A stretch of 64,000 nt of DNA from Bdellovibrionales bacterium (GTDB taxonomy: Bacteria > Bdellovibrionota > UBA1018 > CAIMNF01), in NCBI GenBank assembly GCA_947502835.1, contig CANNBJ010000002.1, forward strand, positions 248,001-312,000, given 5' to 3'. The first letter of the stretch is position 1; the number at the start of each line of letters is the position of its first letter. Below the pieces are notes generated by a model. That model searched no databases, was not told the DNA's origin, and was given only the letters and a program-made list of their open reading frames with translations. Position numbers and translations under genes: made by a program. Positions 1-64,000 of this stretch are shown here, one piece after another.

Positions 1-2
1 AG

Positions 3-290
3 AGGACCGGAACTGTGGTGATGGGGGACCGTGTGAGCATTGCGCCGGTTGCGATCTCTCATGGAGATCTTTCCATTCAGGTCAAGGGCCAGGCCAAGCC
101 CGAGCGTTTGATGGAGTTCAAACCGGGCCCTCGAGCAGATGCGGATCGAGGTCTTCTCAATGCAAATGCAACCGTTGCGGATCTTGTGAAGCTCTTGAAT
201 GCCCTCGGAGTGGCTCCGAAGGACATGACAGCGATTTTCCAAACGATCAAGGCCACCGGGGCGTTGCAGGCCGAGTTGGAGTTCATTTGA
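3..290 (+). CDS. flgI: Flagellar P-ring protein FlgI, C-terminal part (gene cut by window edge)
   Basis: This is the last 95 codons of FlgI, the periplasmic protein that forms the P ring around the flagellar rod in the peptidoglycan layer. The frame is open from the window edge. It shows the family's C-terminal pattern: RTGTVVMGD, then SIAPVAISHGDLSI, then the helix ATVADLVKLLNALGV and a final ALQAELEFI. The natural start lies outside the window. The following genes (flgJ, flgM, flgN, flgK, flgL) run in the same direction, so this is the late rod/hook part of a flagellar operon. The assignment is secure from both sequence and context. Confidence 0.95.
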   Translation, partial: RTGTVVMGDRVSIAPVAISHGDLSIQVKGQAKPERLMEFKPGPRADADRGLLNANATVADLVKLLNALGVAPKDMTAIFQTIKATGALQAELEFI

Positions 291-337
291 AAGGTATGTG
301 CAAACGGAGGTAAGGACGGACGCAAGTCCAAGGAAGG

Positions 338-499
338 ATGAAAAAGAGCTCGATGATCCAGGAAACAGAAATGAAGCAACGATCTGCTAGGATGGTGGAT
401 CCTCTCAAATCTTTTCAATTCATGGAGCTCCCGTCGGAACAAGAGGTTCCAGTTCTCCCCCGTTCTTTTGCACAAGGGGCCGGGGGTGTCTTGAAATGA
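338..499 (+). CDS. Small ORF of 53 residues between flgI and flgJ, coupled to flgJ by ATGA
   Basis: An open frame starts at an ATG directly preceded by the purine-rich tract AAGGAAGG. It ends in a TGA that overlaps the flgJ ATG (ATGA at 496-499). The predicted product begins MKKSSMIQETEMKQ and ends GAGGVLK, with no membrane segment or recognised domain. Further in-frame ATGs at 353, 371, 392 and 422 could be the true start. The tight overlap suggests translation of this frame feeds ribosomes into flgJ, so it could be a leader peptide rather than a functional protein. I recognise no homologue. Confidence is moderate because evidence is only the overlap, the purine-rich tract and the operon position. 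Confidence 0.45.
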   Translation: MKKSSMIQETEMKQRSARMVDPLKSFQFMELPSEQEVPVLPRSFAQGAGGVLK

Positions 500-510
500 A
501 GACACCCCCG
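481..510 (+). promoter_or_regulatory. Perfect 12-bp hairpin with the flgJ start codon in its loop
   Basis: Bases 481-492 (CGGGGGTGTCTT) are exactly complementary to 499-510. The six-base loop at 493-498 contains the flgJ ATG. In RNA this very stable stem would hide the flgJ start unless a ribosome finishing the upstream small ORF melts it. A translational-coupling role is inference; the hairpin itself is read directly. Confidence 0.65.
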
Positions 511-870
511 GCGAACCTTGGACCCTCGCCTCAGGTTCAAAAAAATGACGATCCCAGAATCACCCCGGAGATGCGAAAGGCTGCCGAGGGCCTGGAAGCG
601 ATCTTCACCTCCGAGATGATGAAGGCCATGAGAGGGACGGTCCAAAAGTCAGAGTTTTCCCTTAAAAACTCGGGATCCGAAGTCTATGAGGGTATGCTCG
701 ATCAGGAGTATGCCGAAACCTCCGCCCGTCAGAACGCCATAGGTCTTTCAGGACAAATTCTTGATTATTGGTTGCGCTCGATGCCTGACCCGAAGTACAA
801 TCTAAGGAAGAGTCCGGACGCGGGCTCAATGCGTACAGGAGGTACACATGAGGATCAATCCAGCGAATAG
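496..870 (+). CDS. flgJ: Flagellar rod-binding protein FlgJ, short form without muramidase domain
   Basis: The 124-residue protein matches the FlgJ N-terminal rod-binding domain: AAEGLEAIFTSEMMKAMR at residues 29-46 and GMLDQEYAE around 66-74. FlgJ caps and guides rod assembly in the periplasm. The C-terminal peptidoglycan hydrolase domain found in enterobacterial FlgJ (about 310 residues) is absent, as is usual in many deltaproteobacteria, so another enzyme must open the wall. The ATG at 496 is the only plausible start: the frame is open back to a TAG at 388 but has no ATG, GTG or TTG there. It lies in a hairpin loop and overlaps the preceding small ORF. Its 3' end overlaps flgM by 23 bases. 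Confidence 0.88.
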   Translation: MKTPPANLGPSPQVQKNDDPRITPEMRKAAEGLEAIFTSEMMKAMRGTVQKSEFSLKNSGSEVYEGMLDQEYAETSARQNAIGLSGQILDYWLRSMPDPKYNLRKSPDAGSMRTGGTHEDQSSE

Positions 871-1174
871 TTCCCCGGTTCAGGGGTCTGAAACTCAAGC
901 GAGCAAAAAAGCAGAGAAAGCCAAAGCACAATCCTATGAGGGAAAGTCTGGCGGAGCGGCAGGGTCCATCAAGTCCGATTCTGTCAATGCTGAGATTTCA
1001 ACCAAGGCGCGGGATATGGCCAAGGCAAAGCAGATTGCCTCGGATTCATCCGATGTTCGCGAGGCCAAGATCGCTGAATTGCGCGAGAAGATTCAAAACA
1101 AAACCTATAATGTGAGTGCGGATGCGATTGCTGATCGTCTTGTGGATGATCATTTGCGAATGGCAGGGGCCTGA
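848..1174 (+). CDS. flgM: Anti-sigma-28 factor FlgM
   Basis: The 108-residue protein binds and inhibits the flagellar sigma factor FliA until the hook is complete, then is exported. The N-terminal half is low-complexity, rich in Ser, Ala and Lys, as expected for a disordered exported protein. The C-terminal sigma-binding region is recognisable: AKIAELREKIQNKTYNV at residues 73-89, followed by SADAIADRLVDDHL. The start has a strong AGGAGGT site at 838-844 and lies inside the end of flgJ. The position between flgJ and flgN is typical. A FliA-like promoter is seen elsewhere in the window, before the gene at 49243. Confidence 0.9.
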   Translation: MRINPANSSPVQGSETQASKKAEKAKAQSYEGKSGGAAGSIKSDSVNAEISTKARDMAKAKQIASDSSDVREAKIAELREKIQNKTYNVSADAIADRLVDDHLRMAGA

Positions 1175-1202
1175 AATCATTTAACAGCAACCTCCAAGCA
1201 GG

Positions 1203-1766
1203 ATGCGGGTGAGGAAGAGCATGGAAGAGCAGCAGGATCAGAATTCGAATCCGGGAAAAAGGCTTCATGAGAGCCTGCAGAACCTCATTGGCCTGCATCG
1301 GCAACTGTATGAAATCACCAAGCACGAGCATGAGGCGATCACCCAGGCGGACACGAAGGCCACTTATGAATCGGTTGCGAACAAGGAGGCGTTGATTCAC
1401 TGGATCCACCAAGCCGAGCTGGAGCGCCAGGCAGTCACCCTTGCGCTGAAAAAATCTGAAGGGTTCGACGAGGACTCCAATCCCTCCCTGAAGGAGCTGA
1501 TTCTCCACTATCAGTCGTTGAATCCCGAGCTTGCTACCAGGTTGCAAGCAGACTTGAGTGCCCTCGTGATTCTGGTGGAACGGGTCAAAAAACAAAACCA
1601 AATCAACGGGAGTCTGATCGAACAATCACTCAAGCACATCAACAATATGAAGGGAAACATCTTCGGAGAAACCACCCATCAAGGAAAAACCTACAACCAG
1701 ATGGGCCAAAAAAACCAGGTCGGCGGAACTCCCCATGGACCCCGCTTGGTATCAAAAGAGGTTTAG
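1203..1766 (+). CDS. flgN: FlgN-type export chaperone for hook-associated proteins
   Basis: The 187-residue predicted helical protein lies directly before flgK and flgL, whose products FlgN chaperones to the flagellar export gate. The FlgN-family pattern is visible in the N-terminal half: a helix with LIGLHRQLYEITKHEHEAI, then KEALIHWIHQAELERQAV, and a later LSALVILVERVKKQNQIN. Sequence identity in this family is low, so position carries much of the weight. Two starts are possible: the ATG at 1203 (MRVRKS) or the ATG at 1221 (MEEQQ), the latter preceded by GAGGAAG. The stop lies three bases before flgK. Confidence 0.82.
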   Translation: MRVRKSMEEQQDQNSNPGKRLHESLQNLIGLHRQLYEITKHEHEAITQADTKATYESVANKEALIHWIHQAELERQAVTLALKKSEGFDEDSNPSLKELILHYQSLNPELATRLQADLSALVILVERVKKQNQINGSLIEQSLKHINNMKGNIFGETTHQGKTYNQMGQKNQVGGTPHGPRLVSKEV

Positions 1767-1769
1767 AGA

Positions 1770-3203
1770 ATGGCTTTGCTGAATGTCCTGCAAACCGGAA
1801 AATCCGGGATGAGCACCGCGAAAGCGGGAATCGCGACATCAGGGCATAACATTGCAAATGCAAGCAGCGAGGGATTCTCCAGGCAGCGGGTTCAGTCTGA
1901 GGCCGCCGTTGCAAAACAAGCAGCCGGACAGAATGGCGGACACTTCATCGGGGAGGGTTCCCGTATCGCTCGAGTGGAGCGAATCAACGATGAGTACCTT
2001 GAAAAACAGCTCCGCGAAGGGGCGAGAGATACGGCGTTTCATGAGGAAAAACAGGTTTTCCTGAACCAGGTGGAAGATGTTTTCAATGAGATGAACGGGG
2101 ACGGGTTGAATCGCCTGATTGCAAGATTCCACAACGACTTCAGGAAGCTTTCCAACGAGCCTACCTCCGAGGCAATCCGGCAGTCAGTTCGTGAATCATC
2201 CCAGGCCATGGTCCGTGACTTCAAAAGGCTCCGAGGCGAAGTGGAGAGCATACGCGGCCACATCGACAATCGTATCGAAGGAAGTGTCCGGGAACTTAAC
2301 ACCTTTGCGAGCGAACTTGCGGAATTGAACAGAAAAATCGTTCAAGCGGAGGTCCAGGGTACGGATGCTGCGAACGACTTGCGCGATCGTCGGGATCTCG
2401 TGGTCAAGAAAATGAACTCTTTGGTGGACATCACTGCCCACAAGGACAACCAGGGCAATCTCAATGTCGACATCAAGGGTGTCGGACCCCTGGTAACGGG
2501 GGTGGTCACCTCCGAGTATTCCCTTGCAAGGCACGGAGCAGTTGGCGAACAGGGTTCGGTTGAAAACTCACTTCAAATTTCAAGAAGCTCCAAGAGCGAA
2601 CATCATATCACCGACCAGTTCAAGGGTGGGCGGATCGGAGCGCAGGTTGAGGCCCGCGACCGGGCGGTGAACCAGGTTCTGTCCCGTTTGGATGAATTGG
2701 CATTCTCGATTTCAAACTCGGTGAATGAGCTGCATGAGAAAGGGTTCACTCTCGACGGGAAAACAGGTGTGAGATTCTTCGATGCACCGGCCCAGGTGGC
2801 AGGTGCCGCCGAACGAATCGGGTTGTCACATGAGGTCCTCGGAAACACCAATAATATCGCTGTGGCCTTGCAGCCAAACGCACCCAGTGACAATCGCAAT
2901 GCCCTTGCGATTGCAAACCTGCAGAACCACCATCTCATGAATGGCGGACACACAACGGTCGACGATTTCTACAACTCCATTGTCTCCGAGGTGGGAGTGG
3001 CCAGCTCGAGAAACAAAGAGGCTTTGGGTCAGCAACAGAGCATCATCACCCAGCTCAATCGCGTGCGTGATCAGGTTTCAGGGGTCTCGATTGACGAGGA
3101 AACCACGAACCTCATGCAGTTTCAGCATGCGTTCGATGCATCCGCACGGGTCATCCGGGTGGCGGACGAAATGATGGATACGGTATTGAAACTGAGGGGT
3201 TGA
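1770..3203 (+). CDS. flgK: Flagellar hook-associated protein 1 FlgK
   Basis: The 477-residue FlgK forms the first hook-filament junction ring. The N-terminal flagellin/rod-type helix is clear (GKSGMSTAKAGIATSGHNIA, then EGFSRQRV), and the C-terminal heptad segment has the axial-protein pattern NLMQFQHAFDASARVI. The central domain is shorter than in enterobacterial FlgK (about 547 residues). The start ATG follows AGAGG and sits three bases after flgN. FlgL follows eight bases later, so the pair is cotranscribed. The assignment is secure. Confidence 0.95.
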   Translation: MALLNVLQTGKSGMSTAKAGIATSGHNIANASSEGFSRQRVQSEAAVAKQAAGQNGGHFIGEGSRIARVERINDEYLEKQLREGARDTAFHEEKQVFLNQVEDVFNEMNGDGLNRLIARFHNDFRKLSNEPTSEAIRQSVRESSQAMVRDFKRLRGEVESIRGHIDNRIEGSVRELNTFASELAELNRKIVQAEVQGTDAANDLRDRRDLVVKKMNSLVDITAHKDNQGNLNVDIKGVGPLVTGVVTSEYSLARHGAVGEQGSVENSLQISRSSKSEHHITDQFKGGRIGAQVEARDRAVNQVLSRLDELAFSISNSVNELHEKGFTLDGKTGVRFFDAPAQVAGAAERIGLSHEVLGNTNNIAVALQPNAPSDNRNALAIANLQNHHLMNGGHTTVDDFYNSIVSEVGVASSRNKEALGQQQSIITQLNRVRDQVSGVSIDEETTNLMQFQHAFDASARVIRVADEMMDTVLKLRG

Positions 3204-3210
3204 GAACTAG

Positions 3211-4188
3211 ATGAGGGTTACGGATAACACCAATTTCGGAGTGGTTCGGGACAGCATCAGCAGGTCCAGGGGGCGGATGGAGAATCTGCAGATGGAGTCC
3301 GCCACCTTGAAAAAGCTGAATCGACCCTCCGATGATCCTGTGGGAGCCGCCAAGGTCTTGGAAGTGAGGACGGATAAAGTGAACAATGAACAATTTCAGG
3401 TGAATGCGAAACTTGCCCAGGCTTTCTTGGACAACACCGATCATGCTCTCGAGGAAATCAGCGAGATTGTGATGCGGGCGAAGGAAATCGCCATCAACCA
3501 GTCGAGCAATGCGAGCTCGACACCCGAGTCCCGGTACGGCGTGAGTGAAGAAGTAAGTCAGCTCTTTCAAAGGGCGGTTGCAACTGGAAACCGGCGAATC
3601 GGCGATCGTTATATTTTCGGTGGATTCAAAACCACCGCGGCCCCGGTCGATGCTGAAGGAAACTATCGTGGTGACGATGGTGAGGTGATGATTGAGGTGG
3701 GTCGGGAAGTTTTCATCGGAGCCAATGTTCCTGGCCACGAGGTTTTCAATACGAATCCTGAGGGCTCCCTGGATGGACAAAAGCTGAGAACCGGGCCGGG
3801 AGATGGGCCTGATCGCCGCCTCGCGGGCGAGTCGTCGCAGCCCGGACCCCAGAATTCGAATCTCTTTCAGCAGTTGAAGGCCCTTCGAACTGGTCTGCTC
3901 ACGGGGGACATCGAAACGATCCGGGGCACACTGGATACCTTTGATGATCTGTTGGGAAAGGTAATCTCCACCCGCGCGAAAATCGGAGCGAGGATTCAGA
4001 GTATTGAAGGGAACATGACCGCACTTGACCGGCATAACGTAACCAATGCCCAGTTAACCTCATCCATTGAAGATGCCGATATGACCCAAGTGGTGAGCGA
4101 CCTTGCCAAAGAGGAGACGGTTTTCAAGAGCAGTCTTGCGAGCTCCAAGCACCTGATTCAGCCTACGCTTTTGGACTTTCTGCGATAA
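3211..4188 (+). CDS. flgL: Flagellar hook-associated protein 3 FlgL
   Basis: The 325-residue FlgL forms the second hook-filament junction ring. The N-terminal flagellin-like domain shows the hallmark KLNRPSDDPVGAAKVL (residues about 35-50), and the C-terminal helix includes SSIEDADMTQVVSDLAKEE, the signature shared with flagellin. A variable region lies between. The start is an ATG eight bases after the flgK stop with a GAGGGG tract upstream. csrA follows after about 80 bases, so transcription may continue into it. The assignment is secure. Confidence 0.95.
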   Translation: MRVTDNTNFGVVRDSISRSRGRMENLQMESATLKKLNRPSDDPVGAAKVLEVRTDKVNNEQFQVNAKLAQAFLDNTDHALEEISEIVMRAKEIAINQSSNASSTPESRYGVSEEVSQLFQRAVATGNRRIGDRYIFGGFKTTAAPVDAEGNYRGDDGEVMIEVGREVFIGANVPGHEVFNTNPEGSLDGQKLRTGPGDGPDRRLAGESSQPGPQNSNLFQQLKALRTGLLTGDIETIRGTLDTFDDLLGKVISTRAKIGARIQSIEGNMTALDRHNVTNAQLTSSIEDADMTQVVSDLAKEETVFKSSLASSKHLIQPTLLDFLR

Positions 4189-4271
4189 TTCGCTTGTGAA
4201 ACCTGACTGAATACGCTAACAACCCCTTTGGGTAACGGATTGCTTCGTTGTTCAGTACATGGAGGTTGTTC

Positions 4272-4496
4272 ATGTTAGTGCTGACCCGCAAATTGGGCGA
4301 GACGATTGCGATTGATGATCATATCAAGATCACAGTCGTGCAAATCAAAGGCAAACAAGTCAGATTGGGGATTCAAGCCCCGAAAGAGACCAAGATACAC
4401 AGGGAAGAGGTCTATTCCCAGATCCAGGATCAAAACAAAGTTGCGGGAAGCGCCCCAACAAGTCTTGAAGACGTCACCAAGGCCTTCGAAGACTAG
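4272..4496 (+). CDS. csrA: Carbon storage regulator CsrA
   Basis: This 74-residue RNA-binding regulator binds GGA motifs in mRNA leaders and controls translation or stability. It begins with the canonical MLVLTRKLGETIAI and has the conserved VRLGIQAPKETKIHREEV segment that forms the RNA-binding face. I start at the ATG at 4272, six bases after the site GGAGGT (4261-4266), not at an upstream in-frame ATG that would add eight untypical residues. The leader contains ACATGGAGGT, so the ribosome site itself overlaps an AUGGA motif CsrA could bind (possible autoregulation, inferred). The neighbours flgL and fliW fit the known CsrA-FliW control of filament synthesis. Confidence 0.96.
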   Translation: MLVLTRKLGETIAIDDHIKITVVQIKGKQVRLGIQAPKETKIHREEVYSQIQDQNKVAGSAPTSLEDVTKAFED

Positions 4497-4577
4497 GCGT
4501 TACGCAGAGAGTCATCTTTCTACGGATAAAGTGTCAATTTATTGTTCTAGGTAAGAAAGATCCTTGCTCGTGTCCTT

Positions 4578-4599
4578 AAAGTCAGATTATTCTGATTTT
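4578..4599 (+). other. AT-rich hairpin between csrA and fliW
   Basis: Bases 4578-4586 (AAAGTCAGA) can pair with 4591-4599 around a TTAT loop, with one G-U pair. It is weak, and GGGG rather than a U run follows most of it, so it is at best an attenuating structure. The rest of the 4497-4628 gap shows no other clear signal before the fliW ribosome site GGAGG. Confidence 0.25.
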
Positions 4600-4628
4600 G
4601 GGGATGAGATCTGTCCCTGGAGGTAGTT

Positions 4629-5168
4629 GTGGTCGTACAAACAGGACGTTTTGGCCAGATAGAAGTTTCCACAGACGAAATCATTTCGATTCCGAGCGGA
4701 ATACTTGGGTTTCCGGATGACCAGAATTTTTGTTTGGTGGATCCAGGAGACGAGACTCTGATCCTTTGGCTCCAGTCCCTGACAAATCCAAGGTTGGCTT
4801 TCCCTGTTCTTGAACCACGCATCTTCAAGTCCAATTACATCGTAAGGCTTTCTGCAGCAGAGTTGCGTGAGCTGCGCCTGGCTTCCATTCACGAGGCCAG
4901 TGTCTTCACGATCCTGACCATTCCGAGTCAGCTCCCCGAGATGACCGCCAACCTGAAAGCGCCGCTCGTCATCAATGTTCGCGATCGCATCGCAAAACAA
5001 GTAGTACTTCAAGAGAATGATCAGCCGATCAAGCATCCGGTTTTCAAAGAGCTTCGTGCCCAAATTGTGGCGTTTCGTGGCCTGCCCAAGGAATCGTCGA
5101 AAGCCGTCGACCGAGCTGTTCTTGCGGTCGATTCCCTTCCGCTTACGACGAAGGTCGAGCTGATTTGA
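4629..5168 (+). CDS. fliW: Flagellar assembly factor FliW, antagonist of CsrA
   Basis: The 179-residue FliW binds CsrA and, in species studied, flagellin, so free flagellin releases FliW to sequester CsrA and adjust flagellin translation. The family signature near the N-terminus is present: TGRFGQIEVSTDEIISIPSG followed by ILGFPDDQNFCLVDP. The start is a GTG at 4629 with GGAGGT a few bases upstream. It follows csrA, the usual partner position. The 3' end overlaps the end of the convergent TPR gene by 26 bases, so no terminator fits between them. The C-terminal tail is somewhat longer than in Bacillus FliW. Confidence 0.93.
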   Translation: MVVQTGRFGQIEVSTDEIISIPSGILGFPDDQNFCLVDPGDETLILWLQSLTNPRLAFPVLEPRIFKSNYIVRLSAAELRELRLASIHEASVFTILTIPSQLPEMTANLKAPLVINVRDRIAKQVVLQENDQPIKHPVFKELRAQIVAFRGLPKESSKAVDRAVLAVDSLPLTTKVELI

Positions 5169-5841
5169 TCAAATCAAGATACGCAATCGCTTCCCGGTGA
5201 ACCGGGTCAAACTCTAGCACCGACTCCCATTCAAGTTCTGCGTCGAGCACGTTTCCTTGGCTGTAGTGGAGAAGGCCTAATTGAACACGAACGGAGAGAT
5301 CGGTTGTCCTTTCTTGCTTCAGTTGCTGCAAGTCCTGGATCGCGCGCGTAATGAAGCCTTTCTTTGCCAATGCTTTCGCTCTTTTCACGCGCATGTCGAT
5401 GGATCCGGGGTCAAGGACAATCGCCTTGTTGTACTCTTCAATTGCCTCGTCAAAACGACGGTATCGAAAGTACAGGTCTCCCATCTCGAAATGTTTCACT
5501 GCGAACCTTCGATCAATTTGCAGATCATCTCCGATCTGCTTTAAAAATACGCTTTGATTCGCCTGCTCAAACACCTTCTTGGCCTCGTCATAGCGGCCAA
5601 TGTCATTCAGGATGATGCTGAGGCAGACCGCGGAATCTGTGTGCTTTGGCTCAATGAACAAAGCGCGCCGCAGATCCTCGATCGAGTCCACCAGGCGTCC
5701 TTGATAGGATCGCAAGAGCCCGCGAAGATAGTAGAAGTCGGCGTTGTCCGGCTCAAGGGAAAGCCCCTTCTTGAGTTGCTCCTCGGCGACAGCATACTTT
5801 TTCTGTTGAATGTTCTTCTGGATTTCTTTGGGTGGAATCAT
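5143..5841 (-). CDS. Soluble TPR-repeat protein
   Basis: The 232-residue protein is built of tetratricopeptide repeats, for example AEEQLKKGLSLEPDNADFYY near the start and FDEAIEEYNKAIVLDPGSID in the middle. There is no signal peptide or membrane segment, so it is probably a cytoplasmic protein-interaction scaffold. It is the last gene of a three-gene minus-strand run behind BamD and the TPR/SH3 protein, five bases after the bamD stop. The specific partner cannot be told from sequence. Its 3' end overlaps fliW, which is convergent. Confidence 0.85.
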   Translation of the reverse strand: MIPPKEIQKNIQQKKYAVAEEQLKKGLSLEPDNADFYYLRGLLRSYQGRLVDSIEDLRRALFIEPKHTDSAVCLSIILNDIGRYDEAKKVFEQANQSVFLKQIGDDLQIDRRFAVKHFEMGDLYFRYRRFDEAIEEYNKAIVLDPGSIDMRVKRAKALAKKGFITRAIQDLQQLKQERTTDLSVRVQLGLLHYSQGNVLDAELEWESVLEFDPVHREAIAYLDLIKSARPSS

Positions 5842-5845
5842 GGCC

Positions 5846-6496
5846 TCATTCCGCCTTGAGTTTTTCCATCAGGGCCTTGGCCCGGGGCGCCGGATCCGAC
5901 TCGCCATAAAGAGTGAGAATCTTTTCCAGGCGCATCCGCGCTGAATCCGGCTTCTTACGCTTGATGTAAAACTGTGCGATTTCGAGCTCCTTTTCGGCGA
6001 GTTTGTTATACGCCTTTTTCTTCATTTCAGATGCTGCTGTCCTGAACTCCCCATCAGGATGTCTCCGGAGGTAAAGCGAAAAGGTACTGATCGCACTCTC
6101 TGCCGAGCGAAGGTCACGGGCAATGGTGGTAGGAATATCATTGTAGAATGCCTCGCCCGCACGAAACAAGGCATAGGGAGCCCGATCATGTTTCGGATAC
6201 AACTCCACGAAGGTCTCATAAGCAGAGGCGGCCTCTGGATAGGATTCCTGCAGAAAGTAAACATCTCCGATCCTGAGCTGGGCAAGCGCTCCATAACTGG
6301 AGTACGAAAACTTGCTCTTGATCACACGCAATTTATCCAACGCAAGAAGAAACCGGTCGTTCTTCACGTCCTCGTCCGCGTCCTCGTACATCTCTTTTGG
6401 ATCATTCTCATTGATGGCCTTCCCGGCGCACCCCAAGAATATCTCGCAGGTGCCCAAGAGCAAAAAGAGGGCGAAAAAGGTTTTCAGAGCTCGCAT
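5846..6496 (-). CDS. bamD: BamD-like outer membrane assembly lipoprotein
   Basis: The 216-residue lipoprotein has a signal peptide ending IFLGC, with the lipidated Cys at residue 23. TPR-like helices follow, including PEAASAYETFVELYPKHDRA and the later NKLAEKELEIAQFYIKRKKP, a pattern typical of BamD/YfiO. BamD is the essential lipoprotein of the Bam machine that inserts beta-barrel proteins into the outer membrane. I start at 6496 because AGGAG lies just upstream and the signal peptide begins there; an upstream in-frame ATG at 6538 lies within the preceding gene. No bamA is nearby. A generic TPR lipoprotein remains possible, but the C-terminal LEIAQFYIKR motif supports BamD. Confidence 0.85.
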   Translation of the reverse strand: MRALKTFFALFLLLGTCEIFLGCAGKAINENDPKEMYEDADEDVKNDRFLLALDKLRVIKSKFSYSSYGALAQLRIGDVYFLQESYPEAASAYETFVELYPKHDRAPYALFRAGEAFYNDIPTTIARDLRSAESAISTFSLYLRRHPDGEFRTAASEMKKKAYNKLAEKELEIAQFYIKRKKPDSARMRLEKILTLYGESDPAPRAKALMEKLKAE

Positions 6497-6504
6497 ACAT
6501 TCTC

Positions 6505-7200
6505 CTAAAGCGGCAAGAGGCTCGAAGCGGGCAGCCATGCGGTTTCGTTCCCCTTATAGCGCACTTTTTGCCATGTTTCATTTTCATTTGCGCTGGACGG
6601 CGAGCCCACCATTCTGACCTTCACACCCGTTTCAATCGGTGAAATCTCGGGGAATGTGAGCCCCGGACCGCTCCGGAGGAGCTCCTTTACGATCAATACG
6701 GCAGGAGGATTGGAATTGGCCGAGCGATACAGCCCATAGAATGCGAAAATAACGATCAGGCCGAAAACCCCGAACCAACCGGAGGGCTTGAGCAGGGCTT
6801 TGAGCAGGCTCCGCGTTTTCAAGTAAGCCCGAATCCACAACAGGGAAACGATCAATGTGATCATTCCGATGACTCCGAAAATCTCGTCTCCCTGGATCCG
6901 ATCAGAGAAAAGCTCAAGCGGGCTTGAAGTGGAGTCGATGCCGATTTCCGAGCCTATCGAACTGAGGTGCTTTTGGAGAGCTTGCTTCGCAAGGTTGAGA
7001 TTCCGCTGCACCTCAGGATCATGGGGTTTCAGGTGGTTTGATTTTTCGAGATATGCGACCGCAGGACCCGGCAAACCCATCTTTCCGTGCAGAACGCCAA
7101 GATTGTAAAAATAGGTGGCGTCATAAGTGGGCGTGGTTTTCAAGGCCTCGATCGCCTCCTTGAATTTTCCGGAGTGCTCGAGCTGCGACAAATCTGCCAT
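6505..7200 (-). CDS. TPR / two-TM / SH3-like membrane protein, BatE-like
   Basis: The 231-residue protein has an N-terminal TPR segment (residues about 10-75), two transmembrane helices (about 107-127, IFGVIGMITLIVSLLW, and about 143-160, WFGVFGLIVIFAFYGLY) and a C-terminal SH3-like domain ending WQKVRYKGNETAWLPASSL. This TPR-TM-TM-SH3 order is that of BatE-type proteins of Bat (aerotolerance) operons. The rest of a Bat operon lies at 18.4-25.8 kb, without a BatE, so this may be its relocated member (inference). It heads a minus-strand run with BamD 8 bases downstream. Confidence 0.75.
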   Translation of the reverse strand: MADLSQLEHSGKFKEAIEALKTTPTYDATYFYNLGVLHGKMGLPGPAVAYLEKSNHLKPHDPEVQRNLNLAKQALQKHLSSIGSEIGIDSTSSPLELFSDRIQGDEIFGVIGMITLIVSLLWIRAYLKTRSLLKALLKPSGWFGVFGLIVIFAFYGLYRSANSNPPAVLIVKELLRSGPGLTFPEISPIETGVKVRMVGSPSSANENETWQKVRYKGNETAWLPASSLLPL

Positions 7201-7250
7201 TTGGCTTAATGTAGCGAGAGGGTCTCTTTGATTGCAACAAAAATAAGGTT

Positions 7251-8714
7251 TTGATATTAAAAAACAACATGTTGAGTTTTGATAAATTCAAGGATCATGC
7301 AAGGCGGGTTCTAAGCATCCCTTCACACGCGGAGTCGGGCAATGAGGAGCTTGTGCGTTACCTCCAGGCTGCCATGCATGACTATGGGATGAAAACCGCA
7401 GTTCAGCCCGTGAGCCATTCTTCAGACCAGCTGTCAAAGAGACAAGCAAATCTTCTCGGATTTGTTTCGGACTCCCTCGTCGATCGGAGCACCCGCAGGG
7501 GCCATCTATTTGTGAACCCCTTGGATGTTTCCACCGGCAATTTACCGCAGCTTTGGACTGCCACCCAGGGCAACCCGCAGGCACCCGTTGTGAATGAGCA
7601 TGGGATCGTGGGGGCAGGGGCGGTCCAGGGCAAGCTTGATTTTTTGTGTAAAATTTTTGCGGCGATCGATCTCGTCGATAAGCGGGTGCGAAGCCCCATC
7701 TATCTTGTGGGAACGAGTGCTTCGCACTTTGGGATGATGGGAAGCAGGTTCCTGATTGAATCCTTGGCGGTAAATCCCAAAACCGTGCATACCTTTGCGC
7801 CGACCGGAATGAGATCGCAGCCGAGCGCCACGGGCCAAGTTTCCTTTTCCGTGGATTTGGACTCCTCCATACGGGAACGTGATTCAAGAGGGTACAACCG
7901 GAGCCTGACGGTAACCGCGTATGGATTGGGAGTGGATTTTTCCACTCCCAAGAATGCGATCAATGCATACGAGCTTTTGATGGACTTGCTTTTGCAAGCG
8001 ACCGAGGCCGGGTTCGATTTCCAGTGGTCATCCCTTGAGGTGAAAAATGGTTCCGGAACCAATCCCGACCTGGCTTCAGCCAGAATCGCGCTCACATCCT
8101 TTCAGTTCGAGGATTTCAAGCGATTCTTGAGGGAGAGGATCGGCGAAGAGGATCAAGCCCGGTTTTATCGTGTCGATTTCGCGGGCATCACCGAGACAGT
8201 GACCAGATTTCTCCCCTCCGAGTTGATCGAAGTGGTGCTTGAGCTGGATCATGAGTGGAAACTCTTTGTTTCGAGTCTGAACGCACATTCTGATGCCAGC
8301 TTTGCAGTTCCTCAGAATCTCGGAGCTCTTTCAAGGATCCTGATGACCCCGAACGGGAAGATGCGGGTGGTGTTCGAGATCCGGACGTTGCCGTCGGTGG
8401 ATCTCTCCACGCTTGAGTCGACCTGGAGAGAGACGGTCGGGCGGGTTTCTTCGAGATATCAGAATTTCCACTTTTCTGTTCAAAGGGATTATCTCGTGCC
8501 GGGGACGCCGAAAGCACCCGGGGCCGAGGGACTGTTCACGAATTATCTCAGTGATGCGGGACTTTTCGCCAAGGCAGGCTTCCCTGTTTCTGTCCTAGGC
8601 TGTGGAACCGTCGAACATTTGCCCAAGGGACCAAATGAGGCCATTCGCTGGGGCGACCTCGAAAGTGCGATTGCACTCTATCGTGATTTGATGCTTCGAT
8701 TGAGTCAGGAATAA
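7251..8714 (+). CDS. M20-peptidase-fold protein lacking the metal-binding residues (likely pseudoenzyme)
   Basis: The 487-residue protein has the architecture of M20 metallopeptidases (DapE, acetylornithine deacetylase, desuccinylases): an N-terminal RVLSIPSHAESGNEELVRYL and a C-terminal GCGTVEHLPKGPNEAI. The metal-site motifs are altered. The HxD position reads NPLD (residues 89-92). The usual GAADMKG reads GAVQGK (123-128), losing the bridging Asp. The usual EE pair region reads TSASHF (155-160). I infer no conventional zinc hydrolase activity; a binding role is possible. The start could be the TTG at 7251 or the ATG at 7269, the latter more typical of the family. The aldehyde-dehydrogenase-like gene follows after 4 bases. 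Confidence 0.78.
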   Translation: MILKNNMLSFDKFKDHARRVLSIPSHAESGNEELVRYLQAAMHDYGMKTAVQPVSHSSDQLSKRQANLLGFVSDSLVDRSTRRGHLFVNPLDVSTGNLPQLWTATQGNPQAPVVNEHGIVGAGAVQGKLDFLCKIFAAIDLVDKRVRSPIYLVGTSASHFGMMGSRFLIESLAVNPKTVHTFAPTGMRSQPSATGQVSFSVDLDSSIRERDSRGYNRSLTVTAYGLGVDFSTPKNAINAYELLMDLLLQATEAGFDFQWSSLEVKNGSGTNPDLASARIALTSFQFEDFKRFLRERIGEEDQARFYRVDFAGITETVTRFLPSELIEVVLELDHEWKLFVSSLNAHSDASFAVPQNLGALSRILMTPNGKMRVVFEIRTLPSVDLSTLESTWRETVGRVSSRYQNFHFSVQRDYLVPGTPKAPGAEGLFTNYLSDAGLFAKAGFPVSVLGCGTVEHLPKGPNEAIRWGDLESAIALYRDLMLRLSQE

Positions 8715-8718
8715 CCGA

Positions 8719-10083
8719 GTGGAGAACTGCAAGAGTCTCCTCAATGCCGAGCGAACTTCAGCACCGGTGGGAAGCCGATGCCAGCAAGGAGTTCTGGAGG
8801 TGGATTTTTCCGAGATCCCTCTTGCAATCCATTGGGCGAAAGAGTGTTTTGGATCGGGGGGAAATGGCAAACCCCTGAGCATCTCGATTGAAGATCTCCA
8901 GAGGGTGAAGGATGCATTGCTCTCGCTCCGGGAAGATTTATATTCCTGTGCAAAAGAGGAATCGGGGCGAACTCGTGCCGATTTTGATCTGGAACTCAAG
9001 ACACTGCTCAGGTATTTGGAGGCGTTTCAGGCCGCCCATCCGGGTTTGCAGGGGTGCGTGCCAAGGGGAGTTTCAGTATGGATCGGCTCTTCGGTTTGGC
9101 CAATCCACTATGGAACCCAAGCTCTTTTGGCGAATCTTTTTGCAGGGAATGCGCTCATCTTTAAACCATCGGAGAAAGTCACTCGAATCGTTCTCAAGTG
9201 GGTACAGGCGCTCAGGGAGCTCGGGGGTCCGTTCCAAACGGTTCAGGTGATTGTCGGGGAAAAGGAGACGGGACGCCGACTGGTTTGTCATGAGGATGTC
9301 GACCTCGTGATGGTTCAGGGCACCTATGAGACTGGAATGAGGGTTAGGCAAGACACGCTTTCCAGTCCCGGCAAAGAAGTGCTCTTGTTCCTCGGTGCAA
9401 AGAACCCTGTGATTCTGAACCGCGAGCCCGACCTCGATTTATGCAAGAAAATCCTCGAAAACGCGTTTGTTTGTGCCGGCCAACATTGCATGAGCACGCC
9501 ACTGCTTTTTGTCCGGTCTGATCATCTTGAGCAAACGCGGATGATGATCTTGCGAGCTCACCATGAAATGGTGGCGAGTGATGATGCCGGTGAGTTCTGG
9601 TTTGGACCCTTTCAGGATCAAGCACGGCTTGAAAGATATTTAAAGTTCATCCATGTCCTTGAAAAGGAGGGCGCACGCCTGGAGAAAAGAGGGAATCGGG
9701 ATCGGGAGCGCCTCGAGTCCTGCTTTGCCAGTGCAACAGTGGCGATTTTCCCTGCGCTGAGTCGGACACAAACTCGAAAGATGGAGAGTTTCCAGGTCGA
9801 GGTCCTCGGACCGCATCTTTCCATTGTACCATTTGAGAACCTTACGGATCTGGAGGCGCTTCTTGGCGGTCTTTCTTTTGGAATGGCGAGCTCTTATTTC
9901 GGGGATCCAAGTGAAATCCAGGGGATTCTTTCACGCAATCCGCTGGGAACGATTGCGCTCAATCACGGGTCATTTGAGCTGAACCCTTGGAGAGCACCCA
10001 TTGCACGAAAGAAAAGTGGAAATCACGGCCGTTTCGGGCAACAACTCCTGGATCAAGTGTGTTTGGAGCGAGTACAAAAATAA
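8719..10083 (+). CDS. Aldehyde-dehydrogenase-superfamily protein with altered active site
   Basis: The 454-residue protein resembles NAD(P)-dependent aldehyde dehydrogenases of the succinylglutamate-semialdehyde (AstD) type: FAGNALIFKPSEK for cofactor binding and NAFVCAGQHCMST with the nucleophile position Cys257 kept. The general-base Glu of the usual LELGGKNP is replaced (LLFLGAKNP, Phe224), and the oxyanion Asn of the usual PWNFP is not seen (SSVWPIHY, residues 124-131). Conventional dehydrogenase turnover is therefore doubtful; esterase, acyl-transfer or binding roles remain possible. It starts with GTG at 8719, with CAGGAA upstream overlapping the end of the M20-like gene, so the two are coupled. 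A terminator overlaps its stop. Confidence 0.8.
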   Translation: MENCKSLLNAERTSAPVGSRCQQGVLEVDFSEIPLAIHWAKECFGSGGNGKPLSISIEDLQRVKDALLSLREDLYSCAKEESGRTRADFDLELKTLLRYLEAFQAAHPGLQGCVPRGVSVWIGSSVWPIHYGTQALLANLFAGNALIFKPSEKVTRIVLKWVQALRELGGPFQTVQVIVGEKETGRRLVCHEDVDLVMVQGTYETGMRVRQDTLSSPGKEVLLFLGAKNPVILNREPDLDLCKKILENAFVCAGQHCMSTPLLFVRSDHLEQTRMMILRAHHEMVASDDAGEFWFGPFQDQARLERYLKFIHVLEKEGARLEKRGNRDRERLESCFASATVAIFPALSRTQTRKMESFQVEVLGPHLSIVPFENLTDLEALLGGLSFGMASSYFGDPSEIQGILSRNPLGTIALNHGSFELNPWRAPIARKKSGNHGRFGQQLLDQVCLERVQK

Positions 10084-10112
10084 AAAGCCCCGTGTTTGCA
10101 CACAGGGCTTTT
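10083..10112. terminator. Bidirectional rho-independent terminator
   Basis: The stem AAAAGCCC (10083-10090) pairs with GGGCTTTT (10105-10112), extended inward by pairing of GTGT with ACAC. On the minus strand the stem is followed by TTTTTATTTTTG, a good U tract, so it best serves the cold-shock gene. On the plus strand the tail is only TTTT, and it would end the ALDH-like gene, whose stop codon it touches. Confidence 0.75.
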
Positions 10113-10134
10113 CGGTGAAACTTTTAGTTGAGGT

Positions 10135-10353
10135 TCAGTTATCGAACTTGGTTACGTTGTACGCTTGCGGACCCTTTGGGCCGGATACCAATTCGAATTG
10201 AACAGCCTGTCCTTCAGAGAGGGTCTTGAAGCCATCTCCCTGAATCGCGCTGTAATGCACGAAGATATCTCCGTCTACGGTCTCGGTTTGAACGAAGCCA
10301 AAACCTTTTGCGTCATTGAACCACTTCACGGTGCCTTTTACCTGAGTTGCCAT
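10135..10353 (-). CDS. Cold-shock domain protein (CspA family)
   Basis: The 72-residue single cold-shock domain contains both RNA-binding motifs, KGFGFVQT and DIFVHYSAI, and the typical start of a [14 protein letters not shown]. It acts as a single-stranded nucleic-acid chaperone. The length is slightly above the usual 66-70 residues because of a short DGD insertion after the first motif. It has a ribosome site AAAGGGGA and stands as a monocistronic unit with its own terminator at 10083-10112. The usual long csp leader cannot be confirmed: only about 85 bases separate it from the upstream terminator. Confidence 0.95.
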
Positions 10354-10435
10354 TAAAATCCCCTTTCAAAACTAGATGTGAGCAACAACTGATGTCTATA
10401 AACAAGGGATAGCGGTTCGTCAGATTTCCGTCAAA

Positions 10436-10466
10436 TAAAAAAAGCAGAGCGGTTTCCCGCTCTGCT
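10436..10466 (-). terminator. Rho-independent terminator for the GFMQQP-repeat gene
   Basis: On the minus strand AGCAGAGCGG pairs with CCGCTCTGCT (10-bp perfect stem, short loop) and is followed by TTTTTTTATTTG. It lies about 50 bases past the stop of the large minus-strand gene and insulates the cold-shock gene downstream. Confidence 0.85.
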
Positions 10467-10517
10467 CTGAGAGTTTTTATTTAAAGAGAGTTTAGACGTA
10501 GCACATCCTTTTTTTGT

Positions 10518-12569
10518 TCAGATCATTCCACCATTTCCCCAAGAATTGAAATTGCCACTCAGGGGAACTGCGACGGGAAGAGATCCTGCACCTGGATTTG
10601 AGGGCTGGACAAACCCTCCGTTTTGTGGAGACCCGCTTGGAGAGAACGAGGTCGCGGAGAATCCATTGCTTGGTTGCTGCATGAACCCAGGCTGCTGCAT
10701 GAACCCAGGCTGTTGCATGAACCCAGGCTGTTGCATGAACCCAGGCTGTTGCATGAACCCAGGCTGTTGCATGAACCCAGGCTGTTGCATGAACCCAGGC
10801 TGTTGCATGAACCCAGAGTTGTTACCGGCTACGGGGAAGGTAGCGTACTGGAATCCATTTGCTTGAGGTCCCATTTGCTGGCCAGGGAAGTTCACTTGGT
10901 TATTGAAAGCCCCGGGCATCATTCCATTCATGGATTGCTGGATACCAGAGTAGCGCTGCGACAGGGTTTGGTACGTCTTCAGGGTCTGCTCGTACTCAAA
11001 GCGGGCCTGATTGCAGGCGGCAAAAGTGGCAGGGTTCATCCAAGCGCAGCTTCGCTGCATATTCATGCCAAGGTATTGAAGGTCGGCGTGTCCGCTGTTC
11101 AAAGCGTCCAGAACCTCAACGTGTGCCGGATCCAGAGTAGAGAGGAAATCCACTCGCGCAAGGCCGCCTTGTGAAAATTCAGAGGCGATTTGCTTCTCAT
11201 TCTCGCGGCTTGCAGGATCGAGACCTGGAAGCTGAGAGAGCGCATCGTGGGTTGAGGCGATGAAATCGGCATGGTCGGACTCGGCACCACAAACCTTCCT
11301 GCTGTAGAAGCTTCGTTCATTGGATTTGGATGCGCAGGCCTTTTTTGATTCTTCAGCGATGCGTTTATTTGCATCAAGAAGAAGGTCCATTCCCGCGGCA
11401 ACCGCAGAGAGCATTGCTTCCTTGTCCGCGCCATCCATCGAGAGCTTATCCATTTGTTTTGCAAGATCCATGAGCTCTTCACGGAGGCGCTTCAGCTCAG
11501 AGAGGGACTTTGCATTACGAATCCCTTCTTCGATGTGTGCAAGTGACTTCCGGATCAGCTCCTTTTGGGTGCCAACCAGGAAAGAGTAATCCAGTCCGTT
11601 CACTTCGTCGATCAGCTCGCGGGTAAGCTCTGGATTCTTGTCGCACTCAGGGCAGTTTCCGACTGCGAGTTCAATTTTCTTGAATGTTGGAGACGCGGCA
11701 AGAGGGCTTACCTCGGAGAATTCCCCGGACTCGTCCAGAAGGCCGGCGATCATGGCGCTCCCGGAGTGATCAACGTACTTCTTTAGCTTGATGCCTTTAT
11801 TCTTGGACTCCTTATTCTTTTCAACGCACTCGGCGAGAGTTGTTTCGCCCTCCACTCCGGTGTACACGAGTCCGACGCCCACGCGCTTGGAGCGCTTCAT
11901 CAGCTCTTGGGTGGTCGAGACGGTTTCGCTCGAGTCTGCTTTTTCAGAATCAAAGTACTTGCGATCCTTAAGCTTCAGGCGACTTGCGCAGGCATCAGGA
12001 AGTGATCCAGTCACCTCAAGGTTGTGATCTACAAATTGAAGTTTCAGGTTGTGCTCGCTTAGATCGTCAGAAGTCAGGTGCACGCTTGCGGTTGAAGCTG
12101 CGGGCGTTTTTGATTCTGTAGGGGTCTTTGCTTCAGCAGCCTTTGCCTCTGCAGCCTTTGCCTCTGCAGCCTTTGCCTCTGCAGCAGCCTTTGCCTCAGC
12201 AGCAGCCTTGTCATTCAGATGCTTTTCGTGTGATTCGTATAGCTTATTGATCACTTCTGGATTGAGAAAAGCTTCTGTGTTCCCCGATGTGGCGCCAACA
12301 CCATTGTCATCCCTAAACTTAATCAAAGCCTTTTGTAAATCGGCATCGACCTTTCCGTCCACATCGCCAACAAATCCAGTAGATTCACTGAGGTCTTTAA
12401 GAATCGTCTCAAGTGCTTTCGTATCTTGTTCTGAGAGAACTTGTTTCTTTTTCTTAACTAGGTATCCCTTCCCGTTAATCGCGGGAGTATCTTTATGTTT
12501 CCCAAAGCTCGCTTGTGGGAGCCCGAGTAGGGCAATGATCATGAGGGAACTATAGACTGTTTTTTTCAT
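10518..12569 (-). CDS. Large secreted protein with PG-binding-like domain and C-terminal GFMQQP repeats
   Basis: The 683-residue protein has a signal peptide (MKKTVYSSLMIIALLGLPQ then ASFGK). A segment resembling a peptidoglycan-binding-1 domain follows (GDVDGKVDADLQKALIKFRD), then an Ala/Lys/Glu-rich linker of AEAKA units. A long middle region is rich in predicted helices and has several Cys, including CPEC. The C-terminal region is rich in Gln, Asn, Gly and Pro and carries eight exact GFMQQP repeats. I start at 12569, with AGGAG upstream; an ORF start at 12644 lacks this site and would precede the signal peptide. Function is unknown; a cell-wall-associated periplasmic or exported protein is likely. 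Confidence 0.8.
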   Translation of the reverse strand: MKKTVYSSLMIIALLGLPQASFGKHKDTPAINGKGYLVKKKKQVLSEQDTKALETILKDLSESTGFVGDVDGKVDADLQKALIKFRDDNGVGATSGNTEAFLNPEVINKLYESHEKHLNDKAAAEAKAAAEAKAAEAKAAEAKAAEAKTPTESKTPAASTASVHLTSDDLSEHNLKLQFVDHNLEVTGSLPDACASRLKLKDRKYFDSEKADSSETVSTTQELMKRSKRVGVGLVYTGVEGETTLAECVEKNKESKNKGIKLKKYVDHSGSAMIAGLLDESGEFSEVSPLAASPTFKKIELAVGNCPECDKNPELTRELIDEVNGLDYSFLVGTQKELIRKSLAHIEEGIRNAKSLSELKRLREELMDLAKQMDKLSMDGADKEAMLSAVAAGMDLLLDANKRIAEESKKACASKSNERSFYSRKVCGAESDHADFIASTHDALSQLPGLDPASRENEKQIASEFSQGGLARVDFLSTLDPAHVEVLDALNSGHADLQYLGMNMQRSCAWMNPATFAACNQARFEYEQTLKTYQTLSQRYSGIQQSMNGMMPGAFNNQVNFPGQQMGPQANGFQYATFPVAGNNSGFMQQPGFMQQPGFMQQPGFMQQPGFMQQPGFMQQPGFMQQPGFMQQPSNGFSATSFSPSGSPQNGGFVQPSNPGAGSLPVAVPLSGNFNSWGNGGMI
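10672..10815 (-). repeat. Eight in-frame 18-bp tandem repeats encoding GFMQQP
   Basis: There are eight copies of the 18-base unit (plus-strand form GGCTGTTGCATGAACCCA). Six copies are identical, and the two copies at the low-coordinate end differ at one or two bases. Near-identity at DNA level implies recent expansion or homogenisation by slippage or recombination. The reading frame is kept for any copy number. Confidence 0.97.
12121..12213 (-). repeat. 15-bp-type repeats encoding the AEAKA linker
   Basis: Repeated plus-strand units of GCAGCCTTTGCCTCT, with some copies gaining an extra GCA codon, encode a run of (A)AEAKA. This gives a Lys/Glu/Ala-rich, probably helical or extended spacer between the PG-binding-like domain and the rest of the secreted protein. 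Confidence 0.85.
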
Positions 12570-12719
12570 ACATCTCTCCTGAAAGGTAAAGCTCTCAGGT
12601 AGGGAGAAGCAAGAATGGGGCCAGTGCCAGGATGCCCTAGACAAGGATTAAGCTCCCTGTAAAAGGTTTGGACTCTACAGGTGTCTAAAGAGTGGACAGC
12701 CTGCTCCAAGCCTTAGGCG

Positions 12720-12748
12720 TTGACCGCTTCCTAAAAACTGAATAAGGT
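12720..12748 (+). promoter_or_regulatory. Candidate sigma-70 promoter placing the start of the next mRNA almost at its ATG
   Basis: TTGACC (12720-12725) is separated by 17 bases from TAAGGT (12743-12748). Transcription would begin about 7 bases further on, within a few bases of the ATG at 12758. That ATG has no Shine-Dalgarno site, so a leaderless mRNA is suggested. The -10 match is only partial. Confidence 0.35.
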
Positions 12749-12757
12749 CTGAGAACC

Positions 12758-12940
12758 ATGAAAGAAGACTACGTTTTAAAAGGAACCACAGCCCAGGTTA
12801 CGCTCACGCTCGAGAAGGAAGTGGCTGAAACCATTAAAAAGATGGCGGAGTTCACTAAGTTCGGTGAGTCCGAAATCGTGAACACAGCAGTAAAGCGGTT
12901 TATTGCCGTCCATAGCGACTTTCTTCCGCGCAAGAAATAG
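12758..12940 (+). CDS. Small ribbon-helix-helix-like protein
   Basis: The 60-residue protein has the layout of a short ribbon-helix-helix (CopG/Arc-like) fold: a strand QVTLTLEKEV, a first helix AETIKKMAEFT, then SESEIVNTA-like residues (GESEIVNTAVKRFIAVH) forming the second helix. Such proteins are small DNA-binding repressors or antitoxins. No toxin gene is adjacent. Its upstream region looks like a promoter close to the ATG and lacks a clear ribosome site. Short length makes both the call and the start moderate in certainty. Confidence 0.55.
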   Translation: MKEDYVLKGTTAQVTLTLEKEVAETIKKMAEFTKFGESEIVNTAVKRFIAVHSDFLPRKK

Positions 12941-13066
12941 ACGCTTCAGGTCCCGGCCCTTGGTAACAGAGGGAGATCCTCTCCATAAATTTAAACTAAA
13001 CCTATTTACAAAATAACGAATTTCATTTAGCTTCCGCAAACCCCGCTTTTGGGGGTGGAGGTTTGG

Positions 13067-14020
13067 ATGAGGTTCAAGGATTTAGTCGTATTCACTCTTC
13101 TTTTTGCAGTCACCGCTCAATCAAATGCGATTGAAATGGACTCAGGCGTTCCCGGCCTTCAGGCGGAGTCCCTTCGTAAGGATCAGAAGTATTTGGACCG
13201 TTTGTTTTTTGATAAGAACGAAACCCATGCGAAAACCAAGGGCGTTCTTGGGTTCTCGGGCGCAGTGAATGCGGAAAGTCTTCAGGCCTGGCTCAATGAG
13301 CGGGTTGCCCTTGTGATCTCCGAGAGCATGGATCTTGAAAAGTCAATTCTAGTTGCTCCCGGGAAGGCTCGGTATCCGGAACCAAAGGTACTGCCAAAGC
13401 CGGATCGATCCAATGTGAAACCAAAGCCATCCTCAGGCGGGCAGGGAGGTTCAGAACCGGTTCTAGTGATGTCCAACACGGGTGCGGCTCTTTACATGCT
13501 CGCAAAACAAAATCAGGTTTTACTTGCTCTCAAACAAACCAACGGAAAGCCATTTCCACTGGTTTCTCCTCGGGAAGGCGTAATCCAAATCGGGAAGGGG
13601 TTGTTCCTTGAGAAATTCCGGGTGAACCCTGAAACACAAGATCACCCTGCGAACTCTCTCTCCAGACTCTCAACGCTTTTCCATGAGGCTCGACATAGCG
13701 ACGGCCACGGGGCAACTCTGGGGTTTCCGCATGCCATTTGCCCGGAGGATCATTCCTATGCGGGGCATCCGGCTTGTGATAAAAACCTCAACGGCCCCTA
13801 CACGATCGGAGCACAGGTTCTAGGCAGTTTGGTTGAAGCCTGCGCTGACTGCAGCACAAAGGAAAAAACCATCCTCAAGGCAATTGAGGCGGATTCAAGA
13901 TCCCGGGTGCTCAAAGTCTTCAAAGACCCAAGCGGGAAAACTCTCCATGCCGGGATGTGGAGTGATCGCCCGGAGAGGATGATTTCCTTCGTTCGTGATT
14001 CGGGGCATGGTTTGGAGTAG
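13067..14020 (+). CDS. Secreted protein with an HEARH (HExxH-type) motif, possible zinc metalloprotease
   Basis: The 317-residue protein starts at the ATG at 13067, with GGAGG at 13056-13060, and has a signal peptide (VVFTLLFAVTAQSNA). A central Pro/Lys/Gly-rich linker (VKPKPSSGGQGGSEP) separates two regions. The C-terminal half contains LFHEARHSDGHG, an HExxH zinc-protease motif, and a downstream EACADC that could supply an additional acidic ligand. Several Cys (ICPEDH, HPACDKN, ACADCST) suggest disulfides in the periplasm. I do not recognise a named family. The next gene begins two bases after the stop, so they form a pair. Confidence 0.75.
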   Translation: MRFKDLVVFTLLFAVTAQSNAIEMDSGVPGLQAESLRKDQKYLDRLFFDKNETHAKTKGVLGFSGAVNAESLQAWLNERVALVISESMDLEKSILVAPGKARYPEPKVLPKPDRSNVKPKPSSGGQGGSEPVLVMSNTGAALYMLAKQNQVLLALKQTNGKPFPLVSPREGVIQIGKGLFLEKFRVNPETQDHPANSLSRLSTLFHEARHSDGHGATLGFPHAICPEDHSYAGHPACDKNLNGPYTIGAQVLGSLVEACADCSTKEKTILKAIEADSRSRVLKVFKDPSGKTLHAGMWSDRPERMISFVRDSGHGLE

Positions 14021-14022
14021 TT

Positions 14023-14583
14023 TTGAAGAATTCGATTTTTGCTGGTTTTGTTACAGGTCTGTGTGCGCTGATTTATTTGAATTCCGGAACAAAGGAAAAA
14101 GCACCTGATGAGCCTTCGGGTTCACTTGAGATGCCCCGTCCAGTGCAAGAATCGGCGGCAGTAGGACAATCTCCTGTTGGCGGTGATCAGGATCCGGCCG
14201 CGACCTTTGCGCCTGTGACAGACGGGAGTGGCACCGTCTCAGAGGGCCTGAATCTTGAGATTCAAAAAGTGAGAAAGGCGCTTCCATCACTTGCGGAACT
14301 GAGGAATCTTCCTTCCGATGAAGTTCATGGAACCCCTGCCAAAATCATCGAGGCGGGTGCGGCCTTGGGTGAACTTGAGGAATATCTCGAAAGACGACCT
14401 GAGGAGTTTCCCGAAGCAAGTCGCTTCTTTTCGGATTGCGCGGTAGGAAGCGAGTTTCCCTCGTCGATCAGGGCAATGTGTCTCCATTCCCTGCGCAATA
14501 ATCCAAGCCAATGGGCCCCCGGGGTAAGCGCAAAGCTTGAGGCTCTGCCCTCCGAGGTAACTGACTTGGAAGCCCAACTCTAA
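14023..14583 (+). CDS. Membrane-anchored or secreted protein of unknown function
   Basis: The 186-residue protein begins with a hydrophobic N-terminus (IFAGFVTGLCALIYL) that is a signal peptide or anchor. A Pro/Ser/Gln-rich linker follows (about residues 25-75), then a helical C-terminal region with ELRNLPSDEVHGTPAKII and two Cys. The start is a TTG two bases after the previous stop, with TTTGGAG upstream inside that gene, so translation is probably coupled to the HEARH protein. A role as partner or inhibitor of that protein is only a suggestion. No family is recognised. Confidence 0.62.
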   Translation: MKNSIFAGFVTGLCALIYLNSGTKEKAPDEPSGSLEMPRPVQESAAVGQSPVGGDQDPAATFAPVTDGSGTVSEGLNLEIQKVRKALPSLAELRNLPSDEVHGTPAKIIEAGAALGELEEYLERRPEEFPEASRFFSDCAVGSEFPSSIRAMCLHSLRNNPSQWAPGVSAKLEALPSEVTDLEAQL

Positions 14584-14610
14584 TTTCTCACTTGTTTGCT
14601 TGAGAGCCGT

Positions 14611-16593
14611 TCAGGTGGTGGAATCCAAAAGCTCGGCGATATCCTTCACTTGAATTTGATCCGTCATGTCTTTTGTTTTGACCCCATCGGTGATCATCGT
14701 GAGACAGAAAGGACAGGAGCTGGCTACGGTCTTTGCCTTGGTCTCAATCGCTTGTTCGGTCCTCGTGACATTGATGCGGGCTCCGTGATGCTCTTCCATC
14801 CACATCCGGCCGCCACCCGCACCACAGCACAGGCCCTGATCATGATGTTGCTTCATTTCAACCAGGTTCACCTTTGGAATGGAGGATAGAACAGCCCGTG
14901 GTTGCTCATATACATTGTTCCACCGCCCAAGATAGCAGCTGTCGTGGAAGGTAATGGTTTCATCCATTGCTTTGTTGGGCTTTAACTTTCCCGCCGACAA
15001 CAGGTGCGCAATGAATTGAGAGTGGTGATAGACCTCGTAGTCCCCGCCCATGTCCTTATACTCGTTTTTCAAGGTATTGAAGCAGTGGGGGCACGCGGTC
15101 ACGATCTTCTTCACGGAATACCGATTCAAGGTTTCCACGTTGGTCTTGGCCAATGTTTGGAACAGGTACTCGTTTCCGATCCTTCGGGCAGCGTCTCCTG
15201 TGCAGGTTTCCTCGGTGCCAAGAATCGCGAACTTTACGCCCGCCTTGTTGAGCAGGCTTACAAACGACTTCACCACTGATTTGTTGCGATCATCATAGGC
15301 ACCGGCACATCCCACCCAAAGAAGGACATCCAGGTCGGCAGCAGTTCCGGCTTCAGCCATGGTCTTTATGTTCAGACCTTCCGCCCAGTTCGCCCTCTCT
15401 GACGGACTGAAGGCCCATGGAGTACCGTTGGTTTCCATGTTCTTGAAAACGGCCTGAACTTCGGCCGGGAACCTTGATTCCATCATGACGAGGTTTCGGC
15501 GGACGTCATAAATCTTGTCCGTGTGTTCGATGAAAACCGGACAGGCGATTTCACAAGCGCGGCACGAGGTGCAGGCCCAAATCACATCTTCGGTCACATG
15601 CTCGTCAATGACGTGGGTAATGCTTTCGGCCTTGCCTTCAAGAATGGCAGCCTTGTTCGCATGCAGGTTCTTTTTCAGATCCACAATCAGATTTTTCGGT
15701 GAAAGTGGTTTCTGGGTATTCCATGCGGGGCAAAGTGCCTGACAACGGCCGCACTCGGTGCATGAATAAAGATCAAGTGCATCCTTCCAGCTCATCTGAC
15801 TTACGTTTGCAACTCCGTACTGGGTAACCGTCTCGTCCTCGAAGTTGATCGGAGTCATTCCCTTCTCGCGGTCAAGTTTCCGCAAGAAGGTGTTCGGGCC
15901 GGCCGCCACAATGTGGAGGTGTTTGGAGCCCGGAATGTAAACTGCGAAGCCCAAGACAAGACACATGTGGACCCACTTGAAGAAGGTAAAGAGACCTTCT
16001 GCGGTTTCATGCTCAAATCCAAATTCAGATAAAGCCGAGGAGATGTGCTTTGATACAAAAAAGGACTCAGAATACTCGGGGCTCGAGGCCAGGATGTGGA
16101 AACCATTCATCAAGAAGATGGAGACCATCAGTCCACCTGTGAACAGGAGTACGTTGTTCGCATCCGAGGACTGCCCGAGGTTCTTCGGCCGAAGAACGAG
16201 GCGCCGGTAGGCCGCAAAAAGCACTCCGATCAAGACAAACAGAGTGAAAAAATCCTGTGAAAAAATGAAAAGGGAGTAGGGCCCCCGTCCGATAAACTCG
16301 AAGGAGGCCCCGGAATACAAGGTCATCAGGAATTGTTCGACTGTACCGAAAGAAATTACAAGGAAGCCCCAGAAGATCGCAGTATGAGCGATCCCGATCC
16401 ACCGGTCCTTGAGTACTGCCTTCTGACCCAGCACGTTTACGATCGTGGTTTGAATGCGTCTTCCGATCTCTTTGACTTCCGGAGCCTTTCCGGTCTGAGC
16501 CTTCAGGAGCTTGTAGAGCACCATGAAGCGTTTTCCGGAAATCGTGAGAGCGGTACCTGCAACAGCCAAGAATGCAAACGTTTGCCAAGTCAT
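14611..16593 (-). CDS. Membrane Fe-S oxidoreductase linked to ETF (EtfD-type)
   Basis: The 660-residue protein has about five N-terminal transmembrane helices resembling nitrate-reductase gamma/heterodisulfide-reductase b-type domains. Two 4Fe-4S clusters follow (CTECGRCQALCP and CTSCRACEIACP), then two CCG domains (HDSCYLGRWNN and GLCCGAGGGRMWM) as in HdrD/GlpC proteins. In bacteria where this gene sits beside etfBA it is thought to pass electrons from ETF to the quinone pool during acyl-CoA oxidation, in place of ETF:quinone oxidoreductase. It is the third gene of etfB-etfA-etfD, seven bases after etfA. The start ATG has AAGGAA upstream. Confidence 0.9.
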   Translation of the reverse strand: MTWQTFAFLAVAGTALTISGKRFMVLYKLLKAQTGKAPEVKEIGRRIQTTIVNVLGQKAVLKDRWIGIAHTAIFWGFLVISFGTVEQFLMTLYSGASFEFIGRGPYSLFIFSQDFFTLFVLIGVLFAAYRRLVLRPKNLGQSSDANNVLLFTGGLMVSIFLMNGFHILASSPEYSESFFVSKHISSALSEFGFEHETAEGLFTFFKWVHMCLVLGFAVYIPGSKHLHIVAAGPNTFLRKLDREKGMTPINFEDETVTQYGVANVSQMSWKDALDLYSCTECGRCQALCPAWNTQKPLSPKNLIVDLKKNLHANKAAILEGKAESITHVIDEHVTEDVIWACTSCRACEIACPVFIEHTDKIYDVRRNLVMMESRFPAEVQAVFKNMETNGTPWAFSPSERANWAEGLNIKTMAEAGTAADLDVLLWVGCAGAYDDRNKSVVKSFVSLLNKAGVKFAILGTEETCTGDAARRIGNEYLFQTLAKTNVETLNRYSVKKIVTACPHCFNTLKNEYKDMGGDYEVYHHSQFIAHLLSAGKLKPNKAMDETITFHDSCYLGRWNNVYEQPRAVLSSIPKVNLVEMKQHHDQGLCCGAGGGRMWMEEHHGARINVTRTEQAIETKAKTVASSCPFCLTMITDGVKTKDMTDQIQVKDIAELLDSTT

Positions 16594-16600
16594 TGAGTAT

Positions 16601-17566
16601 CTATTCCTTCAGTTTTTTGAATTCGTTGGTAAGTGCGGGGACCACCTGGAAGAGATCACCCACGATCGCATAATCCGCGATTTGGAAGATCGGCGCTTGT
16701 GGATCAGAGTTGATTGCGACAATCACTTTCGAGGTCCGCATTCCTGCAAGATGCTGGATTGCCCCGCTGATGCCACATGCGATGTAGCAGGCAGGTGAGA
16801 CCACCTTTCCGGTTTGGCCGACTTGATCCCGATGCGGACGGTATCCTGCGTCCACGGCTGCGCGAGACGCACCCACGGCCGCGCCGACGGTATCCGCAAG
16901 ATCCTCAAGGATCTTGAAGTTATCGGCACTCTTGAGCGACCGGCCTCCGGAAACAACAATGGATGCTTCCGTCACATCAGGTCGCGCTGATGTACCCTTC
17001 ACAACATCCAGGATCTTGGTCTTAAGTCCTGAAAGGTCTACCGAGATGCTTGATGCATCTGCGGTCTTCGACGTGTCGGGCTTGGGCAGTCCAATCGAGT
17101 TTGGCCGAACAGTTGCCATTTGGAGGCCTGTTCCCGTGAATTCCACCTCGGCGGTAGCTTTCCCCGAATAAATCGGCCGACGAAGTTGAAGTTTCCCGCC
17201 CGAAAACGCGATGCTCGTGCAGTCGGATGCAAGAGCGCCGTCCACCATGACGGAAACCGTGGGGAGAAGCTCTTTTCCCATAGGGGTGTGGGCTGCAAGC
17301 ACGATTTCTGGATTCAAGCTCTTGATTGCCGCGGTAAGGGCGCGAGAATATGCTTCCCCGAGATACATCTTGAGTCCCGGGTCTTGCACCAAGTGAACTT
17401 TGTTTGCGCCGAATTGGGCAGCCTCGTTTGCGAGGCCCGCGATTCCATCGCCGATGATGACAGCATGTGTTTCGTTTCCAGCCGCAGCAGATGCCGCAAC
17501 CAGTTCGTAACTCGCTTTTTTTGCCTTACCTTCTCTTTGCTCGATAAATACAACGACTTTCGCCAT
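16601..17566 (-). CDS. etfA: Electron transfer flavoprotein alpha subunit
   Basis: The 321-residue EtfA binds FAD and, with EtfB, carries electrons from acyl-CoA dehydrogenases. The conserved C-terminal FAD domain is complete: [20 protein letters not shown], then [38 protein letters not shown] and [16 protein letters not shown]. The length is normal. It starts two bases after the etfB stop and is followed by the membrane Fe-S oxidoreductase, so all three share a transcript. The assignment is secure. Confidence 0.97.
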
Positions 17567-17568
17567 GA

Positions 17569-18342
17569 CTACACCACCTTCGCTTCGTTATGAAGGGCGG
17601 CCGCAAGAGCATGTGCTTGCGCTCCGGCGTCTCCTTCGATTTTTTTACCGGCCTGTTTCGCAGCGGGCAGCTGCAAGTTTTTCATTCTGACTTTCTGGTC
17701 CGCCGATGAGACGCCGATCTCGGCGAGCTTTACGGCTTTCACTTCTTTCTTCTTTGCCTTCATGATGTTCGGCAGAGTTGCGTAGCGAGGATCGTTGAGG
17801 CCCTTGCTGCCCGCGACCACCGCTGGAGCTGTGATTTCGACCATCTCGAATGACCCGCCCTCGATCTCGCGTTTGCATTTCATCGTCGTGCCGGAATACT
17901 CCACTCCGCAGACCACTGTCACTGAAGGGATTCCCAGGTGGGCTGCCACGAGCTGGGGCACTTGCGCCGCACCATCATCGAGAGCTTCTTTCCCGAAGAA
18001 AACAAGATCCACCTTCGGTTCTTTTTTAAGGGTCATGGCGATGGCCTTGGCTGTCATGGCACTATCGGCAGTTTCGGGGAGTTCGACGTGAATCGCATTG
18101 TCCGCGCCCATGGCGAGAGCGGTTCGAAGTGTTTCGACGACACGGTCCGGTCCCGCAGAGATTGCAGTTACGGTTGCACCGGGAGTCTTTTCTTTGATGC
18201 GAAGGGCTTCTTCAACACCGTACTCGTCGTAGGAAGACATGATCCACTTGATTCCTGCCGAATCGATGCCGCTTGAGTCGGCATTCAATTTGATTTTGGT
18301 TTCAGTATCCGGAACCTGCTTGATGCATACGTAGAGATTCAT
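17569..18342 (-). CDS. etfB: Electron transfer flavoprotein beta subunit
   Basis: The 257-residue EtfB is of normal length and shows CIKQVPDTETKIK near the N-terminus, EEALRIKE, and the AMP-binding/dehydrogenase-recognition segment LVFFGKEALDDGAAQVPQ. It pairs with EtfA to form the FAD-containing electron carrier. It has AAAGGA before its ATG and a good promoter about 50 bases upstream, and it heads the etfB-etfA-etfD operon. Some ETFs keep a Leu-rich recognition loop; that detail cannot be judged here. Confidence 0.97.
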   Translation of the reverse strand: MNLYVCIKQVPDTETKIKLNADSSGIDSAGIKWIMSSYDEYGVEEALRIKEKTPGATVTAISAGPDRVVETLRTALAMGADNAIHVELPETADSAMTAKAIAMTLKKEPKVDLVFFGKEALDDGAAQVPQLVAAHLGIPSVTVVCGVEYSGTTMKCKREIEGGSFEMVEITAPAVVAGSKGLNDPRYATLPNIMKAKKKEVKAVKLAEIGVSSADQKVRMKNLQLPAAKQAGKKIEGDAGAQAHALAAALHNEAKVV

Positions 18343-18386
18343 TTTGATGTCCTTTCCGGTTCAAAAATGAGGTTTATAATTGGTAA

Positions 18387-18415
18387 ATTATAGTGAATTC
18401 AGGACTTTTTTTCCA
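18387..18415 (-). promoter_or_regulatory. Promoter of the etfBA operon
   Basis: On the minus strand a perfect TATAAT (plus-strand 18387-18392) lies 18 bases from TTGGAA. This places the start of transcription about 40 bases before the etfB ATG. The -35 element falls inside the 3' end of batD, so the ETF genes can be expressed apart from the Bat operon. Confidence 0.6.
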
Positions 18416-20291
18416 AAGGATTCCGCGGAAGTCCGGAACAAATTTTTGGAAGCAAGGAGAGCCATTCCTGCGAGAGGCGTTTGGTCTCACCCTCGGGGCG
18501 CAGGGAACCGCCGCTTGAGAATCGCAGCAGCTCGGAGAACTCGAGAAATCGGGAGATGGTCTGGCAGGTTTCGGGGGAAACCCCATGTGTTTCAGTCAGG
18601 GTTTTGGCCAAATCCCGACTTGGAAGGGCTCTTGCGCTGATTCCGAAGCTCTCATCCAAGGTTTTATATAATTCGTCTTTGGCTCGTTCCAAAATCCTCG
18701 AATATGCCTGATCATTCGAGTTTGAATCCTCGATCCCATTGAGTTCTTTTTGAAGGTCCTTCCACCGTGAATCGTCCGACTGTTGCCGCTTCAAGAGTTC
18801 AATCTTGAGATTTGCCCGCTTTCGTGTCTGATCCCAGGCCACAAGACCAAGAAAAATCGCGAAAACAGTAATGCCAAACCAAGAAACCCATCGCCAAAGC
18901 GGGATCCCGAGCATTCGATTGGTGGTTTCAATTTGTCGGTCTTTTTCCCGGATGTTCCCATAGGACTGCGATTCGGTGCCCGGCTTTGGTCCATCCAAAG
19001 CATCATCCAAAGAGGCCGCGCCCGGGAGAACGGGATTGGTGCTTGAACTGCCCGGCTCTCCCTCCTCGACATGAATGGGAATCTCGCGGGACGATCTCCT
19101 CTGGTAGCTTCGACTTTCGGGATTGAAAAACTCAAACTCGACAGCCGGAATCCGAGTGTCACCCTTTTCCGTCGGAATGATCACGACTTCAAAGGTTTTC
19201 TCCTGCTGGCCTTGTCCGAGATTCCTCGTTTTTCCCTGGGACTGGAAAAATTTGATTCCCGGAGGCCAGTCCACCTTTGGAAACTCGATCAAGCTTGTAT
19301 TGCCACGCCCCTTTACGGAGTAACGGATGGTCATCGGGCTATTTGCCCGGATCGGGCCGGAATCAAGCTGTGATTCAACCTCAAACTCGCCCACGCCACC
19401 GGTGAAGCGGGGGCTTCTCCCCTCCTCGGGGAGCGGGGCAACCTCAAGAGTGATGGGATCGCTCTTGGAGGTTCCCGTTCGAGGAGCAACCTGGGAGAAA
19501 AATTGAAAAAACGGATCTTCCATCAGGTCGTCGTTCGCTTCGTTCTTCGGAATGTAATCCACGCGCACTGAGAATCCGTCGATCTTCAGTTTGCCTTCCT
19601 TGATGGGGTAAACCGCATATCGGGCAAGAAGCGCGCGCTCAAAGGGGATTCCTCCGAGGTTGACCGCTTCGAAATCGGGACGATTCGAGAGGATCGGCAT
19701 TTCCAAGTCCTCGCGGATGAATCCCTGGAACGATGGATATTGCATCACATCACGTATGTTTGCACGGGTTCTTCGATACAAGAAGTAGCTGACGATGATC
19801 TGTTCACCCTTGTAGGCGCGGGTTTTGCTCAGCTCTGCTTTTACGAAAAAACTGCGGGAATCCCCGGTCAGGGCGGGGGCATCCCCGGGAGCAGGTTTTT
19901 TGTAGAGATTCTCCTGAATGACCTGCACCGTGATATCAGGCGCACGAGCACCATTGAGGGAGATATTCCGGATCTTGAGTGCGCCGAGCTTGAGGGGGCG
20001 CAGGATGTAGGTGATGCTCTGTTCGGACTTGTTCTCGAATTTCCCGTTGATGTACACCGATGAGAATCTCGAGTTCTGAAACTGATTCATGATCTCGAAA
20101 TCGGGAGCCTCGAATCTGGGGGTGAAAGAACCGGTATCCTCCGCCGCCGCGGAGATCTTCAGGGAGACGGATTCATCCAAGGGAACCTCGGTCCGGTCGA
20201 CCGTGGCCTGAACGCCGGCACTCGCGGTTTGAGTCCAAAAGAGCACTGAGGCAAGCCAGAAGCCAAACTTCCATTTACCAATCGTTTTCAT
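18399..20291 (-). CDS. batD: BatD, oxygen-tolerance membrane protein
   Basis: The 630-residue protein has a signal peptide (FGFWLASVLFWTQTASA) and several immunoglobulin-like beta domains typical of BatD, with AGVQATVDRTEVPLDESVSL at the start and KAELSKTRAYKGEQIIVSYF further on. A C-terminal transmembrane helix (WFGITVFAIFLGLVAW) precedes a cytoplasmic coiled region. BatD is the large envelope component of Bat systems, linked to oxidative-stress or aerotolerance and, in Bacteroides and Leptospira, to survival. I start at 20291 (AGAGGT upstream), which overlaps the end of the BatB-BatC gene by 17 bases. It is the last gene of the operon. Confidence 0.88.
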   Translation of the reverse strand: MKTIGKWKFGFWLASVLFWTQTASAGVQATVDRTEVPLDESVSLKISAAAEDTGSFTPRFEAPDFEIMNQFQNSRFSSVYINGKFENKSEQSITYILRPLKLGALKIRNISLNGARAPDITVQVIQENLYKKPAPGDAPALTGDSRSFFVKAELSKTRAYKGEQIIVSYFLYRRTRANIRDVMQYPSFQGFIREDLEMPILSNRPDFEAVNLGGIPFERALLARYAVYPIKEGKLKIDGFSVRVDYIPKNEANDDLMEDPFFQFFSQVAPRTGTSKSDPITLEVAPLPEEGRSPRFTGGVGEFEVESQLDSGPIRANSPMTIRYSVKGRGNTSLIEFPKVDWPPGIKFFQSQGKTRNLGQGQQEKTFEVVIIPTEKGDTRIPAVEFEFFNPESRSYQRRSSREIPIHVEEGEPGSSSTNPVLPGAASLDDALDGPKPGTESQSYGNIREKDRQIETTNRMLGIPLWRWVSWFGITVFAIFLGLVAWDQTRKRANLKIELLKRQQSDDSRWKDLQKELNGIEDSNSNDQAYSRILERAKDELYKTLDESFGISARALPSRDLAKTLTETHGVSPETCQTISRFLEFSELLRFSSGGSLRPEGETKRLSQEWLSLLPKICSGLPRNPLEKKS

Positions 20292-22008
20292 CGGTGACCT
20301 CTTTTGGTTTCTTTCCTCCAAGCCTGCGTTGTACCAGTTGTTTTTCCCGATCCGCAAGATCATTCATGAGGCTTTCCGCCACATCCTTGGAAAGGGTCCG
20401 CCCTCGAAATTGTCTTTTCCGGCCCGACTCCTGTTCCGGTTCCTGTTCCTTGGGCGATTGTCCCTGTGCGGAGCGGGATTTCTCATTCTCCTCGCCTTGT
20501 GAGCCGTCGTCCTTTTGTTCCTTTGAGTCCTTCTTCTGATTCTGCTGTTGTTGAAATGAGACTGAGAGGGCCTTGCGAGCCCGCTCTTCAAGCTCTTTCA
20601 GTCCGGAACGTTTCGCAAGCTCAATCGATTTTGTCAGCCGGTCAAAGGCGTCCTTTTGGGATTGGTTCTGCTGGTGAAGGATGCCCTCGTTGTAGAGGGA
20701 TTTCGCTGCGGTCTCGAAGTCTCCGAGAGACAAGGCCCTTTTGGTGGCCGACTGGAGGCGACTTGCGGCCACATCCTTGTTTTCGGTTCGGGCGAGCGCG
20801 GTGCCTTCATTGTAGGAGAGAATCGCATCGTCCGGCTCGGTTTCGAGAGCCTTGGAGTAGGCCTTGGAACTTTCTTCGTATTTGCCTGCACGATACTGCT
20901 CGGATCCCTTTCTGGATTGCAAGAAAGTGTCAAGGTTGTCCGCGTTGGCGGGAAAGGGGAGCAGTGACAGGAGGATCGCCAAACCCGAACGAGGAAAGCC
21001 GGGGCTTCGGTAACCCGTGAAGAGATGAAGGAGAAAAAACAGGATTGCGAGAGCTAGAAAAACCTGGAAGCGATCGATCCGGATCACCTCCATTCTCTTC
21101 TTCATCTCATCCCGTGTGAGGCTCTTGAGTGCCTTCCCCAACTGGTAGGCGGCATCGTCCGGGTTGATGAGTTCAAGGTGGTTACCTCCACCGGCTTGGG
21201 CCAGCTTTGCAAGCAACGGTCGATTCACCCTTGATACGACGGGCTTTTGGCTTGCGTCTTTTTTGTAGGTTTGCAGGACACCCCGCTCATCCCGGATCGG
21301 AATGGGGGCCCCATCCGTTGTGCCGACACTCAACGTGTAAAAACCCGCGCCGAAATCCTTCAGGCGGGCTGCCGCCTGCAGTGCTGCTTCCCCGAAATCC
21401 TCTCCGTCGGAGATCAAGATGATCGCACGGGACTGCTTGCGTGTGTCCTCCGCGGAACGTTCAAAGGCTCGAATTGCGACATCAATTGCATCACCGATCC
21501 TTGTTCCCTGGCTCGCCATGGAAGAGGGGTCGAGGGTCTCAGCCATCTCATTCACATAATCGAAATCATTGGTAAGGGGTACTGTGAGAAAGGCCTTTCC
21601 GGCAAAGGAAACCACACCGGCGCGATCGTCCCCGAGCTGATCGAGAAGGCTTCGAATGAAAGTCCTCGCGCGTCCAAGCCGGCTCGGCGGAGTGTCCTCG
21701 GCAAGCATGCTGTTGGAGAGATCCAGGAGAAACAGGATGTCCATGCCCCGGGACTCGATCATTTCTTCACGCTCGCCCCATTGGGGGCGGGCAGAGGCAA
21801 GCGCCAGGAAAAAAAGCCCGAGTCCCATGTAAAAATGCTTTCTGCGAAAGGTCGCCATAGAAAAACCCGGAATGGCGATTTTCCAGAATCCGGGTTCGAT
21901 CCACTTCCGCACTTTGTTTTGAAGGGAGACGGAAAAATAATACAAAAGCGCGGAGATGAGGATCAGAAGAGGGAGCAGCATCAAGGCTTTCTGGTTTGCG
22001 AAGCTCAT
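20275..22008 (-). CDS. batB: BatB-BatC fusion: membrane vWA domain plus TPR/charged tail
   Basis: The 577-residue protein joins two usually separate proteins. The N-terminal part is BatB: two transmembrane helices, then a von Willebrand A domain with the MIDAS motif FLLDLSNSM and later ILISDGEDFGE, then another helix. The C-terminal part is BatC-like: TPRs (YEESSKAYSKALETEPDDA) and a long, highly charged Gln/Lys/Glu-rich tail that ends near RGRTLSKDVAESLMNDL. I prefer the ATG at 22008 because it forms ATGA with the batA stop and has GGAGG upstream. Bat proteins form a membrane complex driven by the MoxR ATPase. Confidence 0.88.
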   Translation of the reverse strand: MSFANQKALMLLPLLILISALLYYFSVSLQNKVRKWIEPGFWKIAIPGFSMATFRRKHFYMGLGLFFLALASARPQWGEREEMIESRGMDILFLLDLSNSMLAEDTPPSRLGRARTFIRSLLDQLGDDRAGVVSFAGKAFLTVPLTNDFDYVNEMAETLDPSSMASQGTRIGDAIDVAIRAFERSAEDTRKQSRAIILISDGEDFGEAALQAAARLKDFGAGFYTLSVGTTDGAPIPIRDERGVLQTYKKDASQKPVVSRVNRPLLAKLAQAGGGNHLELINPDDAAYQLGKALKSLTRDEMKKRMEVIRIDRFQVFLALAILFFLLHLFTGYRSPGFPRSGLAILLSLLPFPANADNLDTFLQSRKGSEQYRAGKYEESSKAYSKALETEPDDAILSYNEGTALARTENKDVAASRLQSATKRALSLGDFETAAKSLYNEGILHQQNQSQKDAFDRLTKSIELAKRSGLKELEERARKALSVSFQQQQNQKKDSKEQKDDGSQGEENEKSRSAQGQSPKEQEPEQESGRKRQFRGRTLSKDVAESLMNDLADREKQLVQRRLGGKKPKEVTDENDW

Positions 22009-22997
22009 GCCCACTGCCTCCAGAGAATCAGGCTCATCATCCGTTCAAGAATGAAAAAGAAAAGTCCGGCGTAGGCGAAGGGGATGAATTCCTCGTTGTA
22101 GTGAATCTTGTCTTTTGTGGTGATTTCCGTTTTCTCCAGCTGGTCGATGTCCTTGAAGACCTGCTGGAGAGCGCTCTCGTCCTGCACTCGATAGAACTTG
22201 CCATTTGTTTTCCCTGAGATTTCGGAAAGCAGGGAGGGATTCAGTCGATTTTCGACCCAGGCATAGGTGTAGCTCCTGCCGGCCGGGGTTTCAATCGGGA
22301 GCGGTTGCCGCACACGCCCCTCGGTTCCGATGGCAATCGAATAAACCTTGATCCCGTACCCTTGGGCAAGCTCCCCTGCCGTGATGGGATCGATCCTCCC
22401 CACGTTGTTGTCGCCATCCGTGAGGAGAATGATGATTCTGCTTTTGGCGGAAGATTTCTTCAGGCGGTTGATGGAAAGGGCAAGGCCGTCTCCAATGGCG
22501 GTCCCGTCCCTCAACCCGGGTCCGCCGGGCTCCACGGTTGCCATTTGGCCGATGAGCAATCCATAGTCCAGCGTGGGTGGGGCAAGAGTGATGGGTTCCC
22601 CGCTGAAAATGGCGAGACCGATCCGGTCGTTTTGCCTGCCTTCAATGAAGCCCTTGAAGGTTTGTTTCGCGATTTCCATCCGGGTGTTGGAACCCATATC
22701 CTGGATCAGCATGCTGAGAGAAACGTCCAGCACCATCATGATATCGATCCCGTTCGCTTTTCTCTCTTGCGACCGGGAGAGGGTTTGCGGCCTTGCCAGA
22801 GCAAGCACGCAGAAAACCAGGCCCGCGGTTTTCAGGGCGGTCTGTATCCAGGAAACGGGAAGGAAACGGGTGCCGGGCCGCTTCCCGCCGAAAATTTGGA
22901 GATGAACCGAAGGGAGTTTTGCCCTCTGATTCCACAATCGGGTGCACAAGAGGATCAGTGGAATCAGAATCAGCGCCCACGGAAAACCGAACTTCAT
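22005..22997 (-). CDS. batA: BatA, membrane vWA-domain protein
   Basis: The 330-residue protein has an N-terminal helix, a further helix, and a vWA domain with the MIDAS residues in MMVLDVSLSM and a later ILLTDGDNNVG, and a C-terminal transmembrane helix (AYAGLFFFILERMMSLILW). The layout is that of BatA. The start is set at 22997, where the ATG overlaps the previous TGA (ATGA), with a GGGGGGG tract upstream. The stop overlaps the start of the BatB-BatC gene in the same way, so subunits are probably made in fixed ratio. Confidence 0.9.
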   Translation of the reverse strand: MKFGFPWALILIPLILLCTRLWNQRAKLPSVHLQIFGGKRPGTRFLPVSWIQTALKTAGLVFCVLALARPQTLSRSQERKANGIDIMMVLDVSLSMLIQDMGSNTRMEIAKQTFKGFIEGRQNDRIGLAIFSGEPITLAPPTLDYGLLIGQMATVEPGGPGLRDGTAIGDGLALSINRLKKSSAKSRIIILLTDGDNNVGRIDPITAGELAQGYGIKVYSIAIGTEGRVRQPLPIETPAGRSYTYAWVENRLNPSLLSEISGKTNGKFYRVQDESALQQVFKDIDQLEKTEITTKDKIHYNEEFIPFAYAGLFFFILERMMSLILWRQWA

Positions 22998-24022
22998 GGG
23001 GACCCCCCCTCGCCCGGGGTTGGACCGAGAGCCCACTTCTGAATGATCAAGGTTGCCTTGACCTTCAGGTGGGAATGGGTTTCCTCAGTGAATGAAGGGT
23101 AGTCCTCGATTTTTGTGAATTTGAACTGGTCGAGTTCCAGAAAAAGCAGTTGGATCGCGCGGAGTTGTTCGCCTGAAAGGGCCTCTCTTCGCAAGAGGTT
23201 GATCATCTCGTCGGTGGTGGATTCGAGTGCATCCACTTTGAATCTTTTTGAAAAAAATTCCTTGATGATTTCGGAAAGTCCGAAAGAAACGACCTTGAGG
23301 TTGGCAGGGCTGAAGGGGTGCCTGACATAAAGCTCATCGATTTTCCGGAGCGCAAGAATGTGATCGGGTTCAGGGGCTGGCTCCCGGACGGGCGCTGGTT
23401 TTGTCCGGACAGGGCGCCTTTTGTAACGAAGATACAGAATGCGGACCAGAATTCCGAAAGCAACCAGAAGGAGCGCCAGGTAAATCCAGTACCGAAGGGG
23501 CAGGCGCAGATCCACCACATCCATGAAGTCCGGTTTTTCGTTCGCTTGGACTTCCGGACCCTCGACCGTGAGTGAAAACGGCTTCGTCTTTCCGATGACC
23601 CGTCCCTCCTCATCCAGGATTGAAAGCGATGGAAGAACCGCCTTTCCCGTGCGTAGAGGGGACGCGATGAATCGGAGAAGTCCGTTCTGATTCAGGGTCC
23701 CTTGAACCAGATACCATCCATCCTCCTCGAGTTTGGTTTTCTCGTCCGCTGGTTTCAGATTGATGATTTGCCCCGCTTGGCCCGACACAGGATTCAGATC
23801 GGCCTGAAACGTCAAGCGATCCCCGATCTTTGCTTTTGGATCGGAAGAGGAGACTCCGGATATGGAAAGGGGCACCTCGGTGCCGACCTGTGCCGGAGTC
23901 GGGGTACCCGAGTCCAACGCGAGCACAGCGGCACCGAAGAATCCGGACAGCAGACCTGCAAGAAAAACCGGATTAACGATTCGTCTTCCGGCGTTTGAGA
24001 AATGATACAAGTTTTTCAGCAT
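22994..24022 (-). CDS. Bat-operon single-pass membrane protein (BatD/DUF4381-like)
   Basis: The 342-residue protein has a signal sequence or helix (VFLAGLLSGFFGAAVLALDS), a beta-rich external domain with GDRLTFQADLNPVSGQAG, one transmembrane helix (YWIYLALLLVAFGILVRILY), and a cytoplasmic region ending FTKIEDYPSFTEETHSHL. The position between a DUF58 gene and batA is where DUF4381-type proteins sit in Bat operons. They are thought to bridge the MoxR/DUF58 pair and the vWA proteins. The start at 24022 follows AGAGGAAC and overlaps the DUF58 gene by 50 bases. Confidence 0.78.
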   Translation of the reverse strand: MLKNLYHFSNAGRRIVNPVFLAGLLSGFFGAAVLALDSGTPTPAQVGTEVPLSISGVSSSDPKAKIGDRLTFQADLNPVSGQAGQIINLKPADEKTKLEEDGWYLVQGTLNQNGLLRFIASPLRTGKAVLPSLSILDEEGRVIGKTKPFSLTVEGPEVQANEKPDFMDVVDLRLPLRYWIYLALLLVAFGILVRILYLRYKRRPVRTKPAPVREPAPEPDHILALRKIDELYVRHPFSPANLKVVSFGLSEIIKEFFSKRFKVDALESTTDEMINLLRREALSGEQLRAIQLLFLELDQFKFTKIEDYPSFTEETHSHLKVKATLIIQKWALGPTPGEGGSP

Positions 24023-24845
24023 GTTCCTCTGAGGTTTCCACGTGCAGGGTTTCCACGCCCGCAAGATTGAAAATTTGCTTGGTTTTTGTCTCGAATTGAT
24101 CAACGGAATCCTTCAATAATTTCCTGATCCCGGGCGAGTCGGCTCGAAAATCGAATGCCAATCCCGTCTCGGGATCCTGTATGTTGATCAGGCCCACATC
24201 GGGAAGCAGGGATTCCGCCCGATCCGCAATCTTGACCGCAACGACATCATGTTTCCGGGATAACTGCCGAAGCGAATTCTCGTAACCCTCCGCCTTGAAG
24301 TCACTCAGAATGAAGACGATCCCCGAGTGCTTCAGGAGTCTTCGTGTCTCTTCGAGCGCTTTCTTCAGTCCTGTTCCGCCCGCCTCTGTCGGAAAGGCTG
24401 CGAGGTCCCGAATGATCCGGAGAACGTGGTTCTTCCCTTTCTTCAATTCTATGGTTTTCCGGACACGGTCGGTTACGAACAGAACTCCCACCTTGTCCCC
24501 GGAATTCGATGCTGCATAGGCAATCATCGCTCCCAATTCGGCCACCACGTCCTTTTTCATGTTCTTCACCGATCCGAAATCCGTAGAGGCGGAGAAGTCG
24601 GCGATGATGAAGACATTCAGCTCGCGCTCCTCTTCGTACTGCTTGATCAGGGGCTCGCGGCTCCTGGCACTCACTTTCCAATCGAGGTGGCGGATGTCAT
24701 CACCGGGGGTGTACTGCCGGTGCTCGGAAAACTGAACCCCCTGCCCGCGGAACTTGCTTTTGTAGCCGCCCGTCATGATGTCATCCATCATCCTGCGGCT
24801 TGAGATCTCAATGCGTTTGACTTTCTTGAGGATCGACTCGTTCAT
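23973..24845 (-). CDS. DUF58 domain protein of the MoxR-Bat operon
   Basis: The 290-residue soluble protein has the DUF58 signature RQYTPGDDIRHLDWKVSAR (residues about 44-62) and a vWA-like FIIADFSAST, with a later IVFILSDFKAEG. DUF58 proteins almost always follow moxR and are thought to connect the ATPase to membrane clients. Its ATG overlaps the moxR stop (ATGA). The length is typical (about 290). Biochemical function is not established in the family. Confidence 0.92.
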   Translation of the reverse strand: MNESILKKVKRIEISSRRMMDDIMTGGYKSKFRGQGVQFSEHRQYTPGDDIRHLDWKVSARSREPLIKQYEEERELNVFIIADFSASTDFGSVKNMKKDVVAELGAMIAYAASNSGDKVGVLFVTDRVRKTIELKKGKNHVLRIIRDLAAFPTEAGGTGLKKALEETRRLLKHSGIVFILSDFKAEGYENSLRQLSRKHDVVAVKIADRAESLLPDVGLINIQDPETGLAFDFRADSPGIRKLLKDSVDQFETKTKQIFNLAGVETLHVETSEEHAEKLVSFLKRRKTNR

Positions 24846-25834
24846 GGCACTTCAATGCGATCGAGAATTTTCCTGACAAGGATTTCCGAGTTGATGTTTT
24901 CCGCTTCGGCTTCGTAGGTGAGGAGAATCCGGTGCCGGAGAATGTCGTAGGCTACCGACTTGACGTCCTCGGGAGTCACGAACCCCCGATGCCGGATGAA
25001 GGCATTCGCGCGCGAGGCTTTGGTGAGCGAGAGGGTGGCCCTCGGGGATCCACCCGAACTGATGAAGGGTTTCAGTTCCTGAAGTCCGTACTTTTCTGGA
25101 TATCTCGAAGCAAAAATGATGTTCAGGATGTAGTCCTTGACCTTGTCGTCCATGTAGATGTCGTTGCAGAGTTTTCGCGCATCGAGAATGGCTTGGGGGC
25201 TGCAGACCTTCGCTGCGGTCGGAGCCTCGTTCGAGGTCATCCGATTCATCATGATTTTTTCCTCGGCGATCGAAGGGTAGCCCACCTTCACCTTGAACAG
25301 AAATCTGTCGAGCTGAGCCTCGGGAAGGTTGTATGTTCCTTCCTGCTCGATCGGATTCTGGGTGGCGAGTACGACGAATGGATCATCCAGATGAAACGTG
25401 GTCTCACCAATCGTCACTTGGTGTTCACCCATTGCCTCGAGCAGTGCGCTCTGAACCTTGGCCGGTGCGCGATTGATCTCGTCGGCAAGGACGATGTTCG
25501 TAAAAATGGGTCCCTTTTTTGGAAAGAACTCATGTGTCTTCTGATTGAAGATCATGGTTCCGATCAGGTCGGACGGCAGGAGGTCGGGTGTGAATTGGAT
25601 GCGGTTGAACTTGGCATCAATGGTTTGGGCAAGGGTTTTCACGGTGAGGGTCTTGGCAAGTCCCGGCAAACCTTCAAGAAGAACGTGTCCATCGCAGAGA
25701 AGGGCAAGTACCAGCTTCTCGATCAGCTCGGTCTGACCCACGACCACTTTTCCAACTTCTTGGAAGAGGACATCGATGAACTGGCTTTTGTCGCGAATCA
25801 CTTCGGTAAGCTGCTGAATGTTGGGTGATGACAT
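24842..25834 (-). CDS. moxR: MoxR-family AAA+ ATPase
   Basis: The 330-residue ATPase carries Walker A GLPGLAKT, Walker B IVLADEINRAPAKVQ and the sensor motif VVLATQNPIEQEGTY, all typical of MoxR. These chaperone-like ATPases help assemble or activate the metal-binding vWA proteins encoded next to them, here the Bat proteins. I start at the ATG at 25834 (MSSPNIQQL). In-frame upstream codons (GTG, or TTG at 25870) are less typical. No strong ribosome site is visible at the ATG, only AAGGTGAAG about a dozen bases upstream. It heads the moxR-DUF58-DUF4381-batA-batBC-batD operon. Confidence 0.93.
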   Translation of the reverse strand: MSSPNIQQLTEVIRDKSQFIDVLFQEVGKVVVGQTELIEKLVLALLCDGHVLLEGLPGLAKTLTVKTLAQTIDAKFNRIQFTPDLLPSDLIGTMIFNQKTHEFFPKKGPIFTNIVLADEINRAPAKVQSALLEAMGEHQVTIGETTFHLDDPFVVLATQNPIEQEGTYNLPEAQLDRFLFKVKVGYPSIAEEKIMMNRMTSNEAPTAAKVCSPQAILDARKLCNDIYMDDKVKDYILNIIFASRYPEKYGLQELKPFISSGGSPRATLSLTKASRANAFIRHRGFVTPEDVKSVAYDILRHRILLTYEAEAENINSEILVRKILDRIEVP

Positions 25835-25942
25835 GTTTTTTATCTTCACCTTGTTTAAGGAGGTGCGCAAGAGTTGCGTGGAAATGTCTTTGGACTCGGA
25901 GGGTTTCTGACATGCAGTCAGAATACACAGCGCGACAATCGG

Positions 25943-27379
25943 TTATAGACTGATGTCGTCGGGTGGAGGAGGTGCTCTTCGATTTGCAGGGGTGGCCGAG
26001 GCCGCGGATCCGTCCTCGTTGGCGAGGTTTGCGAACAAGGTGTATTGCCCAAGCCAAGCGAGTTTCACGGTGCCAGGTTCACCATGACGGTTTTTTGCAA
26101 TGATGATCTCTGCAATGCCCTTTTCATCGGAATCCTGATTGTAGTAGTCGTCCCGATAAATAAAACAGACCAAGTCGGCGTCTTGTTCAATGGCTCCGGA
26201 CTCCCTCAAATCGGAGAGCATGGGGCGCTTGTCGGTTCGACTTTCGACGTTTCGACTCAATTGGGAGAGGGCGATGATCGGAACACCGATCTCCTTTGAC
26301 AGCTCTTTAAGACCCCGTGAAATCGCAGAGATTTCCTGTTCCCGATTTCCACCTGCGGAGGCCGTCTTTGGGCCGCGCATCAGCTGGAGGTAGTCGATCA
26401 CGATCAAGTCGATTTTTTTCTCTTTGGCCTTAAGCCTTCGGCAGCGGGAACGCAAATCCATCACCGTGAGGGCAGGGGTATCATCAATGTGGATTTTGGC
26501 CTGTCCCAATTGTTCCGCTGCAGTCATCAGGCGCCGGAATTCCTCTTTTGCCAAGGCTCCCGTTTTCAGGCGCTTTGAGTCAATCCGGCTGATGGAGGAG
26601 AAAAACCTGAACCCCAATTCCTCTTTTGACATTTCAAGTGAGAAGAGTGCTGCCACGGAGCCCTTGACGACGCATGAATGTAGCAAGGCCGAGATGAACC
26701 ATGAGGTTTTTCCCATACCGGGACGCGCGGCCAGGATGGTCACTTGGCCCGGATGCAAACCGGTCGTGAGTTTGTCGAACTCATGGAAGCCGGTGGGCAG
26801 ACCCACGACGTCCTCGCCGCCGGAGAGGAACAATTCTTGGACCCGGTTCATGTTGCTCGAGATGACCTCGGCAAGACTGGAGAAGCTTTTCTGGGTTTTG
26901 GTTTGCGAAACTTCAAAAATCCGGGTTTCAGCGAGATCGATGTAATTTTCGGTGTTTTCCACACCGGTAAGGCCCTCGTCCATGATGAGCGAGCAGGTTT
27001 CAATCAGGCGGCGCTGAAGTGCTTTTTCACGGACGATTTTTCCGTAGTGAACCACATTCGCGATCTGAAAGGAGGCTTGATCGAACAAAGACGTGAGGGT
27101 GCCCACTCCGCCGATCGAGTCGTACCAGCCACGATCCCGAAGCGTCGATGTCAACGTGACGAGGTCAACGGGCTTTCCGGTGTCCGAAAGAGCGCAGGCC
27201 GCTTCGAAGATCTTTTGATGGGCATCGAGAAAATAATCCCGGACCTCAAGACCGATTTCCCGAACTTGATCCAAAGTGGAGTTGTTGACGAGTACAGATC
27301 CGAGGACGGACCGCTCCGCCTCAAGGTCTTGAGGAAGCCTCTTACGCTGGGATGGAGGAACGCCGTGACCCTCGTTCAA
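25943..27379 (-). CDS. dnaB: Replicative DNA helicase DnaB
   Basis: The 478-residue hexameric helicase unwinds DNA at the replication fork. The N-terminal domain begins PQDLEAERSVLGSVLVNN. The C-terminal RecA-like domain has Walker A AARPGMGKTS, then LFSLEMSKEELGFR, IDLIVIDYLQLM (Walker B) and the arginine/DnaB motif KNRHGEPGTVKLAW. The length is normal and there is no intein. The start is a TTG at 27379 with AAGGAG about 10 bases upstream, four bases after rplI. The rpsF-rpsR-rplI-dnaB order is a classic conserved cluster. Confidence 0.97.
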   Translation of the reverse strand: MNEGHGVPPSQRKRLPQDLEAERSVLGSVLVNNSTLDQVREIGLEVRDYFLDAHQKIFEAACALSDTGKPVDLVTLTSTLRDRGWYDSIGGVGTLTSLFDQASFQIANVVHYGKIVREKALQRRLIETCSLIMDEGLTGVENTENYIDLAETRIFEVSQTKTQKSFSSLAEVISSNMNRVQELFLSGGEDVVGLPTGFHEFDKLTTGLHPGQVTILAARPGMGKTSWFISALLHSCVVKGSVAALFSLEMSKEELGFRFFSSISRIDSKRLKTGALAKEEFRRLMTAAEQLGQAKIHIDDTPALTVMDLRSRCRRLKAKEKKIDLIVIDYLQLMRGPKTASAGGNREQEISAISRGLKELSKEIGVPIIALSQLSRNVESRTDKRPMLSDLRESGAIEQDADLVCFIYRDDYYNQDSDEKGIAEIIIAKNRHGEPGTVKLAWLGQYTLFANLANEDGSAASATPANRRAPPPPDDISL

Positions 27380-27383
27380 AGGA

Positions 27384-27833
27384 TTAGGCTCCTTCTTTGA
27401 CCACCCAAACCTTCAGCTGAGCTACGACTTCAGGAAGAAGTTTCACTTCAACGTTGTGTACTCCCAGAGCCTTGATGGGCTCCTTGATGTGAATCGAGCG
27501 TTTTTCCACTTCGATTCCGCCCACCTTGAGGGCGTCTGCAATATCATTCGAGGTCACAGAGCCGAAAAGCTTGTCCTTCTCACCCACCTTGCGGGTGATG
27601 TTGCAGGTGAACCCGGAGATCTTTTTGGCAAGTTCTTCCGCGGTCGACTTTTCTGCGGAGCGCTTCTTTTCAAGCATCTTCTTCTGATGCTCGATCGCGC
27701 TCAGGTTGTTTTCATTCGCTGCGACCACTTTTTTTCCTGGAATGAGGAAGTTGCGGGCATAGCCGTCCGCTACCTTAACAACATCACCAATGCGGCCTAA
27801 ATTTTCTACGTTTTCTTTCAAAATCACTAACAT
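27384..27833 (-). CDS. rplI: 50S ribosomal protein L9
   Basis: The 149-residue protein binds 23S rRNA at the base of the L1 stalk. The N-terminal domain is canonical (MLVILKENVENLGRIGDVVK, then GYARNFLIPGKKV) and the connecting helix runs through IEHQKKMLEKKRSAEKS. The C-terminal domain has KLFGSVTSNDIADAL. The ATG has AGGAGA upstream. Its length is that of E. coli L9. Confidence 0.98.
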   Translation of the reverse strand: MLVILKENVENLGRIGDVVKVADGYARNFLIPGKKVVAANENNLSAIEHQKKMLEKKRSAEKSTAEELAKKISGFTCNITRKVGEKDKLFGSVTSNDIADALKVGGIEVEKRSIHIKEPIKALGVHNVEVKLLPEVVAQLKVWVVKEGA

Positions 27834-27862
27834 GGGGATTCTCCTGAATCTGAATTGGACCC

Positions 27863-28765
27863 CTAGATTTGCCCGAATTTCTTGCGAAAGTCAAACCAAA
27901 GGTCGAAAAAGCCCGCGCTGACCACAACGGGGCTTCCGATAAAGAGCGCGATGCCGTAAATGGCGGTTCGAAAGAAGCCCTGAATTCCCGCCTTGTTCAG
28001 GAAGAAGCTGAGAATGCTGAGTCCCTGGAGTCCATACAACACCATGAATAACTTAAATCCATTGAGCCCGATCAGGTACGGTGCTTTGTCTGCAAATGCA
28101 AAAAGAGCTGCTGAAACCAGAGTCGGCCAAACCAGCCATTCGGGGTTTTTGTATCTGGACCAGAACGACTTTGAAAGAAAGCCGCGAACCAGTTGGGACG
28201 CAAACAGGAGATTCACCCAAAACGAAAGAAGAAGTGAGATCAGAATGCCTGAAGGAAGTTCCGTCATGATCTTCCGATAAAGTCCACCCCGACCCTCTGC
28301 TTCAACGAGCTCTTGAATTGCTCCCTGCGGATTCAGAATCAGTTGGTCCATGATCTGGAATACTTCTCCCCGCACATATTCCACCGGCCCGAGACCGACA
28401 TTCCGGCCAAGAACCACAAGAGCCGCGAGGATCACCTGAATCAGGAAGACGTAACTGATGGCGGCGCTTTGCTGGATCTTGCCGGTCCTCCGGATCAGGA
28501 AGGGGAAAAGGATTCCCACGCCGAGCCAGAAAAATCCGGCGACCCAGAGGGCCTTCGGGTCGTTGAGAAGAGCAAGGATCGCGAGGTTCGTAAAAAGAGC
28601 GCTGGCGCTCACCCAAGCCCTGTTCTTCAGTGTCAGAATGAACAAGGGTACGGGAGAAACCACCAAAAAGAGCGGGGTTTGAAACAGAAGGAAAGATAAA
28701 AAAAATGGAGCAACCCTGAAAATGAATTTCGGGATTGCTCCAATCTCTAAGGGCTTCTCGTTCAT
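27863..28765 (-). CDS. DUF2232 polytopic membrane protein
   Basis: The 300-residue protein has about eight hydrophobic segments, for example FFLSFLLFQTPLFLVVSPVP at the N-terminus and IYGIALFIGSPVVVSAGFF near the end. DUF2232 (YybS-like) proteins are commonly encoded between rpsR and rplI in deltaproteobacteria and Firmicutes, which is the position here. Their function is unknown. The start lies six bases after the rpsR stop without a strong ribosome site, suggesting coupled translation. Family assignment rests on position plus topology. Confidence 0.78.
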   Translation of the reverse strand: MNEKPLEIGAIPKFIFRVAPFFLSFLLFQTPLFLVVSPVPLFILTLKNRAWVSASALFTNLAILALLNDPKALWVAGFFWLGVGILFPFLIRRTGKIQQSAAISYVFLIQVILAALVVLGRNVGLGPVEYVRGEVFQIMDQLILNPQGAIQELVEAEGRGGLYRKIMTELPSGILISLLLSFWVNLLFASQLVRGFLSKSFWSRYKNPEWLVWPTLVSAALFAFADKAPYLIGLNGFKLFMVLYGLQGLSILSFFLNKAGIQGFFRTAIYGIALFIGSPVVVSAGFFDLWFDFRKKFGQI

Positions 28766-28771
28766 CAGAAA

Positions 28772-29104
28772 TCAGTTCGAATGAGGTCCGATGGAAGTGA
28801 AACCAAGGAGCGCCAAATTGCGGGCGCGCTTGATCTCTGTCGTGAGTTTTCTTTGAATGGTGGCGCAGTTCCCGGTCACGCGGCGCGGAACCATCTTCCC
28901 ATGCTCAGTCATGAAGGAGGAGAGGAACTTCGGGTTCTTATAGCTGATGTTCGCTGCATCTTCCTCGCCGCTTGTGAAGCGGCATTCTTTTTTGCGATTT
29001 CCGGAAGAGAAGCGGCGCCCTTTTTTGCCGCCCATATCGTCCATCGCGTCTTCCATGTCTTCGTTGTACCGGGAATCTCTATCTTTTCCTGTGTCTCTTG
29101 CCAT
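28772..29104 (-). CDS. rpsR: 30S ribosomal protein S18 with an acidic N-terminal extension
   Basis: The S18 core is clear in the C-terminal 75 residues: ISYKNPKFLSSFMTEHGK, then RVTGNCATIQRKLTTEIKRA and RNLALLGF. S18 pairs with S6 on the 30S platform. At 110 residues it is longer than the usual 75 because of an N-terminal extension of about 30 residues, first acidic (YNEDMEDAMDDMGG) and then basic (KKGRRFSSGNRKKE). The ATG has AAGAGGAC upstream. The preceding rpsF and the following DUF2232 gene are in the same operon. Confidence 0.95.
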   Translation of the reverse strand: MARDTGKDRDSRYNEDMEDAMDDMGGKKGRRFSSGNRKKECRFTSGEEDAANISYKNPKFLSSFMTEHGKMVPRRVTGNCATIQRKLTTEIKRARNLALLGFTSIGPHSN

Positions 29105-29136
29105 TTTATTAGTCCTCTTGAATCAATCGTTAAGGG

Positions 29137-29520
29137 TTATGCCATGATCTCAGGCTGCGAAGGGCGCTCTTCCCGCTTCAGCGGGGTCCCGTTCGGGAAA
29201 TCCTTGAAATAAACGTCTTTGTGAAACTCCTTGGCGAGGTTCACGGTCATGAATCGGAGGGTGGATTCGTGCAGGCGGAGGTTCCGCTCGATTTCATGAA
29301 CCACATCGCCCTTCCCGGTATAAACGAAATGGGTATAGTGACCGCGGGTCTCTTTCTGGATCGGATAGGCAAACTTGCGCTTTCCCCAATCTTCTTCGTA
29401 GACAGTCTCACCGCCGTAGGCTTTGACAATCGCATTCAAGCGATCTTTGAGGGTTTTCAGGCCGTCGTCGCTGAGATCAACGCGCGTAATGAAGGTGGTT
29501 TCGTAACCAGGCAATTTCAT
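29137..29520 (-). CDS. rpsF: 30S ribosomal protein S6
   Basis: The 127-residue S6 has the canonical start of a ferredoxin-like fold, PGYETTFITRVDLSDDGLK, and then GGETVYEEDWGKRKFAYPI with ETRGHYTHF. It binds 16S rRNA with S18. The C-terminal tail is charged, as is usual. The start ATG follows AAGGAGA. It heads the rpsF-rpsR-DUF2232-rplI-dnaB operon. Confidence 0.97.
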   Translation of the reverse strand: MKLPGYETTFITRVDLSDDGLKTLKDRLNAIVKAYGGETVYEEDWGKRKFAYPIQKETRGHYTHFVYTGKGDVVHEIERNLRLHESTLRFMTVNLAKEFHKDVYFKDFPNGTPLKREERPSQPEIMA

Positions 29521-29540
29521 GGGGTCTCCTTGTGGTTTGC

Positions 29541-29565
29541 GCCCCGGGAGTCAGGCTCTCGGAGC
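29541..29565 (-). promoter_or_regulatory. Candidate leader hairpin upstream of rpsF
   Basis: On the minus strand GCTCCG can pair with CGGGGC (one G-U pair) around a 13-base loop, just before the rpsF ribosome site. S6:S18 autoregulatory elements occupy this place in many bacteria and contain a CCG-bearing stem. This match is short and I cannot confirm the consensus. Confidence 0.22.
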
Positions 29566-29616
29566 AAAGAGTTAATACAATAGACCGGTATGGATACCAT
29601 GGATTGAGGGCTGCGA

Positions 29617-30375
29617 TCAAGCGCCAACTGCCGATTTTTCCCGTCTTTTCTCGATCATCGCCACCACCAGAGTTGCCCCCTCGTACATCAATCCCAGGGG
29701 CGCCATCAGGAGAAGCATTGAAATCGCGTCCGGGGGTGCCACAAACGCCGACACAATCGTGATCGCCATGTACGCATTTCTTCGTTGTGTCCGGAGCGTT
29801 GAGGAATCCAGAATTCCAATGAAGCCAAGGAGAATCAAAAGAACCGGAAGCTCGAATGCCGCGCCAAACAGGAACATCAGTTTCAGGCAGGTTCCGTAGT
29901 AGGAGTCGATTGTGAGCAGGGGGGCATCACCCGGCAAACCAAAGGACACGAAAAACTTGAACCCGATCGGGAAAAGAACCCAATAGGCGAATGCCGCACC
30001 CGCGAGGAAGAAAAAGCTGGCCGCACTCACAAACGGGATGGCAAGACGCCGCTCTTTTTGAAGGAGTCCGGGTGAAACAAAGGACCAGAGTTGGTAAAAA
30101 TAGTACGGACTGAAAAGAAAGAGGGATGAGTAGCCTGCGATCTTCAGGTGGGTGAAGAAATTCTCGAATAAGCTCGTGAAATAAAGCTTTTGCTGTTCGG
30201 GCGGGAGCGCGTTGAAAAGTGGTTTTTGCAAAAAAGCGAACACCCACTTGTTGGTGAAAAAGTAGCAAAGAAGAAATCCGGCAAAGAACACGAAAAGGCA
30301 CCGGACAAGCCTTGTCTTGAGTTCATCTAAATGTTGCCAAAACCCCATAAAGGCGTTTGAATGTTCCTGGTCCAC
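29617..30375 (-). CDS. tatC: Twin-arginine translocase subunit TatC
   Basis: The 252-residue protein has six transmembrane helices and the TatC N-terminal motif GFWQHLDELKTRLVRCL. Later come FSPYYFYQLWSFVSPGL and FPIGFKFFVSFGL, the family's conserved cytoplasmic and periplasmic loops. TatC binds the twin-arginine signal of folded exported proteins. No tatA or tatB lies nearby. Two starts are possible: a GTG at 30375 or the ATG at 30348 (MGFWQH), which better fits the family. The divergent cyclophilin gene starts about 40-65 bases away. Confidence 0.93.
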   Translation of the reverse strand: MDQEHSNAFMGFWQHLDELKTRLVRCLFVFFAGFLLCYFFTNKWVFAFLQKPLFNALPPEQQKLYFTSLFENFFTHLKIAGYSSLFLFSPYYFYQLWSFVSPGLLQKERRLAIPFVSAASFFFLAGAAFAYWVLFPIGFKFFVSFGLPGDAPLLTIDSYYGTCLKLMFLFGAAFELPVLLILLGFIGILDSSTLRTQRRNAYMAITIVSAFVAPPDAISMLLLMAPLGLMYEGATLVVAMIEKRREKSAVGA

Positions 30376-30413
30376 GTGAAAGAAGTTCTAAGAACGGAAG
30401 GTGGTTGTCAACC

Positions 30414-31043
30414 GTGGCTTCTCGGCATCAGACAAAAAGGGTTCTCTCCGTCCTGGTTTCCTCCGGAATTCTGGTTTTTCTGATTGGAATCTATTTCAAG
30501 AGCATGTTGCCCGTGAGTGGCGGCGAAGGATTGGATCGTCCGCCCGCCCGAGGCCAGGTATTGAGGCCCGAAATTGAATCCGCATTGAAAGTGGGGGCGG
30601 ATGGGCTGTCAAAGGCCTGGGTGACCCTTCAGACCACGCGCGGAAAGATTCGAATCCGCTTCTTTTCTGAAGATGCCCCGCTCTCGGTGCGAAGAGTTGC
30701 GCAGTTGATCGATTCCGGATTCTACAATGGGCTGGCCTTTCATCGAGCGGAGCCGGGGTTTGTCATTCAGGGAGGTGATCCCACCGGTACGGGAAATGGC
30801 GGATCAGGGGTATTGCTTCCGGCCGAGTTCAACCAGAGGAAACACGTGGCAGGAGCGGTGGCCATGGCCAGGAAATGGGAGGAACCCGATTCCGCAGATT
30901 CTCAATTCTACATCACCCTTGGGAACCAATTTGATTTGGATGGGAAATACACCGTGATCGGGCAGGTCATCGAAGGCCTCGAGGTTGCAAACGAAATCAG
31001 GGTGGGGGATCGGATGACCTCCGTTACCCTGGAGGTGCAATGA
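30414..31043 (+). CDS. Cyclophilin-type peptidyl-prolyl isomerase, membrane-anchored
   Basis: The 209-residue protein has one N-terminal transmembrane helix (VLVSSGILVFLIGIYF) and a C-terminal cyclophilin domain with GLAFHRAEPGFVIQGGDPTG and SQFYITLGNQFDLDGKYT. The domain is the short bacterial form that catalyses proline cis-trans isomerisation, here probably in the periplasm. I favour a GTG start at 30414, because GGAAGGTGG lies upstream; a TTG at 30357 is in frame but less likely. Its stop overlaps the next start (ATGA at 31040-31043). Confidence 0.9.
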   Translation: MASRHQTKRVLSVLVSSGILVFLIGIYFKSMLPVSGGEGLDRPPARGQVLRPEIESALKVGADGLSKAWVTLQTTRGKIRIRFFSEDAPLSVRRVAQLIDSGFYNGLAFHRAEPGFVIQGGDPTGTGNGGSGVLLPAEFNQRKHVAGAVAMARKWEEPDSADSQFYITLGNQFDLDGKYTVIGQVIEGLEVANEIRVGDRMTSVTLEVQ

Positions 31044-32242
31044 AGCCGCGCGCATTCGTGGTTCACCGGGACCCGTGGCATAAAGGCGAGCATTCGATGA
31101 AGATTGCGGATCGGGAGCTCCAGTTTGCAATCCCGCACGATGTTTTTTCGACGCTTAGAATCGATGAAGGAACAATTCTATTGCTCAAACATCTGCCTGA
31201 ATCTCCACCCGCCAAGGTTCTCGATCTGGGCTGCGGTTACGGAGCGTTGGGATTGCCGGTGGCAGCGCTTCATCCCAAGTCCAAGGTAAAGCTGGTGGAT
31301 CGCGATCTTCTTGCTGTCGAGTGGGCCCGAAGGAATGCGGTAAAGAATGACCTTCAGGGTGTCGAGGTTGAAGGGAGTCTTGGATTCGATCAAGTTGAGG
31401 ACCGGGATTACGACTGGATTCTTTGCAATGTTCCGGCCCGAATCGGCAAGCCATTCATGGTTCATCTCTTCAAGGAGGGGGCTCGACGCTTGAATCGCGG
31501 GGGTGAGTTGCGGGTTATTGTGATTCGCGATCTTGTGCCTGTGATCCGCGAGATTTCCAGGGAGACGGGGATGGAGCTGAAAGAGTGTGCGGTTGGTCCA
31601 CGGCATTCGGTGTTTTCTCTCTCCGCACCCGAGGAGGCGAATCACGCTCTCGATGAGGAGGTTTCCGGACTTTATTTGCGGGACATGGTTCAGGTTTCAG
31701 GAATTGAGTTCGAACGCCCCTTTGATCTGGGGGGGGATGATCCCAAGCGTTTGAAGTCATCGCTGCCCTTGCTTCTGGATGCTTTGCCAAGGCAGGAGAT
31801 TCCCGATCGCATTCTTTGCGTACGCAGCGGCTATGGGATTTTGCCGGTGCTCTTTAAAATAAAATGGCCCGACAGTTCGATTTTGGCGTTTGATCGCGAT
31901 CTGCTCGGCCTGAAGTATGGAGCGCGGAATTCGGAACGCATCCTGGGAGAGGGAATGGTGAAGTTTGCTGGTGGTTGGTTCTTCCCTGAAACGATTCCGG
32001 TGACAGCGGAATTCGATTTGATCGTCATCGAAATCTCATCCTCCTCCGGAATGGCGGTTGCCGCGGAGGAACTGAGTGCAGCTCTCGCCCGAACATCCAA
32101 GGGAGGCAGGGTTCTCGGGGTTTGTCTTGATAAGGTCTGGCGTGAATGGATTCAGCCTCTGATTCGCCGGGAGGGGCTTCCTGCCCGTGCCCTTGCCTCT
32201 CGCGAAGGGTTCACTGTTTTTTCCGCGGAGAACCGGGATTAG
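31040..32242 (+). CDS. Tandem RsmC/RlmG-like methyltransferase, active half first
   Basis: The 400-residue protein holds two related Rossmann domains. The N-terminal half has a proper SAM-binding motif LDLGCGYGALG (residues about 61-71) and, at the catalytic position, NVPARIGKP (about 130-138), similar to the NPPFHxGK of guanine-N2 rRNA methyltransferases RsmC/RlmG. The C-terminal half (VRSGYGILPVLFKI, then AFDRDLLGLKYGARN) keeps the fold pattern but has lost the glycine-rich loop and catalytic motif. In RsmC the inactive half comes first, so the order is reversed. The substrate is probably rRNA. It overlaps the cyclophilin gene by four bases. Confidence 0.78.
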   Translation: MKPRAFVVHRDPWHKGEHSMKIADRELQFAIPHDVFSTLRIDEGTILLLKHLPESPPAKVLDLGCGYGALGLPVAALHPKSKVKLVDRDLLAVEWARRNAVKNDLQGVEVEGSLGFDQVEDRDYDWILCNVPARIGKPFMVHLFKEGARRLNRGGELRVIVIRDLVPVIREISRETGMELKECAVGPRHSVFSLSAPEEANHALDEEVSGLYLRDMVQVSGIEFERPFDLGGDDPKRLKSSLPLLLDALPRQEIPDRILCVRSGYGILPVLFKIKWPDSSILAFDRDLLGLKYGARNSERILGEGMVKFAGGWFFPETIPVTAEFDLIVIEISSSSGMAVAAEELSAALARTSKGGRVLGVCLDKVWREWIQPLIRREGLPARALASREGFTVFSAENRD

Positions 32243-32864
32243 GCAAGCTCTCCACCTTGATCCCCGTCCGTGAGAGTGTTCTTGCCACGCGCTCACTGCC
32301 CGTGTTGTTCCATAGATCAAAGAGGCGAAGGACGTCTTGTTCCGTGCGTGTTGCAGTGGTTGCCTCGGAAACCTCGGAAAGAATGCTCACGCACTTCCCG
32401 AATTGATCGGAGAGTTCCGAGAAAAGGGAGCGAAAGTGTTTCTCCTCGCTCCGTTGGGCGGCATTGAGGTATGCCGAGCCGCCCAAGCCGATATAGTACT
32501 TGATGTCCAGGTTTGCGCGACTCAAGCTTTCACTGAAAAATCCGGCCTTGAAAAGGGAGATGTCACCGACGTTCTGGAAGAGAACCTTTTGTTCCGGATG
32601 GGCTTCTGCTTCCAGGGCTTCCTTGTACAAAAAGGCGAGGGGTTGCTCTTGCAGGCTTCCATCGCTCGATTTGGAATAGAGGGCTTCGCTGAAAATAAAA
32701 CGTTTCAGCAGCTTGACCACGTAGAACTCCGTTTCAGGTTGAAGTTTCACCCGTTGACGATCGACTGCATTCCTCACCAACTCGAAAAAGAAGGCTTCCG
32801 GGGTGGCGTCCAAGGTGAGGTCGGTGGATCCCGGATTTTCTTTTATGCCCATGAAAAACGGCAC
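32211..32864 (-). CDS. Conserved-looking soluble protein of unknown function
   Basis: The 217-residue protein has no signal peptide or membrane helix and is mostly helical by composition. Recognisable landmarks are ATPEAFFFELVRNAVDRQRV near the start, EFYVVKLLKRFIFSEALYS, and a middle IKYYIGLGGSAYLNAAQ. I do not recognise the family. The start may be the GTG at 32864 or the ATG at 32852 (MGIKEN). It converges with the methyltransferase gene, overlapping its last 32 bases, and precedes nothing on its own strand. It is probably a single-gene unit. Confidence 0.7.
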   Translation of the reverse strand: MPFFMGIKENPGSTDLTLDATPEAFFFELVRNAVDRQRVKLQPETEFYVVKLLKRFIFSEALYSKSSDGSLQEQPLAFLYKEALEAEAHPEQKVLFQNVGDISLFKAGFFSESLSRANLDIKYYIGLGGSAYLNAAQRSEEKHFRSLFSELSDQFGKCVSILSEVSEATTATRTEQDVLRLFDLWNNTGSERVARTLSRTGIKVESLPNPGSPRKKQ

Positions 32865-32934
32865 CTCTCCTCTCCAGTATATCCGGAGGGAGGCATCACC
32901 CTCAACCAGTCATTAATTTGTCAATGAGGTCTGT

Positions 32935-35550
32935 TTAATTCACCACGACGGTGACCTGCGGCGAATCCAGTAAAAGCCTTCGGCAGATCGCCCGCACCTG
33001 GTTTGCGCCCACTTTTTCAATGGATTTACGCACATCGCCCTCGGGAGTGATTCCGTCCCGAAACAGGAGCTCGAGTCCGTGGTTGCTTGCCAAGGACCAG
33101 CTGGCCTGCAGGTCCATGGCTCTCTGGCCCAAATAGTAATTCTTGGCTCTCTCCATCTCAGCCTTGGTGGGGCCGGATTTTGCCATGACTTCGATGACTC
33201 TTCGAATCTCCTCGATGGCTGCATCCTTTTTGTCGGGGGAGCAGGCGATATAAGTGCCGGCATATCCTGCCTCGAGGCCTTCCATGCTGACTGGCGCAAC
33301 CGAATATGCCATCGAGCGTTTCTCGCGAAGCTCAATAAAGAGGCGTCCGCTCTGACCGCCCAAGATATTCTGCAAGATTCTCAGCGCGTGACGTTCCGGT
33401 TGGTACATGGTGATTCCAAGACCGCCCACCATGATGTGGGTCTGTTCACGCCCGAAGTTTGCGCCCGCCCACCGGGGAGCCGAAAGGGCTGCCGGGGACG
33501 GAATCAGTCCTTGATGAAAGTGACTCGTTTGCCCCTTCATCCGCCCGTCGAGCTCTGTAAGCCACGAATCCAGCTCCTCGCGCGAAATGCCTCCGCACAC
33601 AGAGATCACCATGTTCTTTGGATTCACGAAGGTCGAGTGGAGTTTCTGAATGGTGGAACGTTGAAGTTGTTCCACTTGCTCGACGGAACCGTAAGGGTGG
33701 ACGGAATAGGGGTGGTCACCGAACAGGTTTTCCATGAAAAGCTTCGAGCAAACCTGGGAGGAGTGGTCTGGAATGGATTTGATCTGATCTTCGATGACAC
33801 GCTTTGCATGGGAGAGCTCGTCCTCCGAGAAGGAAGGTTCGAACAGCACCTCGAGGAAGAGGCTTGAGAGCCGATCCCAATCCCGCGTCAGACCCGTTGA
33901 TTGAAGACCAAGGGAATTCCTCCCGCTGAATCCATCCAGGGATGCTGCAGAGCCCTCGACGATCGCACTGATTTCCTTTGAGTCGCGCTGTTGCGTGCCC
34001 TTTGCCCACGTGCGTCCGAGAAGGTTGCTGCCACCAAGATACGAACCGTTCATGGTCATCTCGGAGCGGGATCCCCCGAATGCGGCGGCATAAATCGAAT
34101 AAACCGGAGACCCTTTGCGCTCGTGAAAGGAAACGCGCAGTCCGCTGGAGAGTGTGAATACTTCCGGACCTTCCGCACGCACGCTCTTGGGCCGGGAAGC
34201 CGGATTTGAACGGATGCTCGACTCAGGGATCAGGTCCTCCACTCCATGAAACGTATGAAGGGTCTCGCCCTCCGGTTGAAAGAGAACCGTGCTCGCACGG
34301 GATCTGGAAAGATACTGCCCGCTCAGGCGCTTGAGTGTCGAAGGGGTTACGGTTTTGATCTGCTCCAGGTACTCGGAGTCAAAACGCAAGTCGCCAAGTG
34401 AAAACCGGAGAAACCCGAGCCTGCTTGCCAGACCGTCAACGGTCTGTGTCGCATAAAGCTTTTCGCTTTCGATATTGGTGATGACACGCTCGATCTCATC
34501 CTTCCGTGCGTCGCCACTCCTGATCTTGCCGATCTCGGAGAATGCAGCCTCAAGCACCGGAACTAGATCAGAGGTTTTCTTCATTTCCGCAGAGAGGAGA
34601 AACATTCCTGGATCCTTCGGGATGTAGACGCTGGCGCTTGCGTCGGTCACCAGGGATCGTTCATAGAAAAGGGTTTGGTAGAGACGGGAGGACTCACCGG
34701 ATCCGAGGACCCCCGCGAGCACTTCAAGAAGGGGGGCGTCCGGATGTGTGAGCTCGGGAATCCGGAAGGACACTGCAAGCTCCGGAGACTTGATGTCGAA
34801 ATGCTTGGAAAGGAATCTTGGTTTTTGTTCCTGTTTTTCGGTGATGCCGGTGCTGTTCTTTTCGGCTCGTTTTGTGATGACCCCGCCACCAAAGCGCTTC
34901 TCCAGGATGGAAAGCAGCTTTTTCTTCCGCGCGCCCGACCGGTCGTGGATCGGCCCGACCAGTACAAGTCCCATTCTCCCGGACACATAATTTCTCCGGT
35001 AATAGGACTCGAGCATTTGGACCGTTGCCGACTTCAAGGTTTTCTCAAAGCCAATCACGGGTCGGCCGTACGGGTGGCTTCGATAGGTGAGTTTGAAAAG
35101 ATTTTGATACAGCTGACGGTCGGGAGAGTCCTCGCCCCTGCGCAGCTCCTCGAGAATCACCTCCCGTTCACGCTCGAAGTCCTCTTTCAGGAATTTCTGG
35201 GGTTTTGCCATCTTCCCGAAGTGGTCGATCGCACTCTCCCAGAATTGTTCGGAGCAGGTCACGTGATACACGGTTTGATCAAAGCTTGTATACGCGTTGA
35301 TCTCTCCCCCGAGAGACTCGATCACGCGGGCCGTTTTGCCGGTGGAGGCTGTGCCGGTTTCCTTGGCGCCCGCGTCCTTGAAGAGCATGTGCTCGAGGAA
35401 GTGCGCGAATCCGGCTTCTTCGGGGCGCTCATCGGTGCTGCCCGTTCGATTCCACCAGTGAAATGTTCCCACCGGGCCATCAAGGTGTTGCAGGACCACG
35501 GGAATACCGTTCGAAAGAAAGTGTTCTTCTGGTTTTTGGGAGGAAATCAT
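32935..35550 (-). CDS. M16-family zinc metallopeptidase, tandem-domain
   Basis: The 871-residue protein has the inverted zinc motif HFLEH at residues 50-54, in the usual context EEAGFAHFLEHMLFKD, and the downstream ILEELRRGEDSP that supplies further ligands. A second M16-like half follows (about residues 430-871), non-catalytic and ending with RSMAYSVAPVSM. M16 enzymes degrade peptides in a clamshell chamber. No signal peptide is present, so location is uncertain. It is the second gene after the TAtT-like lipoprotein, joined by ATGA. Confidence 0.93.
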   Translation of the reverse strand: MISSQKPEEHFLSNGIPVVLQHLDGPVGTFHWWNRTGSTDERPEEAGFAHFLEHMLFKDAGAKETGTASTGKTARVIESLGGEINAYTSFDQTVYHVTCSEQFWESAIDHFGKMAKPQKFLKEDFEREREVILEELRRGEDSPDRQLYQNLFKLTYRSHPYGRPVIGFEKTLKSATVQMLESYYRRNYVSGRMGLVLVGPIHDRSGARKKKLLSILEKRFGGGVITKRAEKNSTGITEKQEQKPRFLSKHFDIKSPELAVSFRIPELTHPDAPLLEVLAGVLGSGESSRLYQTLFYERSLVTDASASVYIPKDPGMFLLSAEMKKTSDLVPVLEAAFSEIGKIRSGDARKDEIERVITNIESEKLYATQTVDGLASRLGFLRFSLGDLRFDSEYLEQIKTVTPSTLKRLSGQYLSRSRASTVLFQPEGETLHTFHGVEDLIPESSIRSNPASRPKSVRAEGPEVFTLSSGLRVSFHERKGSPVYSIYAAAFGGSRSEMTMNGSYLGGSNLLGRTWAKGTQQRDSKEISAIVEGSAASLDGFSGRNSLGLQSTGLTRDWDRLSSLFLEVLFEPSFSEDELSHAKRVIEDQIKSIPDHSSQVCSKLFMENLFGDHPYSVHPYGSVEQVEQLQRSTIQKLHSTFVNPKNMVISVCGGISREELDSWLTELDGRMKGQTSHFHQGLIPSPAALSAPRWAGANFGREQTHIMVGGLGITMYQPERHALRILQNILGGQSGRLFIELREKRSMAYSVAPVSMEGLEAGYAGTYIACSPDKKDAAIEEIRRVIEVMAKSGPTKAEMERAKNYYLGQRAMDLQASWSLASNHGLELLFRDGITPEGDVRKSIEKVGANQVRAICRRLLLDSPQVTVVVN

Positions 35551-36410
35551 GGAGCTACTCCTTCAAGTAATTTTCGGGCTCGCCTTTGTTCAAGAATCTG
35601 TTCCGGCCGGAAGCCCGGAAGGGAACCGGGTTCTCCTCGCGCAGCCACCTCGAGGTGTTTTTTTGTCAGCCCTGCATTCTCGATCTTCTTACCGTAGATA
35701 GCGGCAAAAGAAACGTGATTCCCGAAAAAATCCGGAGCGGCACGCAGTGCCTGTTCAAAGTGTTTCTTGCTGAGGGCCAAATCATCCTCGTTCCATCCCG
35801 GCTGTGTGGCAAATTGGATTCCGAAAAAACGGTGCACACCGGCGAAGTAGTAGTTCGGACGGAGTTCGTTCACGCGTGCCATCATTCGCTCAATCCGGTT
35901 GCGGTACCGGAGGGCAGTGCCCACACCGGATTGCTCGGCCCAGCGCGAAAGGCCAATTGCATGCCAAAACAGGGCCTCCGCATTTTTTCTCCGGAGCAAG
36001 GAGATGCCCGTCAGGGGATCGGCCTTGTTCAAGGATTTTCTGTAATCCGGATTCTCCAGCAAGGCCATTTCCGCCCAGTGGGCGGCCTCCCCGAAGTGCC
36101 GGAGTTTTTCGTTTTCTTCCGCGGAAAAATACTCCGCAAGGAGATACTCCGCACGGGACATTAGAACGAAGTCGGACTCTCTCCTTGCGGTGCTGTTTAC
36201 AATGGCGCGCTGGGAGGCGAGGAATGCAGTCAGCGATTCCCGTTGATCGCGCCGCGACCACCGGATTCGATTGGCTCTTTTCAGTTCGATCACATCCGAA
36301 ACGCGCAACGATGAGTCAGGGGCTTGACTGGGATAGGGATTCACGAGGTTCGCCGCGCAGGCTCCGATCAGCAATGGCAAAATTGAAAAAAAACCGAAGA
36401 ATAATCTCAT
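35547..36410 (-). CDS. TAtT-like TPR lipoprotein
   Basis: The 287-residue protein has a lipoprotein signal (GFFSILPLLIGAC, Cys18). A helical-repeat body of the kind seen in TAtT (TRAP-associated TPR) proteins follows, with EALFWHAIGLSRWAEQSG, YYFAGVHRFFGIQFATQPG and FEQALRAAPDFFGNHVSFA. TAtT proteins of spirochaetes bind a solute-binding partner of TRAP transporters, but no TRAP genes are adjacent here. I start at 36410, where the signal peptide begins; in-frame ATGs at 36431 and 36518 lie further out. It shares a tiny divergent gap with the STAS protein. Confidence 0.75.
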   Translation of the reverse strand: MRLFFGFFSILPLLIGACAANLVNPYPSQAPDSSLRVSDVIELKRANRIRWSRRDQRESLTAFLASQRAIVNSTARRESDFVLMSRAEYLLAEYFSAEENEKLRHFGEAAHWAEMALLENPDYRKSLNKADPLTGISLLRRKNAEALFWHAIGLSRWAEQSGVGTALRYRNRIERMMARVNELRPNYYFAGVHRFFGIQFATQPGWNEDDLALSKKHFEQALRAAPDFFGNHVSFAAIYGKKIENAGLTKKHLEVAARGEPGSLPGFRPEQILEQRRARKLLEGVAP

Positions 36411-36422
36411 TTTGGATGTAAG

Positions 36423-36896
36423 ATGAACCATATGATAACGGTGAACAAACAGCAAACAAAAGACGGGCTGCTCGTCGAGCTCGTTGGAGCAATCGAGGAA
36501 AACGTTCATCTCGAGCAAATGATCGGTCCCGTGAAGGGTGCTCTTGTGGTGAATTGCAAGGGCGTGACCCGGATCAATTCCGTCGGAGTGAAGACGTGGA
36601 TGAAATACTTCCAGGGACTAAAAGGCCAGGGAGTGAAGTTCAAGTTCGTGGAATGCGCCTATCCCATCATTGAGCAACTCAACATGATTTCCAATTTTTC
36701 GTGCGGTGGAGATGTGGAGTCAATCCTTCTTCCGTACTCCTGTGTGAAGTGCCAAAACGAATTTGTTGCAAGTTGCACAACGGCTGAGCTTCGTGCAAGC
36801 GGTCTCACCGTACCTGCCGCCCGCTGCGAAAAGCCGGACTGTGCGGCCCAATTTGACGACGACCCCGAAGAATATTTTTACTTCCTGGAGGATTGA
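36423..36896 (+). CDS. STAS-like domain with C-terminal zinc-ribbon-like cysteines
   Basis: The 157-residue protein's N-terminal half looks like a STAS (anti-sigma-antagonist) fold: VELVGAIEENVHLEQM, VVNCKGVTRINSVGVKTWM, KFKFVECAYPIIEQLNMIS. The C-terminal third has paired cysteines, C107-x2-C110 and C135-x4-C140, plus C118, which may bind zinc, and an acidic end DDDPEEYFYF. It immediately precedes a HATPase-domain protein, the usual kinase partner in STAS switches. The start could be 36423 or the ATG at 36432. Function is inferred: a regulatory partner-switch element. Confidence 0.75.
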   Translation: MNHMITVNKQQTKDGLLVELVGAIEENVHLEQMIGPVKGALVVNCKGVTRINSVGVKTWMKYFQGLKGQGVKFKFVECAYPIIEQLNMISNFSCGGDVESILLPYSCVKCQNEFVASCTTAELRASGLTVPAARCEKPDCAAQFDDDPEEYFYFLED

Positions 36897-36902
36897 GCAC
36901 GC

Positions 36903-37877
36903 ATGTCCAAAGAGGTGCTTCTGATTTCAGATCACCCGGATGACCCGTCCTTCCTGGCGGAGGTCGTCCAGCAGGTCGGGGCGGAGCTCGTCACGGTCCC
37001 GGACCCTCAACGTGCAATGGATCACTTGGAGTCGCGCGGGTTCGCTGCGATTTTTTTTGATGTCACCAAGATCTCGAAATTGCGGAGCCTGGAAATGGAG
37101 GTCCAAAAGCGGTTCGGACTTCTCGGTGAACAAGTTCAGGCGTCCCGAATGCATTTCATCAGTGACAAGCCCCTTTCCGAAAAGCGTGAGGTGATTCAAA
37201 GCCCCTTCTTTGGCAGCTTTTTTCAGCGTCCAAACGGGAACTCCGAGGAAGCGGGAAAGTATTACGGGAGGATCCTGAGTGCGGGTGAGGAAAAGGGTTC
37301 AAACTTTCTTGTAAGATTTCTGGGTGAGGAAGGCGATGTGCAGGAGGTTTCCCTCACGCGTTCAGCACAAAAACAAGAGGCCGCAGAAGCGGTCCGGAAT
37401 TACCTTTTGCAGGGGAGGGTGCCTGCGCGGATTGCGAACACCCTCACGAACGTGGTGGATGAGCTCTTGATGAATGCAATCTATGATGCTCCCAGTGATG
37501 AATTCGGGAAGCCGATTTATTCGGTAACCTCGCGGAATGAAGACCGCATGCTCACGGGTCGGGAGAGCGTTGAGATGAAGGTCGGGTTTGATGGAAATTA
37601 CCTGGGAGTGAGTGTTACCGATCATTTTGGCTCACTGGATCGAACCCGCCTTCTCAATCATGTTTCCATCAACTATCGGGATCAGGAGTACAAGGTCAGG
37701 CAGGGCGGAGCGGGAGCCGGTCTCGGTCTTTCCTCTATTTTGAGCACCGGCGGCAGTCTCCTCTATCATTGTGAGGATCACAAGAAAACCGAAGCGATTC
37801 TTATTACCCGGGTTTTTGAGAGCTATCGGGATTTTCGTGCGCAGTTCAGGTTGTTTTCGGCAAGGTTTTATGGGTAA
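36903..37877 (+). CDS. Receiver-like plus HATPase_c protein, possible STAS-partner kinase
   Basis: The 324-residue protein has an N-terminal receiver-like domain (VLLISDHPDDPSFLAEVV, with an acidic FFDVT at Asp53) and a C-terminal GHKL ATPase domain. The ATPase boxes are the N box TNVVDELLMNAIYDA, a D-x-x-G-like VTDHFGSLD and the glycine loop GGAGAGLGLSS. A histidine-phosphorylation (HisKA) helix is not evident, so it resembles RsbW/SpoIIAB-type kinases more than sensor kinases. It follows the STAS-like gene by six bases and overlaps maf by eight. A partner-switching regulation of gene expression is likely but unproved. Confidence 0.78.
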   Translation: MSKEVLLISDHPDDPSFLAEVVQQVGAELVTVPDPQRAMDHLESRGFAAIFFDVTKISKLRSLEMEVQKRFGLLGEQVQASRMHFISDKPLSEKREVIQSPFFGSFFQRPNGNSEEAGKYYGRILSAGEEKGSNFLVRFLGEEGDVQEVSLTRSAQKQEAAEAVRNYLLQGRVPARIANTLTNVVDELLMNAIYDAPSDEFGKPIYSVTSRNEDRMLTGRESVEMKVGFDGNYLGVSVTDHFGSLDRTRLLNHVSINYRDQEYKVRQGGAGAGLGLSSILSTGGSLLYHCEDHKKTEAILITRVFESYRDFRAQFRLFSARFYG

Positions 37878-38469
37878 TTCGATCATCCTTGCCTCCGGCT
37901 CCCCAAGAAGGAAGGAACTCTTGCGCATGGCGGGAGTCACGTTCCGGGTGGTCTCCCCGGATGTGAATGAGGAGCCCCTTCTTCGGGAAGATCCCGCTGC
38001 GATGGTCAGACGTCTTGCCAAAGAGAAAGCCCGTGCTGTTCACGAGCGTCTGGGACTGAAGTCCGGAACAAGAATCATCATTGCAGCTGATACCACTGTG
38101 GTGAATGCCGAGGGCAAGATCCTGGGGAAGCCGGTCAGTCGGGCAGAGGCAGTGAGAATGCTTGCCTCGCTTCAGGGCCGGGACCATTTTGTGTTTACTG
38201 GATACGCGATTCTTGTCGGAGATTCAGGGAGAATTGCCAGCAGCGTGTCCCGTGTTGTCAAAACCCGCGTGCGAATCCGGAAAATGGGATCAAGGGATCT
38301 TCACAGGTATGTCAGTCTCGGGGAGAGTTTTGACAAAGCGGGCGCGTACGCGGCACAGGGTTTTGGAATGTCGATGATCGAGAAGATACACGGGAGCTAC
38401 ACCAACGTGGTGGGGCTGCCGATGGCTCAATTGCTCGAGGATCTGAGGAAGCTCGGTTGGAGGCCTTAA
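37870..38469 (+). CDS. maf: Maf-family nucleotide pyrophosphatase
   Basis: The 199-residue protein has the Maf start IILASGSPRRKELL (residues 5-18), the catalytic region IIAADTTVVNAEGKILGKP and the conserved GESFDKAGAYAAQGFG. Maf enzymes hydrolyse dTTP/UTP or modified nucleotides to keep the pool clean. I start at the ATG at 37870, which overlaps the previous stop; an upstream start would add a non-homologous tail. The stop overlaps the next gene by 13 bases. Confidence 0.95.
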   Translation: MGNSIILASGSPRRKELLRMAGVTFRVVSPDVNEEPLLREDPAAMVRRLAKEKARAVHERLGLKSGTRIIIAADTTVVNAEGKILGKPVSRAEAVRMLASLQGRDHFVFTGYAILVGDSGRIASSVSRVVKTRVRIRKMGSRDLHRYVSLGESFDKAGAYAAQGFGMSMIEKIHGSYTNVVGLPMAQLLEDLRKLGWRP

Positions 38470-39119
38470 GCCTGATTCGATCCAAGGTGGAGGATGCTTC
38501 GAAGCGGGCGGGAAGACTCCATCCCCCGATCCTCATGGCAGTGAGTAAATTTCAACCCCTTGAGAAGATCATCGCTCTTCATCGGGAAGGTCAGAGAGTG
38601 TTTGGCGAGAATTATGTTCAGGAGCTGGTTGCGAAGAAACAAGCACTCGAGGCACAGGGCATTCTGGATTGCGAGTTTCATTTCATTGGGAAGCTTCAAA
38701 CCAACAAGGTCAAACAACTTCTGCCCCATGTGAAGGCGATTCATTCCGTGGATTCACTTCGCCTGCTCGGGGAAATTGAAATGCGCGCGCAAGCGGCGGT
38801 CCTCAGGCCCGAAGTTTACGTTCAGGTGAATGTTGACTGCGAATCGACCAAGGGAGGTTTTCGCATCGAAGAATTGGACTCCCTTTGCGAAGCCTTGAGT
38901 GGATGCCGAAGTCTCATTCCGGCAGGTTTGATGGCGATCCCCGATCCCGGTAAAGACCCGGAGCATGCATTTCGTCAGATGAGGCAACTCTCCGAACGTT
39001 ACCAAAAGGTTGTGGGGCCTGGTTTGTCGATGGGAATGTCAGCGGATTACGAATTGGCCATTCAACACGGGACAACCATGATTCGCATGGGAACGGCACT
39101 CTTTGGAAAGCGGGAATGA
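38457..39119 (+). CDS. yggS: YggS/PROSC pyridoxal-phosphate homeostasis protein
   Basis: The 220-residue PLP-binding protein has the Lys-containing ILMAVSKFQP (Lys31), VFGENYVQEL, FHFIGKLQTNKVKQLL and the late GMSADYELAIQHGTTMIRMG. It buffers free PLP and influences amino-acid metabolism. The start is a TTG at 38457 with GAGGAAG upstream, overlapping the end of maf. About 160 bases separate it from the next gene, which has its own promoter. Confidence 0.94.
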   Translation: MEALSLIRSKVEDASKRAGRLHPPILMAVSKFQPLEKIIALHREGQRVFGENYVQELVAKKQALEAQGILDCEFHFIGKLQTNKVKQLLPHVKAIHSVDSLRLLGEIEMRAQAAVLRPEVYVQVNVDCESTKGGFRIEELDSLCEALSGCRSLIPAGLMAIPDPGKDPEHAFRQMRQLSERYQKVVGPGLSMGMSADYELAIQHGTTMIRMGTALFGKRE

Positions 39120-39203
39120 TTTACCTGGTGCATTTCGGCCATCAATAAAAGACTTTCGGGAATGGCTCAAAAAAATCCATTAAATTCATTTAGTTAGAAG
39201 TTA

Positions 39204-39263
39204 TTGATTTCACTGAATTTTTGGCATAAATCCTGCTCGGGTTTCTCCAAGGGTTGAAACCCG
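39204..39263 (+). promoter_or_regulatory. Promoter and 5'-terminal hairpin of the next lipoprotein gene
   Basis: TTGATT (39204-39209) and TAAATC (39227-39232) are spaced 17 bases apart. The predicted RNA start, about 39239, falls at the foot of a hairpin: CGGGTTTC (39238-39245) pairs with GAAACCCG (39256-39263). The transcript would therefore begin with a stem-loop just ahead of the AAAGGAG ribosome site. A stabilising or regulatory role is inferred. Confidence 0.45.
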
Positions 39264-39278
39264 CAACAAAGGAGCCAC

Positions 39279-40019
39279 ATGAAGCGTTCGATTCTTCGAT
39301 ACTTTTGCACACTCATTGTACTTGGCGCTGGCCTTGCAGCGTGTCACGGGACCACCACTGTTAATCAAGATCCGTACTACCGGGCTTGGTACGATGTGTA
39401 CGGCTATTATTGCGGGGAGGGCTATCCTACGGCCGGCTGCAATTTTTACGCAGATGGAAGCAAGATCCTGATGAGCGAGGACCCATACTATCGTTCGGGG
39501 ATTACCCTGTACAATGACTATTGGACGTATACGGACTCCTTCGGGTACCGCAGGTCGTATCTCGGATTTGCTTGGTTGAGTCCATCCGGGATTTTGTATG
39601 ATCAATACGGGAACGCCCTCAATGAAGCCGACGCAGATGCGATTTCGCCAGACGTGATCACCGGCGCTGCCACCAAGGAGCTCGAGTTGCGAACCTCAGC
39701 GGGTCGGGCTCTTGCCCAAAAATACGCACTCAACGAGGATCGCGGGATTGAGATTTCGAAAACCCTTCAGGACTGGGCAAAGCTTGGGAAAGACAGGGCG
39801 CGTACCGAGGCGGATGTTTCGGATTTTTCGAAAAGACTGTTTGGTGTGAGCGGCACTCGTGCGCAGAGTGCGCTTGCCATCGCAGCTGCCACGAGGAACC
39901 TCAAAGAGGTTGAGGAGCTGAATGTCGACATCGCGGCCCATTGGGGTACCACCCCCGAGGTGTCCAAAAAAATCCTTCATCAGTGGTATCGCGATGAGGC
40001 GAGAGCTCTTGGATATTGA
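39279..40019 (+). CDS. Tyrosine-rich lipoprotein of unknown function
   Basis: The 246-residue protein has a signal peptide with lipobox LGAGLAAC (Cys22). The region after it is unusually Tyr-rich (DPYYRAWYDVYGYY, then DPYYRSGITLYNDYWTYTD). The C-terminal half is helical, with IEISKTLQDWAKLGKDRARTE. It is preceded by its own promoter, with AAAGGAG before the ATG, and followed by a strong terminator, so it is a single-gene unit. I recognise no family; such surface lipoproteins are frequent in Bdellovibrio-like genomes. Confidence 0.82.
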   Translation: MKRSILRYFCTLIVLGAGLAACHGTTTVNQDPYYRAWYDVYGYYCGEGYPTAGCNFYADGSKILMSEDPYYRSGITLYNDYWTYTDSFGYRRSYLGFAWLSPSGILYDQYGNALNEADADAISPDVITGAATKELELRTSAGRALAQKYALNEDRGIEISKTLQDWAKLGKDRARTEADVSDFSKRLFGVSGTRAQSALAIAAATRNLKEVEELNVDIAAHWGTTPEVSKKILHQWYRDEARALGY

Positions 40020-40042
40020 ACCCGAACGAGGGATGAATCAAG

Positions 40043-40080
40043 GGGGGTGCGGAACTCGATTCTGCACCCCTTTTTTATTT
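40043..40080 (+). terminator. Rho-independent terminator after the Tyr-rich lipoprotein gene
   Basis: GGGGTGCGGA pairs with TCTGCACCCC (one G-U pair), followed by TTTTTTATTT. It ends the plus-strand lipoprotein transcript; its U tract overlaps the 3' end of the convergent oxygenase gene. Confidence 0.85.
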
Positions 40081-40917
40081 CTTCAAAAGTCCGATCTCAA
40101 GGAGCCTTTGCTTAAGGTAAGAGCCTGCTGTGATGTTGTTTGCCAGAACCACTTCTGATCGTGGATGCAGAAACAGAGGCATGGAGTAACGGGGTTCCTT
40201 CGCTTCCTCGCCAGAGGGATTCACGACACGATGAGTTGTAGATTTGTAGTATCCGTTCGAAGCAAGTTGCAACATGTCGCCCGCATTGATGGCAAGACTC
40301 CCCGGATCGCAGGGCACCTTGTGCCAGGCACCATGGGTGTCCTTGACCTCAAGACCTGCAGCCGTTGCCGAACACAGCAGGGTGATCAGATTGATGTCTT
40401 CATGAGCAGCCGCACGAATCGCACCGGCCTCTTCGGAACCCTTCAACGGCGGATAATGAATCACACGAAGGAGATTTTCCTCGGAGCCAACCACCATCTC
40501 GGAAAGGGGCATCGTGAAGCCCTTTCGTACATGGTCCGGTGAGGCCTTTTGAACCCAATCAAGGAGTTCCCGTCCCGTCTCCACCAGTTGACGGTAAAGG
40601 TCCCACGTCTGTTCAGCCAGAGCCTCTGGCAGTCGGGACCTGGGATAGACATGAAAAAACTCCTTCAGGTCCTTGATCGGGCTGTCCTTTGCATTTTCGG
40701 AACGGAACGGAAAGTACCCAGCCTGTGATTCCGGCTTGAATGTATATTGGTGCTTGGTCTCGCTTGCGAAAAAATCCGCCCATTTGGAGTACACGTCATT
40801 GATCAGGCTGGCGCGAATGGGGTGGTCGGTGATTACGGCAAATCCGGTTGTCCTCAGGGAGTGGCAGAATCGTTCCGGGGCCTCGGGAGAATCGTACTTT
40901 ACCTTTAAAACATCCAT
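40075..40917 (-). CDS. 2-oxoglutarate/Fe(II)-dependent oxygenase, isopenicillin-N-synthase type
   Basis: The 280-residue enzyme has the iron-binding triad: His172 and Asp174 in AAAHEDINLITLL, and His229 in STTHRVVNP. Arg243 in EPRYSMPLF is the usual 2-oxoglutarate ligand. GFAVITDHPI and the SLAINAGDMLQLASNGYY region also match the family. Such enzymes hydroxylate or oxidise small molecules with 2-oxoglutarate and oxygen; this substrate is not known. The ATG has AAGGAGGA upstream. It is a single gene, convergent with the lipoprotein gene and its terminator. Confidence 0.92.
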   Translation of the reverse strand: MDVLKVKYDSPEAPERFCHSLRTTGFAVITDHPIRASLINDVYSKWADFFASETKHQYTFKPESQAGYFPFRSENAKDSPIKDLKEFFHVYPRSRLPEALAEQTWDLYRQLVETGRELLDWVQKASPDHVRKGFTMPLSEMVVGSEENLLRVIHYPPLKGSEEAGAIRAAAHEDINLITLLCSATAAGLEVKDTHGAWHKVPCDPGSLAINAGDMLQLASNGYYKSTTHRVVNPSGEEAKEPRYSMPLFLHPRSEVVLANNITAGSYLKQRLLEIGLLKK

Positions 40918-40999
40918 GGGTCCTCCTTATCACCCGGAATGGACTAAAACAATGAAAATGCCTCGCAATCCAGCCGGTTTTGGCAGAAAATGAAGTCCT

Positions 41000-42262
41000 A
41001 TGTCCATTCGGGAGAAGAACCTCGCGAGAATCAACAAAGCAGTCCTTCGCCACCATGAATCGAGGTCGGATTCCTCGGGAACCGGTGCACGATTCCGGGC
41101 TACCCTTCAGATGGTGCTCTCCATGTTGCACTATGAATTCGTGAAGAATGATGTGGCAATCCGGGCCCAATCCCTCTCTTACTTCACCTTGTTCTCGATC
41201 CTGCCCCTGATCGCGGGCATTTTTCTTGTCCTTGGGTTTTTTTCCCAGTGGGCCCCTGCTCAAAAAGAGTTTGAGGAATTGATGACGGGAGTGCTTGGAT
41301 CCATTCCTTCGGATCAGCGTGAAGTGCTCATGTCATACATTCTCCAGTTCAAGGACCAGTACCTTCAGAATCTTTCCCAAAAGAGCGGCAGTATCGGCGT
41401 GTTTGCGATCCTGGTTCTTCTTTGGATCGGGGCAAGGGTCTATTTCAACGTCGAATCCCTGATGAACCGCATTTGGTCCGTCCGTGCGGAAAGGCCATGG
41501 TTTGAGCGGATCAAGAACTTCATTGTGACCATGGTGTTTCTCCCCCTGATCTATGCTCTTGTGATCTCCCTTCCCCGCATCGTTGAGCACCTTGGGAACC
41601 ACCATGTCGGATTGTTTCTTGACCAGGGGCTCTTGATTCTTGTCATCTTTGCAACCCTTCTTGCGCTTCTGAAAGGGTTTCCGAACACAGAGGTATCGTG
41701 GAAAAGCTCCCTATCGGGTGCTTTTGCGGGAACCCTCGGATATGCCCTCGCGAACACATTTCTGCGGATCTATTTTCGTCTCGGGACGGATACGGCATAC
41801 GGGAAGGCTGGTGTACTTCCGGTTTTCGCGTTTTTCATCTACGTGGGCTGGTTGATCTTTATTTTTTCAGTGGAGGTGAGTCTCCTGGTGCAGCGGGGGC
41901 CGCAGATGTTGGAGCGGAGATTGCCTGCCACAACACTCGGATCGGCGTTGGTCCTTGAAAAAGTCCTGAAGTTTCTCGAACAGCGATTTGAAAGGGGGGA
42001 TGGTCCGCAACAAGTGCAATCGATCTGTGAATCCCTCCGGATGGGTGAAGGAACGATTGGAGTTGCGCTGGAATATCTCGAAAGAAAATCCTGTGTCACC
42101 CGGGTGCGGCCGGCTCGGGGGAATGAGGGCGAACTCTTCCAGGTGTCCAGGATTCTCCCGGAGGAGGACCTCTCGAACCTCTTGCGCGAACACCTCCAAA
42201 CGGCGAGGATTTCGCGTCACTTTGATGTCGAAGGCCTCCTTCAGCGTCTCCGCGCTCCCTGA
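41000..42262 (+). CDS. YihY/BrkB-family membrane protein with C-terminal winged-helix-like domain
   Basis: The 420-residue protein has about six transmembrane helices (for example FTLFSILPLLIGAGIF-like FSILPLIAGIFLVLGFFSQ and FAFFIYVGWLIFIFSVEVSLL), preceded by the family motif VKNDVAIRAQSLSYFTLFS. After residue about 310 a soluble domain resembles a winged helix (VQSICESLRMGEGTIGVALE). Such an added domain is found in many deltaproteobacterial YihY proteins. The function of YihY is not settled; it is not RNase BN. It starts at the ATG at 41000. Confidence 0.9.
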   Translation: MSIREKNLARINKAVLRHHESRSDSSGTGARFRATLQMVLSMLHYEFVKNDVAIRAQSLSYFTLFSILPLIAGIFLVLGFFSQWAPAQKEFEELMTGVLGSIPSDQREVLMSYILQFKDQYLQNLSQKSGSIGVFAILVLLWIGARVYFNVESLMNRIWSVRAERPWFERIKNFIVTMVFLPLIYALVISLPRIVEHLGNHHVGLFLDQGLLILVIFATLLALLKGFPNTEVSWKSSLSGAFAGTLGYALANTFLRIYFRLGTDTAYGKAGVLPVFAFFIYVGWLIFIFSVEVSLLVQRGPQMLERRLPATTLGSALVLEKVLKFLEQRFERGDGPQQVQSICESLRMGEGTIGVALEYLERKSCVTRVRPARGNEGELFQVSRILPEEDLSNLLREHLQTARISRHFDVEGLLQRLRAP

Positions 42263-42311
42263 ATCCATCACGTCGGGTGTGTCAAAAAATACACATCTCA
42301 CATTTTCAAAA

Positions 42312-42361
42312 TTGATTGTGTACCATTGTAAAGGTTTAAAAAACCCGCCATGAGGGCGGGT
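42312..42361 (+). promoter_or_regulatory. Promoter and leader hairpin of the zinc-less dksA-like gene
   Basis: TTGATT (42312-42317) and TTTAAA (42335-42340) are spaced 17 bases apart. Immediately after it ACCCGCC (42343-42349) pairs with GGCGGGT (42355-42361). The hairpin would sit at the mRNA 5' end and just before the AAGGAG ribosome site. The spacing resembles the 39204-39263 element. Confidence 0.4.
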
Positions 42362-42378
42362 GCGAAGGAGTTGGAATC

Positions 42379-42753
42379 ATGGGACAGAACCAAAAAAAGC
42401 TGTTTGAAGAGTGCAAGGTGAAACTCTTGAAAGCACGAGAGGAAACCTTGAACGGGTTGAAATCGCTCGATCCTTCGCTTGCGACCGAGATGGTGGGCGA
42501 CGAAGCGGATCTGGCATCGGCGCACATCAGCCAAACGCAAGCACTCAACCAGAGGGACAAACTCCTGTACAAGATCAAGGAGATTGACGAGGCATTGGCG
42601 CGGATGGAAAATGGCAGCTACGGGATCTGCGAAGAAACCGGCGAAAACATCGAAGAAAAGCGCTTGATCGCGATCCCTTGGACCCGCCTCAGTCTGGAGG
42701 GGGCCGAAGTTCGCGAGCGCGAGCAAAAGCGATACGATCAGAAGCTCGCCTGA
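42379..42753 (+). CDS. DksA/TraR-family protein lacking the zinc-finger cysteines (DksA2-like)
   Basis: The 124-residue protein has the DksA layout: a coiled coil with the tip motif DEADLA (residues 41-46, matching the DxxDxA that enters RNA polymerase's secondary channel), then a small globular domain GSYGICEETGENIEEKRLI. Only one of four zinc Cys remains: Cys84, with Thr87, Ser105 and Gly108 replacing the others. Zinc-independent DksA2 of Pseudomonas shows the same kind of change and works when zinc is scarce. A ppGpp-linked transcription role is likely. A strong AAGGAG precedes the ATG. Confidence 0.85.
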   Translation: MGQNQKKLFEECKVKLLKAREETLNGLKSLDPSLATEMVGDEADLASAHISQTQALNQRDKLLYKIKEIDEALARMENGSYGICEETGENIEEKRLIAIPWTRLSLEGAEVREREQKRYDQKLA

Positions 42754-42810
42754 TTCCCTCGCCTCTGATTTGAGTTGCCTACTCGCGGGGTTTGTATTTA
42801 CGATCCCCCC

Positions 42811-43419
42811 ATGTCCCTATTGACCAATCCTGCCTTGAAGAAGTTCTTCTCCGGACGGCGCCGTTTCCAGTTGGCGTGGGTGTTCGCCGTTTTCCTGATT
42901 TTCAGCGCACGACAGTATCCGTCGATTCCCGGAATCATTCTGTGCTTTGCGGGAGCGACGCTGCGGTTTATGGCGAGCGGTTATCTCAGGAAAGAGGCGA
43001 AACTCGCAGTGGGGGGGCCTTACGCGCACACACGGAACCCGCTGTATCTCGGGACCTTCCTGATGGCTCTCGGGGCAACTCTCAGTGTGGGTGCCTATGG
43101 ACTGACCGCGATCATGGCGGTCGTGTTTTTCCTGAATTACCACTATGTCATTCAACATGAAGAGGCCAAGTTGCCTTCTTATTTCGGCGAGGCATACCAT
43201 CAGTATTGCAACCTGGTTCCAAGGTTTCTGCCAAGGTGGACTTCTCCCGAACGAAGCGAACTTCAGAGAATCAATCCGGCGCCGGAAGTGTATCGTTTTT
43301 CCATGAGCCTTGCGAATCAGAATCGTGCATTCGAGGCCTACGCTTCGTTTGTTGCCCTGATCGCCGGCATGGCGGTTCTCGTGTTGATCAAAACCAGGCT
43401 CGGATTCCTCTACTTGTAG
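42811..43419 (+). CDS. ICMT/PEMT-like membrane methyltransferase
   Basis: The 202-residue integral membrane protein has the motif GGPYAHTRNPLYLGTFLMALG, typical of the isoprenylcysteine/phospholipid methyltransferase superfamily, with EEAKLPSYFGEAYHQYCNLV further on that contacts SAM. Bacterial members methylate lipids or small molecules; the substrate here is unknown. I start at the ATG at 42811 (MSLLTNP); a TTG at 42775 would add a dozen residues. No strong ribosome site is visible. It converges with and overlaps the next gene by 10 bases. Confidence 0.82.
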   Translation: MSLLTNPALKKFFSGRRRFQLAWVFAVFLIFSARQYPSIPGIILCFAGATLRFMASGYLRKEAKLAVGGPYAHTRNPLYLGTFLMALGATLSVGAYGLTAIMAVVFFLNYHYVIQHEEAKLPSYFGEAYHQYCNLVPRFLPRWTSPERSELQRINPAPEVYRFSMSLANQNRAFEAYASFVALIAGMAVLVLIKTRLGFLYL

Positions 43420-44444
43420 AGGATTGGCTGGATCTCAAGATAGATGATCTTGAAAATGGATGCCAACGGAACAGCCACCAGCATTCCCGCGACGCCGTAG
43501 ATTTCTTGTCCGACGGCCACCGAAAGCAGGAGCGTGAGAGGAGTCAGGTTGACAATCTTCGCAACAAAAACCGGGAAGATCAGGAAGTTGTCGATCAGGT
43601 TTACGATCAGAAGCAGGATCACTGCCGGCCAGAAAAGATGCTGATGGGTTGAGGAAAAGGCGAAGATCAGCAGGGGGGGCGCGGCTCCGAGAATAGGGCC
43701 CAAGTACGGGATGAAGTTCAGCAGGCCTCCAATCAGGGCGAAAAGTCCCGGATAGGGAGCTTTCAGAACAATCATGCCGAGATAAGTCATCAACCCGAAA
43801 AGTGCCGCCTCAAGGAGTTTGGCCCGAAGAAAAGTTCCCAAAGCCGTAGTGATTTTTCTGATCACGGATGTCGCGGTTCTGGAGAATCGTTTTGGAATCA
43901 ATTGAAGATAGAGACGCATGAATGTGTCGCCATCCTTCAACAGGAAGAACGAAAATACGGGCACCAGAAGTGCTGCTGATGCGAGATTTCCGAGGATTGC
44001 CGGAATGTGTGTCAGGGCCCAGCTCCGGATCTGGGTCAGCCACTGGTTGATTGAAAGATAGGAGCCGAGGTTGACTTCGATTCCCAGATGCTCCTTGAGA
44101 CGTGCTTCGATCTCACCGACTTTGTTCAGGACGGAGTCGCTCAGCGCGGGTAGAGAGTCAATGAAGCCTGACCATTGCAAAGAAATGACCTGAATCAAGC
44201 GTGTGACGCCGAAAAGAAAAAAAATGCTGAGAAACGCGTAGAGAAGAAGAATGCCCAATAGCCTTGGAATTTTTTTTGTTTCAAGAAATTGGATCACTGG
44301 ATTGAGAATCAAAACATTCAGGAGCGTGAGAAGTGTCACGGCACGAATAGATGGCGGATAAAGCAGCACCAAAAGCAGGAAGGCCGTGATCGCAAAGAGA
44401 AACGTGGTCTGCAGCTTCTCTCGTGGCCTCGATTCAGAAGTCAT
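43410..44444 (-). CDS. AI-2E/PerM-family membrane permease
   Basis: The 344-residue protein has about eight transmembrane helices in the PerM layout: an N-terminal pair (FLFAITAFLLLVLLYPP), a long amphipathic middle region (VNLGSYLSINQWLTQIR) and a C-terminal set with GLLNFIPYLGPILGAAPPLL and LVAVPLASIFKIIYLEIQP. Some members move AI-2 or act as Na+/H+ antiporters; substrate here is unknown. I start at 44444 (MTSESRPREK); an upstream start at 44489 is less likely. It overlaps the convergent methyltransferase gene by 10 bases. Confidence 0.9.
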   Translation of the reverse strand: MTSESRPREKLQTTFLFAITAFLLLVLLYPPSIRAVTLLTLLNVLILNPVIQFLETKKIPRLLGILLLYAFLSIFFLFGVTRLIQVISLQWSGFIDSLPALSDSVLNKVGEIEARLKEHLGIEVNLGSYLSINQWLTQIRSWALTHIPAILGNLASAALLVPVFSFFLLKDGDTFMRLYLQLIPKRFSRTATSVIRKITTALGTFLRAKLLEAALFGLMTYLGMIVLKAPYPGLFALIGGLLNFIPYLGPILGAAPPLLIFAFSSTHQHLFWPAVILLLIVNLIDNFLIFPVFVAKIVNLTPLTLLLSVAVGQEIYGVAGMLVAVPLASIFKIIYLEIQPILYK

Positions 44445-44458
44445 GATGTTTGGTGAGA

Positions 44459-44686
44459 TTACTGAGCAAGGCTTTGGCAGCCAACCCACGTCTTGTCATA
44501 ACCGGGTGCACATTGAGGAGCCTTGGTGATGTCAGTGGGAGCAACTGCAGGGATCACGGGCTTGTAACGGCTGGAGGCGCCCATGAGTGCGTTCTCCGCC
44601 ATATCCACGAAGAAAACCGCAAGAATCACTGCGGCCGCGGCAAGCATTAGTCCAACAATTGTAAGTCCCTTTACCTGTGTGTTCAT
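44459..44686 (-). CDS. Small single-helix membrane protein
   Basis: The 75-residue product, if started at the ATG at 44686, has one transmembrane helix (GLTIVGLMLAAAAVILAVFF) and a short C-terminal tail with two Cys (CAPGYDKTWVGC) that could form a disulfide in the periplasm. It lies directly upstream of the permease on the same strand, 14 bases from its start. No ribosome site is obvious. It could be a small subunit or unrelated; confidence is limited by size. Confidence 0.45.
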   Translation of the reverse strand: MNTQVKGLTIVGLMLAAAAVILAVFFVDMAENALMGASSRYKPVIPAVAPTDITKAPQCAPGYDKTWVGCQSLAQ

Positions 44687-44829
44687 GATGGAATCCATGT
44701 AGCACAGCTTAGCGGAAACAGGCACCATCGTCGAAAAATAAAATGAATTTCGTTGAAAAACTCTCTAGAGTACGAATCCCGTTGGGAAACGACACGCTTG
44801 ATGATAATATCCGACGCGCCAAGTCGATT

Positions 44830-46374
44830 ATGAAACTTTTTCAAAATTCCCTGACCCCATTGGTTTTGGTGTGCCTCTGCAGTTCCCCTGTTTTTGCGGC
44901 ATCTTCGCTTTGGACCAATGACGGCGCCGAGGAATCCATTTCGGGCCTGACTCCGCCTGGAGCCTTGGGAACAAATTCCGCACCCGGGGTTTCCTGGCAG
45001 GAGTATTTCAAAAAAAATCAACGCCTGAAAAACATGAATCTTGGGCTTCGTTTTGGCGGGAACCAGACGCTCTCCCGAAATGAAAGTCAATTGATGCTTC
45101 CCGCATCCTTGGCAAAAATCTTCACGGCAGCCGCAGCCCTCAAGTTTCTCGGTCCGCACTACCGGTTTGAAAATTCCTTTTCCGCTACCTTGGATCACGG
45201 GGACTTTACGGTTCGAAACCCGGTTTTCAGGGTTTCCGGTGATCCTACTTGGGGTCACGAGGCATTTGAGGGTGGCCTCGAAACAACGAAGGAAAACCTG
45301 AGGTCGCGGTTGTCAAAAGTGCTGGACCTCCTCAGGGATCACACGATTCGGAGAGTCCAAGGTCCGATCCGTATCGAATCCCTGAGGCCGGAACTTGCCG
45401 GATATGTCCGTCCCAAGGGGTGGCGGGACTCATGGAAGCTTGAGTGCATGGCTGTGATGCAAACAGAGTTTCAGGCCAACGGGAATTGCGGCCGGTTTGT
45501 GATTCATTCCCTGGGGCGCTCCGGTTGGGTTACCGACGGGGTGAGTGTGCCCGTCCGAATGAGGCTCTCCAAATCCAAGGAGGGCTCCAATGGTGTCCGT
45601 GTGACCCCGGGTTTCGATGAGCGGGGGATGATTCGGGAGTATGTATTCACGGGTTATTTTTCAAAGGGACCTTTGGTTTTTGATTTGCCTGTTCACCAGG
45701 GAGCCGATTGGCTCAGGAATCTCTTTCTCGGCATGCTCAAGGATGCGGGAATCGAATACGACGAGGGGCCGCGGGAATCTTTTGATCACCAGAATTCCGA
45801 GGGGATCGAGGTGGATCTTTCCTCGCGTTCGATGTTGGAAATTCTCGAGCAAGCGGTCCCCTACAGTATCAACGGTGCAATGGATCGCATCTTTCTCGAG
45901 GTCGGGATGCACAATCAACAAGGCCTCTCCGTGGAATGGATGAACCGCATGATCGCGGACCTGGTCAGCAATGAAAACTTGACGGCAGGGATCGGGCTCC
46001 AGGACGGGAGCGGACTCAATCTTCACAATCGAATCCGTGCCGACCTTCTGTACGAATTTCTTTTGCGACTCCGGGGTGAGTCGTATTTCCGTGATCTATT
46101 TTCCTCCCTCGCTGTTGCCGGGAAATCGGGAACTCTTCTGAACCGCGCGACATTGGTCGCTTCGAGTCATACCTATGGAAGGATCCATGCGAAGACGGGC
46201 ACGCTCAACGGGATCACAAATCTAGCGGGATATTTCCTGTCGACTCCCGGCACCGAACCTGAGCCTTTTGTAGTGCTCAGCGAGTCGGATTTCACCGCCC
46301 CCGCGGCAAGGCCTTTGATTGATGGAATTGTTGTGAATTTTGCAGCTCAAAACTCGGAGAAAACTCGAAACTAA
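44830..46374 (+). CDS. dacB: D-alanyl-D-alanine carboxypeptidase/endopeptidase (PBP4, DacB)
   Basis: The 514-residue penicillin-binding protein has a signal peptide (LTPLVLVCLCSSPVFA) and all three active-site motifs: SxxK in LPASLAKIFTAA (Ser93, Lys96), SxN in PYSINGAMDRIF and KTG in HAKTGTLNGITN. PBP4 trims cross-links in peptidoglycan in the periplasm. I start at 44830, where the signal peptide begins; an ORF start at 44743 would precede it. The ribosome site is weak. It is followed after about 50 bases by the PEP carboxykinase gene. Confidence 0.94.
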   Translation: MKLFQNSLTPLVLVCLCSSPVFAASSLWTNDGAEESISGLTPPGALGTNSAPGVSWQEYFKKNQRLKNMNLGLRFGGNQTLSRNESQLMLPASLAKIFTAAAALKFLGPHYRFENSFSATLDHGDFTVRNPVFRVSGDPTWGHEAFEGGLETTKENLRSRLSKVLDLLRDHTIRRVQGPIRIESLRPELAGYVRPKGWRDSWKLECMAVMQTEFQANGNCGRFVIHSLGRSGWVTDGVSVPVRMRLSKSKEGSNGVRVTPGFDERGMIREYVFTGYFSKGPLVFDLPVHQGADWLRNLFLGMLKDAGIEYDEGPRESFDHQNSEGIEVDLSSRSMLEILEQAVPYSINGAMDRIFLEVGMHNQQGLSVEWMNRMIADLVSNENLTAGIGLQDGSGLNLHNRIRADLLYEFLLRLRGESYFRDLFSSLAVAGKSGTLLNRATLVASSHTYGRIHAKTGTLNGITNLAGYFLSTPGTEPEPFVVLSESDFTAPAARPLIDGIVVNFAAQNSEKTRN

Positions 46375-46422
46375 ACCGAACACCGGTTGACAAAAATGCC
46401 AAAAGAAAGTGACGTTAATACC

Positions 46423-48297
46423 ATGAAAATCCAGAACATCAGATTCCCGGAATACCTGAAAAATGAAACCCTCAAGAGATGGGTCTCGGAAACGGCAGCT
46501 CTCGTTGAGCCCGAAGAGGTTTATTTCTGTGACGGGTCCGATGAGGAATACGGCAGGCTCTGTGACGGGATGGTCGCCTCTGGAATGCTGAAACGGTTGA
46601 ATGAGTCCAAGCGTCCCGGCAGTTTTCTTGCCCTTTCGGACCCCTCCGATGTGGCGAGGGTCGAGGATCGAACCTACGTGTGTACCCGCAATCATGAGGA
46701 CGCGGGACCCAACAACAACTGGATGGATCCGGTGGAGATGAAAAAAACTCTTCAGCCTTTGCTCAAGGGATGCATGCGCGGAAGAACTATGTATGTGATT
46801 CCATTCAGCATGGGTCCGATCGGTTCACCCATTTCCCAGATCGGTGTCGAGATCTCAGACTCTCCTTACGTGGTTGTGAACATGCGAATCATGACCCGAA
46901 TGGGTCGCAAGGTTTTGGATGTTCTCGGGGATCGGGCGGATTTTGTCCACTGCCTCCATACAGTGGGCGCGCCCCTCGAAGCAGGACAAGGGGACGCGAG
47001 CTGGCCTTGCAACAAAGAGGTCAAATACATCACACACTTTCCAGAGGACAAAACAATCATTTCCTACGGAAGCGGATACGGAGGGAATGCGCTTCTCGGG
47101 AAGAAGTGTTTTGCGCTCCGGATCGCATCCTTCATGGGGCGCCAGGAGGGATGGCTTGCAGAACACATGCTCATTCTGGGTGCGGAAAACCCGAAGGGCG
47201 AGAAGACCTATGTTGCTGCAGCATTCCCGAGCGCGTGCGGGAAAACCAATTTTGCAATGTTGATTCCGCCAAAGGCACTGAATGGATGGAAAATCACCAC
47301 CATCGGCGATGACATTGCGTGGATCAAGCCAGGGAAAGATGGCAGGCTTTATGCGATCAATCCGGAGGCGGGATACTTCGGTGTTGCTCCCGGCACATCG
47401 CTGCGAACCAATGAGAACGCGATCAAGACGATTTCAAGGAATACCATCTTCACCAATGTCGCTCTGACTGAAGACGGGGACGTGTGGTGGGAAGGCTTGA
47501 GTGATCAACCGCCGGCAAAGCTTACGGACTGGCAGGGAAATCCGTGGACTCCTGAGATCGGAAAGGAAACTGGAAAAAAGGCTGCCCATCCGAACGCACG
47601 TTTCACGGCGCCGGCGAGCCAGTGCCCTTCCATTGATGCAAATTGGGAAAACCCGGAAGGAGTGCCGATCAGTGCATTTATTTTCGGTGGAAGAAGAGGC
47701 ACCACGGTGCCTCTCGTGGTCGAGCCAAGGGATTGGGAGAACGGAGTCTACTGGGCGGCGACCATCGGCTCGGAGACGACCGCTGCGGCTGCAGGCGCTG
47801 TAGGTCAGGTTCGGCGTGATCCGTTTGCGATGCTTCCATTTTGCGGGTACCACATGGGCGATTATTTTCAGCACTGGCTGAACATGGGCAAAGCGTTGTC
47901 GCATCCTCCGCGCATTTTTGGCGTGAACTGGTTCCGGAAAGGGCCGGATGGAAAGTTCATGTGGCCCGGTTACGGTGAAAACATGCGGGTTCTGGAGTGG
48001 ATCATTGGCCGCGTGAAGGGGGTTTCCAAAGGCAAGGAGACCGAGATCGGTACGATCCCGAACTATTCCGACTTGAATTGGAATGGAATGGAAATGAGCG
48101 AACTCCAGTTTGAGTCCGTTTCACGGATCGATCGGGACGAGTGGCTCCAGGAGCTCGAACTCCAAAGTGAGTTGATTGCGAAATTAAACAGCAGGATTCC
48201 AAAACGGTTCCATGAAATCCACAAGACCCTCACCTCACGATTCGACACAAGGAACGGAGTGTTGAAGTCCGGCAGCGCCTCCTCGCTAATGCTCTGA
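46423..48297 (+). CDS. pckG: Phosphoenolpyruvate carboxykinase, GTP-dependent
   Basis: The 624-residue enzyme converts oxaloacetate and GTP to PEP and carbon dioxide, the first step of gluconeogenesis. It shows the family's substrate motif [18 protein letters not shown], the P-loop [12 protein letters not shown], the kinase-2 motif TIGDDIAW, and [16 protein letters not shown]. The length matches GTP-type enzymes (about 600). Possible starts are 46387 (TTG), 46396 and 46423; I take 46423 because it begins near the family's usual N-terminus. The 3' end overlaps the convergent hexapeptide gene by 12 bases. Confidence 0.95.
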
Positions 48298-49077
48298 CCC
48301 GATTTCGATTTTTTTGGCAGGGATCCCGGCCCATGTTTCGCCGGCCGGAATCCGTGTCTTTGGAAGGACGACGGAGTTGGGAAGGACTTTGGCGCCTTCT
48401 CCGATCTCCGTATCAGCCATCACGATTGCGCGAAGTCCGATGGTCGCCCCTTTGCGGATCACAACCGGAGCGGTGATCAGGTAGCCGCGAACGGCATAGT
48501 GGGCAATGATCGTGGCCGAGCCTCCGATGGTGACCTCGTCCTCAAGGGTGATGAATCCCGGATCGCTGATATTGCTGGTATTCACCTCGGTGCGAATTCC
48601 AATCCTCATTCCCATGTTGCGATAAAAATAAACATTGAAGGGAGTAGGAGTGATCCAGTCGAGAAAAGCGTAGCGAACACAGTAGGTGAGAATATTGTGA
48701 GCGAACCAAGGGAATACCCGGGTGGAAAAATAGGGACCCCGGTAAGGCCGCAGACGGGTCAGAACGAATCGATTGGCGAGCGGAACGATCAGAATCGAAC
48801 AGAAACCGAAGGAAAAAAAGAAGGCAAAGAGCGTGAAGCCCCTAAGGAAAAGGGAGGGGAGCATCGGAAGGGAATCGCTGATCCGAAAGAGCCAGAGCCC
48901 GAACCCGATCCCGGGGGCTGCGGCCAAGCCGAGAAGGATTGCCACCAGAACGTAGATTCCGCCCAACGTGACGGATAAAATGGGTGCTTGATATCTTCGA
49001 AGCAGACGCTCGTACCAGCCCCTTGGTCCCTTGAACTCGGAGCCTTGTGGGTTGATGTCCTCTTTCTTTGGGTTCAT
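48286..49077 (-). CDS. Membrane-anchored left-handed beta-helix (hexapeptide) protein
   Basis: The 263-residue protein has two N-terminal transmembrane helices ([20 protein letters not shown] and [20 protein letters not shown]) and a C-terminal hexapeptide-repeat region: [35 protein letters not shown] and [20 protein letters not shown]. Such left-handed beta-helices are typical of acyltransferases, often acting on lipids or sugars. The catalytic His of many O-acyltransferases is not clearly seen. I start at the ATG at 49077. Target and partner genes are not evident. Confidence 0.82.
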
Positions 49078-49194
49078 CAGCCCAATTCTACAAGGGAGGC
49101 CCCCGTTCGGCTTCAAAAAAGCGGGGTGATGTGAAAAATTCCCGAATGAATTCATTATCTTCGATTTAACCTCCCTGTATCTTGAACAATTAAC

Positions 49195-49222
49195 TCAAGT
49201 TTAGTCAAAGACCTGCCGATAG
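49195..49222 (+). promoter_or_regulatory. Candidate FliA (sigma-28) promoter
   Basis: TCAAGTTT (49195-49202) and GCCGATAG (49215-49222) match the sigma-28 consensus TAAAGTTT-N11-GCCGATAA at all but two positions, with a 12-base rather than 11-base spacer. It lies about 20 bases before the ATG of the 74-residue Cys protein, ahead of its AGGAGG site. FlgM in this window implies FliA is present. Confidence 0.55.
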
Positions 49223-49242
49223 GTTCCTCAGGAGGATTCATC

Positions 49243-49467
49243 ATGGGAAAAGGTAAGAAACCGGAAATGGAAGCAGTGGGGGCGGAAGGTTGCAAATGCG
49301 GAGGCTGCAAGCGGCCGCAATTCAGATTTACGTTCTGTTCCGAACACTATGATTGGTTCAAGTTCGGATTGATCACCAAAGCCGGTCAAAAAGTCACTGA
49401 CTTCGACAAAAAATTCGACCACTTCATGGCCTATCAGGAGCGCATGAAGACTTCAAAGGCAGCCTGA
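49243..49467 (+). CDS. Small Cys-rich, probably zinc-binding protein
   Basis: The 74-residue cytoplasmic protein has a cluster Cys17, Cys19, Cys22, Cys32 and His35 (CKCGGCKRPQF then FCSEHYDWF) that looks like a small zinc knuckle. A helix follows with VTDFDKKFDHFMAYQERM. It has a strong ribosome site AGGAGG and a FliA-like promoter upstream, suggesting expression with late flagellar genes. I recognise no named family. Its short size and clean start signals support it as a genuine gene. Confidence 0.82.
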   Translation: MGKGKKPEMEAVGAEGCKCGGCKRPQFRFTFCSEHYDWFKFGLITKAGQKVTDFDKKFDHFMAYQERMKTSKAA

Positions 49468-49551
49468 ACAATTTTGTCCCTGTGCGAGTTCCAGGAGGTG
49501 GGCGCGCAGGGAAGCCGGATTTGGGTCCCCTTACCCCGGACCCGAAAAGAT

Positions 49552-49579
49552 GTCCCGTCAGGAGTTCCTGAAACGGGAC
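49552..49579. other. Nested palindromic hairpin upstream of the hydrolase gene
   Basis: GTCCCGT (49552-49558) pairs with ACGGGAC (49573-49579), and the interior CAGGA pairs with TCCTG. It lies in the 208-base gap before the alpha/beta hydrolase. No U run follows, so it is not a clear terminator. Confidence 0.5.
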
Positions 49580-49614
49580 AGCAAGGCTGTACCCACCACC
49601 TCCTCAGAGCGGAG

Positions 49615-49649
49615 GCCCGGGAGACACGAAAGTTTCGTGTCTTTCGGGC
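49615..49649. other. Second long hairpin upstream of the hydrolase gene
   Basis: GACACGAAA (49623-49631) and TTTCGTGTC (49633-49641) form a near-perfect palindrome. It is extended by GCCCG/CGGGC at 49615-49619 and 49645-49649 across a 3x3 internal loop. Only GTATTTTA follows, a weak tail. It may end the Cys-protein transcript or act as a regulatory or repeat element. Confidence 0.5.
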
Positions 49650-49675
49650 TCTCCGTATTTTACACTGGTCACCAT

Positions 49676-50437
49676 ATGAGATGGTTGATCTTGCGAGGAC
49701 TGGTACGGGAGCAGCGGCATTGGGGTGATTTTCCAACACACATGAGGAACGCCTTGCGGGAGTTTGATCCTGAGGTGGAAGTGCACATGCTTGATTTCCC
49801 GGGCTTCGGAACGGAGTCGGAGCGCAGTTCCCCCTTCAGTATCGGCGAAATTGTGGATGATGTCCGGAACCGCTGGAAAACCATCGCATCAGACGGGCAG
49901 AAGCCATGTTATCTTCTCGCAATCTCCCTGGGCGGGATGGTGGCGATGAACTGGGTTTCCCGCCACCCCGAGGACTTCAAAGGATTGGTTCTCATCAATT
50001 CAAGCGCCACCGGGTTCAGTCCTGTAACCAAAAGGCTGAAGCCGCAAAACTATCCCAAACTTCTTTCTTTGTTTTCAAGCGGTGATGTGGGGATTCGCGA
50101 GCGAAAGATCCTTGAGATGACCACCAACCTCAGCGGGGAACGTCTGAGGGTCCTTTCCGAGAGGCATGCGGGATTTGCAAAAAAAGTTCGAAAAACAGAT
50201 GCGATCGCCCAGATCATATCGGCAATCCGTTTCCGTCCGCCTTCCCGGCTTGGCATTCCGCTCATGGTGCTCGGAGCAAAGGGAGATCGTTTGGTGGATG
50301 TCTCCTGTTCGGAACAGATCGCACGAAGATTCCAGGGCCACTTGGAGCTGCATGAAACCGCGAATCATGACCTGGCGACAGATGACGGGGATTGGATCAT
50401 TGCAAAACTTCGAGAGTGGATTCCCTCTGCCGGATGA
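49676..50437 (+). CDS. Alpha/beta-hydrolase
   Basis: The 253-residue protein has the nucleophile elbow LLAISLGGMVAMNWV (Ser84), the strand with the acid MVLGAKGDRLVDVSCSEQ and the late His in ANHDLATDD. It resembles carboxylesterase/BioH-like proteins, with an early RGLVREQRHWGDFP in place of the usual HGxG. The substrate is unknown. I start at the ATG at 49676; an upstream in-frame ATG at 49550 would translate through the two hairpins and add an untypical N-terminus. No strong ribosome site is visible. Confidence 0.85.
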   Translation: MRWLILRGLVREQRHWGDFPTHMRNALREFDPEVEVHMLDFPGFGTESERSSPFSIGEIVDDVRNRWKTIASDGQKPCYLLAISLGGMVAMNWVSRHPEDFKGLVLINSSATGFSPVTKRLKPQNYPKLLSLFSSGDVGIRERKILEMTTNLSGERLRVLSERHAGFAKKVRKTDAIAQIISAIRFRPPSRLGIPLMVLGAKGDRLVDVSCSEQIARRFQGHLELHETANHDLATDDGDWIIAKLREWIPSAG

Positions 50438-50449
50438 GGTGGCACGCGG

Positions 50450-51622
50450 TCAGAGACCCGGGATTCTGTGCCACTCCCACCAGGCACCTTTCGTGTCGAC
50501 AGAGTCTTTTTTCTGAAGTGTCCTGAACTTCAAGCCATCCGGGGTTTTCTTGAGACGGATGCTCACCTCCTCCGGAAGTGAAAGCGTCTTCTCGGTCTCT
50601 TCGAGCGAACTCAAGAATCCGTCGATTCCAGCTTTCCTCAAAGAGAGCACCACCTCCTCCGGCGAATGCCCAAGGGAAAAGTCATACTTGAAATACTTTG
50701 GTTCATACGGAATGCGGAGCCGGTCACTGATCGGGAGCAAACAAAAACCGGGGGGAAACCTGGAGGGAAGTTGGGGTGGACACTCCATCTTTCCAAGGTT
50801 TTCTTGAAGGTCTTTGGGAACGCAGAAATCGATGAAGCGATCCCTGATCTCCGAAAGTCGCTCTTGATGTTTTTTCTCGGTCGGCAGCTTCTTGAAAAGG
50901 AGGCTGTCGTAATGCCTTGTGAAGCGACCGATAGGGCCCGAGTATTTCTTGCAGCTGCCGAATCCCGGCATGAGAGCAGCGTGCAGATCACTCGGGCTCA
51001 GGTCCCAAAGCGCCTCGGGATCGACGAAAAATCCCCCGCGCATTTCAGGATGATTCAAGGCGTGAATCCTTCCCTCTTTCCCGATCCTGAATTGGTACGA
51101 TCGGTCGCCAAACGAAAGACCGCTCAGCCTTCCTGATTGGAACTGGAATCTGGATTTCGGCTCAGAGCCGATCCAATCCTTCAGTATGGAGCCTTCCGGC
51201 GGGGTCGAAAATTTCGCCCAATCACCGGTGGTGGCAGTTTTTGGGAAAAACCGGCCCAAGGGAGCATCGGAACGGAAAACAAAACCGGGTCCATCCAGAT
51301 GACCATCACGGAAGCTCCGCTCTTCCAGGGTTCCAGGGGCTCCAAAGCGGATCTCCCGACCGTTTCGAAGAGAGTTCTTCACGGAAGCAATGCGGATGAT
51401 CTCCGATTGGGACGAAAACTGGATCAAGAGTCCCTGATACAGACCATTTTGATCCTTACATGTGGCCCACGCGGGTCGTTTCGGGTTTGGATGAAACCTT
51501 CGCTCGGTTCCTTCCGGACAGGGTGGAATCTCCACCCCTGCAAACGCAGCAGCCCCCGTCAGGAGCTTGACTCCCGTCAGGCAAAGCGCGGACAGTGCGA
51601 GGGGGCGAATCATGAGGATCAT
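50450..51622 (-). CDS. Secreted protein of unknown function
   Basis: The 390-residue protein has a signal peptide (LALSALCLTGVKLLTGAAAFA) and several Cys (PPCPEGTERR, WATCKDQN, GSCKKYSGP, MECPPQL), suggesting periplasmic disulfides. The N-terminal half contains repeated G-rich beta patterns such as SFRDGHLDGPGFVFRS and FQSGRLSGLSFGDRSY, reminiscent of MORN-type repeats but not exact. I recognise no family. The start could be the ATG at 51622 or the one at 51613. The coiled-coil gene starts about 70 bases away on the other strand. Confidence 0.78.
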   Translation of the reverse strand: MILMIRPLALSALCLTGVKLLTGAAAFAGVEIPPCPEGTERRFHPNPKRPAWATCKDQNGLYQGLLIQFSSQSEIIRIASVKNSLRNGREIRFGAPGTLEERSFRDGHLDGPGFVFRSDAPLGRFFPKTATTGDWAKFSTPPEGSILKDWIGSEPKSRFQFQSGRLSGLSFGDRSYQFRIGKEGRIHALNHPEMRGGFFVDPEALWDLSPSDLHAALMPGFGSCKKYSGPIGRFTRHYDSLLFKKLPTEKKHQERLSEIRDRFIDFCVPKDLQENLGKMECPPQLPSRFPPGFCLLPISDRLRIPYEPKYFKYDFSLGHSPEEVVLSLRKAGIDGFLSSLEETEKTLSLPEEVSIRLKKTPDGLKFRTLQKKDSVDTKGAWWEWHRIPGL

Positions 51623-51689
51623 TTTGACTCGTTTCTTCAGGTATGAAAAGATATTTGAGTGACTGAAGTGTCTATGGAGGGACGAGTCA

Positions 51690-52757
51690 ATGGCTGTAAA
51701 TTCAAGCGTTCAAAACCCAATCAATCCGCAACTTCTGCAACAGCGGCTGCAGGTTCGGGAGCAGGAAATCAACGGATTGAAAATCCAGAACCGGCACCTG
51801 CTGACTCAAATTGAGGAGCTTGAGAAGCAGGCAAAGCCAAATCAAATTGACACGCAGTTTGTCGCTGACGAAGTCCGGAAGCATCTTGAACCGGTGATCC
51901 AGCATCTTTCCGGGACAATTACCTCTTCGTTCGAAGTGCTTCAGAGCACCATGCGTGGAATCTATCAACAAAGCCAACGCTCCCAAAAAGCGGTGGAGGA
52001 CATGTCGGCTTATACCCGGGAGCTCGAGATCCGGTTGAATGATCAACGAAAACAGGATCAGAATTTTTATCAAGACAGGATTTTCTCCATGATCGGCAAT
52101 TTCACCGACCGTTTGGAGCGGCAGATTGAAGTCCGGTTGAAGTCTCTGGGGACCGTGGAGGTTCTGAACGCCAAGCAAAATGAGATTCTCAACGAGCTTG
52201 AAATGCTGAAGAGCAACTTCAACGGTGTGCAAAAGAATTCCGAAGCAAGCAAGGGTGAGATCTCGAGGATCGAGCGGAACTCAAACGAGATTCAACAGAA
52301 GATTGTTGATGTACAAGTGCAGAGCCAGGGAGCGCTCGAATTGCTTCGCGATGCACTCCAGCAGATTCAGAACCACCGCGCTGAATTCAAGCTCATCCGT
52401 TCCGAACTGAAACTCACAATCGATCACATGAATGAAATTCTCACCAAGGTAGAGGAAGAGCGCAGCATCGGGGACGGAACTCTGAATGAAGAGTCCGGCG
52501 ACCATCTGATTCGCTCCCTCGTTGAACAGAAGCAGAAAGAAATTGAGGGAATGGAGAACACCCTGATCCGCGAATCCGCCGGGAAGTCGGAGGAGGACGC
52601 CGCGATCATCCTGTCCCTCCTGCGGTCCCAGAAGGAGGAGCTTCAAAGGGCTGCGAATCAAGCGAAATCCTATTTACAGGAAAGCTTGAACGCGAACTCC
52701 GACCCGTCTCCTGAAGTCATCCATGAGAGCAGTCCTGTCGGGGAAAAAGGCCAGTAA
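51690..52757 (+). CDS. Long coiled-coil protein
   Basis: The 355-residue soluble protein is almost all predicted coiled coil: LLQQRLQVREQEINGLKIQN at the start, then heptads through LERQIEVRLKSLGTVEVL and VEQKQKEIEGMENTLIRESA to near the end. No catalytic motif is seen. A GGAGGG site precedes the ATG. The stop overlaps the next start as TAATG, so it is translationally coupled to the HAMP-like membrane protein. A structural or scaffold role at the inner membrane is likely (inference). Confidence 0.85.
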   Translation: MAVNSSVQNPINPQLLQQRLQVREQEINGLKIQNRHLLTQIEELEKQAKPNQIDTQFVADEVRKHLEPVIQHLSGTITSSFEVLQSTMRGIYQQSQRSQKAVEDMSAYTRELEIRLNDQRKQDQNFYQDRIFSMIGNFTDRLERQIEVRLKSLGTVEVLNAKQNEILNELEMLKSNFNGVQKNSEASKGEISRIERNSNEIQQKIVDVQVQSQGALELLRDALQQIQNHRAEFKLIRSELKLTIDHMNEILTKVEEERSIGDGTLNEESGDHLIRSLVEQKQKEIEGMENTLIRESAGKSEEDAAIILSLLRSQKEELQRAANQAKSYLQESLNANSDPSPEVIHESSPVGEKGQ

Positions 52758-53305
52758 TGGAAAGGCCACCCGGAGTGGTTCAGAAGCCCAAGCGGCGCCC
52801 CTCCGTGCCGACCCCCCAAGGGCAGTCGGGGGATGGTGCTGCAAAACCCGCGGTAAGACCGGTCTGGTACAAGCGCCGGTACTTGGTCTATCCGAAATTT
52901 CAATTGACCCTGATTCTCCTCAACACCTTGATCACAACCGCTCTTTTCACGTTGACCATCTTTCTTGTCATGAGGAGCCACCTCTTCCTTGAGACCCTGG
53001 TTCGTCAGACGCGACTTCCCGCGCAGGGGTTGTTCATACAATTGATGACCGAACAATTGAGAACCCTTGTGTTCTACATGGTGATTGCCTTTGTGGTCAC
53101 CATTCTATCGACAGCGACACTCACGATGTTCATTTCACATCGGATGGCCGGCCCGATCAAACGATTGAGCGGATTCTTCTCCGAAATCGGGAGAACCGGA
53201 GAGTTCCCCCCCGAGATCCGATTTCGCGAGGGTGACTTTTTTCAGGAGTTGCCGCCTCAAATCAATGAGGCTTTTCTTGCGATTAAAAAAAGATGGCTTC
53301 GATAG
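52757..53305 (+). CDS. Two-helix membrane protein with HAMP-like domain
   Basis: The 182-residue protein has a Pro-rich cytoplasmic N-terminus, a first transmembrane helix (LILLNTLITTALFTLTIFLV), a periplasmic loop of about 35 residues, a second helix (LVFYMVIAFVVTILSTATLT) and a HAMP-like segment with SHRMAGPIKRLSGFFSEIG. HAMP domains pass signals from membrane to cytoplasmic effectors; here no kinase or chemotaxis domain follows. The coupled coiled-coil protein may take that place. It overlaps the RCC1 lipoprotein gene by 13 bases. Confidence 0.85.
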   Translation: MERPPGVVQKPKRRPSVPTPQGQSGDGAAKPAVRPVWYKRRYLVYPKFQLTLILLNTLITTALFTLTIFLVMRSHLFLETLVRQTRLPAQGLFIQLMTEQLRTLVFYMVIAFVVTILSTATLTMFISHRMAGPIKRLSGFFSEIGRTGEFPPEIRFREGDFFQELPPQINEAFLAIKKRWLR

Positions 53306-55584
53306 TGGGCAGGTTTTTGCTTCAAGGTGTTTCACTGGCTCTGTTGATGTCGGCCACAGGATGCGCCGAAATGAAGGCACTCGTGACAGTCCTGTTCACC
53401 AAATCCGCGGCACTCAGCACCTCGGCTTTTGAATTTGATGAGATCCACTCCGGATCCGGAGTGGTGTGTGCAAGTTTTCTGGACAAGAGCATGAGGTGTC
53501 TTGGCTCGGGGTCTCAAGGAAACCTCGGAACATTCAATTCGGGGCCTGCGGATTTGGAGGATCCGGTGGTTCTGGCGACGACGGGAAAGGAGTTCACCTG
53601 CATTGTGACGGGCTCCGAGCAGAAACTCTCGTGCTTCGGAAGAAACGATGCGGGTCAGCTCGGAAACTCCAAGCCCCGAGCACAGGTTCGACCCGTTCCT
53701 GTGGGCGACCTGGACAATGGAGGGGCTCAGGTGGTCGGCGTGAAAGAGATTTCGGCCGGGGATCGACATGCATGTGCACTCCTGAAGTCTGGGAGGGCGG
53801 TGTGTTGGGGTGACAATTCGCATGGCCAGCTCGGAAGTCCGATGCGTGAGGGCTTTGGGGCAAGGACGGTTTTGGAGAATGACAGGAGCCGGACTCCGGT
53901 CACCGGGGTCAAGTCCATCACCGCCGGCGCGAATTCGACATGCATGGTGCTGAGGGAGGATTCGGCTGTTTTCTGTTTCGGAGAGCGTTACGGATCGAAG
54001 AATAGTTTCAACTGGGTGCCTGCCAGAGTGGAGTTCGAGAATCAATCGGGGACACTCAATGAAGCCAAGGCGGTGGGATTGGGGCGGGGCTTTGGCTGCG
54101 CCTTGACCAAATCCTCAAAAGTTTATTGTTGGGGAAGAAACGATTCGAACCAATTGGGTGTCGGCAATTCTTCCGGGGGACTGGAACGCGCCACAGAGGT
54201 GCAAGTCGCATTTCCGTCCCCGGGCCCCCTCACGGGAATTCTCCAGATCACCGTGGGCGAATCCCATGCCTGTGCACTTCATCGCGAAGGACGCAGTGTT
54301 TTCTGTTGGGGCAAGAACGACAGCTATCAGCTCGGAAATTCCTCAGCACGGGGACTTACGGAGCAGGTCGCGATTGGCCCGAACAATCTTTCTCTCAAGG
54401 AGGTCCGTGAGGTGCGAGCTGGTCCGGATCGTACCTGCATTATTTCCATGAGGGGGGAGGTTTTCTGTTGGGGCAACGGGCGGAACGGACTTCTTGGAAA
54501 CTCTCTCACCTCCTCACCCTATCCCGTGAGGGTGCTCGACTCGAACCAGGATGGTATTTCGGGTGCAGCCGGCTTGGCAGTGGGGCATGACCACTCTTGT
54601 CTTGTGGAGGAGCGGGGCCGATTGTTCTGTTTTGGAGTCAATTCGCATGGACAAATGGGATCCATCAGATTCTCCGGAAAGGTTTTGGATTCGAACGGAA
54701 AACCTGTAACGGGAGTGACCGCCTTTGATGTGAATGGATCAAGAACCTGCCTGATCCACGGGGATCAACAAGGTCTGGGATGTTTTGGCGCCAGTAATGC
54801 GGGACTCTTTAATGAAAAAATTGAAAAAACCGGAGTTTCCCCGATTGATTTGAAGCTAGGGGGAGAGTCGCTCCGGAGCCTTGCAAGTGTTTCCCACTCG
54901 GCGAATCAGATCTGTGTAATCGGCAGGAATCAGGTGGTCACCTGCCAGCCTCTCGGAGAAGGTGCGCAGGGTGGCTATTCGCCTGTTGGCACCACTGGCC
55001 CGATCCGGGATCTGTGGCAGATCAGGACACGTGCTCGCCTCACTTGTGCGCTGACTCAGGAGTCGGGTGAAATCCACTGCTGGCGGCATGAGACGGTCAA
55101 CCAGGTGAAGGTAGCCGAGCTTGCCTTGATGGGCGGGGTTCCCTCGCGGGATTTCATCAGTCTTGTGATGTCGAACGAACAGGTTTGCGGAATCCGGGGC
55201 GCCGGGCGGGAGGTGTTTTGCGGAGGGATTCCGGATACGGGGCAGGTGAATCTTTCGCCTCTCAAGGACTCTTCCGGAAACCCCCTGAAGGGGATCTTGG
55301 TATTGAGCGGCGGGGACAGGCATGTTTGCGGGATCCGGGATACAGGAGGTCTTGTGTGCTGGGGCGACAATTCTTCGGGCCAATTGGGATTGAGGAATCT
55401 GAAGGAAAGCCAAGTTGCCGTTCAAGTGGATTTTGCGGATCCGCGCCTGAAACAACTGGAGCGAGTGAGTGCCGGTGAAAAACACACTTGTGTGGCAACA
55501 CCCCGGGAACCCGCATTGTTCTGTTTTGGTGAGTCATTCTTTGGTGGAAGTCATTCTGTTGATCCAGTAGAATACGCGCTATGA
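53293..55584 (+). CDS. Lipoprotein with RCC1-type beta-propeller repeats
   Basis: The 763-residue lipoprotein has the lipobox LLMSATGC (Cys24). Many RCC1-like repeats follow, each with a Cys in place and a CWGxNxxGQLG-type core (VCWGDNSHGQLGSP, YCWGRNDSNQLGVG, FCWGKNDSYQLGNS, VCWGDNSSGQLG). Two such propellers could fit in this length. RCC1 repeats in bacteria usually make protein-binding surfaces. It is probably exposed at the periplasm or outer surface. Its stop overlaps the GT39-type gene (ATGA). Partner and function are unknown. Confidence 0.9.
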   Translation: MASIVGRFLLQGVSLALLMSATGCAEMKALVTVLFTKSAALSTSAFEFDEIHSGSGVVCASFLDKSMRCLGSGSQGNLGTFNSGPADLEDPVVLATTGKEFTCIVTGSEQKLSCFGRNDAGQLGNSKPRAQVRPVPVGDLDNGGAQVVGVKEISAGDRHACALLKSGRAVCWGDNSHGQLGSPMREGFGARTVLENDRSRTPVTGVKSITAGANSTCMVLREDSAVFCFGERYGSKNSFNWVPARVEFENQSGTLNEAKAVGLGRGFGCALTKSSKVYCWGRNDSNQLGVGNSSGGLERATEVQVAFPSPGPLTGILQITVGESHACALHREGRSVFCWGKNDSYQLGNSSARGLTEQVAIGPNNLSLKEVREVRAGPDRTCIISMRGEVFCWGNGRNGLLGNSLTSSPYPVRVLDSNQDGISGAAGLAVGHDHSCLVEERGRLFCFGVNSHGQMGSIRFSGKVLDSNGKPVTGVTAFDVNGSRTCLIHGDQQGLGCFGASNAGLFNEKIEKTGVSPIDLKLGGESLRSLASVSHSANQICVIGRNQVVTCQPLGEGAQGGYSPVGTTGPIRDLWQIRTRARLTCALTQESGEIHCWRHETVNQVKVAELALMGGVPSRDFISLVMSNEQVCGIRGAGREVFCGGIPDTGQVNLSPLKDSSGNPLKGILVLSGGDRHVCGIRDTGGLVCWGDNSSGQLGLRNLKESQVAVQVDFADPRLKQLERVSAGEKHTCVATPREPALFCFGESFFGGSHSVDPVEYAL

Positions 55585-57122
55585 TTCACAAATGGGTGGG
55601 CACACCCGTGGCGCTTTTATTGATTCTTTTTCTCTATGCCTTTTTTCTTTGGAGTTTCAGCGTCCCCATGACGGGCGATCAGAAGGTGTACTTGACGGTG
55701 GCTCTGGAGATGATGGAAAGAGGTGAATGGGTGATTCCTTATCTCTTTGGTGAGCCGAATTTTTTGAAGCCACCCTTTCAGTACTGGAGCACCATTTTAG
55801 GTTGGAAAATCTTCGGGTTTGGACTGTTTGGCGCCCTTTTTCCCTCCGTACTTGCCCTGCTCGCATCTGCAATCCTGGTGAAAAAAATTTCAAAATCCGC
55901 GGATTGGAGCCCGGCCGTATTTTTTGCATCCACATTGGCGTCGATGACCTATGGAACGACTGCCCAAATGGAAATCTGGGTGGTTTTATTTTATCTGGCA
56001 TCCTGGCATCTGTATCTGGCCGGGAGGCTTGGATGGGCGTTTGGAGTGGTTGGGGTAATGGCTTGGATCAAGGGCCCACTGTATTCCGTGCTCTGGGGGC
56101 TTGGCTGGATTCTCCATGAGGTGTTGAATGGGTGTGCCCGCAATCTCCGCTCCCCGAGGACCTTGTGGAAGCTTGCCCTCGGGATCGGGGTGGGACTCTC
56201 CTGGTTTCTTCTTGCGGCGCGGGAATTTCCCGATGAAGTCATCGGGGTTTTTTTCAAGAGGGAGAATCTTGAGAAATTGAACACCCCTCTCGGATCGCCC
56301 TTGGGATTGTGGTCGGAGTTTCTGGGAACACTCTGGCCCATGTTGCCTTGGCTCTTGATCTGTCTTCTGGATCCGTTGAATCGTGCACGGATTCTCGGTC
56401 GATGGCGTTTTTATTTGTCATTCGGTATTTTTCCGGCCCTCTTCTTCACCTTCTTTCCTTATCGGGTGGGAACGTATCTCTATCTCCTGACCCCGCTCGC
56501 AATTTGGTGGATGAGCCCCAACCCTCCGAAGGCCGACACAAAAGGACTCCGGTTCCTTCAAGGAGTGGTGCTTGTTCTAGGAGTGCTTCTCGCGGTTTTT
56601 CTGGTACGACTCGGATCCGGGGGCTGGATTGGTCCGATCCTCGGAGGGTTTGCACTCTTGTCCGCGGGCCTCTGGATTGTTGGGCATTTTCGTTTGAGTC
56701 CTGCCCTGATTGCCATTTCCAGCCTCTGTTTGGTCAGTGCAGTGAGACTTGGCGGGATCGAGCTGGGAAGCCGCGATCTGGCCGGGTTGAAGAGTGCAAC
56801 CGCGGGCTCGGAGATGCCGATTGCCTACCTCATGGAACATGCGGACATCTGGCATGAGGTGGGATTGGTTTCCAGTGCGCTTGGAACGCGCGTGCATCTG
56901 CTCAAGGAGCGCAGGGAATTGCCAGCTTTCGTTGCTGCCGGTGGCCGGGTGATTCTTGCGGATGATCAGAGGGAGATGGAGGCCGGGTTGACTTGCGTGG
57001 AGTGGACCCGATTTAAACGGCGCATGAAGTTTCCACTGAGAGAGTTGATTGTGAAGGGGATTCCCGTCGATCGCCCGGAGTTGTACCGCAGTTTCCGGAT
57101 CTGTCATTCGCCCGAAACTTGA
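55581..57122 (+). CDS. GT39/ArnT-type membrane glycosyltransferase
   Basis: The 513-residue protein has about twelve transmembrane helices and the family's first periplasmic loop MTGDQKVYLTVALEMMERGE, with Asp in place of the usual DE pair (DQ), followed by the GEPNFLKPPFQYW motif typical of ArnT and protein O-mannosyltransferases. Such enzymes transfer a sugar from a lipid carrier to a protein or lipid in the periplasm. It overlaps the RCC1 gene by ATGA. A link between this enzyme and the RCC1 lipoprotein, for example glycosylation, is suggested by coupling alone. Confidence 0.88.
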   Translation: MIHKWVGTPVALLLILFLYAFFLWSFSVPMTGDQKVYLTVALEMMERGEWVIPYLFGEPNFLKPPFQYWSTILGWKIFGFGLFGALFPSVLALLASAILVKKISKSADWSPAVFFASTLASMTYGTTAQMEIWVVLFYLASWHLYLAGRLGWAFGVVGVMAWIKGPLYSVLWGLGWILHEVLNGCARNLRSPRTLWKLALGIGVGLSWFLLAAREFPDEVIGVFFKRENLEKLNTPLGSPLGLWSEFLGTLWPMLPWLLICLLDPLNRARILGRWRFYLSFGIFPALFFTFFPYRVGTYLYLLTPLAIWWMSPNPPKADTKGLRFLQGVVLVLGVLLAVFLVRLGSGGWIGPILGGFALLSAGLWIVGHFRLSPALIAISSLCLVSAVRLGGIELGSRDLAGLKSATAGSEMPIAYLMEHADIWHEVGLVSSALGTRVHLLKERRELPAFVAAGGRVILADDQREMEAGLTCVEWTRFKRRMKFPLRELIVKGIPVDRPELYRSFRICHSPET

Positions 57123-57155
57123 CAGCACACGATAGCGAGTTTAGGTATTCAGTGT

Positions 57156-57371
57156 ATGCCGTTGTACGAATATGCCTGTGAACCATGCCAAAGCACCTTC
57201 GAGGTTACGCAGAGTTTTAGTGAGGAGCCTTTGAAAAACTGTCCGAAGTGCGGAGCTGCAGTGAAGAAACTCATGAGTCTTGGCGGCTTCGCTCTTCGAG
57301 GCGGAGGATGGTACACCACGGACTACAAAAAAACCTCCAAGGAACCCAAAGGGTCCTCTTCGGAGGGTTGA
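57156..57371 (+). CDS. FmdB-type zinc-ribbon protein
   Basis: The 71-residue protein is a FmdB-family zinc ribbon: MPLYEYACEPC with Cys8 and Cys11, then NCPKCGAAVKKLMS with Cys29 and Cys32. A short glycine-rich and Ser/Lys-rich tail follows. FmdB proteins are small regulatory or scaffold proteins of unknown detail. The TGA overlaps the next start as TGATG, coupling it to the GT2 gene. Confidence 0.93.
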   Translation: MPLYEYACEPCQSTFEVTQSFSEEPLKNCPKCGAAVKKLMSLGGFALRGGGWYTTDYKKTSKEPKGSSSEG

Positions 57372-58222
57372 TGGTTCCGATGTACGCACAGCGTGTTGCT
57401 GTGGTGATCACAACCTACAATAACCCGAGAAGTCTTGAACTCTGCTTGCTCTCCCTTCGGGAACAAACCTTCATGAACTTTGAAGTTCACATTGCCGATG
57501 ATGGATCCGGTGATGAGACGCGGCAATTGATTCTCACGCTTAAAAGGGACCTGCCGTTTGAGATCTATCATCATTGGCATCCGGATGAGGGATATCGAAA
57601 GGCAAAGATCAACAACTCCGTGTTTCGGGATCTTGACCCCTCGCGGATCGGAATCGTGGTGTGCGTCGACCATGATGTGATCCTTCATCCGAGATTTGTG
57701 GAAGACCACTTTCGGATTCACAAAAAGGAGGGCTTCTCCCCGCTCCTTTTCATGGGAAGAAGGATTGATCTTGGCCCTGAATTGAGCAAAAGGCTGGATT
57801 CCGGAAATGTGTTCCGCTTTCAAAGGGGGCTTTCTCTCGGATTGGTGATGTCCGCCCTTTGCGGCGAGACAAAAAACATTCTTCGCTCAGTCCGTCTGGA
57901 GGGGCCGCAGTGGCTGTTGAAGCTCCTGAAGCGTGACAGGGTGTTTGATCTTTTAGGTTCGAACTATTCGATCGATCTGAAAACGCTCCAGGATGTGAAC
58001 GGCTACAATGAGGACTTCAAGAGCTATTGGGGAGAGGATGGAGATCTCTTTGTGCGGATCAGAAACAAGGGGATCAGGCACTTTGGGATCATCGGATACG
58101 CGATACAATGGCACATCCACCACAAAAGACTGACCGAGACTCCCGAACATGTTGAAGCCTACCAGGCGCTTCTCTCGGATCGATCCTACGTTCAATGTAA
58201 AAACGGGATCAGAAAGATCTGA
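57371..58222 (+). CDS. Family 2 glycosyltransferase
   Basis: The 283-residue enzyme has a GT-A fold: VAVVITTYNNPRSLELCLLS, IADDGSGDETRQL, VVCVDHDVILHPRFVEDH (acidic nucleotide-sugar/metal motif) and SYWGEDGDLFVRIRNKG (catalytic ED region). There is no transmembrane segment, so it acts in the cytoplasm on a nucleotide sugar and a lipid or protein acceptor. I start at the ATG at 57371, with GGAGGG upstream; earlier in-frame codons run through the FmdB gene. It is the last gene of the coupled group from 51690. Confidence 0.92.
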   Translation: MVPMYAQRVAVVITTYNNPRSLELCLLSLREQTFMNFEVHIADDGSGDETRQLILTLKRDLPFEIYHHWHPDEGYRKAKINNSVFRDLDPSRIGIVVCVDHDVILHPRFVEDHFRIHKKEGFSPLLFMGRRIDLGPELSKRLDSGNVFRFQRGLSLGLVMSALCGETKNILRSVRLEGPQWLLKLLKRDRVFDLLGSNYSIDLKTLQDVNGYNEDFKSYWGEDGDLFVRIRNKGIRHFGIIGYAIQWHIHHKRLTETPEHVEAYQALLSDRSYVQCKNGIRKI

Positions 58223-58247
58223 CCTGGCTTCGTGATTTCAAACGCTC

Positions 58248-60473
58248 TCAGGAGAGGAAAAGCATCTCACGATATTTCGGCAGCGGCCAAAAGTCGTCTG
58301 CCACCATGGTCTCCAGAGCATCGCATTGTGCCCGCAGGGATTCCATGGCGGGCTTCAACTCCTCTGCGATCCTTGCAGCCCTGGACTCTTCACCGTCCAT
58401 CGAACGGATTTGAGCAAGGGTCCGGTCCAGACGCTTGAGTTCCGACTGCGCACTCGAAAGCGTTTGATAAAGCTTGGAGAGGACTTCGGCTTGCGGAGCC
58501 TGGAGCCCCAAGGATTTCCCTGCCGCCACACCTTCGGCAAGAATGGTCGCATACTGGTAAGCTGCAGGGAGGATCTGGGTTTCTGCAATGGTCTGCAGGG
58601 TCTCCCCCTCGATCATCACCTTCTTGTTGTAGATTTCAATCCGTACATGAAAGCGGGACTTGATTTCCTCTTCAGAAAAAACCTTAAGTCCCGAAAGAAG
58701 CTTGATGGATTGGGGGCTGGCAATCTGGTGAAGCGCCTCAGGGGTGGTTTTCAGGTGCGGAAGTCCGCGCTTTTCGGCCTCTTTGACCCAGTCTTCCGAA
58801 TACCCGTTTCCTTCAAAGCGAATGGCTTTTGTTTCCTTGATGGCATCCTTCACCACCGAGAAAATCGCCTCCTCCCTTGATTTCGAGGTTTTCATCCTGT
58901 CCGCGAGGGCACCTGTGATCTCGTTGATTCCATCAGCCACGGCACAGTTCAGGAGGGTGACCGGGAGGGAGCAGGAGGCAGAAGCCCCCACGGCCCTGAA
59001 CTCGAACTTGTTCCCTGTGAAGGCGAAAGGTGAAGTCCGGTTTCGATCCGTGTTGTCCTTCATTACGGTCGGGAGACGGCTGACACCAAGTTTGATCACG
59101 GCCTCGGTGTAATTGAGATCCTTGTGGGCATCCTTCTCGATTTCATTGAGCATGTTATCGAGCATGTTGCCAAGGAACACCGAGATGATCGCGGGGGGAG
59201 CCTCGTTCGCTCCCAATCGATGATCATTGCCGCTCGATGCGATTGCAGCCCGGAGAAGTCCGGCATGTTTGTGCACACCCTTCAAGGTTGCCATCAAGAA
59301 CAGGAGGAATCTCAGGTTCTGATGGGGCGTCTTCCCCGGCTCGAGCAGGTTGATTCCCTCAATCTCGGAGCCGCCGGAGGAAACCATCATGGACCAATTG
59401 TTGTGTTTCCCGCTTCCGTTCACACCTTTGAACGGCTTCTCGTGAAGAAGAAGCTCGAAGTCGTGTTTCTTGGCCACACGCTTCAGGACTTCCATGGTGA
59501 TGTGGTTGTGGTCGATCGCCACGTTCGCTTCCTCGAAGATCGGCGCGGTTTCGAATTGCATGGGGGCAACTTCGTTGTGCCGTGTTTTCGTGGGTACCCC
59601 GAGCTTGAAGAGCTCCGTCTCGGCTTCATTCATGAACGAGAGAACCCGCGCCGGAATGGATCCGAAGTAATGGTCTTCGAGCTGTTGGCCCTTCGGAGGA
59701 GATGCTCCCAGCAGGGTCCGCCCCGTCATGACGAGATCCGGCCTCAGAGTGTAAAAGGCACGATCGATCAGGAAGTATTCCTGTTCAGGTCCGAGGGTGG
59801 TGGTGACCGCCCTTGCATCGGTATCCCCGAGAGTGTGAAGAAGCTTGCACGCGCTCTCCGAGAGGGCCTCGTTGCTTCTCAGGACTCCGGTTTTTTCATC
59901 CAGGGCATCACCGTGATAGCTGATGAAGACTGAGGGAATGCAGAGGGTTCGAGTGGGACCGATTTCCGCGAGGAAAATCGGAGAGGTCGGATCCCAAGCC
60001 GCATAGCCGCGGGCCTCGAAAGTGGTTCTCATTCCACCGGAAGGGAAACTCGAGGCGTCCGGCTCGGACTGGATTAGCTGTGCGCCCGAGAAACGCTCGA
60101 TCGGTGAACCGCTCCCGTCGACCGTGAGGAAGGCGTCATGCTTTTCGGCGGTGGTTCCAGTTTGAGGTTGAAACCAATGGCAATAATGGGTGACCCCGTT
60201 CTCCAGAGCCCACTCCTTCATTGCGTGCGCAAGGGCGTTGGCGACTTCCAGATCCATTTTCTTGCCCGAGTGACTCGTTTGAACGAATCTCTTGAAGATG
60301 TCATTCGGAAGCTTTTGCTTCATTTGCTTCAAACCGAAAGTGTACTGTCCGTAAAAGTCGGAAATCTTCAGCTGCTTTCCGTTCTCGTCCCGGGGAGGGT
60401 CGGTCATGACCGGCTTGCGGTGATTGATGGTTTGCAGTGCCTGAAAGCGTGGATGAGATGCGGATCTTGACAT
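58248..60473 (-). CDS. glnN: Glutamine synthetase type III
   Basis: The 741-residue enzyme assembles glutamine from glutamate and ammonia. Its length and sequence are those of GSIII rather than GlnA: GPEQEYFLIDRAFY (metal-binding Glu), NEVAPMQFETAPIFEEAN, the ATP-binding region LLHEKPFKGVNGSGKHNNWSM and NRTSPFAFTGNKFEFRAVG. I start at 60473 (GGGAGGT upstream); an in-frame start at 60506 is less good. GSIII is found in Bacteroidetes, some cyanobacteria and deltaproteobacteria. It stands alone, convergent with the GT2 gene. Confidence 0.96.
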   Translation of the reverse strand: MSRSASHPRFQALQTINHRKPVMTDPPRDENGKQLKISDFYGQYTFGLKQMKQKLPNDIFKRFVQTSHSGKKMDLEVANALAHAMKEWALENGVTHYCHWFQPQTGTTAEKHDAFLTVDGSGSPIERFSGAQLIQSEPDASSFPSGGMRTTFEARGYAAWDPTSPIFLAEIGPTRTLCIPSVFISYHGDALDEKTGVLRSNEALSESACKLLHTLGDTDARAVTTTLGPEQEYFLIDRAFYTLRPDLVMTGRTLLGASPPKGQQLEDHYFGSIPARVLSFMNEAETELFKLGVPTKTRHNEVAPMQFETAPIFEEANVAIDHNHITMEVLKRVAKKHDFELLLHEKPFKGVNGSGKHNNWSMMVSSGGSEIEGINLLEPGKTPHQNLRFLLFLMATLKGVHKHAGLLRAAIASSGNDHRLGANEAPPAIISVFLGNMLDNMLNEIEKDAHKDLNYTEAVIKLGVSRLPTVMKDNTDRNRTSPFAFTGNKFEFRAVGASASCSLPVTLLNCAVADGINEITGALADRMKTSKSREEAIFSVVKDAIKETKAIRFEGNGYSEDWVKEAEKRGLPHLKTTPEALHQIASPQSIKLLSGLKVFSEEEIKSRFHVRIEIYNKKVMIEGETLQTIAETQILPAAYQYATILAEGVAAGKSLGLQAPQAEVLSKLYQTLSSAQSELKRLDRTLAQIRSMDGEESRAARIAEELKPAMESLRAQCDALETMVADDFWPLPKYREMLFLS

Positions 60474-60532
60474 GGTACCTCCCAATGAACCCGCGCATTC
60501 TTTCACTGAAACTCGAGATTTTCAATGGGAAC

Positions 60533-61696
60533 TTAGTACAGACGGTAGATCGAAAACCGGGATTCGAGACCGCCGTTTCGAAGATCAAAGTGCTTCTCCG
60601 ATTTCAGTCCGATGGAATGGATCAGTTTCTTTTCGGAGGTGATGATTCCAGCGGTCCAATTCTTGTAGTGGTGCTTCAAAGTGGACCCGATGTCCCGGTA
60701 GAGGGGAATCAATGTCTCGATTTCATCCAGACGCACCCCATAAGGCGGATTTGTCACGATCAACCCTTTTGATTGAAGGGCATTGCTGGATTCGAACCGG
60801 CGGACACTCAGTTGCACAAGCCCCCTGAATCCTGCATTTTCGAGATTCGACCGGGTCAGCTCCACGGCTTCGGGGTTGTGATCCGATCCCGAAAGGACTG
60901 GCAGCCTCCCGGGATCCAAAACCCTCTCCGCACTCACTTCCTCAAAGATGCTTTGGAACAGCTCGGGCTGATGTCCGAGCCATGCAAAGAAACCGAATCG
61001 ACGGCGGTACAGTCCGGGTGCCGTTCGGGTGGCAATCATCGCGGCCTCAACCAGGATCGTGCCGGATCCGCAAAACGGATCATGAAATGCGAAACCCTCG
61101 TTGCAGAAGTATTGCCAGCCTGAGAGCAGGAGAAGTCCTGCAGCGAGGTTCTCCTTGATGGGTGCTTCCAGAGTGGATGTTCTGTATCCGCGCTCGTGAA
61201 GACTCGGTCCCGAAAGATCGAGGTATACTTTCAGGATTTGGTCATGCAGGTGCAAGCGGATCGTAATGTCGGGTTCATCCCTGCTCACATTGGGCCGCTC
61301 CAGCCCTTTGTTCCGGAAATGGTCCACGATCGCATCTTTCGCTTTCAGCGCCCAAAACTGAGGGTTTACAGGAATCCTTCGTTCCTTGGTCTCACCCGCG
61401 GTCAGGTAGACTGCGAACGTGGAATTCGACTCGAAAATCCCGCTCCAGTCGATGCCCGCAAGGGCTGCGTAGAGTTCCTCCGGTTTGAAGATCTTTTTGA
61501 ACCGAGCCAATAAAAGGAGAATCCGGGAGGCAGTGCGAAGTTTAAGATTCGCGAGGTATGCGGTACGGAGATCCCCCTCGAATTCCACTCCTCCCGGGTA
61601 GGCAGCGGTGATCTTCGCCGGCAGTTTTTCAATCTCTTTTCGCATGGCCTCGTCCAGTCCTCCGGGACAAATGGCAAAAAAAGTGAATTTGCTCAT
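60533..61696 (-). CDS. rlmL: THUMP-domain guanine-N2 rRNA methyltransferase (RlmL N-terminal-half type)
   Basis: The 387-residue protein has an N-terminal ferredoxin-like/THUMP region (FFAICPGGLDEAMRKEIEKL, then IRLHLHDQILKVYLDLSG) and a C-terminal methyltransferase with FHDPFCGSGTILVEAAM (SAM motif I) and IVTNPPYGVRLDE (catalytic motif IV, NPPY). It matches the N-terminal enzyme of RlmL, which makes m2G2445 of 23S rRNA. The RlmK half is absent. Its ATG overlaps the stop of the small lipoprotein gene (ATGA). Confidence 0.92.
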   Translation of the reverse strand: MSKFTFFAICPGGLDEAMRKEIEKLPAKITAAYPGGVEFEGDLRTAYLANLKLRTASRILLLLARFKKIFKPEELYAALAGIDWSGIFESNSTFAVYLTAGETKERRIPVNPQFWALKAKDAIVDHFRNKGLERPNVSRDEPDITIRLHLHDQILKVYLDLSGPSLHERGYRTSTLEAPIKENLAAGLLLLSGWQYFCNEGFAFHDPFCGSGTILVEAAMIATRTAPGLYRRRFGFFAWLGHQPELFQSIFEEVSAERVLDPGRLPVLSGSDHNPEAVELTRSNLENAGFRGLVQLSVRRFESSNALQSKGLIVTNPPYGVRLDEIETLIPLYRDIGSTLKHHYKNWTAGIITSEKKLIHSIGLKSEKHFDLRNGGLESRFSIYRLY

Positions 61697-61824
61697 TTTG
61701 GACTCCCGGAGGGTGTGGGTGAAGGATTCGCGGGTTCAAGTGGGGGGGGGAATCCGTAGAGCGGGGTAGGCGCCTTTTTCACGCCACATGCCGAGAGAAT
61801 CAGAATCAAGAACAGGAGTTTCAT
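61693..61824 (-). CDS. lptM: Very small lipoprotein, LptM (YifL)-like
   Basis: This 43-residue gene starts MKLLFLILILSACGVKKA, with the lipobox ILSAC and Cys13, then TPLYGFPPPLEP and a Pro/Ser-rich tail. LptM is a short lipoprotein with a C-G-x-K-G-P-L-Y pattern that helps the LPS-export protein LptD mature; here ACGVKKAPTPLY is a fair match. It starts seven bases after the barrel-protein stop, with GGTGA upstream, and its stop overlaps the rlmL ATG. It is so short that automated annotation could miss it. Confidence 0.72.
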   Translation of the reverse strand: MKLLFLILILSACGVKKAPTPLYGFPPPLEPANPSPTPSGSPK

Positions 61825-61831
61825 CGATGTT

Positions 61832-63097
61832 TCACCATTTCACGGCCAATCCGAGGGCAATGCGATCCAATCCCACATCCGCGCGGAGATACCATTGTGG
61901 ACCAATGGCATACAGCAGGCCCAGACCTGCGTTTGGTTGGATTCCCTCAAGGATGCCCAGTCCCGCTTCCGAGGCGTTTTCCGCGGAAATCACCCAATTG
62001 AACTGTGCGCCCACATGGGCCAAAAGAGCGAAGGTTGGATTGAATTGAAGGGTGTACAAAAGTTCCGACCGGATGGGGATCACATCATAGTTGTCGAAGG
62101 TTCCGAGGAGGTTGACCCTTGAATAGTATCCGAGCCCGAACTCCAGTGAAAGAGAGTCCTGGGGGGCATGCTCCGTGAACCAAAGATTTCGATCGATGAT
62201 TTCATTGTAATATGCGGTGAATCCATTGTGAGCTGTGCCCGGGATGACGAATCCCGACATGTTGGAGAAGCTCCCCACACTCAAGCCAAGCATGTGTTCG
62301 TACTGAATCACGGGCGGGTGCTCCTCGATTCCCGGTCCGCCTTGCGCGTTGGTCGAGGGGGTTTCGTCGAATTCTTCACCTGATTTCAAATTGCGTGGAC
62401 TGGTGGAGGCATCGAGTTCCTCATCAAACCGCTCCACCGATCCGGCAACAATCGGAGACCCTGATTGCGGTCCCCCGGAGCCGTCATCCCCCAAAAGTGC
62501 GGGGGCATTCGGATCGGGTGGTTCCTGGGCGATCGGTTCCTCCGCCTTGGGTTCCCCTGCCATGGTCTCTGGAGCAGGCTCCGCAGTTTCGGGTACCGGA
62601 TTTGCTGCGGTGGCGGGAGCGGTGGGGATGGATTCGCTCATCGATCCCCGAGGCACTGCCGATGCCACGACGACAGGCCCGGAGGTCGGCGGATTTTCCG
62701 GTTGAGGGGGTGAAACCAGGTCGGCGACTTTTTCGGCTGCAAGGTATCTCTTTTCCAGCTCGAGGCGTCCCTCCTGATCGTATCTCCGGATCCTCTTGGC
62801 AATGATTTCCTTGGAAATGGAATCCGTCTTCAGAACCCGGAATGCCATGACCGGACGATCCCCGATTTGCACCAAGAGGAGGTTGCCTGTGCGGGGCACG
62901 TCGGTTTCGAGTTTGAATCGATACACCCTTCCGGAACGACTGATTTCTTTCGGGGTGATTTCGAGCTGCCGGGCGTCGATGGAGGGAAGGATTTCCGCCA
63001 TGGCGGGATGCCTGAGGCGTTCGCCGCTGAAGAGAAGAAGCATCCCGAAAAACAGGCTTTGACGAACAAAGTGTTTTGTCTTCAAACTAAGGTCCAT
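61832..63097 (-). CDS. Outer-membrane protein with periplasmic domain, Pro-rich linker and C-terminal beta-barrel
   Basis: The 421-residue protein starts at 63097 with a signal peptide (SLFFGMLLLFSGERLRHPAMA). A periplasmic domain (about residues 40-120) contains FKLETDVPRTGNLLLVQIGD and RYDQEGRLELEKRYLAAE. Next comes a Pro/Glu/Ala/Thr/Ser-rich linker (about 130-250), then a C-terminal half of alternating strands (LSLEFGLGYYSRVNLLGTFD, AHVGAQFNWVISAENAS) that ends in a terminal Trp (LGLAVKW), the outer-membrane signature. The function is unknown. The next gene, encoded in the same direction, is the LptM-like one. Confidence 0.8.
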   Translation of the reverse strand: MDLSLKTKHFVRQSLFFGMLLLFSGERLRHPAMAEILPSIDARQLEITPKEISRSGRVYRFKLETDVPRTGNLLLVQIGDRPVMAFRVLKTDSISKEIIAKRIRRYDQEGRLELEKRYLAAEKVADLVSPPQPENPPTSGPVVVASAVPRGSMSESIPTAPATAANPVPETAEPAPETMAGEPKAEEPIAQEPPDPNAPALLGDDGSGGPQSGSPIVAGSVERFDEELDASTSPRNLKSGEEFDETPSTNAQGGPGIEEHPPVIQYEHMLGLSVGSFSNMSGFVIPGTAHNGFTAYYNEIIDRNLWFTEHAPQDSLSLEFGLGYYSRVNLLGTFDNYDVIPIRSELLYTLQFNPTFALLAHVGAQFNWVISAENASEAGLGILEGIQPNAGLGLLYAIGPQWYLRADVGLDRIALGLAVKW

Positions 63098-63105
63098 TGT
63101 ATCGT

Positions 63106-64000
63106 ATGGCACACAAAGCTTCCATTTATTTGCTTCTGTCGGTCCTCGCAGTGTCCCGGATTCAGGCGGCATCCTCATTCGATGCAAGCCTGAGAGAAGC
63201 CATTTCCAGTAATGATTGGGCGGCACAGGTTTCCCTTTTGCTTCCTCGAAAGGGTCAAAATTTTGAACAGGACTTCCAACTGGCCAAGGCCCTCCTGCAA
63301 AACGAAAAAAGAAGCGAAAGCTTGAAGGTGCTGTCGGGCCTCCTTCTCTCAGGCAGGGATGAGCGCGTTCCGAGACTGATGCGTGTCGCAAGCGAGATGT
63401 TCTTCAGTCAAGAGACGTCCAATCTTCATTTTGAGGCAGTTCGGCTTCTGAGTGTGGGCAAACATCCGGAAGCGAGGGAGCGCCTCGAACAGGCGAATGC
63501 CCGTGAGGCGGGCAATGTCCTTGTTCTTACGCGCCTCATTCAGTGCGAAATCCTTGCGGGTGCAATGGATCCAGCCCTTGCCCATTTGAAAGAGGCTCTC
63601 GCTTACCTCCCTCCGTCCGCTGAATTGAAAGGGTTTTCCATGAAGATCGCCCTGATGGAAGAGGCGGGGAAGCCGGGAGAAACAAAAGGGCTTGTCCAGC
63701 CCAAACGTCCCTATCCGTCGGCCCAGGTTCCTTTCGTGTTCATGTTGGAGACCCTGAAACGCTTGGGAAGGGAGGAAGACCTGCGGTCGATTCTCGAAGG
63801 TCTTCCGAAGCAACATCCGAAGTGGAGCCATGCAATGGCTTGGGCTTGCGCGAGCGGGAGCCTTCCCGATTCCCTCAAACTCAAATTCAAGCAACAGCTG
63901 AAGCGTGAATTGGAGAGTCGGGAACGATTCGAGAAAGAACTGGCCCGCGAGATGGCCGATACCCAGCATTTCTGGATTGGCTACATTTCCTACGAGGAAT
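63106..64000 (+). CDS. Secreted helical-repeat (TPR-like) protein, cut by window edge
   Basis: The frame starts at the ATG at 63106 and is open to the window end (298 codons seen). It begins with a signal peptide (SIYLLLSVLAVSRIQAAS). Helical repeats follow with TPR-like spacing: REAISSNDWAAQVSLLLPRK, ALLQNEKRSESLKVLSGLLL, and LEALAYLPPSAELKG-type units (KEALAYLPPSAELKGFSMK). It is probably a periplasmic scaffold. Its ATG lies only eight bases from the start of the divergent barrel-protein gene. The C-terminus is unseen, so domain content beyond 64000 is unknown. Confidence 0.75.
   Translation, partial: MAHKASIYLLLSVLAVSRIQAASSFDASLREAISSNDWAAQVSLLLPRKGQNFEQDFQLAKALLQNEKRSESLKVLSGLLLSGRDERVPRLMRVASEMFFSQETSNLHFEAVRLLSVGKHPEARERLEQANAREAGNVLVLTRLIQCEILAGAMDPALAHLKEALAYLPPSAELKGFSMKIALMEEAGKPGETKGLVQPKRPYPSAQVPFVFMLETLKRLGREEDLRSILEGLPKQHPKWSHAMAWACASGSLPDSLKLKFKQQLKRELESRERFEKELAREMADTQHFWIGYISYEE

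Follow-up and report, generated by a model that had tools for sequence, protein, structure and literature searches.

A retained M20-like and ALDH-like protein pair as a probable remnant of an AST-type operon in Bdellovibrionota

The window, a stretch of 64,000 nucleotides from a Bdellovibrionales bacterium, contains two adjacent genes, for an M20-like and an ALDH-like protein, that are probably the remnant of an AST-type operon, in which the M20-like protein would have been re-purposed for binding or scaffolding as a dimer free of metal and the ALDH-like protein would be a faster-evolving satellite. Both reading frames are full-length and intact with a gap of 4 bases, as an earlier note on this DNA had described, and confident AlphaFold2 models of an M20 and an ALDH fold bear out its statement that the fold signatures are kept. 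Its central observation, that both proteins lack key catalytic residues, is borne out by alignment against catalytically intact relatives from the phylum, where every loss it had named was seen again and no intact ligand was found elsewhere in the alignment. As the losses hold genus-wide, they are not sequencing errors. The features of the region are collected in Table 1.

Table 1. Features of the gene pair and its surroundings (window coordinates)
Feature	Position	Strand	Basis or remark
Divergent neighbour block TPR / BamD (YfiO) / TPR-SH3	5143..7200	-	BamD and TPR genes lie next to the operon in many phylum genomes
Conserved operon promoter-like element, TTGCAA - 17 nt - TATTAA, TG before second hexamer	7232..7260	+	conservation, position
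M20-like pseudoenzyme gene (ArgE/DapE-type fold; inactivity predicted)	7251..8714	+	ORF of 487 aa; 481 aa from ATG 7269
Former HxD motif: His to Pro90, Leu91, Asp92 kept	7518..7526	+	alignment
Former bridging Asp to Gln126, 12/12 in genus	7626..7628	+	alignment
Former catalytic Glu and ligand Glu to Ser158-His159	7722..7727	+	alignment
Former Glu ligand (third carboxylate, GEP motif) to Ala183	7797..7799	+	alignment
Former trans-acting His of dimerisation domain to Asp229	7935..7937	+	alignment
Former C-terminal His ligand to Lys459	8625..8627	+	alignment
AstD-derived ALDH-like protein gene	8719..10083	+	ORF of 454 aa
Shortened segment, putative oligomerisation arm, 16 residues vs 32 in intact relatives	9022..9060	+	approximate boundaries
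Oxyanion Asn to Val126	9094..9096	+	alignment
Lys149 kept, NAD contact, KPSE motif (Lys192 equivalent)	9163..9165	+	alignment
Catalytic Glu to Phe224	9388..9390	+	alignment
Catalytic Cys257 kept, 10/10 in genus	9487..9489	+	alignment
Glu361 kept, NAD ribose contact (Glu399 equivalent)	9799..9801	+	alignment
Terminator-like hairpin between ALDH gene and convergent cold-shock-like gene	10082..10113	.	scored on - strand only

Operon of origin and genomic setting

Their counterparts in 77 related Bdellovibrionota genomes sit in an AST-type operon comprised of a class-III aminotransferase, an M20 deacylase, AstA, and AstD. The gene identities were assigned with Pfam and NCBIfam, AstA and AstD being clearly recognised, and the operon would encode an AST-type (succinyltransferase) pathway for which ornithine or arginine is the likely substrate. 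Aminotransferase, AstA, AstD, and desuccinylase genes occur together in these relatives and do not in the window's genome, where, at 98% completeness, no match to AstA and no ortholog of the operonic aminotransferase was found. Relocation of either gene to another part of the genome was rejected, as AstA has no match and the aminotransferases present are distant (∼30% identity). The pathway is thus gone from this genome. Across the 12 genomes of the genus the M20-like gene occurs in 12, the ALDH gene in 10, AstA in 2, and the aminotransferase in 0, counts in which absence can reflect contig ends because the named genomes are nearly all draft MAGs. Surviving AstA and aminotransferase genes in the relatives look intact, with the invariant aminotransferase lysine present in 40 of 40. 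The degeneracy of both neighbours is accounted for by loss of the pathway, and their adjacency by inheritance from an AST-type operon of which the aminotransferase and AstA were also part.

The segment at 7232-7260 (TTGCAACAAAAATAAG..TTTGATATT) is near-identical in all genomes of the genus and recognisable in many order-level relatives, and the 27-bp element carries 0–2 mismatches in the 11 other genus genomes. A simple promoter consensus scan did not flag it; its position and conservation suggest that it acts as a promoter. Among genomes of the order it lies before the aminotransferase gene where that gene is present and before the M20 gene where it is absent, which indicates that deletion of the aminotransferase joined the operon promoter to the M20 gene. 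A regulon built on the element was rejected, since a search of the window's genome allowing 3 mismatches gave a single copy. Because TTG 7251 falls within the conserved element, the true start of the M20-like protein is probably ATG 7269. Transcription directed by the second hexamer would begin near this ATG, and the mRNA could therefore be leaderless.

The BamD-TPR block lies beside the AST-type operon in many genomes of the phylum, an ancient linkage. On the other side of the pair, a small cold-shock-like gene (10137-10354, - strand; identity judged by eye) is convergent with the ALDH gene. A large open reading frame at 10518-12644 (- strand) contains a near-perfect tandem array in which an 18-bp unit recurs 7.7 times (10678-10816) and is translated as a PGFMQQ repeat, and a 15-bp Ala/Lys/Glu-rich array at 12126-12203.

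Active sites, folds, and selection

The M20 site alignment, comprised of catalytically intact relatives of the same phylum, was anchored on Escherichia coli ArgE (PDB 7rsf), with ligand assignments taken from DapE (PMC4012986). Of the two-metal site found in M20 metallo-deacylases, neither the catalytic Glu nor any of the five metal ligands survives in the window protein, where Pro90, Gln126, Ser158, His159, Ala183, and Lys459 occupy their positions. Seven of the eight former catalytic positions are changed, Asp92 of the HxD motif being the sole exception, and the changed sites are fixed in 12 of 12 genus genomes, except that position 159 is His or Gln and position 183 is Ala or Ser. The Pfam M20 match (5.8e-4) lies under the curated cut-off; the top PDB match by sequence is E. 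coli ArgE. The AlphaFold2 model (pLDDT 89.7) contains both the catalytic and the dimerisation domain folds and has as its top Foldseek match the di-zinc ArgE structure 8uw6 (E 3e-25). Arg378 is retained and, in an alignment made by eye, is equivalent to Arg258 of DapE, suggesting a ligand that bears a carboxylate; ligand binding by the M20-like protein would be consistent with this conservation. With its catalytic residues lost, its frame intact, and its sequence under selection, the M20-like protein qualifies as a pseudoenzyme whose inactivity is predicted.

The second protein is recognised clearly as an ALDH by Pfam (1.6e-44) and scores far under the curated AstD score. The best PDB matches of the ALDH family profile are the AstD structures 5u0l, 3ju8, and 4kna, and the AlphaFold2 model (pLDDT 86.9), which adopts the ALDH fold, has a betaine-ALDH as its best PDB match. 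With residues assigned according to two reviews (PMC8160307 and PMC10650815), Cys257 alone remains of the Cys/Glu/Asn catalytic set. The Asn and Glu are lost in all ten ALDHs of the genus, with varying residues at those positions, and the Cys, the Lys, and the Glu399 equivalent are kept in all ten. About 16 residues are missing from a segment that, from its position, we take to be the oligomerisation arm. This segment measures 14–20 residues in 10 of 10 genus ALDHs compared with 32 in nearly all intact ALDHs, and normal oligomerisation has therefore probably been lost. Residue loss and selection are evident, and a verdict that this ALDH is dead with certainty would be unwarranted, because human ALDH18A1 has, among the classical catalytic residues, only the Cys (PMC10650815). 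By the same analogy, thiol chemistry on Cys257 is possible.

Both genes are under purifying selection, in line with the low dN/dS across relatives that the earlier note had named as a check. In the closest trio of genomes (G001, G006, and G009) dN/dS is 0.011-0.019 for the M20 gene, compared with 0.025-0.040 for FlgL and 0.07-0.08 for the ALDH gene, values that are approximate because dS is mostly 1.4-3.3 or saturated. Relative to BamD, and averaged over all genus pairs, the M20-like protein evolves at 1.05 against 0.64 for intact M20 proteins (∼1.6-fold), which indicates that part of its history was relaxed. The genus ALDH evolves at 2.21 against 0.63 for intact ALDHs (∼3.5-fold) and thus at about twice the M20 rate on this scale. 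Within the former M20 pocket, five of the seven changed sites (now Pro, Gln, Ser, Asp, and Lys) are invariant in the 12 genomes, compared with 26% of all columns (P = 0.015). Furthermore, 27 columns are fixed differently from the intact enzymes and 14 of these lie no more than 4 residues from a catalytic position (P = 9e-8), or 8 of 21 when the catalytic columns themselves are left out (P = 4e-4). The pocket was rebuilt and thereafter conserved.

Recurrence across the phylum and competing explanations

State changes were counted on a quick tree of the 77 M20 proteins, built with the catalytic columns excluded and containing 20 poorly supported forks. The M20 sites are incomplete in 41 of 77 genomes, with at least 11 state changes, and the ALDH sites in 24 of 62, with at least 8; aminotransferase presence changes at least 7 times on the M20 tree. 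These counts are parsimony minima and alone do not separate loss from gain. The ALDH is degenerate in 23 of the 26 genomes without the aminotransferase and in 1 of the 36 with it (Fisher 1e-12, or 1e-8 without the genus), a value that overstates the evidence given how few independent pairs exist: in phylogenetically independent pairs the direction agrees in ∼3.1 of 4 and never opposes, too few for significance. M20 degeneration, unlike that of the ALDH, does not closely track aminotransferase loss. Strict co-loss of the two sites was rejected, with both intact in 23 genomes, both degenerate in 17, only the M20 degenerate in 15, and only the ALDH in 7. The ALDH Asn, Glu, and Cys are all changed in G081, G097, G108, and G114 next to an intact M20 (one residue off in G097), and in G123, G089, and G095 an intact ALDH accompanies an M20 that lacks the catalytic Glu pair. 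Degenerate ALDHs keep the NAD-contact Lys in all cases, and of those that can be read at the NAD-contact Glu only G108 has lost it, a pattern suggesting that dinucleotide binding is the feature they have all retained.

Further degenerate AstD-type ALDHs were noted at loci L071 (G018), L073 (G039), L046 (G057), L190 (G081), L188 (G097), and L195 (G114), several of which have also lost the catalytic Cys and keep both NAD contacts. At L042 (G016, 4565-6032) the M20 gene is split into two overlapping frames, by either a frameshift or an assembly error; the M20 site of this lineage is degenerate as well.

From the origin, residue losses, missing pathway genes, retained promoter, and purifying selection seen in the sequences, we infer a course of events that extends to the pathway substrate, the order of steps, the binding of a ligand, the formation of dimers, and the precise role. 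The ancestral operon would have served ornithine/arginine catabolism by N-succinylation through the aminotransferase, the M20 deacylase, AstA, and AstD. In the ancestor of the genus the aminotransferase gene would have been deleted, placing the operon promoter directly ahead of the M20 gene, and the pathway abandoned. The M20 protein would then have lost its two-metal site, had its pocket rebuilt with new, now-fixed residues, and come under strong purifying selection. Today it would most likely act in binding or scaffolding as a dimer without metal and would still recognise a carboxylate-bearing ligand via Arg378. The AstD-derived protein would be a faster-evolving, dispensable satellite that probably no longer oligomerises normally or oxidises aldehydes in the ordinary way; with its NAD(P) contacts and Cys257 kept, it may bind NAD(P) or carry out a Cys-only reaction. 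A wider version, which we hold tentatively and consider possible but doubtful, is that the AST-type operon proteins of Bdellovibrionota had a second, non-catalytic function predating pathway loss, hence the repeated inactivation, in separate lineages and now of one protein, now of the other, of M20 and AstD proteins that nevertheless stay full-length and in place; the genus M20 would then be a dedicated metal-free binder.

The earlier note had proposed that the pair is selected for a joint non-classical role, the two proteins acting together in a pseudoenzyme heterocomplex or in joint ligand sensing. Selection on both genes stands, and the 4-base spacing, which probably places them in one transcription unit, together with the fact that in the genus such an ALDH is never seen without the M20 gene, would suit this proposal. 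Its jointness, however, is not supported: the adjacency was inherited, G004 and G007 keep the M20 gene and have no ALDH, so that the expected co-conservation fails in 2 of 12 genus genomes, the two rates differ strongly, and across the phylum a degenerate ALDH accompanies an intact M20 (G081, G108, and G114) as well as the reverse (G123, G089, and G095). A joint role is thus unneeded to explain the pair, and we regard it as quite improbable. A different reaction, run by the M20 pocket (Gln126, Ser158, His/Gln159, Asp229, and Lys459) or by Cys257 of the ALDH, for example reduction of an activated acyl group by the Cys alone, in the manner of ALDH18A1/ProA-type enzymes, would fit the fixation of new polar residues in the M20 protein, the retention of Cys257 and the NAD contacts in all genus ALDHs, and the example of ALDH18A1, in which Cys is the sole classical catalytic residue (PMC10650815). 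We nevertheless consider new catalysis unlikely, as residue 159 is Gln in G004, G005, and G007, so that a Ser-His mechanism would not be general, the oligomerisation-arm residues are lost from the ALDH, and the neighbourhood predicts no activated acyl substrate.

Slow decay, in which both genes are nascent pseudogenes that persist only through recent loss of the pathway, would account for the relaxed and shortened ALDH and for the outright loss of one or more of these genes in other lineages. Against this, the frames are open in 12 of 12 M20 and 10 of 10 ALDH genes of the genus at near-saturated synonymous divergence (the M20 match in G005 is reported with one in-frame TAG near its start), dN/dS is far below 1 for both genes, and new residues have been fixed in the M20 pocket, which together leave decay very unlikely. 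An operon remnant with a re-purposed M20 protein and a satellite ALDH is, in our assessment, the probable explanation.

Relation to known systems

The M20-like protein resembles ArgE and DapE of peptidase family M20 in its dimerisation-domain fold, in having ArgE as its top PDB match by both sequence and structure, and in the retained counterpart of DapE Arg258. It differs in lacking the catalytic Glu along with every one of the five metal ligands, and in its sub-threshold Pfam M20 match. Similarly, the ALDH-like protein shares operon position, profile match, NAD contacts, and Cys with AstD (N-succinylglutamate 5-semialdehyde dehydrogenase), but is without the Glu and Asn, has a shortened arm segment, and scores far under the AstD cut-off. 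Among pseudoenzymes, human ALDH16A1 is likewise a retained protein that has the ALDH fold and no catalytic set (PMC10650815, PMC8160307); it lacks the Cys that the window ALDH keeps, and ALDHs devoid of Asn, Glu, and Cys occur here in G081, G097, G108, and G114. Metallopeptidase pseudoenzymes (pseudopeptidases) that have lost metal ligands and retained their fold are described in one review (PMC11266112), and the M20-like protein follows the same pattern; a term search of that review returned no discussion of family M20. In the limited literature searched, no description was found of M20 pseudoenzymes, of a Bdellovibrio AST operon, or of recurrent inactivation of an AST-type operon, and arginine, succinyl, and acetylornithine genes go unmentioned in the main text of a Bdellovibrio Tn-seq paper (PMC6561027). 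A link to defence systems was rejected, with no PADLOC match for either protein.

The relatives carry the aminotransferase-M20-AstA-AstD set of an AST operon, with an M20 deacylase at the desuccinylase step where enterobacteria use AstE, whereas the window keeps two of the four genes, neither with a full active site. Annotation pipelines would otherwise predict arginine/ornithine degradation in organisms that are probably incapable of it by this route. Pseudoenzymes are a known kind; what appears new, as far as this limited literature indicates, is M20 pseudoenzymes and the repeated inactivation of members of an AST-type operon. Most descriptions of pseudoenzymes deal with a single protein. 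In the present case, one four-gene catabolic operon in one phylum presents every stage, from intact, through either member or both without an active site, to a re-stabilised pseudoenzyme, and with many independent natural repeats it becomes possible to ask when and why dead enzymes are kept.

Follow-up and report, generated by a model that had tools for sequence, protein, structure and literature searches.

A young in-frame tandem repeat in the uncharged tail of a probably exported protein from an uncultured Bdellovibrionales lineage

The repeat-bearing gene and its GFMQQP array

The window analysed here is a stretch of 64,000 nucleotides from a Bdellovibrionales bacterium (contig CANNBJ010000002.1, positions 248,001 to 312,000 of the forward strand). 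On its reverse strand lies a gene for a 683-aa protein that carries eight tandem copies of the hexapeptide GFMQQP (Table 1); an alternative longer frame of this gene in the ORF list begins at an upstream TTG. The protein is probably exported, as judged from a signal-peptide-like start read by eye, which supports the first-pass annotation in calling it secreted, and no lipobox was seen by eye. Following the peptidoglycan-binding-like segment, the structural model predicts a helical linker that includes the AEAK array, a core of beta and helical elements and, finally, the tail. The model was computed from a nine-row alignment and has a mean pLDDT of 66.9. Across 11 family members eight alignment columns are invariant, five of which are the cysteines listed in Table 1.

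Table 1. Features of the repeat-bearing gene and its surroundings (window coordinates)
Feature	Position	Strand	Basis or remark
Array-bearing gene, 683 aa; ATG at 12569, stop 10518-10520	10518..12569	-	ORF list; orthologues align from the same start
Signal-peptide-like N-terminus, about residues 1-24	12498..12569	-	By eye; similar start in orthologues
Peptidoglycan-binding-like segment, residues 46-103	12261..12434	-	Range from a weak NCBIfam match, E 0.02, below cut-off
Second tandem array, about 5 x 15 bp, AEAKA linker	12126..12203	-	Tandem Repeats Finder
Family core, about residues 160-544; conserved C194, C248, C306, C309, C519	10938..12092	-	Alignment
Tandem array, 18-bp unit x 8, GFMQQP x 8	10671..10814	-	In-frame coordinates; Tandem Repeats Finder and unit comparison
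C-terminal tail, residues 545-683, without Asp, Glu, Lys or Arg	10521..10937	-	Composition; 551-683 predicted disordered
LPVAVPL near C-terminus	10561-10580	-	
Terminator-like hairpin 3' of gene	10441..10468	-	Weak: 3 such sites in the region against a shuffle mean of 3.7
Divergent neighbour, HEARHSDGH	13049-14020	+	No Pfam match at E up to 1
Fe-S/CCG protein	14611-16593	-	95% identical to its G008 counterpart

Read in frame, the array repeats the codons GGG TTC ATG CAA CAG CCT; counted in coding order, the first six copies are identical and the last two depart from them by silent changes only, so that codons have hardly diverged between copies. The first-pass annotation had described eight near-identical, in-frame 18-bp units, six of them identical, at 10672-10815; this description holds, with the interval lying one base off the frame, and in that register six of the eight units are identical, the seventh being one base off and the eighth two. 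Tandem Repeats Finder reported a period of 18, 7.7 copies, a 99% match and a score of 271. At lag 18 the longest exact run in the gene spans 103 bases. Runs in 50 mononucleotide shuffles of the window never exceeded 9, and in the real window the other lags between 7 and 60, multiples of 18 left out, reached no more than 35 (at lag 15). When codons were drawn synonymously according to usage in the rest of the gene, at least six of eight identical units arose in none of 200,000 draws; together with the 103-base run, this excludes a chance origin of the array. A 20-base pattern of the unit has seven exact matches in the organism's own genome, all inside the array. The flanks are continuous and in frame, and a unit divisible by three, a frame open throughout and near-identical copies make the array a candidate VNTR-type repeat. 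It is a young in-frame tandem repeat, fairly ordinary and fast-changing.

The first-pass annotation had also considered phase-type variation. Every array unit found in the gene is divisible by three, so gain or loss of copies alters the length of the protein and not its frame, and phase switching is not supported. We also considered coding on the plus strand, where frames of 106 and 183 aa with CCMNPG or RLLHEP repeats are open across the array; these were rejected as a by-product because the antisense of the corresponding unit in a close relative (G008, see below) gives unrelated peptides in all three frames.

Arrays and chromosomal site in related genomes

The array-bearing tail differs among the three closest species. 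In G008 it contains 12 units of 15 bp encoding NGFAP in two codon blocks (five units AAC..GCT, one AAC..GCA and six AAT..GCA, the last ending NGFAS), and in G011 the tail has no array at the score used. The linker of G011 instead holds 9.3 copies of an 18-bp unit (AEAKAP), expanded relative to the second array of the window, and DUF1388, a repeat of unknown function, passes its Pfam cut-off there (33.6 against 25.9). The genome sets comprise one genome per species, and the array differences seen are differences between species. At this level we found neither of the two signs that the first-pass annotation had set against its proposal of a variable array, namely a copy number fixed in relatives and codons diverged between copies.

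At the same score, the array scan, which covered nine loci with the diverged homologues of G002 and G010 not among them, detected no array in the gene of the six remaining orthologues. Across the nine scanned loci (210,585 bases), which were chosen because they hold the repeat gene, five arrays score at least 100, and four of these fall in the repeat gene, whose nine copies make up about 7% of the bases. Three further places scoring 40-99 are outside it. Arrays in the repeat gene have periods of 15, 18 or 30 bp and lie entirely within the coding region. The other array scoring at least 100 is A-rich with a period of 21 and lies outside the repeat gene, at reverse complement 1690-1757 of locus L027.

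The independent G008 record bears on whether short-read assembly altered the copy number or the array itself. The genome of the window is probably a MAG, consisting of eight contigs in which no 16S rRNA was found by a search that was positive in 9 of 14 control genomes; two close relatives are MAGs, and common read lengths are close to the 144 bp of the array. Against these points, the array is bordered by continuous, in-frame flanks, its last two copies are not identical, and G008 has an array of its own in the same tail, all of which makes an artefact very improbable. The existence of the array is therefore firm, its exact copy number being less sure.

In the wider search, the family profile matched 9 of the 12 genomes of the genus, including that of the window, and 0 of the 43 other genomes searched in the order, a count that does not prove absence elsewhere, as the profile missed diverged homologues within the genus. 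Two such homologues are exported-looking proteins of 565 and about 590 aa in G002 and G010, whose genes share the position between the aldehyde dehydrogenase and Fe-S genes; their homology to the family is supported by hhalign (91.7% and 97.6%). In G005 the contig stops just after the aldehyde dehydrogenase gene, short of the site, and the Fe-S gene is cut off on another contig. The Fe-S protein, a peptidase and a 231-aa gene flank the repeat gene in all eight relatives compared. The repeat gene itself is 53% identical to its G008 copy, against 95% for the Fe-S neighbour, and thus represents a fast gene in a slow neighbourhood.

Two further features of the site were noted. The divergent neighbour of the repeat gene encodes HEARHSDGH, which may be a metal site, and three of the eight syntenic relatives give a tblastn match to it (E 1e-5). 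The family gene and its Fe-S neighbour are separated in G002 by a 215-aa gene (L067, 6378-7025, plus strand) that by eye resembles a small transposase-type protein.

In further searches, a profile scan of contigs with the family alignment matched 92 stretches and yielded two relatives, both in Bdellovibrionales MAGs (CANGWP010000038.1 and JAGWXK010000001.1), while a pattern scan of contigs with the single protein matched 74 stretches, none of them a relative. In a search of 40 genomes, 14 matched; nine were the genus members with the family and five belonged to other genera. These five matches cover the repeat region only, are weak (best E 1.9e-9) and in several cases contain stop codons, and we set them aside as low complexity. 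Similar DNA was not found in phage records, and a search for the same tail elsewhere in the organism's own genome gave only weak matches (E 0.27 and more) and the antisense of the array. Among the matches listed in a literature search there was nothing on this protein family.

Protein domains and the uncharged tail

The first-pass annotation had suggested a role in adhesion or biofilm formation. On that reading the repeats are displayed outside the cell, where copy number tunes adhesion, and an exported-looking protein with fast evolution and Gln-rich repeats would be in keeping with it. However, Pfam scans of the window protein and five orthologues, and an NCBIfam scan of the window protein and one orthologue, found no adhesin, anchor or autotransporter family, although an adhesin of unknown type could have escaped these scans. 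The Pfam scan instead placed PF01471 (PG_binding_1) over the cut-off of 23 bits in two of the five orthologues (28.5 and 24.9 bits), in matches that align with residues 46-103 of the window protein. In the window protein itself PF01471 gave no match even at E up to 1, and the alignment shows the segment to be missing from six more distant orthologues. The presence of this cell-wall-binding domain in two close orthologues points to the wall side of the envelope, and together with the absence of adhesin families from the proteins scanned and of a visible lipobox it renders a variable surface adhesin distinctly unlikely.

Structural comparison added little. With the full model, no PDB entry reached E 0.001 in the fold search, the best Z of 12.1 belonging to designed helical repeats and falling, according to the tool, within the chance range for helical bundles; nor did any entry with the beta domain alone (best Z 4.0). 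A PDB sequence search with the family alignment related the N-terminal segment weakly to CtpB (E 0.0076). None of these matches was counted as evidence.

The most striking property of the tail is its lack of charge. It had been annotated as Gln-rich, which is correct as far as it goes, but Gly is equally frequent and Phe, Pro and Asn are abundant. Charged residues number 0 of 139 in the tail of the window protein and 0 of 131 and 0 of 149 in the tails of its two close orthologues, against 27-30% in the remainder of each protein after residue 22. Among window frames of at least 150 aa, the longest uncharged stretch is the 144 residues in the repeat gene, and the runner-up measures 56. The window tail consists of 13% F+Y+W, 27% N+Q, 17% G and 13% P, and the three close orthologues have similar shares (N+Q 25-27%, G 16-17%, P 9-15%, aromatics 13-16%). 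In the predicted model, residues 551-683 have a pLDDT below 50 and are probably unfolded, low pLDDT from a nine-row alignment being weak proof. As an uncharged, predicted disordered sequence rich in aromatic residues and G, N, Q and P, the tail resembles FG or prion-like low-complexity domains, by analogy only. More distant members carry 2-13 charged residues in shorter tails, and the diverged homologues, with tail starts set by eye, carry 3 in 104 (G010) and 8 in 93 (G002); strict absence of charge is therefore a property of the three-species subgroup only.

These figures are also what must be weighed against neutral slippage, according to which the tail is a loosely constrained linker where copies come and go without effect. 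Unit, number and presence of the array do vary among the three closest species, in a coding region only in-frame changes survive, and the gene evolves fast. Against it stands the pattern of tail differences. Outside the arrays, the pairwise tail alignments show 31 differences in 61 residues, 33 in 80 and 34 in 67, and none of these differences gains a charge; in the rest of the protein, 37-42% of differences gain or lose one. A single-base change drawn at random in the tail codons would, if it alters the amino acid, create a charge in 25-27% of cases. Thirty independent changes at 25% each would avoid charge with a probability of about 0.0002, a rough guide because the changes are not fully independent. 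The tail alignment is itself uncertain, and arrays in the same place are to be understood as arrays in the same tail rather than at the same column. An LPVAxPL-like end recurring in several diverged tails also counts against a loose linker, and neutral slippage seems to us a tentative possibility.

This C-terminal end reads LPVAVPL in the window, LPVAIPL in G011 and G010 and LPVAVPK in G002 (loci L025, L068 and L067), and is possibly a docking motif. As a shared sorting signal it was rejected, given one other match in the genome (a FPVAVP start) against one for the reversed control pattern.

A proposed mechanism and comparison with known systems

Taken together, at the same chromosomal site the tail array is a different one (G008) or absent (G011), while the uncharged F/G/N/Q/P-rich composition is kept in all three species. 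On balance, we favour the interpretation that the array is a young in-frame repeat in the disordered tail of a lineage-restricted, exported envelope protein, with copies born and lost under a constraint on composition. Replication slippage or unequal recombination would create and remove copies, units divisible by three would preserve the frame through these changes, and selection would act to keep the frame and an uncharged aromatic-glycine-amide composition, not a given sequence or copy number. How long this flexible, perhaps cohesive tail is, and how many Phe contacts it offers, would then depend on copy number. Judged by composition and domains, the protein may reside in the periplasm, where in the three-species subgroup the PG_binding_1-like segment would grip the cell wall. 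In a periplasmic protein held by the wall, the repeats would act by adjusting a tether or a weak self-association, and on/off switching of the gene would be no part of their role.

A more far-reaching version of this interpretation would have a wall-bound periplasmic protein with an FG-like cohesive tail, its strength set by repeat number and renewed in different species by the birth of a new unit; we regard it as doubtful. Under that version the tail would be a sticker-and-spacer domain evolving within the bacterial envelope, which we likewise think unlikely. Independently of this, the closest species available differ in the sequence of the repeat, the length of its unit and the number of copies, while their tails agree in overall chemistry; such a clean case allows selection on composition to be told apart from selection on the sequence itself. 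The array is in addition a possible typing marker for an uncultured lineage, and is otherwise ordinary.

Three known systems invite comparison. Bdellovibrio, the source of Bd0108, belongs to the same order as the window organism. In Bdellovibrio bacteriovorus, an in-frame 42-bp deletion in Bd0108 occurs in 46% of the host-independent strains counted, and Bd0108 is described as a disordered protein with a signal peptide (PMC4267844), which likens it to the window protein with its predicted disordered tail and signal-peptide-like start. The two were compared by description only, and the sections of that account cited here describe no GFMQQP-like array (PMC4267844).

In Legionella pneumophila, the portions of the study cited here report 26 in-frame intragenic arrays, of which 7 are polymorphic between strains and 19 monomorphic; three months of passage left all 26 unchanged (PMC2639597). 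As in our gene, the units are divisible by three; repeat proteins there are over-represented among periplasmic and extracellular proteins, and the window protein looks exported; and the seven polymorphic arrays averaged a higher copy identity, the copies in the window being near-identical (PMC2639597). Unlike the difference between species seen here, however, the variation in Legionella was measured between strains (PMC2639597). By analogy with the stability of those arrays in passage, the near-identity of the GFMQQP copies does not prove rapid change.

Finally, in the passages cited here on nucleoporin FG domains, a larger repeat number lowers the saturation concentration exponentially, and FG repeat proteins of 13-26 units were soluble on expression whereas one of 52 units was not (PMC9579204). 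The phase-separation comparison there involved 26 to 70 units of 12 residues (PMC9579204), in contrast to the 8 to 12 short units here; the window tail belongs to a probably exported bacterial protein, and the likeness is drawn as an analogy. By the same analogy, cohesion may require more than 8-12 short units, and the tail is no more than perhaps cohesive. What the two share are repeated Phe/Gly motifs in a charge-depleted sequence bearing N, Q, G and P (PMC9579204). If the tail does prove cohesive, repeat number in an envelope protein would offer a simple way of setting self-association in a bacterial group that includes predators.
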